From contig JAMCYG010000026.1 in NCBI GenBank assembly GCA_023473425.1, forward strand, positions 1 through 42,328: 42,328 nt of DNA, given 5' to 3'. The DNA comes from Candidatus Martarchaeota archaeon (GTDB lineage Archaea > Micrarchaeota > Micrarchaeia > Micrarchaeales > Micrarchaeaceae). Below the pieces are notes generated by a model. The model was not told where the DNA came from. It saw only the letters and a program-made list of their open reading frames with translations, and did not search any database. The number at the start of each line of letters is the position of its first letter. The stretch's first letter is position 1. The position numbers and the translations under genes were made by a program. Positions 1 to 42,328 of the stretch are shown in pieces.

Positions 1-649
1 TAATAGGCAGGTATGAAGATTTTGCTGGAATAACTACACGAAAAGAGAATTTAGGAAGTTCAAATCCTTTAATTTTTTTATGCAGTATGTCAAGCTGTCT
101 ATGCCCTGCCTTATCTACTCTTGCACCCCATTCTTGTGGCTCGAGGCTAACATGAACATTTACATTAGGATAGTTTACAATATCGGAAATAAATTTTTTA
201 TCCATTAATATTCCATTAGTTGAGATAGAAACTGGAATTTCGGGTTCAAATTTAAGTATAGAATTAATAAACTCTTTGTCTATCAGAGGTTCGCCTCCAA
301 ATATAAGAATACTACTGAAATTGTACTTTTTAATTATGTTAGATAAAAAGGATAAATCAAGTTTTCCACTAAATTCAGATTTGACGTGAGCATAACAGTA
401 GGTGCAAGAAAGGTTGCATGTCCGCCATGGCTCAACGAGCAGGGTTTTTGGCGGCATTCTGCTTTCTGACAGGGCCTTAAGCTTTCTGAACCCTAAATAT
501 AGTAGCCACAGCGTGCTATTAAACTCTCTAGACTCTTTTAAAAAGGCTGACGTCCGTTTCTTAAATGTCAATAAATTTAATTTAGGATAGTAATAAAGCG
601 TATTTTTCCCTTTAACTGGTAAACTAGAGATCTCTTCAATATTTTTCAT
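1..649 (-). CDS. Radical SAM protein, 5' part only (runs off the window)
   Basis: Reading the minus strand from ATG at 649 gives 216 codons without a stop before the window edge. Residues 78-85 are CNLSCTYC, the CxxxCxxC motif that binds the radical SAM [4Fe-4S] cluster, and residues 118-121 are GGEP, the SAM-binding motif. STNG at 143-146 fits the next strand of the partial TIM barrel. The N-terminal 70 residues precede the cluster motif and resemble no domain I know. The family makes 5'-deoxyadenosyl radicals; many members with this layout are SPASM-type peptide or protein maturases, but the C-terminal region that would carry auxiliary cluster cysteines is outside the window, so the substrate is unknown. 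Codons are AAA/ATT/TTA-rich, unlike the AAG/ATA/CTC-rich neighbours, which suggests horizontal acquisition. Confidence 0.85.
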   Translation of the reverse strand, partial: MKNIEEISSLPVKGKNTLYYYPKLNLLTFKKRTSAFLKESREFNSTLWLLYLGFRKLKALSESRMPPKTLLVEPWRTCNLSCTYCYAHVKSEFSGKLDLSFLSNIIKKYNFSSILIFGGEPLIDKEFINSILKFEPEIPVSISTNGILMDKKFISDIVNYPNVNVHVSLEPQEWGARVDKAGHRQLDILHKKIKGFELPKFSFRVVIPAKSSYLPI

Positions 650-678
650 ACCAATTCCTTATTTTGCCGGAGTTAATG

Positions 679-698
679 CCGCGTATAACCGCGTATAA
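679..698. repeat. Two tandem copies of a 10-bp repeat upstream of the radical SAM gene
   Basis: CCGCGTATAA occurs twice head to tail (679-688 and 689-698). On the minus strand each copy reads TTATACGCGG, so each contains a TATA-like core about 35-50 bases upstream of the radical SAM start at 649. They may be a duplicated promoter element or activator site. With only two copies, chance duplication cannot be excluded. Confidence 0.5.
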
Positions 699-872
699 GA
701 TATCAGGATACAATCGATTAAAGTATTTAATGGTTGTGTTTTCTTAACTTCTCCTTTTTATTCTTTAGCCTATCTTGCCCCTAAAAGCTTAGCTGCTTCG
801 GAAGTAAACTAAGGTAAATCAGCAAGTTGATCCAGAGAAAAACTTAAATATATTCTGCACATAAATGATAAC

Positions 873-917
873 AGGGACGCGGCCCTAACGGCCGCCATCC
901 TACCAGACTGCGTCCCT
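873..917 (+). ncRNA. Candidate small structured RNA (8-bp closing stem plus inner hairpin)
   Basis: AGGGACGC (873-880) pairs perfectly with GCGTCCCT (910-917). Inside, GCGGCC (879-884) pairs with GGCCGC (890-895) around CTAAC, sharing two bases with the outer stem, so the two folds compete. A TATA-like box at about 845-855 lies the usual 20-28 bases upstream, and the closing stem is followed by a T-rich stretch like a terminator. The downstream HAD gene has its own closer TATA box, so this promoter may serve only the 45-nt element. The complementary strand looks somewhat like a tRNA 5' half (GGTAGGAT as a D-loop), so a decayed tRNA or integration remnant is an alternative. Confidence 0.35.
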
Positions 918-1035
918 TTATTCAACCTTTTCTATTTATGCGAGTGTGACGGGTTTATATTATGTATGTGAAATTCCTATTCTCTTGAAATGCGCCATTT
1001 GTCGCGCTCAAGGGCTTCTATTCTAAGGTGTTTTG

Positions 1036-1725
1036 ATGGAAAAGAGATTTGCACTGTTTGACGTGAAAGGGGCGCTGCTCAGCTGCGGTGCAGCTAGCGC
1101 CTACTATACTGAGGCTATAAGGAACATATTCGGGCTCCAGTTGGATGAGATTGACTTAAACAAATACGAGGGTATGACTGCCCAAATGGCTGCTGAGTCA
1201 ATTCTGAAAGAGAATGGAGTGCAGGACAGCATGATAAAGGAGAAGATGACGCCTTTCCTCGAGGAGCTTCAGTACTCCTACAACAACTATGACGGTATGG
1301 CCCATATCGCTAAGACCAAGTCCATAATGGCTGATGGAGCGGAGGAGGTGCTGCGGGCTATGCAGGACAAGGGCATAGAGCTGTGCGCAGTCACTGGCGA
1401 GCTAGAGAGAATAGCTACGTTGAACATGGACCGTGCAGGCATACTCAAATACTTCAGGCTTGGTATATATGGCTCAGCAGGAAGGACATACAGTGACCTT
1501 CTTGCTGCGGCGCTCGGGTCCATAAAGTCTAAGTATGGCGGCTACGACAAGGCAGGCGTTTTCGTCATCAGCTCCAATGCTGATATGATATCTGCTGCAA
1601 AGGCTGAGGGCCTTAAGGCGATAGCCGTGCCAGACAGAAATGGAAAGAACCTTATGGGCTCAGAGGCAGATATACATGCGAGCAGCATACGCGACCCGAA
1701 GGTTCTCAAGGCCCTAACTGCATGA
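1036..1725 (+). CDS. HAD-fold hydrolase-like protein with degenerate active site
   Basis: A 229-aa protein of HAD superfamily size with a helical cap after the first strand, as in the beta-phosphoglucomutase/phosphatase subgroup. Motif I reads FALFDVKGALL: the nucleophile-position Asp9 is present, but the second Asp of DxD, the acid/base, is Lys11. Motif II is CAVTGE with the usual Thr. The acidic motif IV (normally GDS..D or EDS) is replaced by ISSNAD, and the KxP lysine region is poorly conserved. It may be a non-catalytic or altered-chemistry member. The ATG at 1036 follows AAGGTG at 1025-1030; a TTG directly before it lacks good spacing. The 3' end converges on pheT, 17 bases away. Confidence 0.7.
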   Translation: MEKRFALFDVKGALLSCGAASAYYTEAIRNIFGLQLDEIDLNKYEGMTAQMAAESILKENGVQDSMIKEKMTPFLEELQYSYNNYDGMAHIAKTKSIMADGAEEVLRAMQDKGIELCAVTGELERIATLNMDRAGILKYFRLGIYGSAGRTYSDLLAAALGSIKSKYGGYDKAGVFVISSNADMISAAKAEGLKAIAVPDRNGKNLMGSEADIHASSIRDPKVLKALTA

Positions 1726-1742
1726 AACTGTGTATGGCCTAG

Positions 1743-3395
1743 TCATCTCCTTACGTCATGGCTTATGACGATCTCTCCGCCAACTACTGGCTCCTCTATG
1801 CCAAAATTCGACAAAACCTTCGGATGCAGCTCACCGAAGGCGCCTCGGCGAATGCCATTTACCGTTACGATGCCAGTCCTTCCTCCTATCATTGATGAGT
1901 CGGCGCCCTCGCCCAAATCAGCTTTCATTCCAAGTTTGCCAAGTATATAATTGACAACTGTCCTTGCCTCGGCCAGGTTCGCTTTTGAATGTTCGCTAAG
2001 GAAGGCTATCGTTATGTCCTCGATCACCTTACCACCCTCAACCATGAAGCTGCTGCCGACCTCGAAGAGCTTCTGCGGCATCCTCTCTGATGTTGATTCG
2101 CTAAGGTTCTGCAACAGCTGCGGAAGCAGGCTTGTCCTCAACATTGTTATTGCCTCTGTCTTAGATTCCAATACCTCGACCGCAGTCCCGCTATGGTGTT
2201 CTATTTCCATCTTTGAAAAATTAATATCCTCGTTAGTGAGGTGCATGTTCAGCGCCTCGTTATAGCCGAGTCCTATCATCAGCTCCTCCAGCGCTATGCG
2301 CGTCTCTGAGTTCTTATGCGGTACGCCAACCGAATCCATCCCAAAGATTTGGCTTGGCGCGATGTTGCTGTAGCCGTAGCCTATTGCGATGTCCTCTATC
2401 ACATCCTGGTCGTTTATCACATCCAGCCTGTACGGTGGCACCCTCACCACTAGTTTATTGCCCTCAATCGAAGCCTCATAGCCGGCCTTTGCAGCATAAG
2501 CGGGCATATCTTTAACTTTCATAGCAACTCCTATTCTGCTGCTGGCTTTCGCTGGGCTGACCGCTATGCGCCTCGAACCGAGATGCGGCGTGTGCTCGGT
2601 GCCGTTGCCATAGCTTATTCTGCACTTGTATATCTCACAGCCGCTGTCTATGAAAGAGCATGCAAGTATGTCGAGCGCCCTTTCCACGGCCTTCTTGTCT
2701 ATTCCTGTTATGTCCACGAAAAGGCTTGTTGTACTCTCCCTTACGGCTGTCGCCTTTGAGTTTATGATTGGTATCATTGAAAGAATCTTTTCAGAGTCCT
2801 TTAGGTAGGGGTAGAGTGCCTTTCCACCTTTCTTTACAACCGTGTAGCCGTATTCAAGGCCCTTGCTATGCCTTTCAACTATCTCGTCGAATGTCATTTC
2901 GTCGTTTGATCCAAGCGGCATGAACCTGCCATCTGCAGATGCATCATACACGAGGTCGCCGCGCACCGCCTCTAGGTCGTGTAGCCCCATGGCTATCTTC
3001 CTTCTCTTCCTGCCATATGTGGTACTGAATTTCTCTGTGAAATTGATCAAGTATTTCAGCCTGCCTCCTCCCAGATTCACATTCTTCACAACCATCGCTG
3101 CGATGAATGGCCTGACTCCTTTCACCGAGCGTGTTACAGTAACTGACGGCGCTGCTCCGTCATGTGCTATGTACTTGCCCAAATCTGGCGCGCTCTTGCC
3201 GAGCAGATACCTATATGCTCTTACGAACCCTGTGTAGTCAAGCAAGTCCGGCCTGTTCGGGCTTATGTCAAACGTGATCTCATCGTTGCCAGGCACTTCA
3301 ATCTCCATTCCAAGGTCTTGCACGTGCTCTTCGATCTCCTTCACGCTCCCAAGATCGCGTTCCAGATCCTTCACACCATACACTATCGTCGCCAT
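1743..3395 (-). CDS. pheT: Phenylalanyl-tRNA synthetase beta subunit
   Basis: This 550-aa protein matches the archaeal/eukaryotic short-type PheRS beta chain, which partners PheS in an alpha2beta2 enzyme charging tRNA-Phe. It starts MATIVYGVKDLERDLG and has FDISPNRPDLL near residues 42-52, a B3/B4 editing-type region about 90-250, a B5 DNA-binding-like domain about 265-345 and a catalytic-like C-terminal module. It lacks the N-terminal EMAP/OB domain of bacterial PheT, as expected for archaea. The reading frame stays open upstream to 3512, but that part lies inside pheS; the ATG at 3395 sits two bases after the pheS stop and gives the family N-terminus. Translation is therefore probably coupled. 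Confidence 0.95.
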   Translation of the reverse strand: MATIVYGVKDLERDLGSVKEIEEHVQDLGMEIEVPGNDEITFDISPNRPDLLDYTGFVRAYRYLLGKSAPDLGKYIAHDGAAPSVTVTRSVKGVRPFIAAMVVKNVNLGGGRLKYLINFTEKFSTTYGRKRRKIAMGLHDLEAVRGDLVYDASADGRFMPLGSNDEMTFDEIVERHSKGLEYGYTVVKKGGKALYPYLKDSEKILSMIPIINSKATAVRESTTSLFVDITGIDKKAVERALDILACSFIDSGCEIYKCRISYGNGTEHTPHLGSRRIAVSPAKASSRIGVAMKVKDMPAYAAKAGYEASIEGNKLVVRVPPYRLDVINDQDVIEDIAIGYGYSNIAPSQIFGMDSVGVPHKNSETRIALEELMIGLGYNEALNMHLTNEDINFSKMEIEHHSGTAVEVLESKTEAITMLRTSLLPQLLQNLSESTSERMPQKLFEVGSSFMVEGGKVIEDITIAFLSEHSKANLAEARTVVNYILGKLGMKADLGEGADSSMIGGRTGIVTVNGIRRGAFGELHPKVLSNFGIEEPVVGGEIVISHDVRR

Positions 3396-3397
3396 GC

Positions 3398-4906
3398 TTA
3401 CACCTCTATCTCGCGCCTGTTCCTCAGCCATCCGATATTGTTCTTGTAAAGCTCGACTATCGAGTCCACCTTGAGGCTCTTCAGGAGCAGCCTGTCTATG
3501 CCGCCACCCCATGCGAGTATGCTCTTCTTGGTGCCCATAGCCTTAGCTATCTCTTCTCTTATGACTCCGCTCCCGAGCAGCTCCACGCTGCTGCCATCGC
3601 CCGGCGTGTAATACAGTTCCATGCCTGGCTCCACAAACGGGAAATATGACGGTCTTATATGAATATCCTTGCCCATCACGAGACCCAGCCTCGAATAGAA
3701 TTCTGATAGAGTGTGTATCAGGTTCGAGAGGCCCAAGTTGTCCCCTATTATCATACCATCTATCTGGTAGAACTCTGCCAGATGCTTGTAATCTATGCTC
3801 TCGTTCCTGAATGTTCTTCCTATGGAGAAGAGCCGCGCAGTCTCTCCCTTTTTGAGCGATGATGCAATCTTCCTAACATGCCTTATGGTCGCAGCAGTGG
3901 AGTGCGTCCTTAGGAGCGCCTGCGTCGCCAATCCTTCCTTCCATGGCATCTCCCAGCCCTTCTTGTGCATGCTTCTTATACTAGCTTTCAGTTCAACGTC
4001 GTCTATCTCAATCGATGATGGGTTCTTCAGGAAGAAAGTATCCTGCTTGTCTCTGGCAGGGTGGTCTTGCGGCACGAAAAGTGCATCGAAGTTCCAGAAT
4101 GCGGACTCTACCATCGGCCCTTCTATCTCCACGAACCCCATTCTGAGCCAAGTCTCCCTGACTATGTCTATGAATTCAGTTACAGGATGCCTCCTCGCGG
4201 GATAGACACCTTCTACTACTGCATTAATATCATACTTCCTGAATCCTCTGCCTACCCACTCGCGCCTTGATATTATCTCCCTGCTGAGCTCTGCTATCTC
4301 TCCTTTTTTGTGGTGCCCGCCAGAGATGGCATCCTTCCCCTTCTCGGTTATTTGTATGCTGCTTATCACCTCTGTGCTGCCCACTACTACAAGCTTCCTG
4401 CTCTCAAGGACCTTGACTACATCACTATGGGTTTTGACCGCATCGGCTACCCTGCTCTTATTTTTGGAAAGTAGATCGTCAAGCACCTCCCTCTGAATAT
4501 ACTTCTTATTTGCGGCACTTCCTACACTCTTCACCTTGCCGCTGCTTATCTCCACCCATCCATTCTTCTTTGCCCAGATAAGCCCTATCTGGCTCTTTAT
4601 TTCCGAAAGCGGGATCTCGCCACCGCTCTTATGCAATGTTTCGAGCAGTTCCTCTTCCGGGAACCACTTGCTGTATGACAGTCCCTCCTTTGTCGGTGTC
4701 ACATCATACTCCGTTTCGGCTGTGAAGTGCACATATTTCTCTTCTTTCAGCACCTTAACAGAAGATATTAGCGTTCCACGGTCAATGTGGGAAGACTTCG
4801 CAAGGCCATCTATGTCTAGTCCAGGGGTGCCTGCTATTGCTTCTAGAACCCTAAAAAGCATTTCATCCAAAGCAAGCACCTCAGCTGTTAGTCCTGTAAT
4901 AGGCAT
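3398..4906 (-). CDS. pheS: Phenylalanyl-tRNA synthetase alpha subunit
   Basis: A 502-aa class II synthetase subunit carrying the aminoacylation site. Residues 1-200 contain winged-helix repeats typical of archaeal/eukaryotic PheRS alpha. The catalytic core follows: motif 1 region around 244-285 (GFVEIEGPMVESAFWNFD), RTHSTAATIRHV at 333-344, motif 2 FSIGRTFRNESID at 360-372 and motif 3 GGGIDRLLL at 467-475. It overlaps the upstream membrane-protein gene by 26 bases and is followed two bases later by pheT, forming a three-gene operon. ATG 4906 is used here; an internal Met at codon 16 is an alternative start because the first 15 residues align poorly with the family. Confidence 0.95.
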   Translation of the reverse strand: MPITGLTAEVLALDEMLFRVLEAIAGTPGLDIDGLAKSSHIDRGTLISSVKVLKEEKYVHFTAETEYDVTPTKEGLSYSKWFPEEELLETLHKSGGEIPLSEIKSQIGLIWAKKNGWVEISSGKVKSVGSAANKKYIQREVLDDLLSKNKSRVADAVKTHSDVVKVLESRKLVVVGSTEVISSIQITEKGKDAISGGHHKKGEIAELSREIISRREWVGRGFRKYDINAVVEGVYPARRHPVTEFIDIVRETWLRMGFVEIEGPMVESAFWNFDALFVPQDHPARDKQDTFFLKNPSSIEIDDVELKASIRSMHKKGWEMPWKEGLATQALLRTHSTAATIRHVRKIASSLKKGETARLFSIGRTFRNESIDYKHLAEFYQIDGMIIGDNLGLSNLIHTLSEFYSRLGLVMGKDIHIRPSYFPFVEPGMELYYTPGDGSSVELLGSGVIREEIAKAMGTKKSILAWGGGIDRLLLKSLKVDSIVELYKNNIGWLRNRREIEV

Positions 4907-5660
4907 AGGCGGCGATAAGAACTATTAATGCTATTATTATCACGTATACGAATACGCCCAGCGCGTTGTACACACCATTGAAGAATGAGATTACCTCATC
5001 CTCAAGGCTCTGCTGCTGGTTGAATACAAGGGCAAAGTTGGAGAGCGGTTCGCCCTTGAACCACGACAGCTCGGTTACATTGGTGTAGTCGCTCGTGAAA
5101 GCAGCCGCTGGATAATCGGGAACAGGATATGCAGAGGTTATAACCGCGCCTTTTGGTATATCTATATTGAGCGTCATGTTCGTGCCTAGCACCTCTCCAC
5201 TTGCGGCATGTTCAAAGTTGAATACGCTGTCGTTGAAAGTATATGTGAACTCGCGCGGCGATGTCTGCTTTACGCTCGCTACCCCATGGACGTCGTAGCT
5301 CATCTCTATGTATGCAATACCCCCATCATACACATTCCTTACCGGCCCCGGGAGCAGCCTGAAGTTGTAGATGCCGCTTCTCTGATTTATTATGTGAGGC
5401 ACAAGTCCTGATCCTACGAGCTGCTGCCACTTGCTCAGAGTGAGATTGAATGCAACCCTCGCAGTAGAGTACTGATTCATTGATGTGTTGCTCACGAACA
5501 CCTGGAATATCTCGTTCACGTGCGCATTTGTCGTGCTGTTGAACACTACTGTTACATTTACCCCTTCTATCGTATACGATGCACTGCTGAGTGCAGGCGC
5601 GTACGCAAGCATGACAAGCACTGATGCGACTGCTGCAAGAAATGCTGCGCGTTTGTGCAA
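4881..5660 (-). CDS. Exported membrane-anchored protein, unknown function
   Basis: With the TTG start at 5660 the 259-aa product begins with a textbook signal peptide (MHKRAAFLAAV, hydrophobic core, then ASA-type cleavage region near residue 28). A roughly 190-residue extracytoplasmic beta-rich domain with about seven NxS/T sequons follows, then one C-terminal membrane segment (VFVYVIIIALIVLIAAYAY) and a short RTNS tail. I do not recognise the family. The start choice rests on AAAGGTGGG five bases before the TTG and on a TATA-like box at about 5703-5711 on this strand, which would place transcription initiation downstream of the ATG at 5696. It is the first gene of the operon with pheS and pheT, a functionally odd pairing. 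Confidence 0.75.
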   Translation of the reverse strand: MHKRAAFLAAVASVLVMLAYAPALSSASYTIEGVNVTVVFNSTTNAHVNEIFQVFVSNTSMNQYSTARVAFNLTLSKWQQLVGSGLVPHIINQRSGIYNFRLLPGPVRNVYDGGIAYIEMSYDVHGVASVKQTSPREFTYTFNDSVFNFEHAASGEVLGTNMTLNIDIPKGAVITSAYPVPDYPAAAFTSDYTNVTELSWFKGEPLSNFALVFNQQQSLEDEVISFFNGVYNALGVFVYVIIIALIVLIAAYAYYRTNS

Positions 5661-5792
5661 AAACCCACCTTTAAAGACTATGATTAAGATGCCCATAGCA
5701 CGTATATATAACTTTTTGTGCAGGCTGCTTCTGCCTTTTAGATAGTGTTAAATATATTTACCAAATAATCTCTTTACAAATACTGTGATAAA

Positions 5793-6209
5793 ATGATAAC
5801 AGGATTAAGCATGTCAAAGGTGGAGGGTAACGTAAGCTCTATGGACCTGCTCTCCAAGCAGATGCCCCCGGCCATAAACATCAATCTGGAGGACGCCAAG
5901 GCCGACGGCAACAAGCTGAAGGTAAATTATTCGTTTGTAGCTGAATACTTCAACAGCAGCGATGCAGACAAGAAAAGCATAGGAAGCATAAAGCTATCCG
6001 GCATAGTCGAGCTACAAGACGAGAAGAAGGCGGTTGACGAGGCAATCAAGAAATGGAATGACAAGAGGAGCCTCCCATCGACAATGGCAGAGGAGATAAT
6101 AAATGTACTGAATTTCAGGTGCAGTGCGACAGGCACACTCGTCGCTTACTCTATCGGATTCATACCGCCGATAATAATGAGTGCCGTCAAGGTACAGGAT
6201 CAGAAGTAA
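5793..6209 (+). CDS. Small conserved-type archaeal protein, unknown function
   Basis: A 138-aa soluble, charged protein. The first half has alternating strand-like segments (NINLEDAKADGNKLKVNYSF, then KLSGIVELQDEKK), followed by a helix VDEAIKKWNDKR and a helix with EEIINVLNFRCSATG, ending in a Pro-containing segment IGFIPPIIM. This beta-then-helix layout recalls SecB-like archaeal proteins, but that is pattern similarity only. A TATA-like box (TTAAATATATTTA, 5748-5760) lies upstream. ATG 5793 is taken as the start; an in-frame ATG at 5811 with CAGGA before it is equally plausible. It stands alone before polB. Confidence 0.55.
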   Translation: MITGLSMSKVEGNVSSMDLLSKQMPPAININLEDAKADGNKLKVNYSFVAEYFNSSDADKKSIGSIKLSGIVELQDEKKAVDEAIKKWNDKRSLPSTMAEEIINVLNFRCSATGTLVAYSIGFIPPIIMSAVKVQDQK

Positions 6210-6286
6210 GGCAATTGGCTGTGCACTGGCCGGGCGCACCTCGGCCACCTTGCACCATTTTAATTATTCCTTCATAATAGATACTC

Positions 6287-8800
6287 ATGGCTAGTTCTGG
6301 CAGAGTTAAGAGCACGCCGTCAGACGTGGCCGAATCCCCTACAGAAGGAAGCAAGGAAATAGAGGTAGAGGGGTTTGTGCTAGACACGGACTACATATAC
6401 GAGAATGGCGCCGGAGTCATAAGGTTGACAATCAAAAGCATAGATGGGAGTACATACGAGGTATACGATCACAGCTTCAAACCATATTTCTATCTCTTGC
6501 CGAAGGAGGGTGTTTCGCAACACGACGTAGAATCCGCATCATACCGTGACGGCGACGAGCTGGTAAAGCCGCAGCAGATCGTAGCTGAAGAGAGGAGCCT
6601 GCTTGGCAAGAGCATGACTTTCTTCAAGGTAATCGCACCTAATCCGACCGTGGTGCCTAAGATGAGTGCGTTCATGTCCAAGTACGGGCAAGCATATGAG
6701 CACGACATACCTTTCGCGAAGAGATATGTAATAGATAATGACCTCGGCTCTTTCATAAACCAGAAATTCCGCATTTTAGTCCAGAGCGACCGCAAGATGG
6801 AGCTGCTTTCAACAGAGCAGAGGAAGAAGGAGTTCAATGATCCCAACCTCAACGTGATGTACTTTGACATAGAAGTGTACAATCCGCTCATTGTACCAAG
6901 GCCTGAAAAGGACCCGATAATAATGATAGGGTACACGTACACTGGGGCGAAGGGTCAGAAGAGCGGAGTCATAACGTTCAGGAAGACCGACCAGAATTTT
7001 GTTGAGCAGGTGGCCGACGAACGCGCCATGATAAACAGGTTTATGCAGCTGGTGGATGAGCTTGACATAGACATAATCACTGGCTATAACTCGGCAAACT
7101 TTGATGTAAAATATCTGATAGATAGATCGAAGCACCTTGGGATAGACTTTACGCTAAACAGGTTCAGGGAAGGAATCACGAAGATAGAGAAACACGGCAT
7201 GGTCGACAGGGTCAAGATTGCCGGAAGAGTGCATGTGGACATGTACACAGTGGTCAAATTCATATCAATAGTGGGCGCAGCCGAGAGCATACTCAAACTG
7301 AACAGGTACACGCTGAAAGATGTATACAAAGCGATAAGCAATGGCAAGAGCGACAAGGTCATAGTGCAGTACGAGGACATGATAGATCTTTGGGACGGCA
7401 GCGAAAGCGATGTCGGAAAGCTGGCCAAGTACAACCTTGGTGATGCAGAGTCCTTGGAGACCGTGTACAAGACCTTCGTGCCGATAATGATAGAGCTTGC
7501 AAGGGTGACAGGAGACATGCTGAGCGACGTCTGCGTATCGACGACTGGGCAGCTAGTAGAATTCCTGCTCATGCTCTATTCCAGGAAGTTTGGCGAGATA
7601 ATACCAAACAAGCCGAACGAGACAGAGATAAGGAACAGGCTTGCGAATCCGATTGAGGGTGCATTTGTCAAGACTCCTGAACCTGGCATATATTCGAGGC
7701 TTGCCATATTCGACTTCAGGGGGCTGTATCCATCAATAATAATCTCGCACAACATCGATCCATCGTCAATCTGCACCGACTGCAAGGATTACTACGAGGC
7801 GCCTAACGGCGTCAAGTTCTCAAAAGAGAGAAAGAGCGTGGTCCCATCGACTATAAAGCTCCTAGTCGACCAGAGGCTGGAAGTCAAGAAGTTGTACAAG
7901 AAGGATCCAGACAACATATTCCTGGGTTCAAGGTCCCAGGCGCTTAAGATAACTTCCAACTCGTTCTACGGTTACTTGGGTTATGCTCGGTCGAGGTGGT
8001 ATTCGAGGGATTGTGCAGCCGCTGTCACAGCATACGGGAGGCAGTACATAAAAGAGACGATAAAGGAGTCTGAGGACCATGGTTTCAAAGTTATATACGG
8101 TGATACTGATTCAGTGGTCCTGCTTCTTGGTGATAAGACCAAGGAAGAGGCGATCGGGTTCGTTAAGGATTACAACAAGACCCTGCCTGGCAACATGGAG
8201 CTTGAGCTGGAAGATTTCTATACAAGGGGTGTGTTCGTAGGCAAGAAAGTGGAAAAGGAAGGTGATGTCGCTGGCGCGAAAAAGAAGTACGCGATGATAT
8301 CAGAATCCGGCAGGATAAAGATAAGGGGATTTGAACTTGTGAGGCGCGACTGGTCGAAGGTGGCGAGGGACACGCAGAGGAAGGTTCTTGAGACCATACT
8401 GAAAGAGGGCAGTGCAGAGAAGGCTGCGCAGATAGTGAAAGACGTCATAGCCGAACTTGAAGGCGGCAAGGTGCCCCTGGAAGACCTCGCCATAAACACG
8501 CAGCTCAGGAAGAAGATAGACAGCTACGACGTGCAGTCTCCAGAGCTCTCGGCCGCAAAGAAAGCCGTGCAAGCCGGCGTGAAGGACAAGGAAGAAGTAG
8601 AGAGCGCCGTAATAAGCTACGTTATAACCAAGAGCGGCTCGTCGGTGTCTGACAAGGCCATGCTACTTGAAATGGCAAAGGACTATGATCCACAGTACTA
8701 CATAAACAAGCAGGTGCTCCCTGCGGTCATGAGAATACTTAAAGAGCTCAACTATGATGAAGGGCAGCTGAAGGGGAAGGGCTCGCAGAAGAAACTGTAA
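6287..8800 (+). CDS. polB: Family B DNA polymerase
   Basis: This 837-aa protein has full-length archaeal family B architecture: N-terminal domain, 3'-5' proofreading exonuclease and polymerase. Exo I is YFDIEVYNP (D194, E196), Exo II ITGYNSANFD (N268, D273) and Exo III YNLGDAES (Y382, D386). Polymerase motif A is DFRGLYPSII (D476; the usual S of SLYPS is G), motif B KITSNSFYGY (about 554-563) and motif C YGDTDSV (D606, D608). All motifs are uninterrupted, so no intein sits at the common insertion points. It is the probable replicative or repair polymerase. No clear PCNA-interacting peptide is seen at the C-terminus. The methionine aminopeptidase gene follows after 15 bases, suggesting cotranscription. 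Confidence 0.97.
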   Translation: MASSGRVKSTPSDVAESPTEGSKEIEVEGFVLDTDYIYENGAGVIRLTIKSIDGSTYEVYDHSFKPYFYLLPKEGVSQHDVESASYRDGDELVKPQQIVAEERSLLGKSMTFFKVIAPNPTVVPKMSAFMSKYGQAYEHDIPFAKRYVIDNDLGSFINQKFRILVQSDRKMELLSTEQRKKEFNDPNLNVMYFDIEVYNPLIVPRPEKDPIIMIGYTYTGAKGQKSGVITFRKTDQNFVEQVADERAMINRFMQLVDELDIDIITGYNSANFDVKYLIDRSKHLGIDFTLNRFREGITKIEKHGMVDRVKIAGRVHVDMYTVVKFISIVGAAESILKLNRYTLKDVYKAISNGKSDKVIVQYEDMIDLWDGSESDVGKLAKYNLGDAESLETVYKTFVPIMIELARVTGDMLSDVCVSTTGQLVEFLLMLYSRKFGEIIPNKPNETEIRNRLANPIEGAFVKTPEPGIYSRLAIFDFRGLYPSIIISHNIDPSSICTDCKDYYEAPNGVKFSKERKSVVPSTIKLLVDQRLEVKKLYKKDPDNIFLGSRSQALKITSNSFYGYLGYARSRWYSRDCAAAVTAYGRQYIKETIKESEDHGFKVIYGDTDSVVLLLGDKTKEEAIGFVKDYNKTLPGNMELELEDFYTRGVFVGKKVEKEGDVAGAKKKYAMISESGRIKIRGFELVRRDWSKVARDTQRKVLETILKEGSAEKAAQIVKDVIAELEGGKVPLEDLAINTQLRKKIDSYDVQSPELSAAKKAVQAGVKDKEEVESAVISYVITKSGSSVSDKAMLLEMAKDYDPQYYINKQVLPAVMRILKELNYDEGQLKGKGSQKKL

Positions 8801-8815
8801 AATTAGGTGTGAATT

Positions 8816-9718
8816 ATGGATGATGCAGCAATCAATGGTATAAAGGATGTCGGAAGCATCTCATACAAGGCGCTGAACATGGCTAGAAGCCTTGTGAAGC
8901 CTGGCGCGAAGCTGATAGATGTTGCGGAGAAGCTTGAAGGCTATCTCAGGGAGCAGGGCTACGGATGCGCATTCCCGCTTAACCTTTCAATCAATAGCGA
9001 AGCAGCGCACTATACGCCAACGCTTGGAGATACGAAGGAGTTCTCCGAGCAAGACGTAGTCAAGGTCGACTTTGGTGCAGCAAAGGACGGCATGCTCGGC
9101 GACTGCGCTTTCACTATCGATCTCTCTGGAGAGTACGGTAAGCTCGTGGAATCCACCGATCTCGCGCTTGAAGCAGCTATCAGCAAGGTTAGGGCTGGAG
9201 CGGAAGTGAGGGAGATAGGACGTGCAATAGCTGAAGTAATAGGGTCTCACGGGTTCAAACCAATAAGGAATCTCGGCGGGCACGGGGTTGGCAAGCATGA
9301 CCTGCATGCAGAAATATTCATACCTAACTTCGACAACGGTGATACCACTACGCTCCAGGAAGGGCAAGTTATAGCTATAGAGCCTTTCGCCACGACCTCG
9401 AATGGCAAGGGCGTGGTGAACGACAGCGACACGTTCGAAATATACGGGTTCATCGAAGCGATGCCTGTGAGGTCGCAGAACGCGAGGAGCGTGCTGGCTG
9501 AAATCGCGACCAAATACCCGAGCGAGCCTTTCGCGGTTAGATGGCTTTCCAACGTAATACCGTCTAAGTTCGGTCTCTACGCAGCGATTCGCGAGCTACT
9601 TGTAGCTGGCGCGATAGAGTCGTATCCGATGCTTGTCGAGGCTGCTGGAGGCATAGTCTCCCAGTCGGAAAAGGAGCTGCTTGTGACAAAGGATGCATGC
9701 GAGATACTTACCAAGTAG
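8816..9718 (+). CDS. map: Methionine aminopeptidase, type II (archaeal)
   Basis: The 300-aa enzyme removes the initiator methionine from nascent proteins. The pita-bread-fold residues are in place: His65 in AAHYTP, metal ligands Asp85 (VKVDFGA), Asp96 (GDCAFTIDL), His156 (GGHGVGKHDLH), Glu189 (IAIEPFATT) and Glu285 near the C-terminus. The insert after the last-but-one ligand, between about residues 205 and 270, is the helical subdomain that marks type II enzymes. Length matches archaeal MetAP (about 295-300). There is no N-terminal extension. It lies 15 bases downstream of polB. Confidence 0.95.
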   Translation: MDDAAINGIKDVGSISYKALNMARSLVKPGAKLIDVAEKLEGYLREQGYGCAFPLNLSINSEAAHYTPTLGDTKEFSEQDVVKVDFGAAKDGMLGDCAFTIDLSGEYGKLVESTDLALEAAISKVRAGAEVREIGRAIAEVIGSHGFKPIRNLGGHGVGKHDLHAEIFIPNFDNGDTTTLQEGQVIAIEPFATTSNGKGVVNDSDTFEIYGFIEAMPVRSQNARSVLAEIATKYPSEPFAVRWLSNVIPSKFGLYAAIRELLVAGAIESYPMLVEAAGGIVSQSEKELLVTKDACEILTK

Positions 9719-9828
9719 CAGTAGCCAGCAGCATCATGAAACTCTTACAGCATTGCATTCAGCATGTGCTGCACCATGAATGTTCAGCGGCAGAGCCTCA
9801 TGATATACTTCGGCCTATGAAAGGTAAG

Positions 9829-9936
9829 CGGATCTGGCGGGATTTTCATAAGCGAATTATTGCGACTCGCATCATTTTGAACCCGCAACCTTCTGGTCCG
9901 AAGCCAGACGCGCTGTCCAAGTTGCGCCACAGATCC
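9829..9936 (-). tRNA. tRNA-Arg (anticodon TCG) with a 33-nt intron in the T-loop
   Basis: On the minus strand the acceptor GGATCTG (9936-9930) pairs with CAGATCC (9836-9830), discriminator G. The D stem is GCGC/GCGC, and the anticodon arm is TCTGG, loop CTTCGGA, CCAGA, so the anticodon is TCG (reads CGA, Arg). The T stem is GCGGG/CCCGC, but 40 bases rather than 7 separate its arms. Removing 33 restores the canonical loop TTCAAAT. The junction is ambiguous between positions 57/58 and 59/60 because of flanking A runs. The insert can fold through ATGA/TTAT and GCGA/TCGC, compatible with a bulge-helix-bulge splice substrate. TATA-like TTATTATATC lies about 25-35 bases upstream (about 9960-9970). 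Confidence 0.92.
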
Positions 9937-9992
9937 GCATACGCATGAATGGTAATCGCAGATATAATAAGGATTGAGTTGTGAAGGTATGG

Positions 9993-10706
9993 CTAAAACT
10001 CTTTGAATCCGTCGAAGTTAAACAGTCTTGTCTGGCGTATGTTTTCCATTGTCTTCCAGTGGTGCCTCAGATGCATGTCCAAGGCGCCGCTCTTCATGTT
10101 GTCCCTTATTGCGTCGATAGTCTTGTAGTCTGACGGGTAGCCCGAGCCTATGTCTATTCCGAGCTTCCTGCTCAGCGCATCTATTTCGCGGTCCCGCGTG
10201 ACTTTGGCTATTATACTTGCTGCAGAAACAACAGGGTATATAGAATCAGCCTTGTGGCGCGCAAGTATCTTGGTGTAGCGCACCCCTTTCTCAGTTTTGC
10301 CCTTCACGCCTACCACTTTGGTCTGCTTGCTGCAGATATTGCTAACACGCAGGCCGAACTTCTCAGCTATAACATCTGGCGAGTCGAGGTACACGGTATT
10401 AACCTCTTCCACCTTGTCCAATAGCCTGGCGAAGTGGACCGCCTCCAACTCGTTCAGCGATATGTTGTTCTTCATCGCATTGTTGATCTCTTCAGGGTAT
10501 ATTTTCTCGACCCTTATGTCGCTGGCCAGCCCCTTTATCGCCTTGTACGCAATCTCGCGGCGCTTCCTAGACAACATCTTAGAATCACGCACGCCTGCCT
10601 CAGTGAGCTTATGCTCCAGGCTCTTGTTTATAGAAACAACGCTTACGACAAGAGGGCCCAGTATCGCCCCGCGCCCTGCCTCGTCTCCGCCTGATATTAT
10701 TATCAA
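9993..10706 (-). CDS. rnhB: Ribonuclease HII
   Basis: A 237-aa enzyme that cuts the RNA strand of RNA/DNA hybrids and single ribonucleotides in DNA. The type 2 RNase H signature is present: GGDEAGRGAILGPLV with Asp8 and Glu9, YLDSPDV with Asp108, and HKADSIYPVVSAASIIAKVTRD with Asp154, completing the DEDD metal site. The start is TTG at 10706, preceded by GGTGAG at suitable spacing; no in-frame ATG gives the family N-terminus. A TATA-like box (TATTTATT on this strand) lies near 10750-10760 and a 6-4-6 dyad (10726-10741) lies in the leader. Confidence 0.95.
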   Translation of the reverse strand: MIIISGGDEAGRGAILGPLVVSVVSINKSLEHKLTEAGVRDSKMLSRKRREIAYKAIKGLASDIRVEKIYPEEINNAMKNNISLNELEAVHFARLLDKVEEVNTVYLDSPDVIAEKFGLRVSNICSKQTKVVGVKGKTEKGVRYTKILARHKADSIYPVVSAASIIAKVTRDREIDALSRKLGIDIGSGYPSDYKTIDAIRDNMKSGALDMHLRHHWKTMENIRQTRLFNFDGFKEF

Positions 10707-10725
10707 CTGCTCACCGCTAGGAACT

Positions 10726-10741
10726 CCTAATTCCTATTAGG
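10726..10741. promoter_or_regulatory. Dyad in the rnhB leader
   Basis: CCTAAT (10726-10731) and ATTAGG (10736-10741) form a perfect inverted repeat around TCCT, 20 bases upstream of the rnhB TTG start and just downstream of its TATA-like box. It lies near the predicted transcription start, so an operator or small leader hairpin is possible. Confidence 0.35.
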
Positions 10742-10778
10742 CAATCAAGCAATAAATAGCTAACTGTAAGGCAAAAAT

Positions 10779-10800
10779 CAGAGTGGTGATCACCACTCTG
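10779..10800 (-). terminator. Perfect 22-bp palindrome, probable terminator of the PRC-barrel gene
   Basis: CAGAGTGGTGA followed directly by its reverse complement makes an 11-bp dyad with no spacer; as RNA it would fold as a 9-bp stem with a GATC loop. On the minus strand it is followed by ATTTTTG, giving an intrinsic-terminator-like hairpin plus T run 32 bases after the PRC-barrel stop. A dimeric-protein operator upstream of rnhB is the alternative. Confidence 0.55.
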
Positions 10801-10831
10801 CGGGTCCGCTTCAAACTTCAGTGCAATTGAA

Positions 10832-11083
10832 TCAGATGTGCTTCCTGTCAATCATCATGAAGTCGTTGACAGCCACGACTGCCGAGTAAGGCACCCTTAT
10901 CTGGCCGCTGTCCTGCTTTATCTTGCTTGCTATGCTAGAATCTGGGTTGGGCTCTATGAGTAGGAAGTTTATCTTACCTGTAGTCTCGCTCACTTCTGCA
11001 TCAAGCAGTCTGCCAAGGTCGAATCCGTCGACTGTTATCACTTTCTTTCCAACCAGCTGTTTCGCGATTATGAACTTTACCAT
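10832..11083 (-). CDS. PRC-barrel domain protein
   Basis: An 83-aa single-domain protein. LVGKKVITVDGFDLGRLLDAE near residues 10-30 is the PRC-barrel signature; the rest continues the barrel (INFLLIEPNPD, IRVPYSAVVAVNDFMMID). Stand-alone archaeal PRC-barrel proteins are found next to RNA-processing and cell-division genes, with unclear function; here rnhB lies downstream on the same strand. ATG 11083 lies next to AT-rich promoter-like sequence (TATAATATA around 11096-11110), so the leader may be very short. Confidence 0.85.
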   Translation of the reverse strand: MVKFIIAKQLVGKKVITVDGFDLGRLLDAEVSETTGKINFLLIEPNPDSSIASKIKQDSGQIRVPYSAVVAVNDFMMIDRKHI

Positions 11084-11221
11084 CCAAACACCTAACTATA
11101 AAATATAATATAGAAACACTTTAATATTCTATGCCTGTTAGAAGCAGAAGCACATTATACGGTTCAAGCACAGTACAACATAAATCCTTTCCGCAATAAT
11201 TAGTAAGTAGCATGTGGTCGC

Positions 11222-11527
11222 ATGGCTAATGGCAACAGGTTACTGCTTATGGAAAAGCAGGCCACAATAATTCTTACGCTGAAGAGCAATGCGCAGGAAT
11301 GGAACATCTCCTCTCTCGCAAAGGCCGCAGGGACTACATACGTGCACGCGTGCAATTTCCTTATACTCTGTGAATCGAAGGGCATAGTATCTAGCGAGCG
11401 GCATGGCCGCATAAAGACAATAAAGCTGACTGAAAAAGGTGCAAGGCTAGCAGAAATGGTCGACGGCATACACACCATAGTAAACGAGAAGGCGCAGGTG
11501 CCGCAGCAGCCAGGCCCAAGTATGTAA
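11222..11527 (+). CDS. Winged-helix DNA-binding protein (MarR/ArsR-like)
   Basis: A 101-aa protein with a winged helix over residues 10-80. NISSLAKAAGTTYVHACNFL is the helix-turn-helix, followed by a wing (GIVSSERHGRIKTIKLTEKG) and the terminal helix ARLAEMVDGI. It resembles small archaeal transcriptional regulators with no effector domain; its target is unknown. The last 15 residues are Pro/Gln-rich and probably disordered. It ends two bases before the convergent gene at 11530. Confidence 0.75.
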   Translation: MANGNRLLLMEKQATIILTLKSNAQEWNISSLAKAAGTTYVHACNFLILCESKGIVSSERHGRIKTIKLTEKGARLAEMVDGIHTIVNEKAQVPQQPGPSM

Positions 11528-11529
11528 TG

Positions 11530-11943
11530 CTACACTACGCTTATCATTGCTCTCTTTCTTATCGCGTTAAGTATGTGCCCATAGTCCCTATAATGAGCGA
11601 TTGCTGTAAGCGAAACTGTGTAATCGCCAGGGTCAGCTCCGGACGAATTATAAACGTCAATCCGCACCTCCTTTTCCTCTTCAGGTGCAAGATATCCAAG
11701 CCTAACCTCTTTCTGCTTCGTCAATCCTATCTCATCAAATCCAAGCTGTTTCGGAACTTCTGCAACCACTGATGTTAGAAGCGCCTCACCAGTCATATTC
11801 TTCAGCTTTATGGTAAGCGATGACGTGCTCTTCTTTCCAGAGTACAGCTTGTACGGCATCCACTCCGTCATTATCCTGTATGGCGACTTCTTTGTAAGAT
11901 CCTCAGAAACATTCTTCTTCCCGAAAGGTCCAAAAATTTTCAA
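11530..11943 (-). CDS. Uncharacterised beta-sandwich protein
   Basis: A 137-aa protein. After a basic N-terminus it shows a strand pattern typical of immunoglobulin-like or CARDB-type sandwiches: SLTIKLKNMTGEALLTSVV, a conserved-looking LGYLAPEEEKEVRIDVYN, and GDYTVSLTAIAHYRDYGHIL. No signal peptide or membrane helix is seen, so it is probably cytosolic. The start is TTG at 11943 after GGTGTGA; a TATA-like box (ATATAAAAG) lies near 11961-11970 on this strand. It is divergent from the gene at 12031. Function unknown. Confidence 0.6.
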   Translation of the reverse strand: MKIFGPFGKKNVSEDLTKKSPYRIMTEWMPYKLYSGKKSTSSLTIKLKNMTGEALLTSVVAEVPKQLGFDEIGLTKQKEVRLGYLAPEEEKEVRIDVYNSSGADPGDYTVSLTAIAHYRDYGHILNAIRKRAMISVV

Positions 11944-12030
11944 GTGTCACACCATCAATACTTTTATATCTTATTGTACATAATTATTTAATAAGTTGTA
12001 GGGTTCGGTGGAAATCTCTAGAGTGTATAC

Positions 12031-12489
12031 ATGCCAATAAAGTACAATCTAACAACTTACGATATGTTGGCTAACAAGATACACAAACTCTCGGTAAAGA
12101 ACAGTAGTGCCATATCTCCTGCCAAGTACGACGGCGAGTCGGGTGTCACAGTAGAAGACGGCAACATAATACTTGCGAAGGCTGTGATAATTGCCTCATT
12201 CTCTTCAAATCTGTCATGGCAGACATACAATGCTATAATCACTGATCCAAGCAGGCTGAATGTCCCTGAAATACGGCGAGAGTATGAAGAAGCTGCATCG
12301 GAAAAGTGGAAGCGCGTAACTAACAACGATGTGAGGGAGGTTGCGACTAAAGGGATAAGTGACAATGCATTCTCAACCTGGCTCTTCTACAACGTAGATA
12401 AGAGTGCGCACGAAACATACAAGAAGGCATGGAAGTTGTTCAAGAGCGAGTTCAGCGAAGGATGCGAAACTGTCAGGCCGTTCATCTAA
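12031..12489 (+). CDS. Hypothetical protein
   Basis: A 152-aa soluble protein that I do not recognise. The N-terminal half looks strand-rich (SGVTVEDGNIILAKAVIIASF), the C-terminal half helical and charged (EIRREYEEAASEKWKRV, HETYKKAWKLFKSEF). Tryptophan and tyrosine are frequent. No cysteine pair, Walker motif or membrane segment is present. It starts at ATG 12031 about 36 bases after a TATA-like box (TTATTTAATAAG near 11984-11995). It may be lineage-specific. Confidence 0.6.
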   Translation: MPIKYNLTTYDMLANKIHKLSVKNSSAISPAKYDGESGVTVEDGNIILAKAVIIASFSSNLSWQTYNAIITDPSRLNVPEIRREYEEAASEKWKRVTNNDVREVATKGISDNAFSTWLFYNVDKSAHETYKKAWKLFKSEFSEGCETVRPFI

Positions 12490-12807
12490 TCCTGCAGGCC
12501 GGCACTATTTTTCAGTTCTAATTCGCGCCCAGGTTTCCATGCGAATGAGCCGGTTCCAAATACTTATTGGAAATCTCATTGAAAATACGGCACAAAGCGA
12601 TGTTTACTGTATTATATTTTATTTACTTTACTACACATAATTTTACCGGAATACCTTATGTTAGCTGCGTATCTTGAATGCGCCAGAAAAGCTTTTTAAA
12701 GAAGTGTAACAAATGTAATTTCGCAAATGTTGTGTGCGCTATAAAAAGTGCTACAACAGGTTGTATGCTGGTTGGAATGGTGCCTGTATGCTACCAACGG
12801 TGATACT
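12490..12807. other. Intergenic region with dyads and the nrdR promoter
   Basis: No reading frame is credible here. Dyads: ATTCGC (12521-12526) with GCGAAT (12541-12546), and TTCCAA (12554-12559) with TTGGAA (12567-12572), either of which could help end transcription of the preceding gene. Closer to nrdR are a TTTTTAAAG box (about 12692-12700), two direct copies of CAAATGT 14 bases apart (12710-12716, 12724-12730), a TATAAAAA box (12740-12747) and a dyad at 12752-12765. Confidence 0.5.
12740..12765 (+). promoter_or_regulatory. nrdR promoter with adjacent operator-like dyad
   Basis: TATAAAAA at 12740-12747 is a good archaeal TATA box. Immediately downstream TACAAC (12752-12757) and GTTGTA (12760-12765) form a perfect dyad around AG, between the TATA box and the expected start at about 12765-12770, where a bound repressor would block RNA polymerase. 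It does not match the bacterial NrdR-box consensus, so the binding protein is unknown. Confidence 0.5.
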
Positions 12808-13257
12808 ATGATGTGCCCATACTGCGGCAACATAGAAACGAGCGTAACGGACTCCCGGCTTGCGGATGACGGGAGGAGCATAAGGCGCAGGAGGGAGTGC
12901 TCCAAATGCGGGAAGAGGTTCACCACATATGAGCGTACAGAGCTTGAGCGCATAACTGTAATAAAGAAGAATAATACGCGCGAGCCGTTTGACAGGAACA
13001 AGATACTAACTGGAATAATGAAGGCTTGCGAGAAGAGGCCTGTGACTCGGGAGCAGATGGATCAGATGGCCGACAGGGTGGAGCGCGCTATCAGGTTCAA
13101 GGGCAGGAGGGAAATATCTTCTAGGGAGATAGGCAACCTGGTAATGAAGGAGCTGCTGAAGGTAGACAACATAGCATACATCAGGTTCTCGAGCATATAC
13201 AAGGAAGTCGAGAAGCCCAGCGAATTTATGGACATGATAAAGAGATTCAGCAAATGA
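12808..13257 (+). CDS. nrdR: Transcriptional repressor NrdR
   Basis: A 149-aa protein with the two NrdR domains: an N-terminal zinc ribbon (MMCPYCG, then ECSKCGKRFTTYER near residues 30-45) and an ATP-cone from about residue 50 (VIKKNNTREPFDRNKIL, GRREISSREIGNLVM). In bacteria NrdR senses ATP/dATP and represses ribonucleotide reductase genes; here it lies 99 bases upstream of nrdJ, so the same role is likely. The family is mainly bacterial and patchy in archaea. ATG 12808 follows GGTGA and reproduces the family N-terminus M-x-C-P. The frame stays open upstream to 12748 but without conserved sequence. Confidence 0.93.
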   Translation: MMCPYCGNIETSVTDSRLADDGRSIRRRRECSKCGKRFTTYERTELERITVIKKNNTREPFDRNKILTGIMKACEKRPVTREQMDQMADRVERAIRFKGRREISSREIGNLVMKELLKVDNIAYIRFSSIYKEVEKPSEFMDMIKRFSK

Positions 13258-13356
13258 GCCAGAACTAGGAAATGGTTGGAAATTGGTGCAGAGATAAACA
13301 TATGAAAAATAAAATAGAATGAAAACAATCGAAATGCATTGCGCTTAGGTGGAATC

Positions 13357-15810
13357 ATGGTCGAATCCGAGGAAAGGGAACAGGAAAAGACGGAGAACAA
13401 GTTTGGGAAGGTGGAGGCTAACGCTGAGGACTTGCCTAAAGAGACGCTCGACTTCTTCCATGGAGATGAGATAAGGGCGAGGGTGTTCTATGAGAAGTAC
13501 GCTTTCCATGGCGAGAATCTCGACGGTCCTGCACTGGAGAAGACACCTGTTGAAATGTGGAAGAGGGTAGCTAGGGAAATAGCAGCTGTTGAAGCTACTG
13601 ATGCTGCCAAGAGCGAGTGGGAGGAAAAGTTCTACTGGCTCATGAAGGATTTCAGGTTCGTTCCGGGCGGCAGGATACTGTTTGGCGCCGGCTCAGGAAG
13701 GAGGGTCACGCTGCTCAACTGCTATGTCATACCAATGAAAGAGGATAACATAGAATCAATATTCGATTGGTGCAAAGAGGCTGCAAGAACGTACAGCTTC
13801 GGCGGTGGAGTTGGGGGCGACATATCAGTACTTAGGCCAAAGAATGCACCTGTGAACAATTCGGCAATGGTATCCTCCGGTTCGGTTTCGTTCATGAACT
13901 TGATGAGCGAGACAACGCACGTGATAGGCCAGCATGGCCGCCGCGGTGCACTTATGATAACATTAGATGTCAGCCATCCTGACATATTTGATTTTGTCAA
14001 GGTAAAGAGGGATACGAAGAGCGTAAGGTACGCCAACATCAGCGTGAAGATAACTGATGAATTCATGAAGGCTGTCGAATCCGATTCAGAGTTCACCCTT
14101 AAGTTTGAGAATCCGGCTAAGCCTCTGCCTGATGGCAATGTGAGCAGAATAGAGAGGAAGATACGCGCAAGGGACCTTTGGAACGAACTCATAAAATCCG
14201 CAAGGGACTGGGCCGAACCAGGATTGGTATTCTGGGACACGATGAAGAGGATGTCGCCAAGCGAGTACAATGGCATGAACATACTCTCAACCAACCCCTG
14301 CTCAGAGCAGCCCCTTCAAGCGTACGGCGCATGCGACCTTGGCAACATAAATCTATCCTATTTTGTCACGAAGCCTTTCCAGGACAGCGCAGACCTCAAC
14401 TGGGAGGAGCTAGACCGCACAGTAAGGTACGGCGTAAGGTTCCTGGACAACGTCATAGAGTACAATATGGACAAGCACCCGCTCAAGGAACAGCGCGAGG
14501 CCGCCGAGAATAGCCGCAGGATAGGATTGGGGGTCACAGGACTTGCCGACATGCTGATAAAACTGAAGATAAAGTACGACAGCGACAAGGCACTGGCATT
14601 CGTGGACAACCTATTCAACCGCATAAAGAGGGTTGCATACGACGAAAGTACAGAAATCGCGAAAGAGAAGGGCACATTCAAGATGTTCGACAAGGACAAA
14701 CACCTGAAGATGCAGTTCGTAATGAACCTCGATGCGGACATACGCGACAAAATCTCGAAGAACGGCCTCAGGAATGTCGCGATATTGACAATACCTCCAG
14801 TCGGCAGCGGCTCCGTACTGGCTGGAACGTCTAGCGGCATAGAGCCGGTCTTTGCGTTCAGCTACACGCGCAGATCTGAATCGCTGAGCAAGGAGAACTT
14901 CAAGGTGTATCATCCGTTAGTAGTGGACTACATGGCTTCAACCGGCATATCTGACGAGAAAGACCTTCCAGACTTCTTCATACCCTCTCATCAGATAAAT
15001 CCTGAGTTCAGGGTGAAGATGCAGGGAGTTATACAGAGGCATGTCGACTCGGCGATATCGTCCACCGTCAACCTGCCGAGCGACGCGACCGTAGAGACTG
15101 TGGGAAAGATATACATGCAGGCATGGAAGACCGGATGCAAGGGCATAACAGTCTACAGGGAAGGCTCAAGGGAGGGCGTGCTGATAACGGATGAAGCAAA
15201 GGAGAAGGCGGCCCAGCCTGCTCAGCAGCAGAAGCCGTTGCAGTTCAACTGGCCAAGGCCTCCGCTGCTATACGGCTCTACAGTCAAGCTAAATGTGCAG
15301 CAGGGCACACTGTACATCACAGCCAACTTTGATGAGGAGAGCAGGGTGCGGGAGGTATTCGTGGATCTCGGAAAGGGAGGCACGGAGGACAAGAGCTACT
15401 GCGAGGCTATAGGCCGCATGCTCAGCAAATACTTGCAGCAGGGCGGGAACGTGAGGGAGGCGATCAACAGCTTGAAGGGCATAAGGTCTAACAATGTTTT
15501 CTGGAACAATGGCCTCAAGCTCTACAGCATACCGGACGCGATAGCCAAGGGCCTGGAGATGATAATGACTATGCAGGCCCGCGGAGCGCCGCAGATTGCA
15601 ACGCCAAACATGCAGCCTGGACAGCAGCTGCCCCTCGCCGAGACTGATCTTCATTCAGGCGCAAGCGATGAGGTGCAGCATGCCATGCCGTCAGGAGGCG
15701 CCCAGGATATGGCTGGGCTGTCTGACTGCCCGCAGTGCCATGAGCACACGCTTGTGAACGAGAATGGCTGCTATATCTGCAAGTCTTGCGGCTACACCAA
15801 GTGCGAGTAA
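13357..15810 (+). CDS. nrdJ: Ribonucleotide reductase, adenosylcobalamin-dependent (class II)
   Basis: An 817-aa enzyme making deoxyribonucleotides from ribonucleotides. The RNR barrel residues are visible: LLNCYV (Cys122, first of the reducing pair), GGGVGGDISVLRP (149-161), NPCSEQPL (Asn313, Cys315 as thiyl-radical site, Glu317), GACDLGNIN (Cys326), and PPVGSGSVLAGTSSGIEP in the barrel's later part. The C-terminus ends in a zinc ribbon (CPQCHEH and CKSCGYTKC), typical of NrdJ. No ATP-cone is seen at its N-terminus, so dATP sensing may fall to the adjacent NrdR. Activity would need cobalamin. ATG 13357 follows AGGTGG; an upstream in-frame TTG at 13339 lacks a ribosome site. Confidence 0.95.
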   Translation: MVESEEREQEKTENKFGKVEANAEDLPKETLDFFHGDEIRARVFYEKYAFHGENLDGPALEKTPVEMWKRVAREIAAVEATDAAKSEWEEKFYWLMKDFRFVPGGRILFGAGSGRRVTLLNCYVIPMKEDNIESIFDWCKEAARTYSFGGGVGGDISVLRPKNAPVNNSAMVSSGSVSFMNLMSETTHVIGQHGRRGALMITLDVSHPDIFDFVKVKRDTKSVRYANISVKITDEFMKAVESDSEFTLKFENPAKPLPDGNVSRIERKIRARDLWNELIKSARDWAEPGLVFWDTMKRMSPSEYNGMNILSTNPCSEQPLQAYGACDLGNINLSYFVTKPFQDSADLNWEELDRTVRYGVRFLDNVIEYNMDKHPLKEQREAAENSRRIGLGVTGLADMLIKLKIKYDSDKALAFVDNLFNRIKRVAYDESTEIAKEKGTFKMFDKDKHLKMQFVMNLDADIRDKISKNGLRNVAILTIPPVGSGSVLAGTSSGIEPVFAFSYTRRSESLSKENFKVYHPLVVDYMASTGISDEKDLPDFFIPSHQINPEFRVKMQGVIQRHVDSAISSTVNLPSDATVETVGKIYMQAWKTGCKGITVYREGSREGVLITDEAKEKAAQPAQQQKPLQFNWPRPPLLYGSTVKLNVQQGTLYITANFDEESRVREVFVDLGKGGTEDKSYCEAIGRMLSKYLQQGGNVREAINSLKGIRSNNVFWNNGLKLYSIPDAIAKGLEMIMTMQARGAPQIATPNMQPGQQLPLAETDLHSGASDEVQHAMPSGGAQDMAGLSDCPQCHEHTLVNENGCYICKSCGYTKCE

Positions 15811-15822
15811 GTCCGCCTCAGG

Positions 15823-15840
15823 AAACGTTTATAAACGTTT
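15823..15840. promoter_or_regulatory. 18-bp palindrome over the TATA box of the L1 operon
   Basis: AAACGTTTATAAACGTTT is a perfect palindrome with the TATA element (TTTATAAA) at its centre, so a protein bound here would compete with TBP. It lies about 110 bases upstream of the L1 start and 13 bases after the nrdJ stop. Its symmetry also makes it usable in either direction, though only the + direction faces a gene. Confidence 0.55.
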
Positions 15841-15900
15841 GCGAGGTAACTACTATAGCAACACATGTACAAGTAAGTACGCACACAGAAAGCACTGAAT

Positions 15901-15936
15901 TGATTGCTTATTTTCCCGCAATCACTGCGTTCGCAG
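15901..15936 (+). promoter_or_regulatory. Leader hairpins before rpl1, possible L1 autoregulatory site
   Basis: TGATTGC (15901-15907) pairs with GCAATCA (15918-15924) across a 10-base pyrimidine-rich loop, followed at once by CTGC/GCAG (15925-15928, 15933-15936), which ends where the AGGAGGG ribosome site begins. Archaeal L1 is known to repress its own mRNA by binding a mimic of its 23S rRNA site; whether this fold is that mimic is inference. Confidence 0.35.
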
Positions 15937-15948
15937 GAGGGATAGTAA

Positions 15949-16581
15949 ATGGAAAGCGAGATGCTGAACAAGCTAAGCGCGTTCATAGAGGAGAACAAGG
16001 GCAAGAGAAAGTTCACTCAGAGTGTAGACCTTGCGATAAACTTCACCAACATAGACTTCAGCAAGCAGGAGAACAAGCTCAACCTTGACGTGAATTTGCC
16101 GAACGGCAGGGGCAAGGCCCTAAACGTCATAGTCTTCGCAGACGAGAAGAGGATAGTGGACGCGGCAGCTGCTGCTGGTGCAAAGGTTATACCAGGTGCA
16201 CAGATACAGTCAATGGCAAACGACAAATCTGCGCTCAATGAGCTGCTTGGTTCCACACTTCTTGCACAGCCCAGTCTCATGCCGCAGATAGCGCGCTCTC
16301 TGGGTTCGTTCCTGGGTCCAAGGAACAGGATACCTAAACCGCTCATTGGATCGGACATAAGCACGGCCATAGGTGCCGCATCTAGCACTATAACGCTAAG
16401 AAGTAAGGGTAAGAATCTTCCGACTGCGCACTGCAGCGTAGGCACGGAAAGCATGCCAGTTGACAAGATCGCGGCAAACGTAGACGCAGTCTTTAATACT
16501 GTCGCAAAGAAGGTTGGCAAGCAGAACATAAAATCAATGTACATAAAGATGACCATGAGCAAGCCGCTGAGGCTGATCTGA
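15949..16581 (+). CDS. rpl1: 50S ribosomal protein L1
   Basis: A 210-aa L1-family protein forming the mobile L1 stalk that binds 23S rRNA and the exiting tRNA. The archaeal core is clear: RKFTQSVDLAINFTNIDF (strand and rRNA contact), NGRGKALNVIVFADE, SLGSFLGPRNRIPKP (the conserved LG.R..MP-type segment) and MYIKMTMSKPLRL at the end. Length is near the archaeal 215-220. A strong AGGAGGG lies just upstream of ATG 15949. It leads an L1-L10-L12 operon as in most archaea. Confidence 0.95.
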   Translation: MESEMLNKLSAFIEENKGKRKFTQSVDLAINFTNIDFSKQENKLNLDVNLPNGRGKALNVIVFADEKRIVDAAAAAGAKVIPGAQIQSMANDKSALNELLGSTLLAQPSLMPQIARSLGSFLGPRNRIPKPLIGSDISTAIGAASSTITLRSKGKNLPTAHCSVGTESMPVDKIAANVDAVFNTVAKKVGKQNIKSMYIKMTMSKPLRLI

Positions 16582-16593
16582 ACGGTGTGAAGC

Positions 16594-17430
16594 ATGGCAA
16601 TAACAAAGCAGCAAAAAATCAAGTTTGTCGAAGAGGCCAAGTCCGCGCTCAAGTCCTACTCTACAGTGGGCGTGGTCCAGCTTACCGGCGTGCCTGACAA
16701 GCTGCTGCAGCTCTCGAGGAACAGGCTGAAGCCTGAGATAAAGTTCATGCTCGGCAGGAAGAGCCTGATCCTGCGCGCCCTGGAATCGATAGACATGGGC
16801 AAGGATCTTGCAGGCAATATCACTAACACATCAGCGCTTGTATTTACAAACCTGTCGCCATTCGAACTAAACAATAAGCTACACTCTAACGAGCTTAAGC
16901 TCGCCGCGAAGCCGAAGCAGGTCGCACCGTCCTCCATAAGCATCGACGCAGGAGAGACTGCGATACCACCAGGTCAGGGCGTTACAGATCTGAAGGCGGC
17001 CGGCATAGATGTAAAGATAGATAAGGGCAAGGTTGTCATAGCCAAGGACAAGACTCTCGTAGAGAAAGGGCAGATTATATCGCCTTCTGTCGCGAAGGCA
17101 CTCAGGCTGTTGGATTTCAGGCCGTTCACTGCAACGATCGCACCGAAGGTTGTGATTTCGGGCAAGATGCTGTTCACGCAGGAAGTGCTATCAATCAATT
17201 CGCAGAGCGTCGCAAATGACATATCGGCAGCGTTCACTAGGGCGGTCTCGCTCAGCTCCGGCGCAGGCATAGTAAACAGGTACACTATAAAGCCTATGAT
17301 ATCAAAGGGGTATGCGAATGCCATCACTCTTGGTGTCGAAAGAGCCATATACGAGCCCGGCATAATAGAGAAGCTGCTCGCAAAGGCAGGGCTTCAGGCT
17401 TCGCAGATAAATGGCATAGTAAAAGAATAA
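16594..17430 (+). CDS. rpl10: 50S ribosomal protein L10 (P0), short form
   Basis: The stalk base protein binds 23S rRNA with its N-terminal domain and L12 dimers with its C-terminal helices. Recognisable parts are YSTVGVVQLTGVPDKLLQLSRNRL, KFMLGRKSLILRALES, and the archaeal insertion domain about residues 107-185 (TAIPPGQGVTDLKAAGI, KVVIAKDKTLVEKGQII). At 278 aa it is about 60 residues shorter than typical archaeal L10 (about 335-345): it stops after the start of the helical spine and lacks the acidic tail ending in the L12-like GLFG motif. Fewer L12 dimers may bind. Start ATG 16594, 12 bases after L1. Confidence 0.92.
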   Translation: MAITKQQKIKFVEEAKSALKSYSTVGVVQLTGVPDKLLQLSRNRLKPEIKFMLGRKSLILRALESIDMGKDLAGNITNTSALVFTNLSPFELNNKLHSNELKLAAKPKQVAPSSISIDAGETAIPPGQGVTDLKAAGIDVKIDKGKVVIAKDKTLVEKGQIISPSVAKALRLLDFRPFTATIAPKVVISGKMLFTQEVLSINSQSVANDISAAFTRAVSLSSGAGIVNRYTIKPMISKGYANAITLGVERAIYEPGIIEKLLAKAGLQASQINGIVKE

Positions 17431-17499
17431 ATCACAGAGTGTAATCGGCTGGTAATGAAACTGTCGAATGAATAACAATCATGATAAAAGGTGAAATGT

Positions 17500-17817
17500 A
17501 TGGAATACGTATATGCTGCATTGCTTTTGGATGCCGCGAAGAAGGAGATAAGCGCGAACAGCTTGATGGAAGTCGTCAAGGCTGCCGGCATGTCGCCTGA
17601 CGAGGCGAGGGCAAAGGCCGTCGCAGAGGCGCTCAAGGGCGTCAACATCGAGGAAACGATAAAGAACGCAAGCGTTCTTCAGGCCGCGGCACCGGCAGCG
17701 GCTGCCGCTGGAGCCGCCCCTGCTGCTGGAGCGAAGAAGGAAGAGAAGAAATCTGCATCAGAGGAGAAAGCTAGCGAGGAGCAGGCCGCTGGAGGGCTTG
17801 CCGGGCTGTTCGGCTGA
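17500..17817 (+). CDS. rpl12: 50S ribosomal protein L12 (P1)
   Basis: A 105-aa acidic stalk protein recruiting translation factors. The N-terminal dimerisation helices MEYVYAALLLDAAKKEIS and NSLMEVVKAAGMSPDEARAK are typical, followed by an Ala-rich hinge and a charged Lys/Glu segment. It ends GLAGLFG, the archaeal factor-binding tail. ATG 17500 lies seven bases after AAGGTG (17488-17493); a GTG inside that ribosome site is not a plausible start. It is 69 bases downstream of L10 and completes the operon. Confidence 0.95.
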   Translation: MEYVYAALLLDAAKKEISANSLMEVVKAAGMSPDEARAKAVAEALKGVNIEETIKNASVLQAAAPAAAAAGAAPAAGAKKEEKKSASEEKASEEQAAGGLAGLFG

Positions 17818-17936
17818 AAGGATAACCGGAAACCGCCATGTGCCGCGCTTGCTTTTGTAAATGTGTTCCTGCGGCGCACGGCAATAAATATATAGCTAAG
17901 TCTCGATAGACGTAACTGTAAAGAAAGGCGTTTGTG

Positions 17937-18269
17937 ATGAAGGTATGGGTAGATAAGCCGAAGTGTACTGGATGTGCACACTGCCATGACGTGTGCCCTG
18001 TGGCTGTTTTCGAGATGAAGGATTCGAACGCGCCGGACGTCAACAGCGACGTCGCTCCAGCTGAGCAGCAGTGGAAAGGCCAGGAAGACCCAAGCGTCTA
18101 TGCAAAGTGGAAGGATGTCCAGGATGGCCACAACCACTTCAAGGAGAAGAGCGTTGCCGTCAATGGCGAGGCGTGCATACTCTGCCAGGCATGCCTGATA
18201 GAGTGCGAAGGCGAGTGCATACACATAGTCGACGACAACAACACGCAGTATGATTCCATATACAAGTAG
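17937..18269 (+). CDS. Ferredoxin, two [4Fe-4S] clusters with a long insert
   Basis: A 110-aa electron carrier. The first cluster motif is CTGCAHCHDVCP (residues 10-21) and the second CILCQACLIEC (about 82-92); both are C-x2-C-x2-C-x3-C, the second followed by E instead of the usual P. About 60 residues separate them, far more than in 2[4Fe-4S] ferredoxins of clostridial type (about 25-30); the insert is acidic and contains two His (GHNHF). This resembles iron-sulfur subunits of ferredoxin-like dehydrogenase partners more than a minimal ferredoxin. Redox partner unknown. TATA-like AATAAATATATA lies about 50 bases upstream; a strong hairpin follows. Confidence 0.88.
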   Translation: MKVWVDKPKCTGCAHCHDVCPVAVFEMKDSNAPDVNSDVAPAEQQWKGQEDPSVYAKWKDVQDGHNHFKEKSVAVNGEACILCQACLIECEGECIHIVDDNNTQYDSIYK

Positions 18270-18272
18270 CTG

Positions 18273-18294
18273 GCATGCCTGCTTGCAGGCATGC
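18273..18294 (+). terminator. Hairpin terminator after the ferredoxin gene
   Basis: GCATGCCTGC (18273-18282) and GCAGGCATGC (18285-18294) are perfect reverse complements separated by TT, followed by a T/C-rich stretch (TCTCATTCTACTTATTCTTT). It lies three bases after the stop codon, the position expected of a factor-independent terminator. Confidence 0.7.
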
Positions 18295-18395
18295 ATCTCA
18301 TTCTACTTATTCTTTGCGCAGGTTTTTATGATTTGAAACATATTGGTCTAGCGCTGCGACTGATTCTATAGCAGCGCCTCACGCAAGGTGCGCGT

Positions 18396-21068
18396 ATGAT
18401 AGAGCATCTCGATAAGCCATTCAAGGACGAGGATAGCCTCGGTACGATGAATCCCTACGTGAGGGAATGGTTTACGCGCAACTTCAAGGAACTGACCCCT
18501 CCACAGAAGTTCTCCTTCAAGCTAATACGGGACAGGAAGAGCTTGCTGATAGCCGCACCGACAGGCTCTGGAAAGACGATGTCCGCGTTCACAAGCATTA
18601 TCAGCCACCTGTTCGACTACAGCCTTGCGGGAAAGCTCGAGGACAAGATATACTGCCTGTACATTTCTCCGCTGAGAGCCCTCAACAATGATATCTACAA
18701 CAACCTCACAAGGCCTCTCGAAGAGATATACAAAGTAATAAAGGACGAGAAAGGCGTAGCCATGATCAAGGAGGGTGTGAGGAAGGTAACGATAGCTGTC
18801 AGGACCGGAGACACGCCCCAACAGGAGAGGCGAAAGCAGCTGCTCACGCCGCCGAACATACTTGTCACTACTCCAGAATCCCTTGCAATAATGCTCAATT
18901 CGGAAAAGCTGATTGAGAAGTTCAATTCCCTAGAGTATGTCATAGTCGACGAAATACACGAGCTCGCCAACAACAAGCGCGGCGTGCATCTCGCGCTATC
19001 GCTGGAGAGGCTTGCTGACTTAATAGGCCATAACCCGGTCAGGATAGGCCTTGGCGCAACTCTGCATCCGCTAGATGAGGCGGCAAAGTTCCTTGTCGGG
19101 TACGATAAGGGTGCGCCGAGGGACTGCATTGTCGTAGATGCGTCATGGAGCAAGGAGCTGGACGTCACTGCCATGAGCCCTGTCAAAGACATAATAAGCG
19201 CACCCGAAGCGCAGCTGGAGAACGCGCTTTACAGGGAAATAAACAGCATAATAAAGAAGAGCAAGACCGCGCTGATATTTACTAATACGAGGAGCGGCAC
19301 AGAGAGGGTGGTATTCAACCTAAAGAAGAGGTTCAAGTACGGCGAGGGCGATGTCGCCGCGCACCACGGCTCCCTGTCCAGGCAGTCCCGGCTGGATGTA
19401 GAAGACATGCTGAAGAAGGGCGCGCTCAGGTGCGTAGTGTCGTCCACCAGCCTCGAGCTCGGCGTGGACATAGGCACGATAGACAATGTGATACAGCTCG
19501 GCTCGCCTAAGAGCGTCACGAGGGCAGTTCAGAGGATAGGAAGGGCTGGACACTCCTACAAGGCCGTAGCAAAAGGCGAAATGATCGCCATGAACCGGGA
19601 TGACCTGGTGGAAGTATCAGTCATGCTCGATGCTGCGAGGAAGAGGCACCTGGATGCGTTCACCGTGCCGAAGAATCCTCTAGACGTGCTTTCCCAGCAC
19701 ATTGTCGGTATGGCCATAAGCAGGAAATGGAACGTTGACGAAGCTTACAACACAGTCAGGCATGCGTACCCATACGCTGATCTGGATAAGAGCGACTTCA
19801 TGTCGCTGATAAACTATCTGGCAGGAAATTACGTCGGCCTCGAGAGCAGGAGGGTGTACGGCAAGATCTGGTATGACGACAAGACGAATACCATAGGAAG
19901 AAGGGGCAAGCTTGTCAAGGTGATATACATGCTCAACCTAGGTACTATACCAGACGAGGTTGCAGTTAACGTTTTCAACGGGACGAAGTGGGTCGGCAAT
20001 ATAGAAGAGGAGTTCCTTGCGAGGCTGAAGCAGGGAGATGTGTTCGCTTTAGGGGGCAGGCTCTACGAGTTCCAGTACGCCAAAGGCACTAAGTGCTATG
20101 TGCGCGAGGCCACCTCAAAAAGCCCAACTATACCTCCGTGGTTCTCGGAGCAGCTGCCGCTTAGCTATGAGCTTGCGAACGAGATAGGCGAATTCAGGGC
20201 TGGACTTGCAAAGCGCATATTGGAATCAATGAAAGGCAGGCGCGCCCCACTGATACGAAAATCGATGAAGGTCCCGAAGAAGGTAGATGATTACCTTTCC
20301 GGCCTGCCTATAGACGCGAATGCAAAGGAATCGATGTATGGCTATTTTCTCGAGCAGATCCTCTTTGCAAAGGAAGTGCCGAGCAACACCTCCATACTCG
20401 TGGAGCGCACAAAAGACATAGAGGAAGGTATCGAATATCTAGTATTCCATTCACTGTTTGGCCGCCGAGTCAATGATGCCCTGTCTAGGGTTATTGCGAT
20501 ACTGCTTGCTGAGGAGCTGGACATCGACCTCAGCATAATGGTGAACGACAACGGTTTCGCCATATACTCGAAGGAGAGCATGGGCATAACCAAGAAGATC
20601 GTGGAAGATGTGGTAGCAGAGCTCGGCACTACTGACATAAGGTCGCTTCTCAGGAGGAACATAAGGAACACTGAGATGATGAGGAGGAAGTTCAGGCATG
20701 TGGCTGCGAGGAGCTTCATGATACTTAAGAATTACAAAGGCTATAAAATAAATGTGGGCAGGCAGCAGGTCAATTCCCAGTTGCTGCTCAAGGCGGTCGA
20801 GAGCATAGACCCAAACTTCCCAATACTCAAGGAAACCTATCGTGAGATATTTGATGACATGATGGACCTCCCGAGGCTAGAAGAGGTAGTAAGCGGAATA
20901 AAGGCAGGCAGGATAAAGGTGAAATTCATAACCACGAAATACCCATCGCCGTTCTCCCATAACATAATAACTTTCGGTCATGCGGACGTGATTATGATGA
21001 AAGGCAAGAGGGAGTACCTGAAGAAGTTGCACAGCCTTGTGCTGAAGCAAATAGCGCAGTCAAGATAA
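18396..21068 (+). CDS. lhr: Lhr-family superfamily 2 helicase
   Basis: An 890-aa DNA helicase of the archaeal Lhr type. RecA1: Walker A AAPTGSGKT (53-61), the Lhr-typical YISPLRALNNDI (89-100), TTPESL, and Walker B DEIH (185-188). RecA2: FTNTRSGTER (295-304), SSTSLELGVDIG (349-360) and motif VI QRIGRAGH (379-386). A winged helix and the Lhr 'domain 4' follow from about 440 to the end. Lhr proteins translocate 3' to 5' and act in recombination and repair. Length matches Lhr-core (about 850-950). ATG 18396 follows AAGGTG. The phosphoesterase at 21091 is cotranscribed. Confidence 0.95.
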   Translation: MIEHLDKPFKDEDSLGTMNPYVREWFTRNFKELTPPQKFSFKLIRDRKSLLIAAPTGSGKTMSAFTSIISHLFDYSLAGKLEDKIYCLYISPLRALNNDIYNNLTRPLEEIYKVIKDEKGVAMIKEGVRKVTIAVRTGDTPQQERRKQLLTPPNILVTTPESLAIMLNSEKLIEKFNSLEYVIVDEIHELANNKRGVHLALSLERLADLIGHNPVRIGLGATLHPLDEAAKFLVGYDKGAPRDCIVVDASWSKELDVTAMSPVKDIISAPEAQLENALYREINSIIKKSKTALIFTNTRSGTERVVFNLKKRFKYGEGDVAAHHGSLSRQSRLDVEDMLKKGALRCVVSSTSLELGVDIGTIDNVIQLGSPKSVTRAVQRIGRAGHSYKAVAKGEMIAMNRDDLVEVSVMLDAARKRHLDAFTVPKNPLDVLSQHIVGMAISRKWNVDEAYNTVRHAYPYADLDKSDFMSLINYLAGNYVGLESRRVYGKIWYDDKTNTIGRRGKLVKVIYMLNLGTIPDEVAVNVFNGTKWVGNIEEEFLARLKQGDVFALGGRLYEFQYAKGTKCYVREATSKSPTIPPWFSEQLPLSYELANEIGEFRAGLAKRILESMKGRRAPLIRKSMKVPKKVDDYLSGLPIDANAKESMYGYFLEQILFAKEVPSNTSILVERTKDIEEGIEYLVFHSLFGRRVNDALSRVIAILLAEELDIDLSIMVNDNGFAIYSKESMGITKKIVEDVVAELGTTDIRSLLRRNIRNTEMMRRKFRHVAARSFMILKNYKGYKINVGRQQVNSQLLLKAVESIDPNFPILKETYREIFDDMMDLPRLEEVVSGIKAGRIKVKFITTKYPSPFSHNIITFGHADVIMMKGKREYLKKLHSLVLKQIAQSR

Positions 21069-21090
21069 TAATGCGGCGTGGGGTGCTGGG

Positions 21091-21846
21091 ATGCGACTTG
21101 ATGACGACATTGAGCTGATTGACGGGCTGCCTGTCGCTTACATAAGAAGTCTTAAAGCTATAGTCATATCGGATCCGCACCTTGGCTATGAGGCTGCACA
21201 GGCAGGCCGCGGCATATTCCTGCCGAAGGTTAATCTAAAGAGCATAACTGAGGCCCTTTCCAAAGCGTTGGCTGCCACTGGCGCAAAGACCGTCATAGTC
21301 AACGGGGACATAAAGAATGACTTCTCCACTGTGGCTGCCGATGAATTCAATGAGCTTTACGACCTCGCAGCGTTCCTGAAAGTGAAGGGTGCCTCTCTTG
21401 CCATAGTGAAGGGCAACCATGACAACTTCGTCGACAGATATCGCGAAAGCATGGGGCTGAAGATATACGCCGAGCAGATGGCAGCTGGCGGATACCTTCT
21501 CTTCCATGGCGATGCGCTGCCAGATGCGGTACCTAAAGGCACGCACACGCTGATCATGGGGCACGAGCACCCTGCGATCGCTGTGTACAATTCTGTGGGT
21601 AAAAAAGAGAAGCTAAGGTGCTTCCTGACAGGCTCTTATTTAGGGGCAAGGATAATAGTATTCCCTGCAATAGGCTACTTCTCGACAGGCACTGAGATGA
21701 ATGTTGTGCCAGAAGACGAGCTTCTCTCCCCCGTGCTGAAAAGGCTGGACATGGGCAGCATGAAGGCCATAGCAATAGGGTACGGCGCGACAATGGAATT
21801 CGGCACCATTGCAGAACTGAGGCGTGCGGCATCGCTTCATATGTAG
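21091..21846 (+). CDS. Lhr-associated metallophosphoesterase (ICC-like)
   Basis: A 251-aa calcineurin-type phosphoesterase with all metal motifs: SDPHLGYE (27-34), GD in VIVNGDIKND (about 69-78), KGNHDN (about 108-113), LFHGDA and MGHEHP. It belongs to the archaeal group usually found next to Lhr helicase and predicted to be a DNA-end nuclease or phosphatase. Here it begins 22 bases after lhr, behind a GGGGTG ribosome site, so the association holds. Its last ten bases overlap the convergent site-2 protease gene. Confidence 0.9.
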   Translation: MRLDDDIELIDGLPVAYIRSLKAIVISDPHLGYEAAQAGRGIFLPKVNLKSITEALSKALAATGAKTVIVNGDIKNDFSTVAADEFNELYDLAAFLKVKGASLAIVKGNHDNFVDRYRESMGLKIYAEQMAAGGYLLFHGDALPDAVPKGTHTLIMGHEHPAIAVYNSVGKKEKLRCFLTGSYLGARIIVFPAIGYFSTGTEMNVVPEDELLSPVLKRLDMGSMKAIAIGYGATMEFGTIAELRRAASLHM

Positions 21847-23285
21847 AGCCATGGAAGCACGTTTATCAGGAGGCCGATGACTATTATTGCGACTAGCGCA
21901 TTGACGAATGTGCTGCTCTTTATGTTCGTTTTGTATATTCTCCAGCCATCGAATCCTGGTATTGGCAGCAGGTTTATCACACCTACCAAGAAGTTGAGCA
22001 GGAACGATATGGAGAACAGACTGTAGAGGAAGAAAAGTGTGCGGGCAGAAAGTGATGTCGATAGCGGATTCCCTACCTCTATCCCGACTATGCCTTTAGA
22101 GCTGTTGCTAGGGCTTGGGGCTGCCTTTATGCTGTACGCACCCGTATTGGTTACTATCTGGACCAGCTTTCCTGGGGTGTCGTTCGCCGCGGCTACGGAA
22201 AAGCTTCCCAGCCCAGTTATGCTGTAGCCATTCCACTTCTGGATTATCATGCCTGGCTCAAGGATGCCGTTGGCAGGATAGCCTGATATCACATGCGTTA
22301 TCTCAACGGAATTGGAGTAAAGCCCAGGGACCACAAACGCGGTCATGAGCATCATTGGCACGAAGAAGACAAGCATGGCTATAAGGTTCATAGAAACCCC
22401 AGCAGCCACAATCTTCGTCTGCTTTATGCTGTCAAGCTTGCTGACGGCTTTCTCATCAGGCTCTACAAAGGCGCCGAAGGGTATCAGTCCGAACATTACC
22501 AGGCCCACCTTCTTCAGCTTTATTCCGAAAGCCCTGGCGAGTACGCCGTGAGATGTCTCATGTATTATGAGCAGTATCGCTAGCGATATTATGCCTGCTA
22601 TGAGCGGGAGGTCAATCCCAGGTATTATAGGCGCCACGCCTGGTATCTGGCCTGCCAGTGCGCCTGTGTTGGTGGCCCCGCTCGCCACAAAGCCAGCTAT
22701 ACCTATCAGTATGTTGGCAGCATTGTACAATATTGATACGAAGACAAATCCCGAAAAGCCCGCTATGATTGATACTGCGTCTATCGCGTAGCCCACGAAG
22801 TTGAATCCGGAAGAGGCGTGTGCCGCTCCGGCGCTGCTGATAGCCGTCTGTATAAACGATAGGTTGATGAACTGCAGAGCGTCTCCGGTGTACGGGACTA
22901 CAAAGAACATCATCACGAAAAGCGAGAGCATCCCGAAGGCGTACAGCCTCTTATCTATCTTTCCCTTTAGGAAAGGATACGAGAGCAGCCCGAAGCCGAC
23001 CACTACTCCCCACATTGCCATGCTGTTCCAGAAAGATCTGTGGCTCTTAGAGATGTTGCCAATGGTCTTTATGCCCCTTTTGCTTCCAAGGAGGTACATG
23101 CCGAAGCCCCCCTCTAGCGACTTCAACCTCCTTATAGCCATACCTGCAAGAACAAGTGCTACGATTGCAATCGTCCACCTTACTGCGACTCCGAGATACG
23201 CCTGCGTGTAGCCGACGTAAAGTGCGAAAACACCTGCTATTACAACCAGCGCAACGAGCAGGTTAGATAGCCTATCCTCCACCAT
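21837..23285 (-). CDS. Site-2 protease family (M50) intramembrane metalloprotease
   Basis: A 482-aa polytopic membrane protein. Residues 1-50 and 88-240 contain hydrophobic helices; IIHETSHG (His242, Glu243, His246) is the HExxH zinc site within a membrane segment; NLLPIPGFDG (438-447) gives the NxxPxxxxDG third ligand. Between them a PDZ-like domain (about 325-405) lies on one side of the membrane. The family cleaves membrane-bound regulators or remnant signal peptides. ATG 23285 lies about 25 bases from a TATA-like box (TATTTATTA), suggesting a nearly leaderless transcript and excluding the upstream frame extension to 23339. Divergent from mbf1. Confidence 0.92.
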   Translation of the reverse strand: MVEDRLSNLLVALVVIAGVFALYVGYTQAYLGVAVRWTIAIVALVLAGMAIRRLKSLEGGFGMYLLGSKRGIKTIGNISKSHRSFWNSMAMWGVVVGFGLLSYPFLKGKIDKRLYAFGMLSLFVMMFFVVPYTGDALQFINLSFIQTAISSAGAAHASSGFNFVGYAIDAVSIIAGFSGFVFVSILYNAANILIGIAGFVASGATNTGALAGQIPGVAPIIPGIDLPLIAGIISLAILLIIHETSHGVLARAFGIKLKKVGLVMFGLIPFGAFVEPDEKAVSKLDSIKQTKIVAAGVSMNLIAMLVFFVPMMLMTAFVVPGLYSNSVEITHVISGYPANGILEPGMIIQKWNGYSITGLGSFSVAAANDTPGKLVQIVTNTGAYSIKAAPSPSNSSKGIVGIEVGNPLSTSLSARTLFFLYSLFSISFLLNFLVGVINLLPIPGFDGWRIYKTNIKSSTFVNALVAIIVIGLLINVLPWLYI

Positions 23286-23304
23286 TATCACTGATTTTCC
23301 AAAG

Positions 23305-23338
23305 AGGTAATAAATATGTGTGGCAAAAGTATATATCA
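23305..23338. promoter_or_regulatory. Divergent promoters of the site-2 protease and MBF1 genes
   Basis: On the minus strand TATTTATTA (about 23307-23315) faces the protease start at 23285; on the plus strand AGTATATATC (about 23328-23337) faces mbf1 at 23351. The two starts are only 65 bases apart, leaving near-leaderless or very short-leader transcripts in both directions. Confidence 0.55.
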
Positions 23339-23350
23339 ATAGGTGGTTGG

Positions 23351-23815
23351 ATGGAAGAATGCGAGATATGCGGCAGGCGCACTGCTAGCCTATACACCAT
23401 TGACGTCGATGGAACGGAGATGAGAGTGTGTCCAGTATGTGCAGAGGGCAAGAGAATAATAGCCAGGCCGGCGCCGCAGAAGGCCCGTGGCTCGCCGAAG
23501 TTTTCAATGCCGAGGCCGAAGGCAGATGATGAAAAGGCCATAGTGCAGAACTACGGCACCATAATCAGGCGCGCCCGCGAGAGGATGGAGCTGCCGCTCA
23601 AGGTGCTCGCTGAGATGATAAACGAGAAAGAGTCTTTCCTGCGCAGGATAGAGGAGGAGAAGACCGTGCCGGCCGGAAAGACGCTGAAGCAGTTGGAGCG
23701 TGCGCTCGGCATAAAGCTTCTCGTGGAAGGCGGGGAGGGCAATGATGAACCTGAGAGGGTAAAGGGCGACAGAAAGGAGAGCGCCTCGCTGGGTGATTTT
23801 CTCGGCATTAAGTGA
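23351..23815 (+). CDS. mbf1: Multiprotein bridging factor 1 homologue
   Basis: A 154-aa archaeal MBF1: N-terminal zinc ribbon with Cys4, Cys7, Cys27 and Cys30 (CEICG and CPVC), a basic Pro-rich linker, and a Cro/C1-type HTH at about 65-125 (GTIIRRARERMELPLKVLAE, with ESFLRRIEEEKTVP as recognition region). The archaeal protein is linked to ribosomes and transcription. ATG 23351 follows GGTGG and starts immediately before the first CxxC; the frame extends upstream but past the TATA box. FEN-1 follows 21 bases downstream. Confidence 0.93.
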   Translation: MEECEICGRRTASLYTIDVDGTEMRVCPVCAEGKRIIARPAPQKARGSPKFSMPRPKADDEKAIVQNYGTIIRRARERMELPLKVLAEMINEKESFLRRIEEEKTVPAGKTLKQLERALGIKLLVEGGEGNDEPERVKGDRKESASLGDFLGIK

Positions 23816-23836
23816 ATTATCAAAAGGCGCCCGGAT

Positions 23837-24889
23837 ATGTCTGTAGACCTTAGCAAACTGGTGCAGAAGCGCAAGATAACTCTTGACGACCTTAGAGGTA
23901 GGACAATAGCGATCGATGCGTACAATGTGCTCTACCAGTTCCTCTCTATAATAAGGCAGCCAGATGGCACTCCGCTCATGGACTCAAAGGGGAACGTGAC
24001 AAGCCACCTTTCAGGCTTGTTCTACAGATCCATAGAAATGCTGGACCATGGTGTAGTCCCAATATATGTTTTTGACGGCATACCTTCGATGCTGAAGCAG
24101 AAGACAATACAGGCCCGAATGCAGAGGAGGGAAAAGGCGTACGAAGACTGGCAGACGGCCGTCAAGGAGGGCAGAGAAGAGGAGGCCCGTACCTATGCAC
24201 AGCAGGCCACTAGGGTGACAAAGGCGATAGTCGCCGACTCCAAGCAGCTTCTTGAAGGAATGGGCATATCCTACATAAATGCTCCGAGTGAAGGCGAGGC
24301 GCAGGCGAGCTACCTATGCAAGGAGAATATGGTATATGCAGTTGGCAGCCAGGACTACGACACACTGCTGCTCGGGGCGGAGCGGATTGTGAGAAACATG
24401 GCGATAACCGGAAAGAGAAAGCTGCCAAGGAAAAACATATATGTAAGCATAGAGACGGAGCTTGCATCGCTCAGCGACACGCTTGCGTTTAATGGCATAG
24501 ACAGGAAACAGCTCATATGGATAGGAATGATGCTTGGCACCGACTTTAATATAGGGGTCAAGGGCGTAGGCCCGAAGACTGCGCTGAAGATTGCAAAGTC
24601 ATCAAAGACACTTGAGGACGTTACTAGCTACCTAGAAGAAAAATACCAGTTTGCGTTCGAGGTAAATCCAAGGGAGCTGGAAGACATGTTTCTGAAGCCT
24701 GAAGTGAAGGAGTTCAGCAGAGACGAGATAGACAGGATGAAGGAGATAGTCCCAAACAAGGATAGAATAATCAACTTCATGTGCGGCGAGCATGAATTTT
24801 CAGAGGACAGGATCTCGAAGTACGTTGACAAGATGATATCTGTCACCAGCGCGGCCAGGCAGTCGGGCATAGGCAAATGGATGAAATAG
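23837..24889 (+). CDS. fen1: Flap endonuclease 1
   Basis: A 350-aa structure-specific nuclease that removes 5' flaps in Okazaki-fragment processing and repair. Active-site acids are in place: Asp27 (AIDAYN), Asp80 (VFDG), Glu152 and Glu154 (SEGEAQAS), Asp173 and Asp175 (SQDYDTL), Asp236 (GTDFN), followed by the helix-hairpin-helix GVKGVGPKTALK. The C-terminus QSGIGKWMK resembles a PCNA-interacting peptide (Q-x2-I-x2-W). Length is normal for archaea. ATG 23837. Confidence 0.96.
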   Translation: MSVDLSKLVQKRKITLDDLRGRTIAIDAYNVLYQFLSIIRQPDGTPLMDSKGNVTSHLSGLFYRSIEMLDHGVVPIYVFDGIPSMLKQKTIQARMQRREKAYEDWQTAVKEGREEEARTYAQQATRVTKAIVADSKQLLEGMGISYINAPSEGEAQASYLCKENMVYAVGSQDYDTLLLGAERIVRNMAITGKRKLPRKNIYVSIETELASLSDTLAFNGIDRKQLIWIGMMLGTDFNIGVKGVGPKTALKIAKSSKTLEDVTSYLEEKYQFAFEVNPRELEDMFLKPEVKEFSRDEIDRMKEIVPNKDRIINFMCGEHEFSEDRISKYVDKMISVTSAARQSGIGKWMK

Positions 24890-24981
24890 TGCCAGCGTGC
24901 GCTTCATATACGTCTTTTATTGCATGCCTGCAAAAGTCTTTTATAACTGTGCACAATAAGTTCTTGTGCAGGGTGGGTAAC

Positions 24982-25515
24982 ATGACAGAAGAAGACAATA
25001 ACAATTTTTCTTTTGATCCGGACAGCTCGCTGACTCCGGAGGAATTTGAGAAGCTGACAAAGTTCGTTTCCCGTGCAGTCAAGGACATGATGAGGTCGCT
25101 TTCGTCAGACAGCAATGATATGAACCCCAAGTACAGCTTCAACATAAAGGTAGACAAACAGGGCATACCTATAATAGAAAGGGTAAATGTCCAGAATACG
25201 CAGCCGCAGCAGCCCCCGAAGCCGAATCCGAACGAGGCGGTGCCTCTTGTCGACATCACAGAAACGCAGAAGGTCACAACTGTAACCATGGAGATGCGCG
25301 GCGCAGAGAAGGGAAGCATAGTGCTAAGCGTCGGTAGCAAGCAGATCACCGTCCGCTCGTCCACTAGCAATGTGCAGACTGCGCAGACAGTTGCCCTGCC
25401 GCACAGTGTTAATCCAAGCAGCGCTAAGGCGCACTACAGAAATGGCATACTCGAGATAAAGATGAATAGGTCAAAGTCATCACCACAGGGAACAGTCAAC
25501 ATAACAGTAGAATGA
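24982..25515 (+). CDS. Hsp20/alpha-crystallin-like protein
   Basis: A 177-aa protein. Residues 1-80 are acidic and helical, the middle is Pro/Gln-rich (TQPQQPPKPNPNE, about 72-84), and the last 85 residues form a CS/alpha-crystallin-like beta sandwich: TVTMEMRGAEKGSIVLSVG, then ALPHSV, and AHYRNGILEIKM, the Hsp20 A-x-x-x-N-G-I-L strand. No C-terminal IxI motif is obvious. It may be a small chaperone or a sandwich adaptor. ATG 24982 follows GGGTGGG; the frame is open back into fen1 but that segment is not conserved-looking. Confidence 0.75.
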   Translation: MTEEDNNNFSFDPDSSLTPEEFEKLTKFVSRAVKDMMRSLSSDSNDMNPKYSFNIKVDKQGIPIIERVNVQNTQPQQPPKPNPNEAVPLVDITETQKVTTVTMEMRGAEKGSIVLSVGSKQITVRSSTSNVQTAQTVALPHSVNPSSAKAHYRNGILEIKMNRSKSSPQGTVNITVE

Positions 25516-25544
25516 ATGCTTATCCAATAGGCAATGTGATCCTC

Positions 25545-25661
25545 ATGAAGTCGGGAAAGAAGTCAAAAAGAAAGGTCGGCCGCGCGTACCGAAAGGTAAA
25601 GATGAAGAAGCTGAAGAAGGAGGCCAGGAAGGCATTGAAAGGCAATAAGGACCATTCCTGA
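25545..25661 (+). CDS. Small highly basic protein (38 aa)
   Basis: ATG 25545 opens a frame of 38 codons ending TGA at 25661, starting MKSGKKSKRKVGRAYRK and ending KGNKDHS. Lys plus Arg make up nearly half of the residues and one amphipathic helix is likely. It lies 29 bases after the Hsp20-like gene on the same strand. Such composition fits a nucleic-acid or ribosome-associated peptide, but there is no recognised family; a chance frame cannot be excluded. Confidence 0.45.
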   Translation: MKSGKKSKRKVGRAYRKVKMKKLKKEARKALKGNKDHS

Positions 25662-25673
25662 TTGCACGGAGGT

Positions 25674-26258
25674 TCAGCTCAGGTCGACATACAGCTTGTC
25701 GTTGAACTCGTAGGCTGTCGTATCGTCATCCAGGCCCATCGATGCAATCATGGCATCGCGGTCTGCGTACTCCTTGACGCCGTCGCCCATGTCCATCGAA
25801 TATACCTTTTTGTTGAACTCGAAGTAGACGAAAGTGCGCTTATCGCTCCCTCTGGATTTTACAAAGACCCTTGTAGAGGGGTTGCCTAGCCTTATCAGCA
25901 GGCTGCACAGCAGCACGTTCTTGTCCATAATGTCGCCCACCATAAATTCTAGAGTCTCGTGCGGCGTAAGCCAGAACTGCACAGGCAGGACCACAGTGGC
26001 GACTTTGTCCTTCACGAAGCTGAAAGCACTCATGCCCGCGTCGTAGAAATCCTTATCGAAGAAGAAGTCCTGGAATTCGGCTTTTATTTCGCTTGCCTTC
26101 TTTGCCACAGCCTCATCGTTCGGGGTTACAAGCGTTGGAAGCTCTGCTACGGATATACTCTCCTTCTCCTCTATGTAATCCTTGTAGCGGGATATTATTG
26201 CTAGATATACCTCATTGAGGTTGTTTAGCTCCCTTTCCCCCTTTGCTTCTTCCAGCAT
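25674..26258 (-). CDS. Transglutaminase-like fold protein lacking the catalytic Cys
   Basis: A 194-aa soluble protein. The central part VQFWLTPHETLEFMVGDIMDKNVLLCSLLIRLG follows the archaeal transglutaminase-like pattern, in which a W-x-tP-x-Et segment leads to GDCxDKAxLLASLLRA-x-G. The catalytic Cys of GDC is Ile here (GDIMDK), and the strand that should bear the catalytic His reads TFVYFEF. The N-terminal 60 residues are helical and acidic. It may be a binding domain rather than an enzyme. ATG 26258 is used; TTG 26267 is possible. A TATA-like stretch (TTTTATATT) overlaps the start region, so the true start is uncertain. Confidence 0.55.
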   Translation of the reverse strand: MLEEAKGERELNNLNEVYLAIISRYKDYIEEKESISVAELPTLVTPNDEAVAKKASEIKAEFQDFFFDKDFYDAGMSAFSFVKDKVATVVLPVQFWLTPHETLEFMVGDIMDKNVLLCSLLIRLGNPSTRVFVKSRGSDKRTFVYFEFNKKVYSMDMGDGVKEYADRDAMIASMGLDDDTTAYEFNDKLYVDLS

Positions 26259-26341
26259 TCCAATCAATATAAAAGGCGCAAGAAAGGATAAAATATCATA
26301 TGCAACCTTTAATATAACAAAGAATTTGCGGCGCGCATTTG

Positions 26342-28072
26342 ATGGAGAACAAAAGGCTCGCAGAGCTGTTCGACGAAATAGCTGACATGCTTACCATAAA
26401 GGAGACTGCGAGCTCCAAGTTTGAGGTCAGGGCGTACAGGAAGGCTGCGCTAACCATCTCGAGCCTTCAGGAGCCGATAGAGGACGTCTATGAAAAAGGG
26501 GGCGTCGCAGCCCTGATGGAGTTGCCTGGCGTCGGGAAGGGCATAGCCGGCAAAATAGAGGAGTACCTAAAGACTGGAAGGATAAGGAAGTATGCTGAGC
26601 TGAAGAAAACGTATCCTATAGACTTCACGCAGCTCACGCAGTTAGAGGGGATGGGTGCAAAGCGCGCAGTACTTCTCTACAAGAAGCTGCGCATAAAAAA
26701 CATAGACGATCTTAAGAAGGCGATAAGCAGCCATAAGATAAGGGATCTGGAAGGGTTTGGAGAGAAGAGCGAGCAGCAGTTCGAGAAGAGCATCGAGATA
26801 CTTGGCGCGAGCAGGGGCAGGCTGCTGCTTGGTACTGCACTGCCTGCTGCTGAGGACATAGTGAAGAAGATAAAGGGCAGCGGTCTTGCAAAGGAAGTTT
26901 TCATAGCGGGGTCAACGAGAAGGATGCGAGAGACTGTTGGGGACATAGACATACTCGCGCTCTCCAACAAACCCGAGGAGCTGATGGACTTCTTCACCAA
27001 GCTGGCTGATGTGCAGAGCGTGATATCCAAAGGGCCTACCAAGACAACAGTCTGGCTAGGCATGGGGCTCAGCTGCGACCTGAGGGTGATAGATCCGAAG
27101 AGCATTGGCGCCGCGCTCCAATACTTCACAGGAAGCAAGGACCACAATATAAGAGTAAGAGAGATAGCGATAAGGAAAGGCTACAAGCTCAACGAGTACG
27201 GGCTCTACGACAGGAAAGGCAAGCTGATAGAGAGCAAAAGCGAGGACGTCATATACAAAAAGCTCGGCATGCAGTGGGTGCCCCCTGAAATGAGGGAGTC
27301 GCGCGGCGAGATAGCGCTCGCGCAGGAAGGCAGGCTTCCAGAAATAATAGGCTACGGGGACCTGCACGGCGACCTTCACACCCATACTAAGGAGACTGAT
27401 GGGAATGCCAGCCTGGATGAGATGGCAGAGGCTGCAATCGCGCACGGCCTGAAATACATCGCCACCACCAATCACACGAAGAGCGCAAGGATAGCGCACG
27501 GAATGGACGATGCGCATTTCAACAGTTTCTTCAGAAAAGTCGACGAGCTCAACGAAAAGCTTGAAGGCAGGCTAACCATACTCAAGGGCGCTGAGATAGA
27601 CATACTGAAGGATGGCAGTCTGGACCTGGAGAAGAAGACTATCCAACAAATGGACTGCGCAATTGCTTCTGTGCATTCCAATTTCAATATGGGCCGGGAG
27701 GAAATGACTAGAAGGGTGATAAAAGCGATCGAATCCGGATACATCCACATACTCGGCCATCCTACAGGCAGGGAGATAATGGAGAGGGAGCCATACGAGA
27801 TAGACCTGGAGAAGGTGGCAGAGGCCGCAGAAAGGAGCAATGTAATATTAGAAATAAATTCACAGCCCTCACGGCTCGATCTGAATGATACAAATATAAT
27901 GCTGGTTTCAAAGTACAAAGTAATGTTCGCAATAGACAGCGACTCGCACTCTACAAATGATTACGATTTTCTGAAGTATGGGATAGGCACTGCACGGCGC
28001 GGATGGCTTGGGAAGGAAAGAGTGGTCAACGCCTTGCCGCTGGAGAAGGCGAAGCGCGTCCTCAGTAAGTAA
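26342..28072 (+). CDS. polX: DNA polymerase X with PHP domain
   Basis: A 576-aa family X repair polymerase of the bacterial/archaeal type. Order: helix-hairpin-helix 8-kDa-like domain (ELPGVGKGIAGKI near 60-72, LEGMGAKRAVLLY near 101-113), nucleotidyltransferase palm with GSTRRMRETVGDIDIL (Asp201, Asp203) and LSCDLRVI (Asp246), then a C-terminal PHP phosphoesterase domain from about 340 (GDLHTHTKETDG with His346 and His348, ATTNHT, SVHSNF, HPTGRE and a late DSDSH). The PHP part gives 3'-5' exonuclease and phosphatase activity in studied homologues. It probably serves base-excision repair. Start ATG 26342. Confidence 0.95.
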   Translation: MENKRLAELFDEIADMLTIKETASSKFEVRAYRKAALTISSLQEPIEDVYEKGGVAALMELPGVGKGIAGKIEEYLKTGRIRKYAELKKTYPIDFTQLTQLEGMGAKRAVLLYKKLRIKNIDDLKKAISSHKIRDLEGFGEKSEQQFEKSIEILGASRGRLLLGTALPAAEDIVKKIKGSGLAKEVFIAGSTRRMRETVGDIDILALSNKPEELMDFFTKLADVQSVISKGPTKTTVWLGMGLSCDLRVIDPKSIGAALQYFTGSKDHNIRVREIAIRKGYKLNEYGLYDRKGKLIESKSEDVIYKKLGMQWVPPEMRESRGEIALAQEGRLPEIIGYGDLHGDLHTHTKETDGNASLDEMAEAAIAHGLKYIATTNHTKSARIAHGMDDAHFNSFFRKVDELNEKLEGRLTILKGAEIDILKDGSLDLEKKTIQQMDCAIASVHSNFNMGREEMTRRVIKAIESGYIHILGHPTGREIMEREPYEIDLEKVAEAAERSNVILEINSQPSRLDLNDTNIMLVSKYKVMFAIDSDSHSTNDYDFLKYGIGTARRGWLGKERVVNALPLEKAKRVLSK

Positions 28073-28075
28073 AAA

Positions 28076-28801
28076 TCATATCTTGTTCAGACGGTTGTAG
28101 ACCTCCTCTAGAGGAAGCTTAGTTGTCAGAACGGGTATCCTTTCGACCTGCGCGATCTTTATCGCGAGTTTGTCCAGGTTGGTCACGTTATGTATTATGA
28201 CTATCTTCGGCTTTATCGGCGCAACGCGTATGACTACCATCGGCGACCTGCCGCTGCTCACGTTCTCGAAGACGAATGCCCGTTCGGTAGTGGAGCCGAA
28301 CAGCTTTGGGTACTCTGCCGGATCCATCTCAAGTATCACCTTGAGGCTGTCCATGCGCGTATATCCAAATACTTTGACCGACTCAAGCAGGCCGGGATTG
28401 ACTACTATCTTGCCGTCTATTATTCTGTTCAGGTCGGTCCCGCTTATCGGCACGCTGAAATCGTGTATTGAATAGAAGACTTTCGACTCGCCCTTCTGCC
28501 TCGGCTCGCCAGAAAACTTTACGAGCCCCTGCACTACGGATCCGCCGTTCTCGCTGTCAAGCTCGAAGAGTTTGTCTATGAACCTCTTTATCACTCCAAC
28601 CCCTGGGCTGAGCCTGCGGTTGCTCTCATAGTCGCTTATAGTTGAAGCAGATATCTTTATGCGCCTCGCAAGGTCAACTTGGCTTATACCGAAGAACTCC
28701 CTCCACTTCTTCATGGCGCTGCCAGGGCTGTCAGCAAGCGTTATCTCGCCCGCTATCTTTTCCTTGAGCGAGCTTATCTCGGCGTTCCCCTCCTCTATCA
28801 A
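28076..28801 (-). CDS. XRE-type HTH transcriptional regulator (archaeal)
   Basis: A 241-aa protein with a Cro/C1 helix-turn-helix at about residues 30-75 (WREFFGISQVDLARRIKISASTISDYESNR) and a 160-residue C-terminal domain containing NRIIDGKIVVNPGLL, LKVILEMDPAEYPKLFGS and PIKPKIVIIHNVTNLDKLAIKIAQ. This matches an archaeal family of predicted regulators with an alpha/beta effector domain of unknown ligand. The start is TTG 28801 with GGTGAT just before it. The 3' end converges on polX with a 3-base gap. Its own target genes are not evident. Confidence 0.8.
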   Translation of the reverse strand: MIEEGNAEISSLKEKIAGEITLADSPGSAMKKWREFFGISQVDLARRIKISASTISDYESNRRLSPGVGVIKRFIDKLFELDSENGGSVVQGLVKFSGEPRQKGESKVFYSIHDFSVPISGTDLNRIIDGKIVVNPGLLESVKVFGYTRMDSLKVILEMDPAEYPKLFGSTTERAFVFENVSSGRSPMVVIRVAPIKPKIVIIHNVTNLDKLAIKIAQVERIPVLTTKLPLEEVYNRLNKI

Positions 28802-28819
28802 ATCACCAATAGCGACGCA

Positions 28820-29623
28820 TTAGTCCTTGCTTTTCTTCCCTTTCTTGCCCCTGCCCTCTATCTTATCGTAGAGGCTGCTTATATAATTATCTGGCTCCTC
28901 TGCTTTCAAAGCAGGGCTGTCTTTCTTTGCATCCTGGAATTGCTCGGGCATCACTTCAGGTTTCGGCCTCTTCACTATTCCGTATATAATGAGAATTATG
29001 CCTGCCACCACTAAGGCTAGGAAAGATATGCTGCTGGCAAAAACCGTACTGCTAGACCCTTTATACTCTGATAGCGTGCTGTTGCTCACAGTCCCAGGCG
29101 CGTAGTATAGCATCCTGCTCGTAACAATCCCGTTATTCGATGAAGCGCTCCCGTTCGTGTTGTCCAGCACAGTATAATACGTACCTGCAGGCTCGAGTGC
29201 ATTTGCCGAAGAATAAACAATATCTTCGGTAGAATTCGGCGGCGCGGGAGATGCAGTGTCAATGAAGGTAGAATTCCTGGCTATGAAAATAGCGCCATCT
29301 TTCTCTAGCGATACCGCGGCGCCAATGCCATTAGCATTAGTGCCACTCTTCATCTCTGCAGACCATGCGTTGAACGCGCTGCTGTTCATCAGGTAGAAGT
29401 TGGCGCTCTTGTTGAGCCCTGCCATAATATATATCTGCGAAGCGTTCGAAAGGCTTATCGGCGCATAGCCGAAGCTATTCGCGGCAGACGTTATGGTTGC
29501 ATTCTTAAGCACCTGGTCGGCGAATGACCTCATGCTGTTGTTGAAGGTGGATGTCGCAATAAATCCTGCCAAGGCTCCAAGCCCTATCAGTATTATACCT
29601 ATTACTATTACTTTCTTGTTCAT
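28820..29623 (-). CDS. Two-pass membrane protein with sequon-rich extracytoplasmic domain
   Basis: A 267-aa protein: membrane segment at residues 4-26 (KVIVIGIILIGLGALAGFI), a roughly 180-residue outside domain rich in Ser, Ala and Asn with many NxS/T sequons, a second membrane segment (FLALVVAGIILIIYGIV), then a basic cytoplasmic tail ending GKKGKKSKD. Both ends face the cytoplasm. Family not recognised. ATG 29623 is chosen as the last Met before the membrane segment; ATG 29632 (MGYV) is possible. It is 18 bases upstream of the HTH regulator gene, so cotranscribed. A dyad sits in its leader. Confidence 0.65.
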   Translation of the reverse strand: MNKKVIVIGIILIGLGALAGFIATSTFNNSMRSFADQVLKNATITSAANSFGYAPISLSNASQIYIMAGLNKSANFYLMNSSAFNAWSAEMKSGTNANGIGAAVSLEKDGAIFIARNSTFIDTASPAPPNSTEDIVYSSANALEPAGTYYTVLDNTNGSASSNNGIVTSRMLYYAPGTVSNSTLSEYKGSSSTVFASSISFLALVVAGIILIIYGIVKRPKPEVMPEQFQDAKKDSPALKAEEPDNYISSLYDKIEGRGKKGKKSKD

Positions 29624-29636
29624 AACATACCCCATC

Positions 29637-29659
29637 GAGATGCAAACCGCATGCATCTC
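29637..29659 (-). promoter_or_regulatory. Leader hairpin before the two-pass membrane protein gene
   Basis: GAGATGCA (29637-29644) and TGCATCTC (29652-29659) are perfect complements with a 7-base spacer. The hairpin ends just before the GGGG/ATG start region of the minus-strand gene, so folding could affect ribosome access. Confidence 0.4.
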
Positions 29660-29712
29660 CATGCGTGCATCGCATTGCTGCGCTTACAATATACAACAGA
29701 TAATGCTACCGG

Positions 29713-29732
29713 ACAAAATAAAAGTATTTTGT
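29713..29732. promoter_or_regulatory. Dyad at the promoter of the membrane protein gene
   Basis: ACAAAATA (29713-29720) and TATTTTGT (29725-29732) form a perfect dyad around AAAG. Read on the minus strand it contains a TACTTTTATTTTG box about 90 bases upstream of 29623, so promoter and operator would coincide. Confidence 0.4.
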
Positions 29733-29764
29733 AAAAAATCTTGCAGCTGTGATACCTTTAAAAC

Positions 29765-29788
29765 GTATAAAAATTAGACAGATGTCTA
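29765..29788 (+). promoter_or_regulatory. TATA box with adjacent 6-2-6 dyad upstream of the KaiC-like gene
   Basis: TATAAAAA (29766-29773) is followed at once by TAGACA (29775-29780) and TGTCTA (29783-29788) around GA. The layout resembles the nrdR promoter, with a different half-site. A second TATA-like box (TTTATAAG, about 29839-29846) lies nearer the gene, so the KaiC operon may have two promoters, one repressible. Confidence 0.45.
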
Positions 29789-29884
29789 TTGGACCTGCCT
29801 GCGGCGCCAAGCCTATCTCATCGTGCACTATTCGGAAAGTTTATAAGTTTGAATTGAAGATAAGGGAATGAGCAAGTTGATACG

Positions 29885-30631
29885 ATGGCAGACAGGTCAA
29901 AAGGCGGTGGTATTGTCAAGAAGATAAGCACGGGCATCGATGGCATGGACAAGCTGCTGTATGGCGGCATACCTGAGAACGAGCAGATACTCCTCGCAGG
30001 CGGTCCAGGTGCAGGCAAGACCTTACTCTCATTCGAGATATTGTATAGGAATGCGAAGAATGGTGTGCCGTCCACACTGATATCATTCGAGGAAGAGCCG
30101 GAAGACATAATCAGAAACGCAAAGTCCGTATTCGATACATTCAACGACATAGACGACCTGATATCTTCGGGCAAGCTCGCAATAGAGAAAGCTGAGAGCT
30201 ATGAGAGAATATACCAGAAGGGCGATGACACATCCAACTATTCTTTTGGGCACATAGTATCTGAGATAGAGGACATGCTTTCGAAGAACAAGGCGAAGCT
30301 TATAGTGATAGATTCGATATCGATAGTCAAGCTCCTGTTCCCTGACGTGTTCTCCTACAGGAGGTCTATGATGTCGCTCACTCAGAATCTGCGCAGGCTT
30401 GGAGTCACGGCAATCTTCACATACGAGCTCCAGACCTCCAGCAGGCAGGATCTCAAATTTACGCGAGAGTTCTTCATGTTTGATGGGGTAATAATACTTT
30501 ATCAGGCAGAAGATGACGAAAAGAGGAGTCTTGTTGCAGAGGTCGTCAAGACAAGGGGCACCAATCATAGCTGGGTCTTGTCGCCTTATGAGATAACTCC
30601 AGAAGGTTTCAGCTTCATGACTGTGAATTGA
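29885..30631 (+). CDS. KaiC-like RecA-superfamily ATPase
   Basis: A 248-aa single-domain KaiC-type ATPase. GGPGAGKTLLSFEIL gives Walker A (39-46), FEEEPED (69-75) the catalytic glutamates, KLIVIDS the Walker B (Asp143), and VVKTRGTNHS a late sensor region. Archaeal single-domain members are widespread and mostly uncharacterised; some interact with signal-transduction or motility proteins. It is followed after five bases by the cysteine-repeat membrane protein, implying cotranscription and perhaps a shared role. Confidence 0.9.
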   Translation: MADRSKGGGIVKKISTGIDGMDKLLYGGIPENEQILLAGGPGAGKTLLSFEILYRNAKNGVPSTLISFEEEPEDIIRNAKSVFDTFNDIDDLISSGKLAIEKAESYERIYQKGDDTSNYSFGHIVSEIEDMLSKNKAKLIVIDSISIVKLLFPDVFSYRRSMMSLTQNLRRLGVTAIFTYELQTSSRQDLKFTREFFMFDGVIILYQAEDDEKRSLVAEVVKTRGTNHSWVLSPYEITPEGFSFMTVN

Positions 30632-30636
30632 GCAGC

Positions 30637-31707
30637 ATGGCCGATGGAAAGCGCAGCGACGTATCGGATTCGACCGTCGGCGGCGCCAGTGAAAGGCAGC
30701 GCGTCAGCCTTAGTGAAAGGGAGAAGTACCTGATATATCTGGTTGCAGGCATCGTGCTGGTCGCTGTGGCTGTAGCCGTCCTGTTTGTAGAAGGGCACAG
30801 TACACCGCTCTCAAAGTGCAAAGGCGTACTGCTCTCGGGCCCGAGAGATGCTTGCCTCACGGCTCTTGCAGTGTCTTCAGACAATGCGAGCATATGCTCC
30901 TTTGCGGGGTCCGAACAGCAGCAGTGCATTACATCTGTGGCAGAGCGCTATAGCAGTCAGAGCACGTGCGACTTGCTTTCCAATGAAACATACAAGTACC
31001 AGTGCACACTAAATGTGTCGCTGCGCACAAGCACGCCTTCCGCGTGCGCTACCCTCGGCAATTATTCCTCACAGTGCTACTACTCCTACGCAAAGCAGGG
31101 CAGATTCTCCAACAAGACCATTTGCAGCCTGATTACCAACTCGACAGAGAAATCCTACTGCAATGCGGTTAGCAACTACAACCTGGCATTGGATACCGGC
31201 AATCAAAGCTACTGCGGCTTGGTGCCGGGCAGCTCTGACAGCAGCATTCTTTATTTGCTGCTCAATTACTCTACCCTCAGTGCCAACAGCACAGACTACC
31301 TGTATTATGAGTACTACAACTTTACTCCTCGCGATTACTGCTACTTTAACCTGGCCGTAAAATACAATAATTCTGCCGCTTGTAGCCGTATGTCTAGCAG
31401 CATAGGCAGTCTCTGCAATGGCTACCTGGCCGCGCTCAGCAAGAAGTCGAACTCCGCACAGGCTTTCAATCTTACCGCAGCGCTTGCGGCGTGCACTGTC
31501 GTGCCGTCGTCGCTGCAGAACGCATGTTCATCCTCGGCATATACGGCTGCAGCCGAGACGTACGACAACGTTTCCTACTGCACAGAGATACAAAACGAGA
31601 CGTATTTCGCCTCATGCATAGATGCGTTAGCTCAGTACTACAACGATACCGCTTACTGTTCCTACATAAAGAATTCTACTGCCCAGTCCTCCTGCTATCT
31701 GCAATGA
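30637..31707 (+). CDS. Cysteine-repeat exported membrane protein
   Basis: A 356-aa protein with a 30-residue cytoplasmic N-terminus, one membrane segment (about 31-52, LIYLVAGIVLVAVAVAVLF) and a roughly 300-residue extracytoplasmic region holding 20 Cys. The cysteines repeat as C-x(9-11)-C then 13-17 residues to the next pair, for example CSFAGSEQQQC, CDLLSNETYKYQC, CSLITNSTEKSYC, CTEIQNETYFASC and CSYIKNSTAQSSC. About nine or ten units of roughly 26 residues can be drawn; one (after residue 200) has lost its second Cys. Many NxS/T sequons sit in the short loop of the unit. No known family comes to mind. Start ATG 30637. Confidence 0.75.
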   Translation: MADGKRSDVSDSTVGGASERQRVSLSEREKYLIYLVAGIVLVAVAVAVLFVEGHSTPLSKCKGVLLSGPRDACLTALAVSSDNASICSFAGSEQQQCITSVAERYSSQSTCDLLSNETYKYQCTLNVSLRTSTPSACATLGNYSSQCYYSYAKQGRFSNKTICSLITNSTEKSYCNAVSNYNLALDTGNQSYCGLVPGSSDSSILYLLLNYSTLSANSTDYLYYEYYNFTPRDYCYFNLAVKYNNSAACSRMSSSIGSLCNGYLAALSKKSNSAQAFNLTAALAACTVVPSSLQNACSSSAYTAAAETYDNVSYCTEIQNETYFASCIDALAQYYNDTAYCSYIKNSTAQSSCYLQ

Positions 31708-31774
31708 TAGTGATTATATATTTGTGGCGAAAATAGTAAGAAATTAGAAGCCCTAGTTTTGCGCGGCGTTTGTG

Positions 31775-33190
31775 ATGAAAAGTATAATTACATCGTTGAA
31801 GGTCACTGCATCAAATGCGGGTACTGCGTGCACTGTCATCGATACTGACAAGTATGCATCGATCAGCACAGAAATAGGCATAAGGCCTAACCTTTATGAC
31901 ATAATAGAATTCAGCACCGGTATGCACGACGGCTTGGGCTCCCCGAAGCTCCCGAAGCTGCTGGGCGAATCGGCGCGAGAAGAGTGCAATCGCGTAGTTA
32001 CTGGAATAATCGGAAGGATGCATTTGGGGGAGAATGTCGCACTGCTCTCCAATAAGGAAGGCAAGTATCCTGGATTGGGCGCACTGTTTCCCGCAATAGC
32101 CCGTTCTGCAGAGCGCCTTGCAAGGAGCATTGCCACCGGTTCACCTGTTGTGGTACGTTTCCACAATGATGGCGACGGCTCCAGCGGGGCCATAGCCCTA
32201 TACAAAGCGGTAAGGGCCCTAGCAGAAAAAGGTATGGGCGTCGGAGGATCCGTGTCGTGGCGCATCAACAGAGGTATATCATATTCCATGGAATCGGTTT
32301 CGGATGACGCTGCTTACTTCAGCTCATATACTTCAGCAGAGAAGCCGCTCGTGGTAATAATAGACTTCGGTACATCTGACGAGAGTGCTGAGGCAATAGC
32401 ATACGCAGAGGGTAAGATAGACATACTTTGGCTGGACCACCATCCCATACCAAAAACATTCATGAAGAGCAGCATTTTGGAATACGTGAATCCATGGGAT
32501 GTGGGAGGAGATTCAAACCTTACGGCCGGCGTACTGGGGTGCATGCTCGCGACGGCGCTGTCGGGTGAGGATTATAGTGACATGGAAGCCGCCTCGCTGA
32601 TAAGCGACTACAGCGCTTATGCGGACCAGGAAGACGAGTCCGCAAAGTCGACGGCAGCCCTGCTTGATTTCTTCACTTCAAACAATGGCATGGGCCGCGG
32701 CAAGAAAGCTACTCCAAAGCAGATACTTAGCATACTCGATGATGATGAAGCGCGCGCCGAAGCGTCAAGATTCATTTCAAATGCATTCGAAGAATCGATA
32801 AGGGAGGGGATGCAGACGATGAGAAAATATTCTACCACCAGCGGCGTGCCAGTCCGCGTGGTTGACTTTGATAAGGTCGCGTCGCTCGGCTTTGGGTATC
32901 CTCCGATGGGTAAGTACAGCTCGAAGCTTCACGATCGCATAGAGCGCGAGGCAGGCAAAGGCACTATAACGATCGTCATAGGCGGCAGCTACATTTCCCT
33001 CAGGATAAGCAAGTCTATATCCGGCATGGTGTCGATACTCGAAAGGATAGAGGAGCTGAAAGGTCTCGAGTCACTCAGCATAACCGGCGGAGGTCACAAC
33101 GAGGCCGCCAGCATAAAGTGCGAGCCGAGCCAGATGGATGACGTGGTCGAGTCGCTGCTCGCCGCTCTGTCTGTCAGGCCCTCCCCTTGA
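31775..33190 (+). CDS. DHH-family phosphoesterase (RecJ-like)
   Basis: A 471-aa protein of the DHH/DHHA1 superfamily (RecJ nucleases, nano-RNases and related enzymes). Motif I is FHNDGDGSSG (His130, Asp132, Asp134), motif II IIDFGTSDES (Asp197), motif III LDHHP (Asp221, His222, His223), and the DHHA1 domain ends with TGGGHNEAASIKC. The manganese-binding set is intact, so it should be active. The first 85 residues lie before the catalytic core and are unfamiliar. It could be an archaeal RecJ/GAN-type nuclease associated with replication. ATG 31775. Its 3' end overlaps the RFC-L gene by 17 bases. Confidence 0.85.
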   Translation: MKSIITSLKVTASNAGTACTVIDTDKYASISTEIGIRPNLYDIIEFSTGMHDGLGSPKLPKLLGESAREECNRVVTGIIGRMHLGENVALLSNKEGKYPGLGALFPAIARSAERLARSIATGSPVVVRFHNDGDGSSGAIALYKAVRALAEKGMGVGGSVSWRINRGISYSMESVSDDAAYFSSYTSAEKPLVVIIDFGTSDESAEAIAYAEGKIDILWLDHHPIPKTFMKSSILEYVNPWDVGGDSNLTAGVLGCMLATALSGEDYSDMEAASLISDYSAYADQEDESAKSTAALLDFFTSNNGMGRGKKATPKQILSILDDDEARAEASRFISNAFEESIREGMQTMRKYSTTSGVPVRVVDFDKVASLGFGYPPMGKYSSKLHDRIEREAGKGTITIVIGGSYISLRISKSISGMVSILERIEELKGLESLSITGGGHNEAASIKCEPSQMDDVVESLLAALSVRPSP

Positions 33191-34424
33191 TGACAAGATC
33201 TGCCTCCTTGGAGTCAAGGCCGAAACGGTCAGCAAAGAACTCTTGCACCTCTTCCTTGCTCATTCCGCTGTCCATCGCCGCATTCGCCATGCTGCTCAGC
33301 ATCGGTATTTCATTCTCTATTATATACCTAGTATTGAAGTGAATGTGTGCAGTCAGCTTCGTCGCCACCTGCTTCATCGAGGTCCTTTCAGACTTCGAGG
33401 CGCTGAGCTCCTTTATGACTTTTGGGAACATGTACCTGGTCCCTTCCTGCGGATATCTGGTCTTCGCGAGCGATATTCCGCTGGTCATCAGGACGCTCAT
33501 GTACCTCCAATAGCCGTAGTACTGCCTGCGCGTAGCCCTTGAGGAGTACATGGTTGCCAATGCAAGGTTCTCATAAGCGCTGTTCATGTCTCCCGCATGC
33601 CTGTACTTGCCTGGTATGTTCTCATCTATCCAGCTTATGAGCAGGTCATTCGATACCTCAGGCTCCACGCTCCTCGCAGCCACGAGCGGCGCAGCCAGTG
33701 TGTTGGAATAGAATATCTTGTTCAGCACGATAAATATTTCCTGCGCAGCATTCCTGAGCCCAAGTGCGTCAACCGCGTCTTCCTTCTCAGCCCCAGCTAT
33801 CGCGTACATGTCGTTTAACGCCGACCTGACATCGCCGTTGGACCTTCTGGATATTATGCCTATACTCTCGCTATCCACCTTCAGACCTGCCTTTGCCGCG
33901 ACCTTTTTGAGCACCTTTTCTATTCCTTCAGGTCTTACTCTAATATAGTCTATGCTGTCGACTTTGCCCCTGAGAAATCTTATGCTCTTGTCCCACGCGT
34001 TGTTGGATGTAAGGACGACAGGGTTCGCAGCGCCCTGTATGAGCTTCGCAATCGCTGATTCGGCTCCCTTATCAAACTTCTTTGCAAGGTCATCAACTTC
34101 GTCCAGCAATATCATGTTCCTCTTCCCGAACACGTTGCGCGATGACGCGGCTACGGCTATCCTTTCAACAGATTCCTTGTCGCGGTACTCGCTGGCGCTG
34201 AGCTCTATCAGGTTCCAGCCGTTCTCTTTAGCCAAAGCATATGCTGATGAGGTCTTCCCAACTCCAGGCGGACCAGAAAGCATAATCGGCCGGGTGCGCC
34301 CTCCGTGAACGAACGCCTCGGCGAACCTCCTCAGCTTCGCTATTGCTGCATCATTTCCCTGTATATCGCTGAGGCTGTCGACTGCATAAATTTTTGCGAA
34401 TGTATTTCTTGCATCGGCGTCCAA
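33174..34424 (-). CDS. rfcL: Replication factor C large subunit
   Basis: A 416-aa AAA+ clamp loader subunit, which with the small subunit opens PCNA onto primed DNA. GPPGVGKTS (51-59) is Walker A, LLDEVDDL (107-114) Walker B, LTSNN sensor 1, and RRSNGDVRSALNDM sensor 2 (SRC-like). The collar domain follows. It is shorter than many archaeal RFC-L (about 480-500) and lacks the Lys-rich tail ending in a PCNA-binding peptide. The start is TTG 34424 after AGGTGAT; no in-frame ATG precedes the conserved region. Confidence 0.94.
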   Translation of the reverse strand: MDADARNTFAKIYAVDSLSDIQGNDAAIAKLRRFAEAFVHGGRTRPIMLSGPPGVGKTSSAYALAKENGWNLIELSASEYRDKESVERIAVAASSRNVFGKRNMILLDEVDDLAKKFDKGAESAIAKLIQGAANPVVLTSNNAWDKSIRFLRGKVDSIDYIRVRPEGIEKVLKKVAAKAGLKVDSESIGIISRRSNGDVRSALNDMYAIAGAEKEDAVDALGLRNAAQEIFIVLNKIFYSNTLAAPLVAARSVEPEVSNDLLISWIDENIPGKYRHAGDMNSAYENLALATMYSSRATRRQYYGYWRYMSVLMTSGISLAKTRYPQEGTRYMFPKVIKELSASKSERTSMKQVATKLTAHIHFNTRYIIENEIPMLSSMANAAMDSGMSKEEVQEFFADRFGLDSKEADLVIKGRA

Positions 34425-34547
34425 TCAATCACCTGGCCGCCTCCATCGTGCCGACCGCGATCGCTACGATAAGGTTTAAAAGCTGCGATACATAATGTGC
34501 ATAAAAGAATAAAAGGCTAATCAGCTCATATTGGTACAAGAATAGTC

Positions 34548-34570
34548 TCGCCCCTAAAGGCGCGGGGCGA
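34548..34570 (+). promoter_or_regulatory. GC-rich hairpin in the uppS leader
   Basis: TCGCCCC (34548-34554) and GGGGCGA (34564-34570) pair perfectly around TAAAGGCGC. It lies 34 bases before the uppS ATG, downstream of TATA-like AAAAGAATAAAAGG (about 34503-34516), so it would be in the 5' leader of the mRNA. It stands out in AT-rich surroundings. Confidence 0.4.
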
Positions 34571-34603
34571 AACCTAACCAAAGCACACCCAACAGAGGAT
34601 TTC

Positions 34604-35314
34604 ATGAGCAAGATTGAAAACGTTCCAAGGCACCTTGCACTCATACCCGACGGCAACAGGAGATGGTCGAAGTCGAAGGGTCTGAAGCTGCTGAGGGGCT
34701 ACAGCACAGGCATAAGGAAGTTCATAGACTTCAGCATATGGTCTAAGGAGTTCGGCATAAAGACCCTTTCAGTGTGGGCGCTCTCGACCGAGAACATACG
34801 CAATAGGAGCAAGAGCGAGCTCAGCATGTTCTACAACCTGTTCACCAAGGAAGCCTCAGACCCAAAAATACTCAGCGACCTGGTAAGCAACCGCGTCAGG
34901 GTGAAGGTGATAGGCGATACCACCATGCTTCCAGCGCAGCTGAAGAAGGCACTGAGGAAGGTTGAAGCCAAGACCAGAAAGTTCACTGACCTTACGATAA
35001 ACTTGCTTATAGGATATGGCGGCCGCGATGACATAGTGCATGCAGCGAGGATGGCGGCTATGCACGCAGTCAGGACAGGCAGCACTAGCATCAGCGAAAG
35101 CGATGTTAAGGCTAACCTAAGGACTAATTCAATTGCTGATGCAGACCTTATAATAAGGACATCGGGGGAGAAGAGGCTCTCTGGATTTCTGCCGTGGCAG
35201 TCGACTTATTCTGAGCTGTATTTCGCCAAGAAGTACTGGCCCGACTTCAGCAAGAAGGACCTCAAGCTGGCGCTAGCTGATTATTCAAGGAGGCAGAGAA
35301 GGTTCGGTAGATAA
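34604..35314 (+). CDS. uppS: Cis-prenyltransferase (polyprenyl diphosphate synthase)
   Basis: A 236-aa enzyme that condenses isopentenyl diphosphate units in cis to make the polyprenyl carrier for glycosylation. Family motifs: HLALIPDGNRRWSKSKG (Asp16 catalytic; the usual M before D is P), SVWALSTENI, INLLIGYGGRDDIV, DLIIRTSGEKRLSGFLPWQ, and TYSELYFAKKYWPDF with the Glu that binds magnesium. Length is typical. The DUF2070 gene starts eight bases after its stop. Confidence 0.95.
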   Translation: MSKIENVPRHLALIPDGNRRWSKSKGLKLLRGYSTGIRKFIDFSIWSKEFGIKTLSVWALSTENIRNRSKSELSMFYNLFTKEASDPKILSDLVSNRVRVKVIGDTTMLPAQLKKALRKVEAKTRKFTDLTINLLIGYGGRDDIVHAARMAAMHAVRTGSTSISESDVKANLRTNSIADADLIIRTSGEKRLSGFLPWQSTYSELYFAKKYWPDFSKKDLKLALADYSRRQRRFGR

Positions 35315-35322
35315 GTGTTCAC

Positions 35323-37188
35323 ATGGCTTCAAGAAGGGTCAGGGATCCATCTAAATCTCTTAAGGCTCCCTCAATATTCTATAGGAGCCTGCCGAGCAGC
35401 ATACCTCTGTTTTGCCTGCTTGTGGCAATAAGCGTGGTTGTAGGCATGGCAGCAGTGGCACTGCTGCACTTCGGCACTGCAGGAGACATGGTGCTTTACA
35501 TAATGGCTGCAGGAGCGGTCACAGGCATACTCGCAATACTCATACCCTCTACACTTACAATCATAGCAGTCAGGGCGGGCAACAGAAGGCTGAAGACGAA
35601 GTACGTAATACTTGTAGTCCTGATCGCCGCCACATCATATTCCGTGTTCATGCTTATAGGGGGAGTCGTCTACGTGTTTGCAGGATTGAAGGCAATCGCC
35701 AGTGCCCTGATACTCGTAGGCGATGCAGGCATCTTCGGTTGGTGGTTCTTCGCAAACAAAATACTTATGGGGAAGAACAGGAAGGGCCTGCTGCTCGCGC
35801 TAGTCCAGCCTACGCTCAATCTCCTGGCATATATTCCGGCAAGCAGGTTCCTTTTTTCAATAGGCGGCAGTACTAACCTGCTCCTAATCAAGCTCTACGC
35901 TGCGATAGCAGTATTCCTGCTCGTTGGATACGTGATAATATACTTTATAGACACCCCGGTGAAGCGCAGCGTCGGGTTCGGCGGCATGGGCGCGTTTTCG
36001 CATCTCGTCCAGAACTGGCTTTATGATATAAACATATCTGCGCCATTCGGCGGCGAAAAGTTTGGGATGCCTGCAGACATCGAGACAAATACCATAGTGT
36101 TCAAAGGAGCCAATGGCGGCCCGATCAAGGCCATAATTTTTGTTCCTAACCTGCACTATGGGCCTTTCGGCAGCATAGGTGGAAGTGAGTTTCCATACTT
36201 GCTTTCCAGGCACATAGAGAGAAAGTACAGGACTTCAGGAATAATAATGCATGGTGCAGTAAACATGGACAGGAACCCGATATCATCGAGCCAGCTTGGC
36301 ACGCTGATAAAGCACCTCGATTCTTCAGTCCATGCCGCGCTGTCATCTGAGCCGCTAAGCGGTGTATCGTACTCGGAAGGCTCTTCGCATGAGGCGAAGG
36401 TCAGATGCATAGACATGGACGGGGTCAGGCTCGCGACGCTGACTAGGGCACCGAGGATAACCGAGGACATAGACCTTTCGGCATCCATGCTCTTCCGTGG
36501 CCTGCTCGGCGGTAGTTCGCGCGACGCAATAGTGATAGACGCGCACAACTCCAGGTATGAGAGCGCTCCGAAGAAAGAGCTAGATGGAATATCCGTAAAC
36601 TCAATATATGCGAACCACTACGCCGAGGCGATAAGGCAGGTAAACGGTGCAGCGCCTCGCAAATACAAAACTCTCAGAATTGGCGTATCATCGCGCAATA
36701 TTTTTGACGCACTCGGTCAGCCAGAAGATCTTGCAAGGGGAAACATGGATGTGGTCATATTCAGGATAGCCGGCAGCGACCGTGCAATGATACAGTTCAA
36801 TGCGAACAACATGCTGCCGTCGCTCAGGCACTCAATCATAGAGCATGTCAGGAAGGCGCATGGCATAGATGCTGAGGTATACACTACCGATACGCACGCC
36901 GTCAACTCGCTCAACCTGAACGTCTCCAATGTCCTCGGCAGGAGAACCAACCGCGAGGATCTTTTCAGGGAGATAGATGCTGCTGTGGCAGATGCGCTAT
37001 CTAACGTTGAGGAGGTTCGTCCATATTACCACAAAGCTGTGCTTCCCAGGTTCATGGTGTGGGGCACAGACATAACCAGCAAGCTGCACAACATAGCGGG
37101 ATATGTGGTATCAATGGCAAGGCTGGTAGTGCCGGCCACGGTCATAGCAGGATTCATAATAGCCATATGGGTCATATCGCTGATATAG
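35323..37188 (+). CDS. DUF2070-family integral membrane protein
   Basis: A 621-aa archaeal protein: about six or seven membrane helices in residues 25-220, a large cytosolic or external domain (about 225-590) and a C-terminal membrane helix (VVPATVIAGFIIAIWVISLI). Conserved-looking motifs of the soluble part include HYGPFGSIGGSEFP, GSSHEA and IDAHNS, with His and Asp residues in enzyme-like positions, as known for DUF2070. Biochemical function is not established. Its coupling to uppS suggests a role in envelope lipid or glycan metabolism, which is inference. Confidence 0.85.
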   Translation: MASRRVRDPSKSLKAPSIFYRSLPSSIPLFCLLVAISVVVGMAAVALLHFGTAGDMVLYIMAAGAVTGILAILIPSTLTIIAVRAGNRRLKTKYVILVVLIAATSYSVFMLIGGVVYVFAGLKAIASALILVGDAGIFGWWFFANKILMGKNRKGLLLALVQPTLNLLAYIPASRFLFSIGGSTNLLLIKLYAAIAVFLLVGYVIIYFIDTPVKRSVGFGGMGAFSHLVQNWLYDINISAPFGGEKFGMPADIETNTIVFKGANGGPIKAIIFVPNLHYGPFGSIGGSEFPYLLSRHIERKYRTSGIIMHGAVNMDRNPISSSQLGTLIKHLDSSVHAALSSEPLSGVSYSEGSSHEAKVRCIDMDGVRLATLTRAPRITEDIDLSASMLFRGLLGGSSRDAIVIDAHNSRYESAPKKELDGISVNSIYANHYAEAIRQVNGAAPRKYKTLRIGVSSRNIFDALGQPEDLARGNMDVVIFRIAGSDRAMIQFNANNMLPSLRHSIIEHVRKAHGIDAEVYTTDTHAVNSLNLNVSNVLGRRTNREDLFREIDAAVADALSNVEEVRPYYHKAVLPRFMVWGTDITSKLHNIAGYVVSMARLVVPATVIAGFIIAIWVISLI

Positions 37189-37273
37189 CTCAGCGATTCC
37201 CACAGAATGATATTAAATATGCGCCACACCACATTATCTGGCTGCGCATGCAGGCATTGTGCAGGGTGTAACT

Positions 37274-38572
37274 ATGACAGGTTTCAGGAGCATGAAGGTA
37301 TCTAAGGCACTGGAGGCCAAGGCTGGCCAAGCGAGGATAAGGGGATGGATATACAGGAAGAGGAGCAGCGGAGGCAAGCTCTTCATAGTCATAAGGGACA
37401 ACAGCGGAACCATACAGTGCGTGGCAGACAAGTCTGCGGTAGGCGCAAAAGAATGGGAAAGCGCAGACTCGGCATACCTAGAATCTGCAGCTGAGGTCAC
37501 TGGTATGCTAAAGGCCGATGCAAGGGCTCCTGGCGGCGCAGAGCTGGAAGTGAAGTCAATCAAAGTATACAACAGCATGGAGCAGTTCCCCATAACAGAA
37601 TATCAGAGCCCAGAATTCTTGCTTGATGTCAGGCACCTATGGGTTAGGAGTGCGCGTATGTCGAATATAATGAAGGTCAGGTCGCATGTCTTTAGGTATG
37701 CGCGGGAATTTCTAGACAAGCACGGCTTCTTCGAAATCACACCGCCGCTGATAACCAAGGCAGCTGGCGAAACTGGCGCCGACATGTTTGAAGTGAACTA
37801 TTTTGGCCAGAAGGCTTATCTTACGGAGTCGTCACAGCTGTATGCTGAGGCGATGATCTATTCATTGGAAAAAGTGTATTCGTTCGCGCCCTCATGGCGC
37901 GCAGAGAAATCGAGGACCGTCAAGCACCTTGCGGAGTATTGGCACCTGGAGCCCGAAATGGCGTACTACAACAACGCAAAGAGCATGGCTCTGCAAGAGA
38001 AGCTTATAAGCTACATAGCGTCTAGCGTAGCGAAGAGGGACCGCAGCATACTAGAGACTCTAGGCGCTGACATACAATCGCTGGAAAAGATAAAACCTCC
38101 GTTCAAGAGGATAAGCTACGACAGGGCCATAGAAATCCTGCACGAAAAAGGCTCTCAGAAAGTCTGGGGGGACGATTTCGGCGTAGAAGAGGAGAAGCTG
38201 CTCACCGAGGAAGAGGACAAACCCATATTCATACATAACATGCCGAAGGACCTCAAGGCATTCTATATGCCAATAAGCAAGAAGGACCCCAGGACGGTCG
38301 AGTGCGCCGACATGCTTGCTCCGAAAGGCCATGGTGAGATAATAGGCGGATCAGAGCGTATAAGCAACTACGGCGACATGGTCGCGCGCATGAAGGAGAA
38401 GGGCCTTCAGATAGAAAATTACAAATGGTACCTCGATACCTTGAAATACGGCGCGGTGCCGCATGCTGGCTTCGGCGTAGGAATGGAGCGCGTCATAAAA
38501 TGGATGCTTGGGCTGGACCACATAAGGGACGCGATACCTTTCCCGAGAGTGATCAATAGGGTAGAGCCGTGA
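37274..38572 (+). CDS. asnS: Asparaginyl-tRNA synthetase
   Basis: A 432-aa class IIb synthetase. An OB-fold anticodon domain (ARIRGWIYRKRSSGGKLFIV) is followed by the catalytic core: LTESSQLYAEAM (AsnRS form; AspRS has QSPQLY), SFAPSWRAEKSRTVKHLAEYWHLEPEMA as motif 2, GGSERISNYGD, and motif 3 GFGVGMERVIKWMLGLDHIRDAIPFPR. The last segment and the SQLYAEA signature favour AsnRS over AspRS. Presence of the OB fold argues against the AsnRS-derived asparagine synthetase, which lacks it. ATG 37274; TATA-like TTAAATATG near 37211-37220. Confidence 0.9.
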   Translation: MTGFRSMKVSKALEAKAGQARIRGWIYRKRSSGGKLFIVIRDNSGTIQCVADKSAVGAKEWESADSAYLESAAEVTGMLKADARAPGGAELEVKSIKVYNSMEQFPITEYQSPEFLLDVRHLWVRSARMSNIMKVRSHVFRYAREFLDKHGFFEITPPLITKAAGETGADMFEVNYFGQKAYLTESSQLYAEAMIYSLEKVYSFAPSWRAEKSRTVKHLAEYWHLEPEMAYYNNAKSMALQEKLISYIASSVAKRDRSILETLGADIQSLEKIKPPFKRISYDRAIEILHEKGSQKVWGDDFGVEEEKLLTEEEDKPIFIHNMPKDLKAFYMPISKKDPRTVECADMLAPKGHGEIIGGSERISNYGDMVARMKEKGLQIENYKWYLDTLKYGAVPHAGFGVGMERVIKWMLGLDHIRDAIPFPRVINRVEP

Positions 38573-38594
38573 GCCATTTGCTGTAGGTGATTGG

Positions 38595-39599
38595 TTGGTT
38601 GCATCTATGTTTCCTGCAGGGCTGGCATTTGCGATAGCTGCACTTGCCTTGGCGCTGGTTTCTGCAATTGTTTATCTAATCCGCACCAGCCGTGCCATGC
38701 GCCCCACTCTTTTAGCTGCTATGGCAGCAGCCTTCGCGGCCTCGTACACGCTCTCGCTGTATCAGTCATATCTGGGCATAGGCATTCTCGGCGGAGCCCT
38801 GTTCGCCTCATCCGAGGCAATCCTCTTCACCATAGCAGCAGTCGGCTACTTCGATAAGCAGAGTGCACTTTACTATGCGGTCGGGATCGCTGCTGTGGTC
38901 ATAATTATTGCGGCATTCGCTCATATACCTATCGCCATGCTGATGCAGGCATTCTCCACTGGCTCATTGGCTGGCATAGCCGCTTCACTGCGCAGCCATA
39001 AAGGCAAGGTATACAATAAACGTGCGGCTGACAAGAGCATAGAGATAAATCGCGACCTTTTCCAGATTTGCAGCGGCATAGTGCTGCTCCTCATACTTAT
39101 CGTGTCGTTCAGCATCGGGAAGTATGTGGTAATGTCAATAGTGCTCATAGGGTACCTTACTGTGTCTTACCTGTCAAGGGGAAAAGCTAGCGACAATGCC
39201 TTATCAAGGGTGCTGCTCAGCCTCGAGAGGCCCAGGACAACTTTCGGCCTTGGCGCGGTATACCTATCTTCAGGGGCATTCCTTGTAATCTCGCTCGTGC
39301 CAGATTTCAGGCTGATGTTATTTGGCCTGGTTGCGCTGTTCATTGCAGATTCGCTCGCCACTATTGTCGGCTTGCGCATAAAGTCGCCAAGATTGCCGTA
39401 TAACAGGCGCAAGAGCACTGCTGGGAGCGTCATGTACTTTGCGGCGCTCGCAATCCCTGCGCTGCTCTTCGTTGGGTATTATGCTGTAATTGCTGCTGCA
39501 GTTCTCGCCCTAATTGAGGGTTTCAGCTCAAGGCTGGATGACAACATCACAGTCGCAGCAGCGCTGGTCGTGATAAGCGCCTTGATGATGGTGCCCTAG
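38595..39599 (+). CDS. Polyprenol (dolichol) kinase-like membrane protein
   Basis: A 334-aa protein with about nine or ten membrane helices. The C-terminal half carries the Sec59/phytol-kinase/CDP-lipid pattern: FIADSLATIVGLRIKSPRLP, then NRRKSTAGSVMYF (the K-[ST]-x-x-G-S segment) and ALIEGFSSRLDDNITVAAA (E, then DDN). Members phosphorylate polyprenols or other lipid alcohols with CTP. Such a kinase would recycle or activate the carrier made by the cis-prenyltransferase. The start is TTG 38595 after AGGTGA (38585-38590). The N-terminal half is unusually variable. Confidence 0.7.
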   Translation: MVASMFPAGLAFAIAALALALVSAIVYLIRTSRAMRPTLLAAMAAAFAASYTLSLYQSYLGIGILGGALFASSEAILFTIAAVGYFDKQSALYYAVGIAAVVIIIAAFAHIPIAMLMQAFSTGSLAGIAASLRSHKGKVYNKRAADKSIEINRDLFQICSGIVLLLILIVSFSIGKYVVMSIVLIGYLTVSYLSRGKASDNALSRVLLSLERPRTTFGLGAVYLSSGAFLVISLVPDFRLMLFGLVALFIADSLATIVGLRIKSPRLPYNRRKSTAGSVMYFAALAIPALLFVGYYAVIAAAVLALIEGFSSRLDDNITVAAALVVISALMMVP

Positions 39600-39617
39600 C
39601 TGTTTCAATCATACCGC

Positions 39618-40472
39618 TCACGCATTTATGCCGACGCTCTCAAGTATCTTTCTGAGCCTCATCATGTTTGCCCTGTCTGCATCCCCCTTCTCATTCCCTG
39701 GCGTCTCCATTATAAACGAGCCGCTCCTGAAATGCCTGCTCCTAAAGAGCGCAGAGAATCCTGCCGTGCCTATATAGCCTTCGCCTATATGCCAATGCCT
39801 GTCCTTCTTGCTGCCGAGCGGGAACTTCGCATCGTTGAGGTGCACAAGTTTGAGCCTGCTGAAGCCAATGTTGGATTCAAAGTCCTTGCTTAATGCATCT
39901 ATATCAGAATCGCTGCCCATTGCATACCCTGCTGCGAACGCATGGCACGTGTCCAGGCACACTCCTATCCTCGGCGAGCCCACCGTGTCAATTATGCTTC
40001 CTATTTCCTCGAACGTGGATCCTATGCTGTTGGTATATCCTGAAGTATTCTCTAGCAGTATGCCTACCCTCTTGTTCGCGTCCAGCGCCTCTCCTAGCGC
40101 TGAGCATATCCTTTCCGCGCCGAACTTTAGCCCCTTGCCAAGGTGCGAGCCCAGGTGTATTACGAGCTCCCCTATGCCCAGCAGCTCGCAGTTCGACATG
40201 TTGTGCGCAAGCATATCCTTGCTCTTAGCATATATCTCGTCCCTTGGCGAAGCAATATTGCACAGGTATGGTATGTGTGCATAAGGCACTATGTCATACT
40301 CTGAAATATGCTTGCTGAATCTCTCCGCATCATCCTCTCCGGGTCTCTTCTGCTTCCAGCTCCTGCTACTTGCAGTGAACATCTGGAACGCTGTATATCC
40401 GCCTGCCCTGGCGGCCAGCACTGCGTTGTCGACTGAACCCGCTATGGACATGTGGAAGCCTATCCTCATCAT
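39618..40472 (-). CDS. nfo: Endonuclease IV (apurinic/apyrimidinic)
   Basis: A 284-aa TIM-barrel enzyme cleaving DNA 5' of abasic sites. The zinc ligands and motifs follow the family: GFHMSIAGS, YAHIPYLCN, VIHLGSHLGKG, ILLENTSG (Glu), GVCLDTCHAFAAGY (Asp, His), LVHLNDAK, DRHWHIGEGYIG and IMETPG (Glu). Length matches Nfo (about 280). Two consecutive ATGs (40472, 40469) open the frame. Convergent with the kinase-like gene, 18 bases apart. Together with PolX and FEN-1 it would provide base-excision repair. Confidence 0.96.
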   Translation of the reverse strand: MMRIGFHMSIAGSVDNAVLAARAGGYTAFQMFTASSRSWKQKRPGEDDAERFSKHISEYDIVPYAHIPYLCNIASPRDEIYAKSKDMLAHNMSNCELLGIGELVIHLGSHLGKGLKFGAERICSALGEALDANKRVGILLENTSGYTNSIGSTFEEIGSIIDTVGSPRIGVCLDTCHAFAAGYAMGSDSDIDALSKDFESNIGFSRLKLVHLNDAKFPLGSKKDRHWHIGEGYIGTAGFSALFRSRHFRSGSFIMETPGNEKGDADRANMMRLRKILESVGINA

Positions 40473-40596
40473 GCAAACGCCATGGCCGATTTACCGTCGT
40501 AAAACGGTGCGTGCCACTAATCATAGCTCCTGCAATCTATTTAAAAAGGTAACTTGCTAAAGATTGGTTGCACATTTTTTTCATTGGGGTGAAACA

Positions 40597-41013
40597 GTGG
40601 CTAAAACTAAATCAGGTAGGGGAATCAGTCTATATGATGTGGAGCAGTTCTTCAGGGAGGCCGGCGCCGAACGGATAAATGAAAACGCTGTTAAGAGGCT
40701 GAAGATAGACCTTGAAGAAGAGGCCCGCGAAATACTCGATAGCGCACTGGTCTATGCTAATTATGCAGGAAGGCGAAGCCTAGTGAAGAAGGAGGACATC
40801 CTGCTCACCGAGCCCTCGTTAAAACTCGTAAGGCACAGGAGGCTTTCCATGGTAAGGGATCACAGGAAACGCAGCTCTTCAGCAGCGCAGGCGGCCAGAA
40901 GCGGCATTCCACCGCAAGTAATGCCTGCTGCTGCAGTCGCAGTTCAGATAACGGAAAGCGCCTTGAGCCCGAAAGCCAGCAATATGAAGAGTATCTCAAC
41001 TACCCACATGTAA
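40597..41013 (+). CDS. Histone-fold protein with a long C-terminal tail
   Basis: A 138-aa protein. Residues 9-75 follow the archaeal histone: ISLYDVEQFFREAGAERINENAVKRL, then LEEEAREILDSALVYANYAGRR and SLVKKEDILL, with the AGAER and AGR-x-(S/T)-(L/I)-K-x-ED landmarks. A basic segment (RHRRLSMVRDHRKR, about 79-92) leads into a 45-residue Ala/Ser/Pro-rich tail; ordinary archaeal histones are about 67 residues without a tail. GTG 40597 is chosen because GGGGTGA precedes it and the next residues are AKTKSGRG; the upstream frame to 40564 contains this ribosome site. The last 70 bases overlap the convergent glycosyltransferase gene. Confidence 0.85.
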   Translation: MAKTKSGRGISLYDVEQFFREAGAERINENAVKRLKIDLEEEAREILDSALVYANYAGRRSLVKKEDILLTEPSLKLVRHRRLSMVRDHRKRSSSAAQAARSGIPPQVMPAAAVAVQITESALSPKASNMKSISTTHM

Positions 41014-41993
41014 AGCGACACTTCCCATTCCCTGCAGCGCTTTATGTTCATTATCAAGTGGGTCCAGCTGTATATCTTCTTGCCGTAAGGCGGCGCAAAG
41101 GTGCCGTCGCTGTTCATCTTTCCAAGGTCCGTGACCTGGAACTTCCTCCTTAGGTGAAGTATGAACTCTATTATCCATGGCATGAACACTATTATGCCGA
41201 ATATTTCCATGTTACCCAGGGCCATTATCACGAGAAGTGCAGCCCCTACTCCATATGTGAAGCTGTCTCCAGGTATGGCCTTTGCTGGATAGATGTTGAA
41301 GAACAGGAAGGCAAAGAGCACTGCTGTCAACACGCTCGCGAGCAGCGCGCCTATGTAATTGCCATACACGAGTGCGTATATCAGCAGCGCGAGGCTGGCG
41401 AGGAATCCGGTCCCTGTCGCTATGCCATCGAATCCGCCCAGCAGATTAAAAGCGTTAGAAGTAAATATTATCGCCAGCGGTATTATGACGAGCGGATAAA
41501 TGAGCCCGAAGTTCACCTGGCCAATGAACGGTATCAACAGGGTGTCCAGCCCGGTGCTGTTTATTACTGCCATGAGAGGCAGGGCGCCCATTATAGTCAT
41601 CAGCGGCTTGTACCACTGCTTCAGCCCCTTCCTAGTATCCATCATATCAGTCGACTTCACCATCTCCTTCTTTACGTTTATGTCATCCAGTAAGCCGACC
41701 ATGGATATTAGGATTATGGACAGCACTGTTGCAAACAGGTAGGTAAGGTCGGCTACGGCACCGTATATGTGCGCGCTGACTCCGAATGCGTATGCAAGTA
41801 TTCCGATAGAGAAAGCTATTGCGACAGATAAGCCGACTCCGGCAGGCAGCGTCGGCCTGCCCTTCTTGTTATGGTCAGGCGACGTGACACCTGATTCCAT
41901 CATATAGCCCATGAGGAATTTGGCCGCTATTATAGTGAACACAAATCCTATAATCGACGGTATTATCAGTGTCAAGTAATCGTGAAAGACCAT
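40944..41993 (-). CDS. UDP-GlcNAc:polyprenyl phosphate GlcNAc-1-phosphate transferase (GPT/MraY family)
   Basis: A 349-aa enzyme with about ten membrane helices that transfers sugar-1-phosphate from a UDP-sugar to a polyprenyl phosphate, the first step of lipid-linked glycan assembly. Motifs: KKGRPTLPAGVGL (44-55), VGLLDD with Asp103 and Asp104, TSNAFNLLGGFDGIA (Asn180, Asn183, Asp189), PGDSFTYGVGA, and RRKFQ. The GPT-type loop favours the eukaryotic/archaeal branch. Sugar specificity is inferred. ATG 41991-41993 follows GGTGCGCGT. The 3' end overlaps the histone-fold gene. An AT-rich stretch (about 42033-42048) is shared with the tRNA promoter. Confidence 0.9.
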   Translation of the reverse strand: MVFHDYLTLIIPSIIGFVFTIIAAKFLMGYMMESGVTSPDHNKKGRPTLPAGVGLSVAIAFSIGILAYAFGVSAHIYGAVADLTYLFATVLSIILISMVGLLDDINVKKEMVKSTDMMDTRKGLKQWYKPLMTIMGALPLMAVINSTGLDTLLIPFIGQVNFGLIYPLVIIPLAIIFTSNAFNLLGGFDGIATGTGFLASLALLIYALVYGNYIGALLASVLTAVLFAFLFFNIYPAKAIPGDSFTYGVGAALLVIMALGNMEIFGIIVFMPWIIEFILHLRRKFQVTDLGKMNSDGTFAPPYGKKIYSWTHLIMNIKRCREWEVSLYMWVVEILFILLAFGLKALSVI

Positions 41994-42073
41994 ACGCGCA
42001 CCATTATGCCTGAAGTCTGGATAGATATGAGAAACAATATATTTATACGGTGCGCTCCGATAATACTATGTGC

Positions 42074-42147
42074 GCCCTTGTAGTATAACTTGGATAGAAC
42101 GCGGGCTTGCGGAGCCTGTGATCCGGGTTCAAATCCCGGCAAGGGCG
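42074..42147 (+). tRNA. tRNA-Arg (anticodon GCG)
   Basis: Acceptor GCCCTTG (42074-42080) pairs with CAAGGGC (42140-42146), discriminator G. The anticodon arm is CGGGC, loop TTGCGGA, GCCTG, giving anticodon GCG (CGC, Arg). The T arm is CCGGG, loop TTCAAAT, CCCGG. The D stem has one mismatch (GTAT against GAAC). No intron and no encoded CCA. A TATA-like box (about 42035-42048) lies upstream. Confidence 0.95.
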
Positions 42148-42248
42148 TATATCGCAGGGTTAAACGCCTATGCCATTACCTTTAAATACCTTTCGGAAGA
42201 ATATATACTTGATTACAAGTTTGTGTAGTTAAGTAAAAGGTGATTCCC

Positions 42249-42328
42249 ATGGTAGAAAAAGGTAAGGGTGCAGCAGAGCTTTCGCTGGTTGGCAAGGCAC
42301 AGGAGATTATTGAAAGTATAAACACGAC
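42249..42328 (+). CDS. 5' end of a gene cut by the window edge
   Basis: ATG 42249, preceded by AAAGGTGA (42236-42243), opens a frame that stays open to the window end. Only 26 full codons are available, beginning MVEKGKGAAELS and including VGKAQEIIESINT. TATA-like boxes at about 42180-42190 and 42199-42208 are well placed. The helix-like start would fit an L7Ae/L30e-type RNA-binding protein, but the fragment is too short to decide. Confidence 0.6.
   Translation, partial: MVEKGKGAAELSLVGKAQEIIESINT

Follow-up and report, generated by a model that had tools for sequence, protein, structure and literature searches.

A non-canonical T-loop intron in a Micrarchaeota tRNA-Arg(UCG) gene, its conserved splicing motif and its distribution among relatives

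Position 59/60 is a listed site of non-canonical introns in archaeal tRNAs; such introns have been reviewed as richest in Crenarchaeota and Nanoarchaeota, and transposition of tRNA introns on a large scale has been described for Thermoproteales (PMC4090602). The same junction, with a bulge-helix-bulge (BHB) motif, splits the circularly permuted tRNAs of Thermofilum and C. merolae, whose gene order is permuted (PMC3218864), whereas the order of the gene described here is linear. The splicing endonuclease (EndA) of ARMAN archaea is well described as the epsilon2 type (PMC6379350; PMC12397907), and triad and loop residues of the ARMAN-2 enzyme have been shown to matter (PMC12397907). A literature search, which did not reach the 2011 ARMAN paper, found no paper on 59/60 introns across Micrarchaeota. 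The interrupted tRNA-Arg(UCG) gene examined here resembles known archaeal 59/60 introns (PMC4090602) in position, in BHB recognition and in the normal T-loop that excision restores, but differs in that it concerns a Micrarchaeota family and a single isoacceptor across dozens of genomes. Position 59/60 and the three-unit enzyme are already known, and the gene is ordinary for its lineage. What goes beyond them is the frequency of the Arg(UCG) intron in one family versus its absence from the sister family, together with a likeness of 59/60 introns within genomes that suggests local spread.

The gene occupies positions 9829..9936 on the minus strand of the window (the whole 42,328-nt stretch of DNA analysed), including the discriminator G73 at 9829, and is identified by exon conservation, its cloverleaf and an Rfam match. 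Its acceptor stem is GGATCTG/CAGATCC (7 bp), its D stem GCGC/GCGC, its anticodon stem TCTGG/CCAGA with the loop CTTCGGA (anticodon TCG at 9899..9901), and its T stem GCGGG/CCCGC. The T-loop is 40 nt long as encoded; excision of 33 nt leaves TTCAAAT and restores a complete cloverleaf, as expected of an archaeal BHB tRNA intron. These features bear out the first-pass annotation, which had placed at these coordinates a tRNA-Arg(UCG) with every arm paired and 33 extra T-loop bases, and had rightly guessed a Micrarchaeota lineage.

The tRNA match of Rfam (31.3 bits, cut-off 29) covers only 9878-9936, stopping at the end of UUCA, where the pairing of the insert starts, because the model cannot bridge the insert. 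ARAGORN missed the gene, its sole call in the window being Arg(GCG) at 42073, and it misses tRNAs with T-loop introns at further loci as well. Three results show that the interruption is not a product of chance: the fold of T-arm plus insert has a z-score of -3.05, identity of the 61-nt 5′ exon is 98% within the genus and about 82-95% within the family, and dozens of genomes are interrupted at this very nucleotide.

A tRNA-model search of the window genome (734,731 bases in 27 contigs, 89% complete) gave 43 matches above the cut-off, among which the Arg anticodons are UCU, CCU, GCG and UCG, the last at this locus only. Neither this search nor a DNA search with the spliced sequence found a second Arg(UCG) in the assembled part of the genome; in the annotation, another intact copy had been the outcome that would mark this one as a pseudogene. 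There is use for the tRNA, since the 10,164 codons of 24 window genes include CGA 11 times and CGG 18 times. An A/T-rich, TATA-like stretch (TTATTATATC region; 9964..9975, minus strand) with a putative function precedes the tRNA 5′ end by about 28-39 nt; over 49 relatives the A/T content peaks at -30 to -24. The flanking genes are an M24 metallopeptidase of the methionine aminopeptidase type (PF00557; 8816..9718, plus strand) and, upstream on the same strand, an ORF that, judging from its sequence, is RNase HII-like (9993..10706, minus strand).

Excising 33 nt at any of four adjacent positions yields an identical product, and sequence alone therefore leaves the junction ambiguous over four places; the BHB structure sets it at 59/60. 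This places the intron at 9843..9875 (minus strand, as are all elements below), with splice sites at 9876/9875 and 9843/9842. The exon strand of the central helix, UUCA (nucleotides 54-57; 9878..9881), faces the intron strand UGAA (9845..9848), flanked by the 5′ bulge AA|A (9875..9877) and the 3′ bulge AA|U (9842..9844). The remainder of the intron forms an internal helix h′ with its loop (UGA-U-GCGA...UCGC-UUA; 9849..9874). With a central helix of 4 bp, bulges of 3 nt on both sides, an h′ of 3 bp or more and both outer helices, the motif is a strict hBHBh′, for which the cut site follows the second bulge base on each side. The annotation had proposed a relaxed BHB (hBH or HBh′, with a missing outer helix or bulges of other than 3 nt), and the window gene has neither of these departures. 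Because the motif is strict, the intron alone does not demand a broad-specificity endonuclease, as had been argued.

The lowest-energy fold of the T-arm plus intron has a 6x6 internal loop (-16.7 kcal/mol), and the best fold that holds the central helix reaches -14.9 kcal/mol. In the folding model, the BHB is a close alternative to the computed optimum for the window gene. In our judgement, the conservation of BHB pairing outweighs this slight energy preference for an open internal loop.

That conservation was assessed with 49 distinct Arg(UCG) introns from relatives, after a misaligned other tRNA (G025b) was dropped. The introns are 13-46 nt long and divergent in sequence, and nearly all inserts share the layout UUCA-AAN-intron-UGRA-ANU. 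All four central base pairs form in 44 of the 49, and the other five differ by one mismatch. At offsets of 1-4 nt, full pairing is seen in 0-1 introns, and 2000 shuffles gave a mean of 0.8 and a maximum of 5. The intron strand reads UGAA in 35 cases, UGGA in 8 and UGAG in 1. Pairs 1-3 of the inner helix stand in 47, 40 and 41 of 48 introns and co-vary, with A-U, U-A, G-C, C-G and G-U all observed. Six more introns from other MAGs include five with complete central pairing. The BHB at the exon-intron junctions is kept across relatives, and the earlier identification of a T-loop intron was right. Function in the tRNA fixes UUCA, so the complementary UGAA within the intron needs a reason of its own. 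We propose that the only conserved job of the intron is to supply a complement to the invariant T-loop sequence, while the remainder drifts freely.

With the spliced sequence as query, Arg(UCG) was recovered from almost every one of 60 relatives, G031 and G036 giving none. Most genomes of f1, the family of the window genome, have the insert at one and the same nucleotide, and it is missing from all genes read in the sister family f2. Six f1 genomes carry an uninterrupted TTCAAAT (G004, G007, G008, G014, G017 and G028). A pattern scan of named genomes returned 114 loci, with the insert present in 50, absent in 62 and unclear in 2; none of the 39 loci with the f2-type acceptor GGGCATG contains it. 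Among the 80 titles listed of these 114 loci, almost all are Candidatus Micrarchaeota and a few are labelled Marsarchaeota or bacterium; Micrarchaeota ARM-1 (AP024486), a cultured relative, is one named genome with the insert, its intron being 13 nt long.

On the EndA tree, intron presence requires about 9 changes by parsimony, at least 4 of which are forced by supported branches. A second Arg(UCG) in G003 (C10:38-142, on a 6.7-kb contig) is near-identical to the gene of genus g11 and probably mis-binned, and was omitted from the tree. Intron change is recent in places, because pairs of the same genus (G003/G028, G032/G007 and G029/G004) differ in presence. The Arg(UCG) intron is frequent in f1, with losses or gains inside genera; as to the order of events, the weakly resolved tree would fit one gain with several losses as well as repeated gains.

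The window genome has one EndA gene, on contig C8, next to an ORF that reads as diphthine-synthase-like. It encodes a single 406-aa chain of the arrangement alphaN-alpha-betaC, of the size of epsilon2 enzymes (~390 aa), with PF01974 in two stretches plus PF02778. Residues 30-406 match residues 11-387 of the ARMAN-2 (Ca. Micrarchaeum acidiphilum) enzyme (PDB 4fz2; E = 6.1e-145), whereas other archaeal EndA types match only part of the chain. The likeness to this three-unit epsilon2 enzyme extends to its key residues: the triad Y254/H268/K299 aligns with ARMAN-2 Y236/H251/K282, and Y178/K179 of the specificity loop (ASL) with Y160/K161. The triad and the ASL Tyr-Lys are invariant in 50 EndAs of f1 and f2. 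By homology, the protein would be a homodimer with cleavage activity.

EndA was found in 59 of the 60 relatives, mostly at about 380-415 aa. The first-pass annotation had held that the gene predicts the type of endA in this genome. The expected three-unit, ARMAN-type enzyme is indeed present, but intron and enzyme type do not correspond one to one, because the sister family possesses this enzyme and lacks the Arg(UCG) intron. The enzyme type thus predates the intron or is more widespread. These results confirm a tRNA gene missed by a standard tRNA finder and tie its intron to a solved enzyme type.

We are highly confident that the 33 bases are a non-canonical 59/60 intron in a strict BHB, which epsilon2 EndA would cut before the exons are ligated. 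Judging from gene and enzyme sequences, the splicing enzyme of the cell can almost certainly remove it. The pre-tRNA would fold so that UUCA (54-57) pairs with the intron UGAA beside the T stem, leaving the bulges AAA and AAU. The dimer of three-unit EndA would then cut each bulge past its second nucleotide, and a tRNA ligase would join the exons to give the T-loop UUCAAAU. The expected product is the only tRNA found in the assembly to read CGA.

The failure of ARAGORN and an Rfam score barely above the cut-off are what a pseudogene broken by random insertion might produce, yet such a history is very improbable for a gene in which every arm pairs, whose exons are kept within the genus, which is the sole Arg(UCG) in the assembly and which has a TATA-like stretch upstream. 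It would also have to account for interruption at one nucleotide with BHB pairing kept over 49 distinct introns. Similarly small is the chance that the insert survives maturation and simply enlarges the T-loop: the UGAA complement persists while length and sequence drift, presence differs within the three same-genus pairs, and the genome encodes the matching splicing endonuclease. The Rfam alignment draws the acceptor in yet another manner, with GGAUCUG paired to CGGGUUC just 5′ of the insert, as in a truncated tRNA without a T-arm. This reading has next to no probability, since it relies on several G-U pairs and gives no role to the perfect T stem and the acceptor 3′ strand, which co-vary in relatives (GGATCTG/CAGATCC, GGGCCTG/CAGGCCC).

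Splicing of a 59/60 intron remains our preferred reading, and the further question is why the intron persists. It might be kept to break the T-arm target of tRNA-directed integrases or to time T-loop modification. For archaeal tRNAs, it has been proposed that disruption protects against integration (PMC3293823), and a T-arm intron in C. merolae blocks Pus4 at U55 (PMC9602550). However, closely related species do without the intron, and we regard retention for either function as rather unlikely.

Other 59/60 introns were sought with the general mark GTTCAAA...TGRAANTC and, as a control, its reverse. Genomes of f1 contain up to seven matches, versus zero to two for the reversed pattern; the pattern occurs in f2 too, but in Ala(GGC), Arg, Pro and Ser genes. 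We placed 100 matches in tRNA genes, including Pro(GGG) and Ser(GGA) of the window genome. Automatic 'Ala ggc' calls at 96-101 nt proved to be long Ser genes and were counted as such.

Within a genome, the introns of different tRNAs are alike beyond expectation: when introns were shuffled among genomes within each tRNA type, 0 of 300 permutations scored as high. With correction for base composition, z exceeds 3 in 31% of pairs from the same genome but different tRNAs; the share is 9% when the same tRNA is compared between genera and 7% when the pairs are unrelated. The pairs are not independent, and p-values for this comparison serve as a rough guide. In the clearest sets (G013, G015, G018 and G035), the genes concerned are Ala(GGC) and Arg genes that have a T-arm in common; the Ser(GGA) gene of G013 differs in its T-arm, and its intron is unrelated. 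All cases seen lie at position 59/60 and in tRNAs that have one T-arm in common (Ala GGC, Arg CCU, UCU and UCG). The window intron is unlike the other T-loop introns in its own genome. This sequence likeness across tRNAs suggests local spread. For the order-level group around this genome, we consider it evenly balanced whether short mobile introns use 59/60 as a landing site, with lineage-specific introns having been copied among tRNA genes that have the T-arm GCGGGTTCAAATCCCGC in common, through recombination over the T-arm or through reverse splicing. It is the lineage-wide pattern and this hint of copying that merit following up. The 49 introns of a single gene, present or absent within genera, form a natural series for what a three-unit endonuclease accepts and for tRNA intron gain, loss and copying.

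Several further tRNA loci were noted in the window genome (G000). tRNA-Ser(GGA) (G000:C14:2278-2349) seems to be interrupted by introns twice, in the anticodon loop and, by 15 nt in a strict BHB, at 59/60, and tRNA-Pro(GGG) (G000:C3:14860-14884) has a 16-nt 59/60 intron. In six f2 genomes (G046, G045, G047, G052, G054 and G056), tRNA-Pro has instead an apparent AGG anticodon (loop TTAGGGA), with A34, and a 21-nt 59/60 intron. An A34 anticodon is unusual in archaea.

tRNA-Leu(CAA) of the window genome (G000:C26:56984-57060) contains a 12-nt T-loop insert (TTCAAAACCTTGAACAAAT) that departs from the strict BHB by a 5-nt stretch between UGAA and the T stem, and Leu(UAA) (G000 C22:9421) has an apparent D-loop insert. 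At G000:C6:36226-36300, a Leu-like tRNA 3′ half has no 5′ half close by; looking for another GCAGGGG 5′ half gave Leu(UAA) only, and the 3′ half is a fragment, perhaps the remnant of an integrated element. On contig C24 of this genome are a second, bacterial-looking Asn(GUU) and an odd Lys(CUU); the contig may be a contaminant or a mobile element. The intron of tRNA-Trp(CCA) (G000:C10:12326-12461) includes an RTGATGA box-C-like stretch, as in archaeal C/D guide RNA introns. Finally, the introns of Ser(CGA) and Ser(UGA) (G000:C26:6349 and G000:C5:8) both have GAGCTGA(A/T)TAGTGATGCAA, a common stretch that could reflect intron copying or a shared guide RNA.
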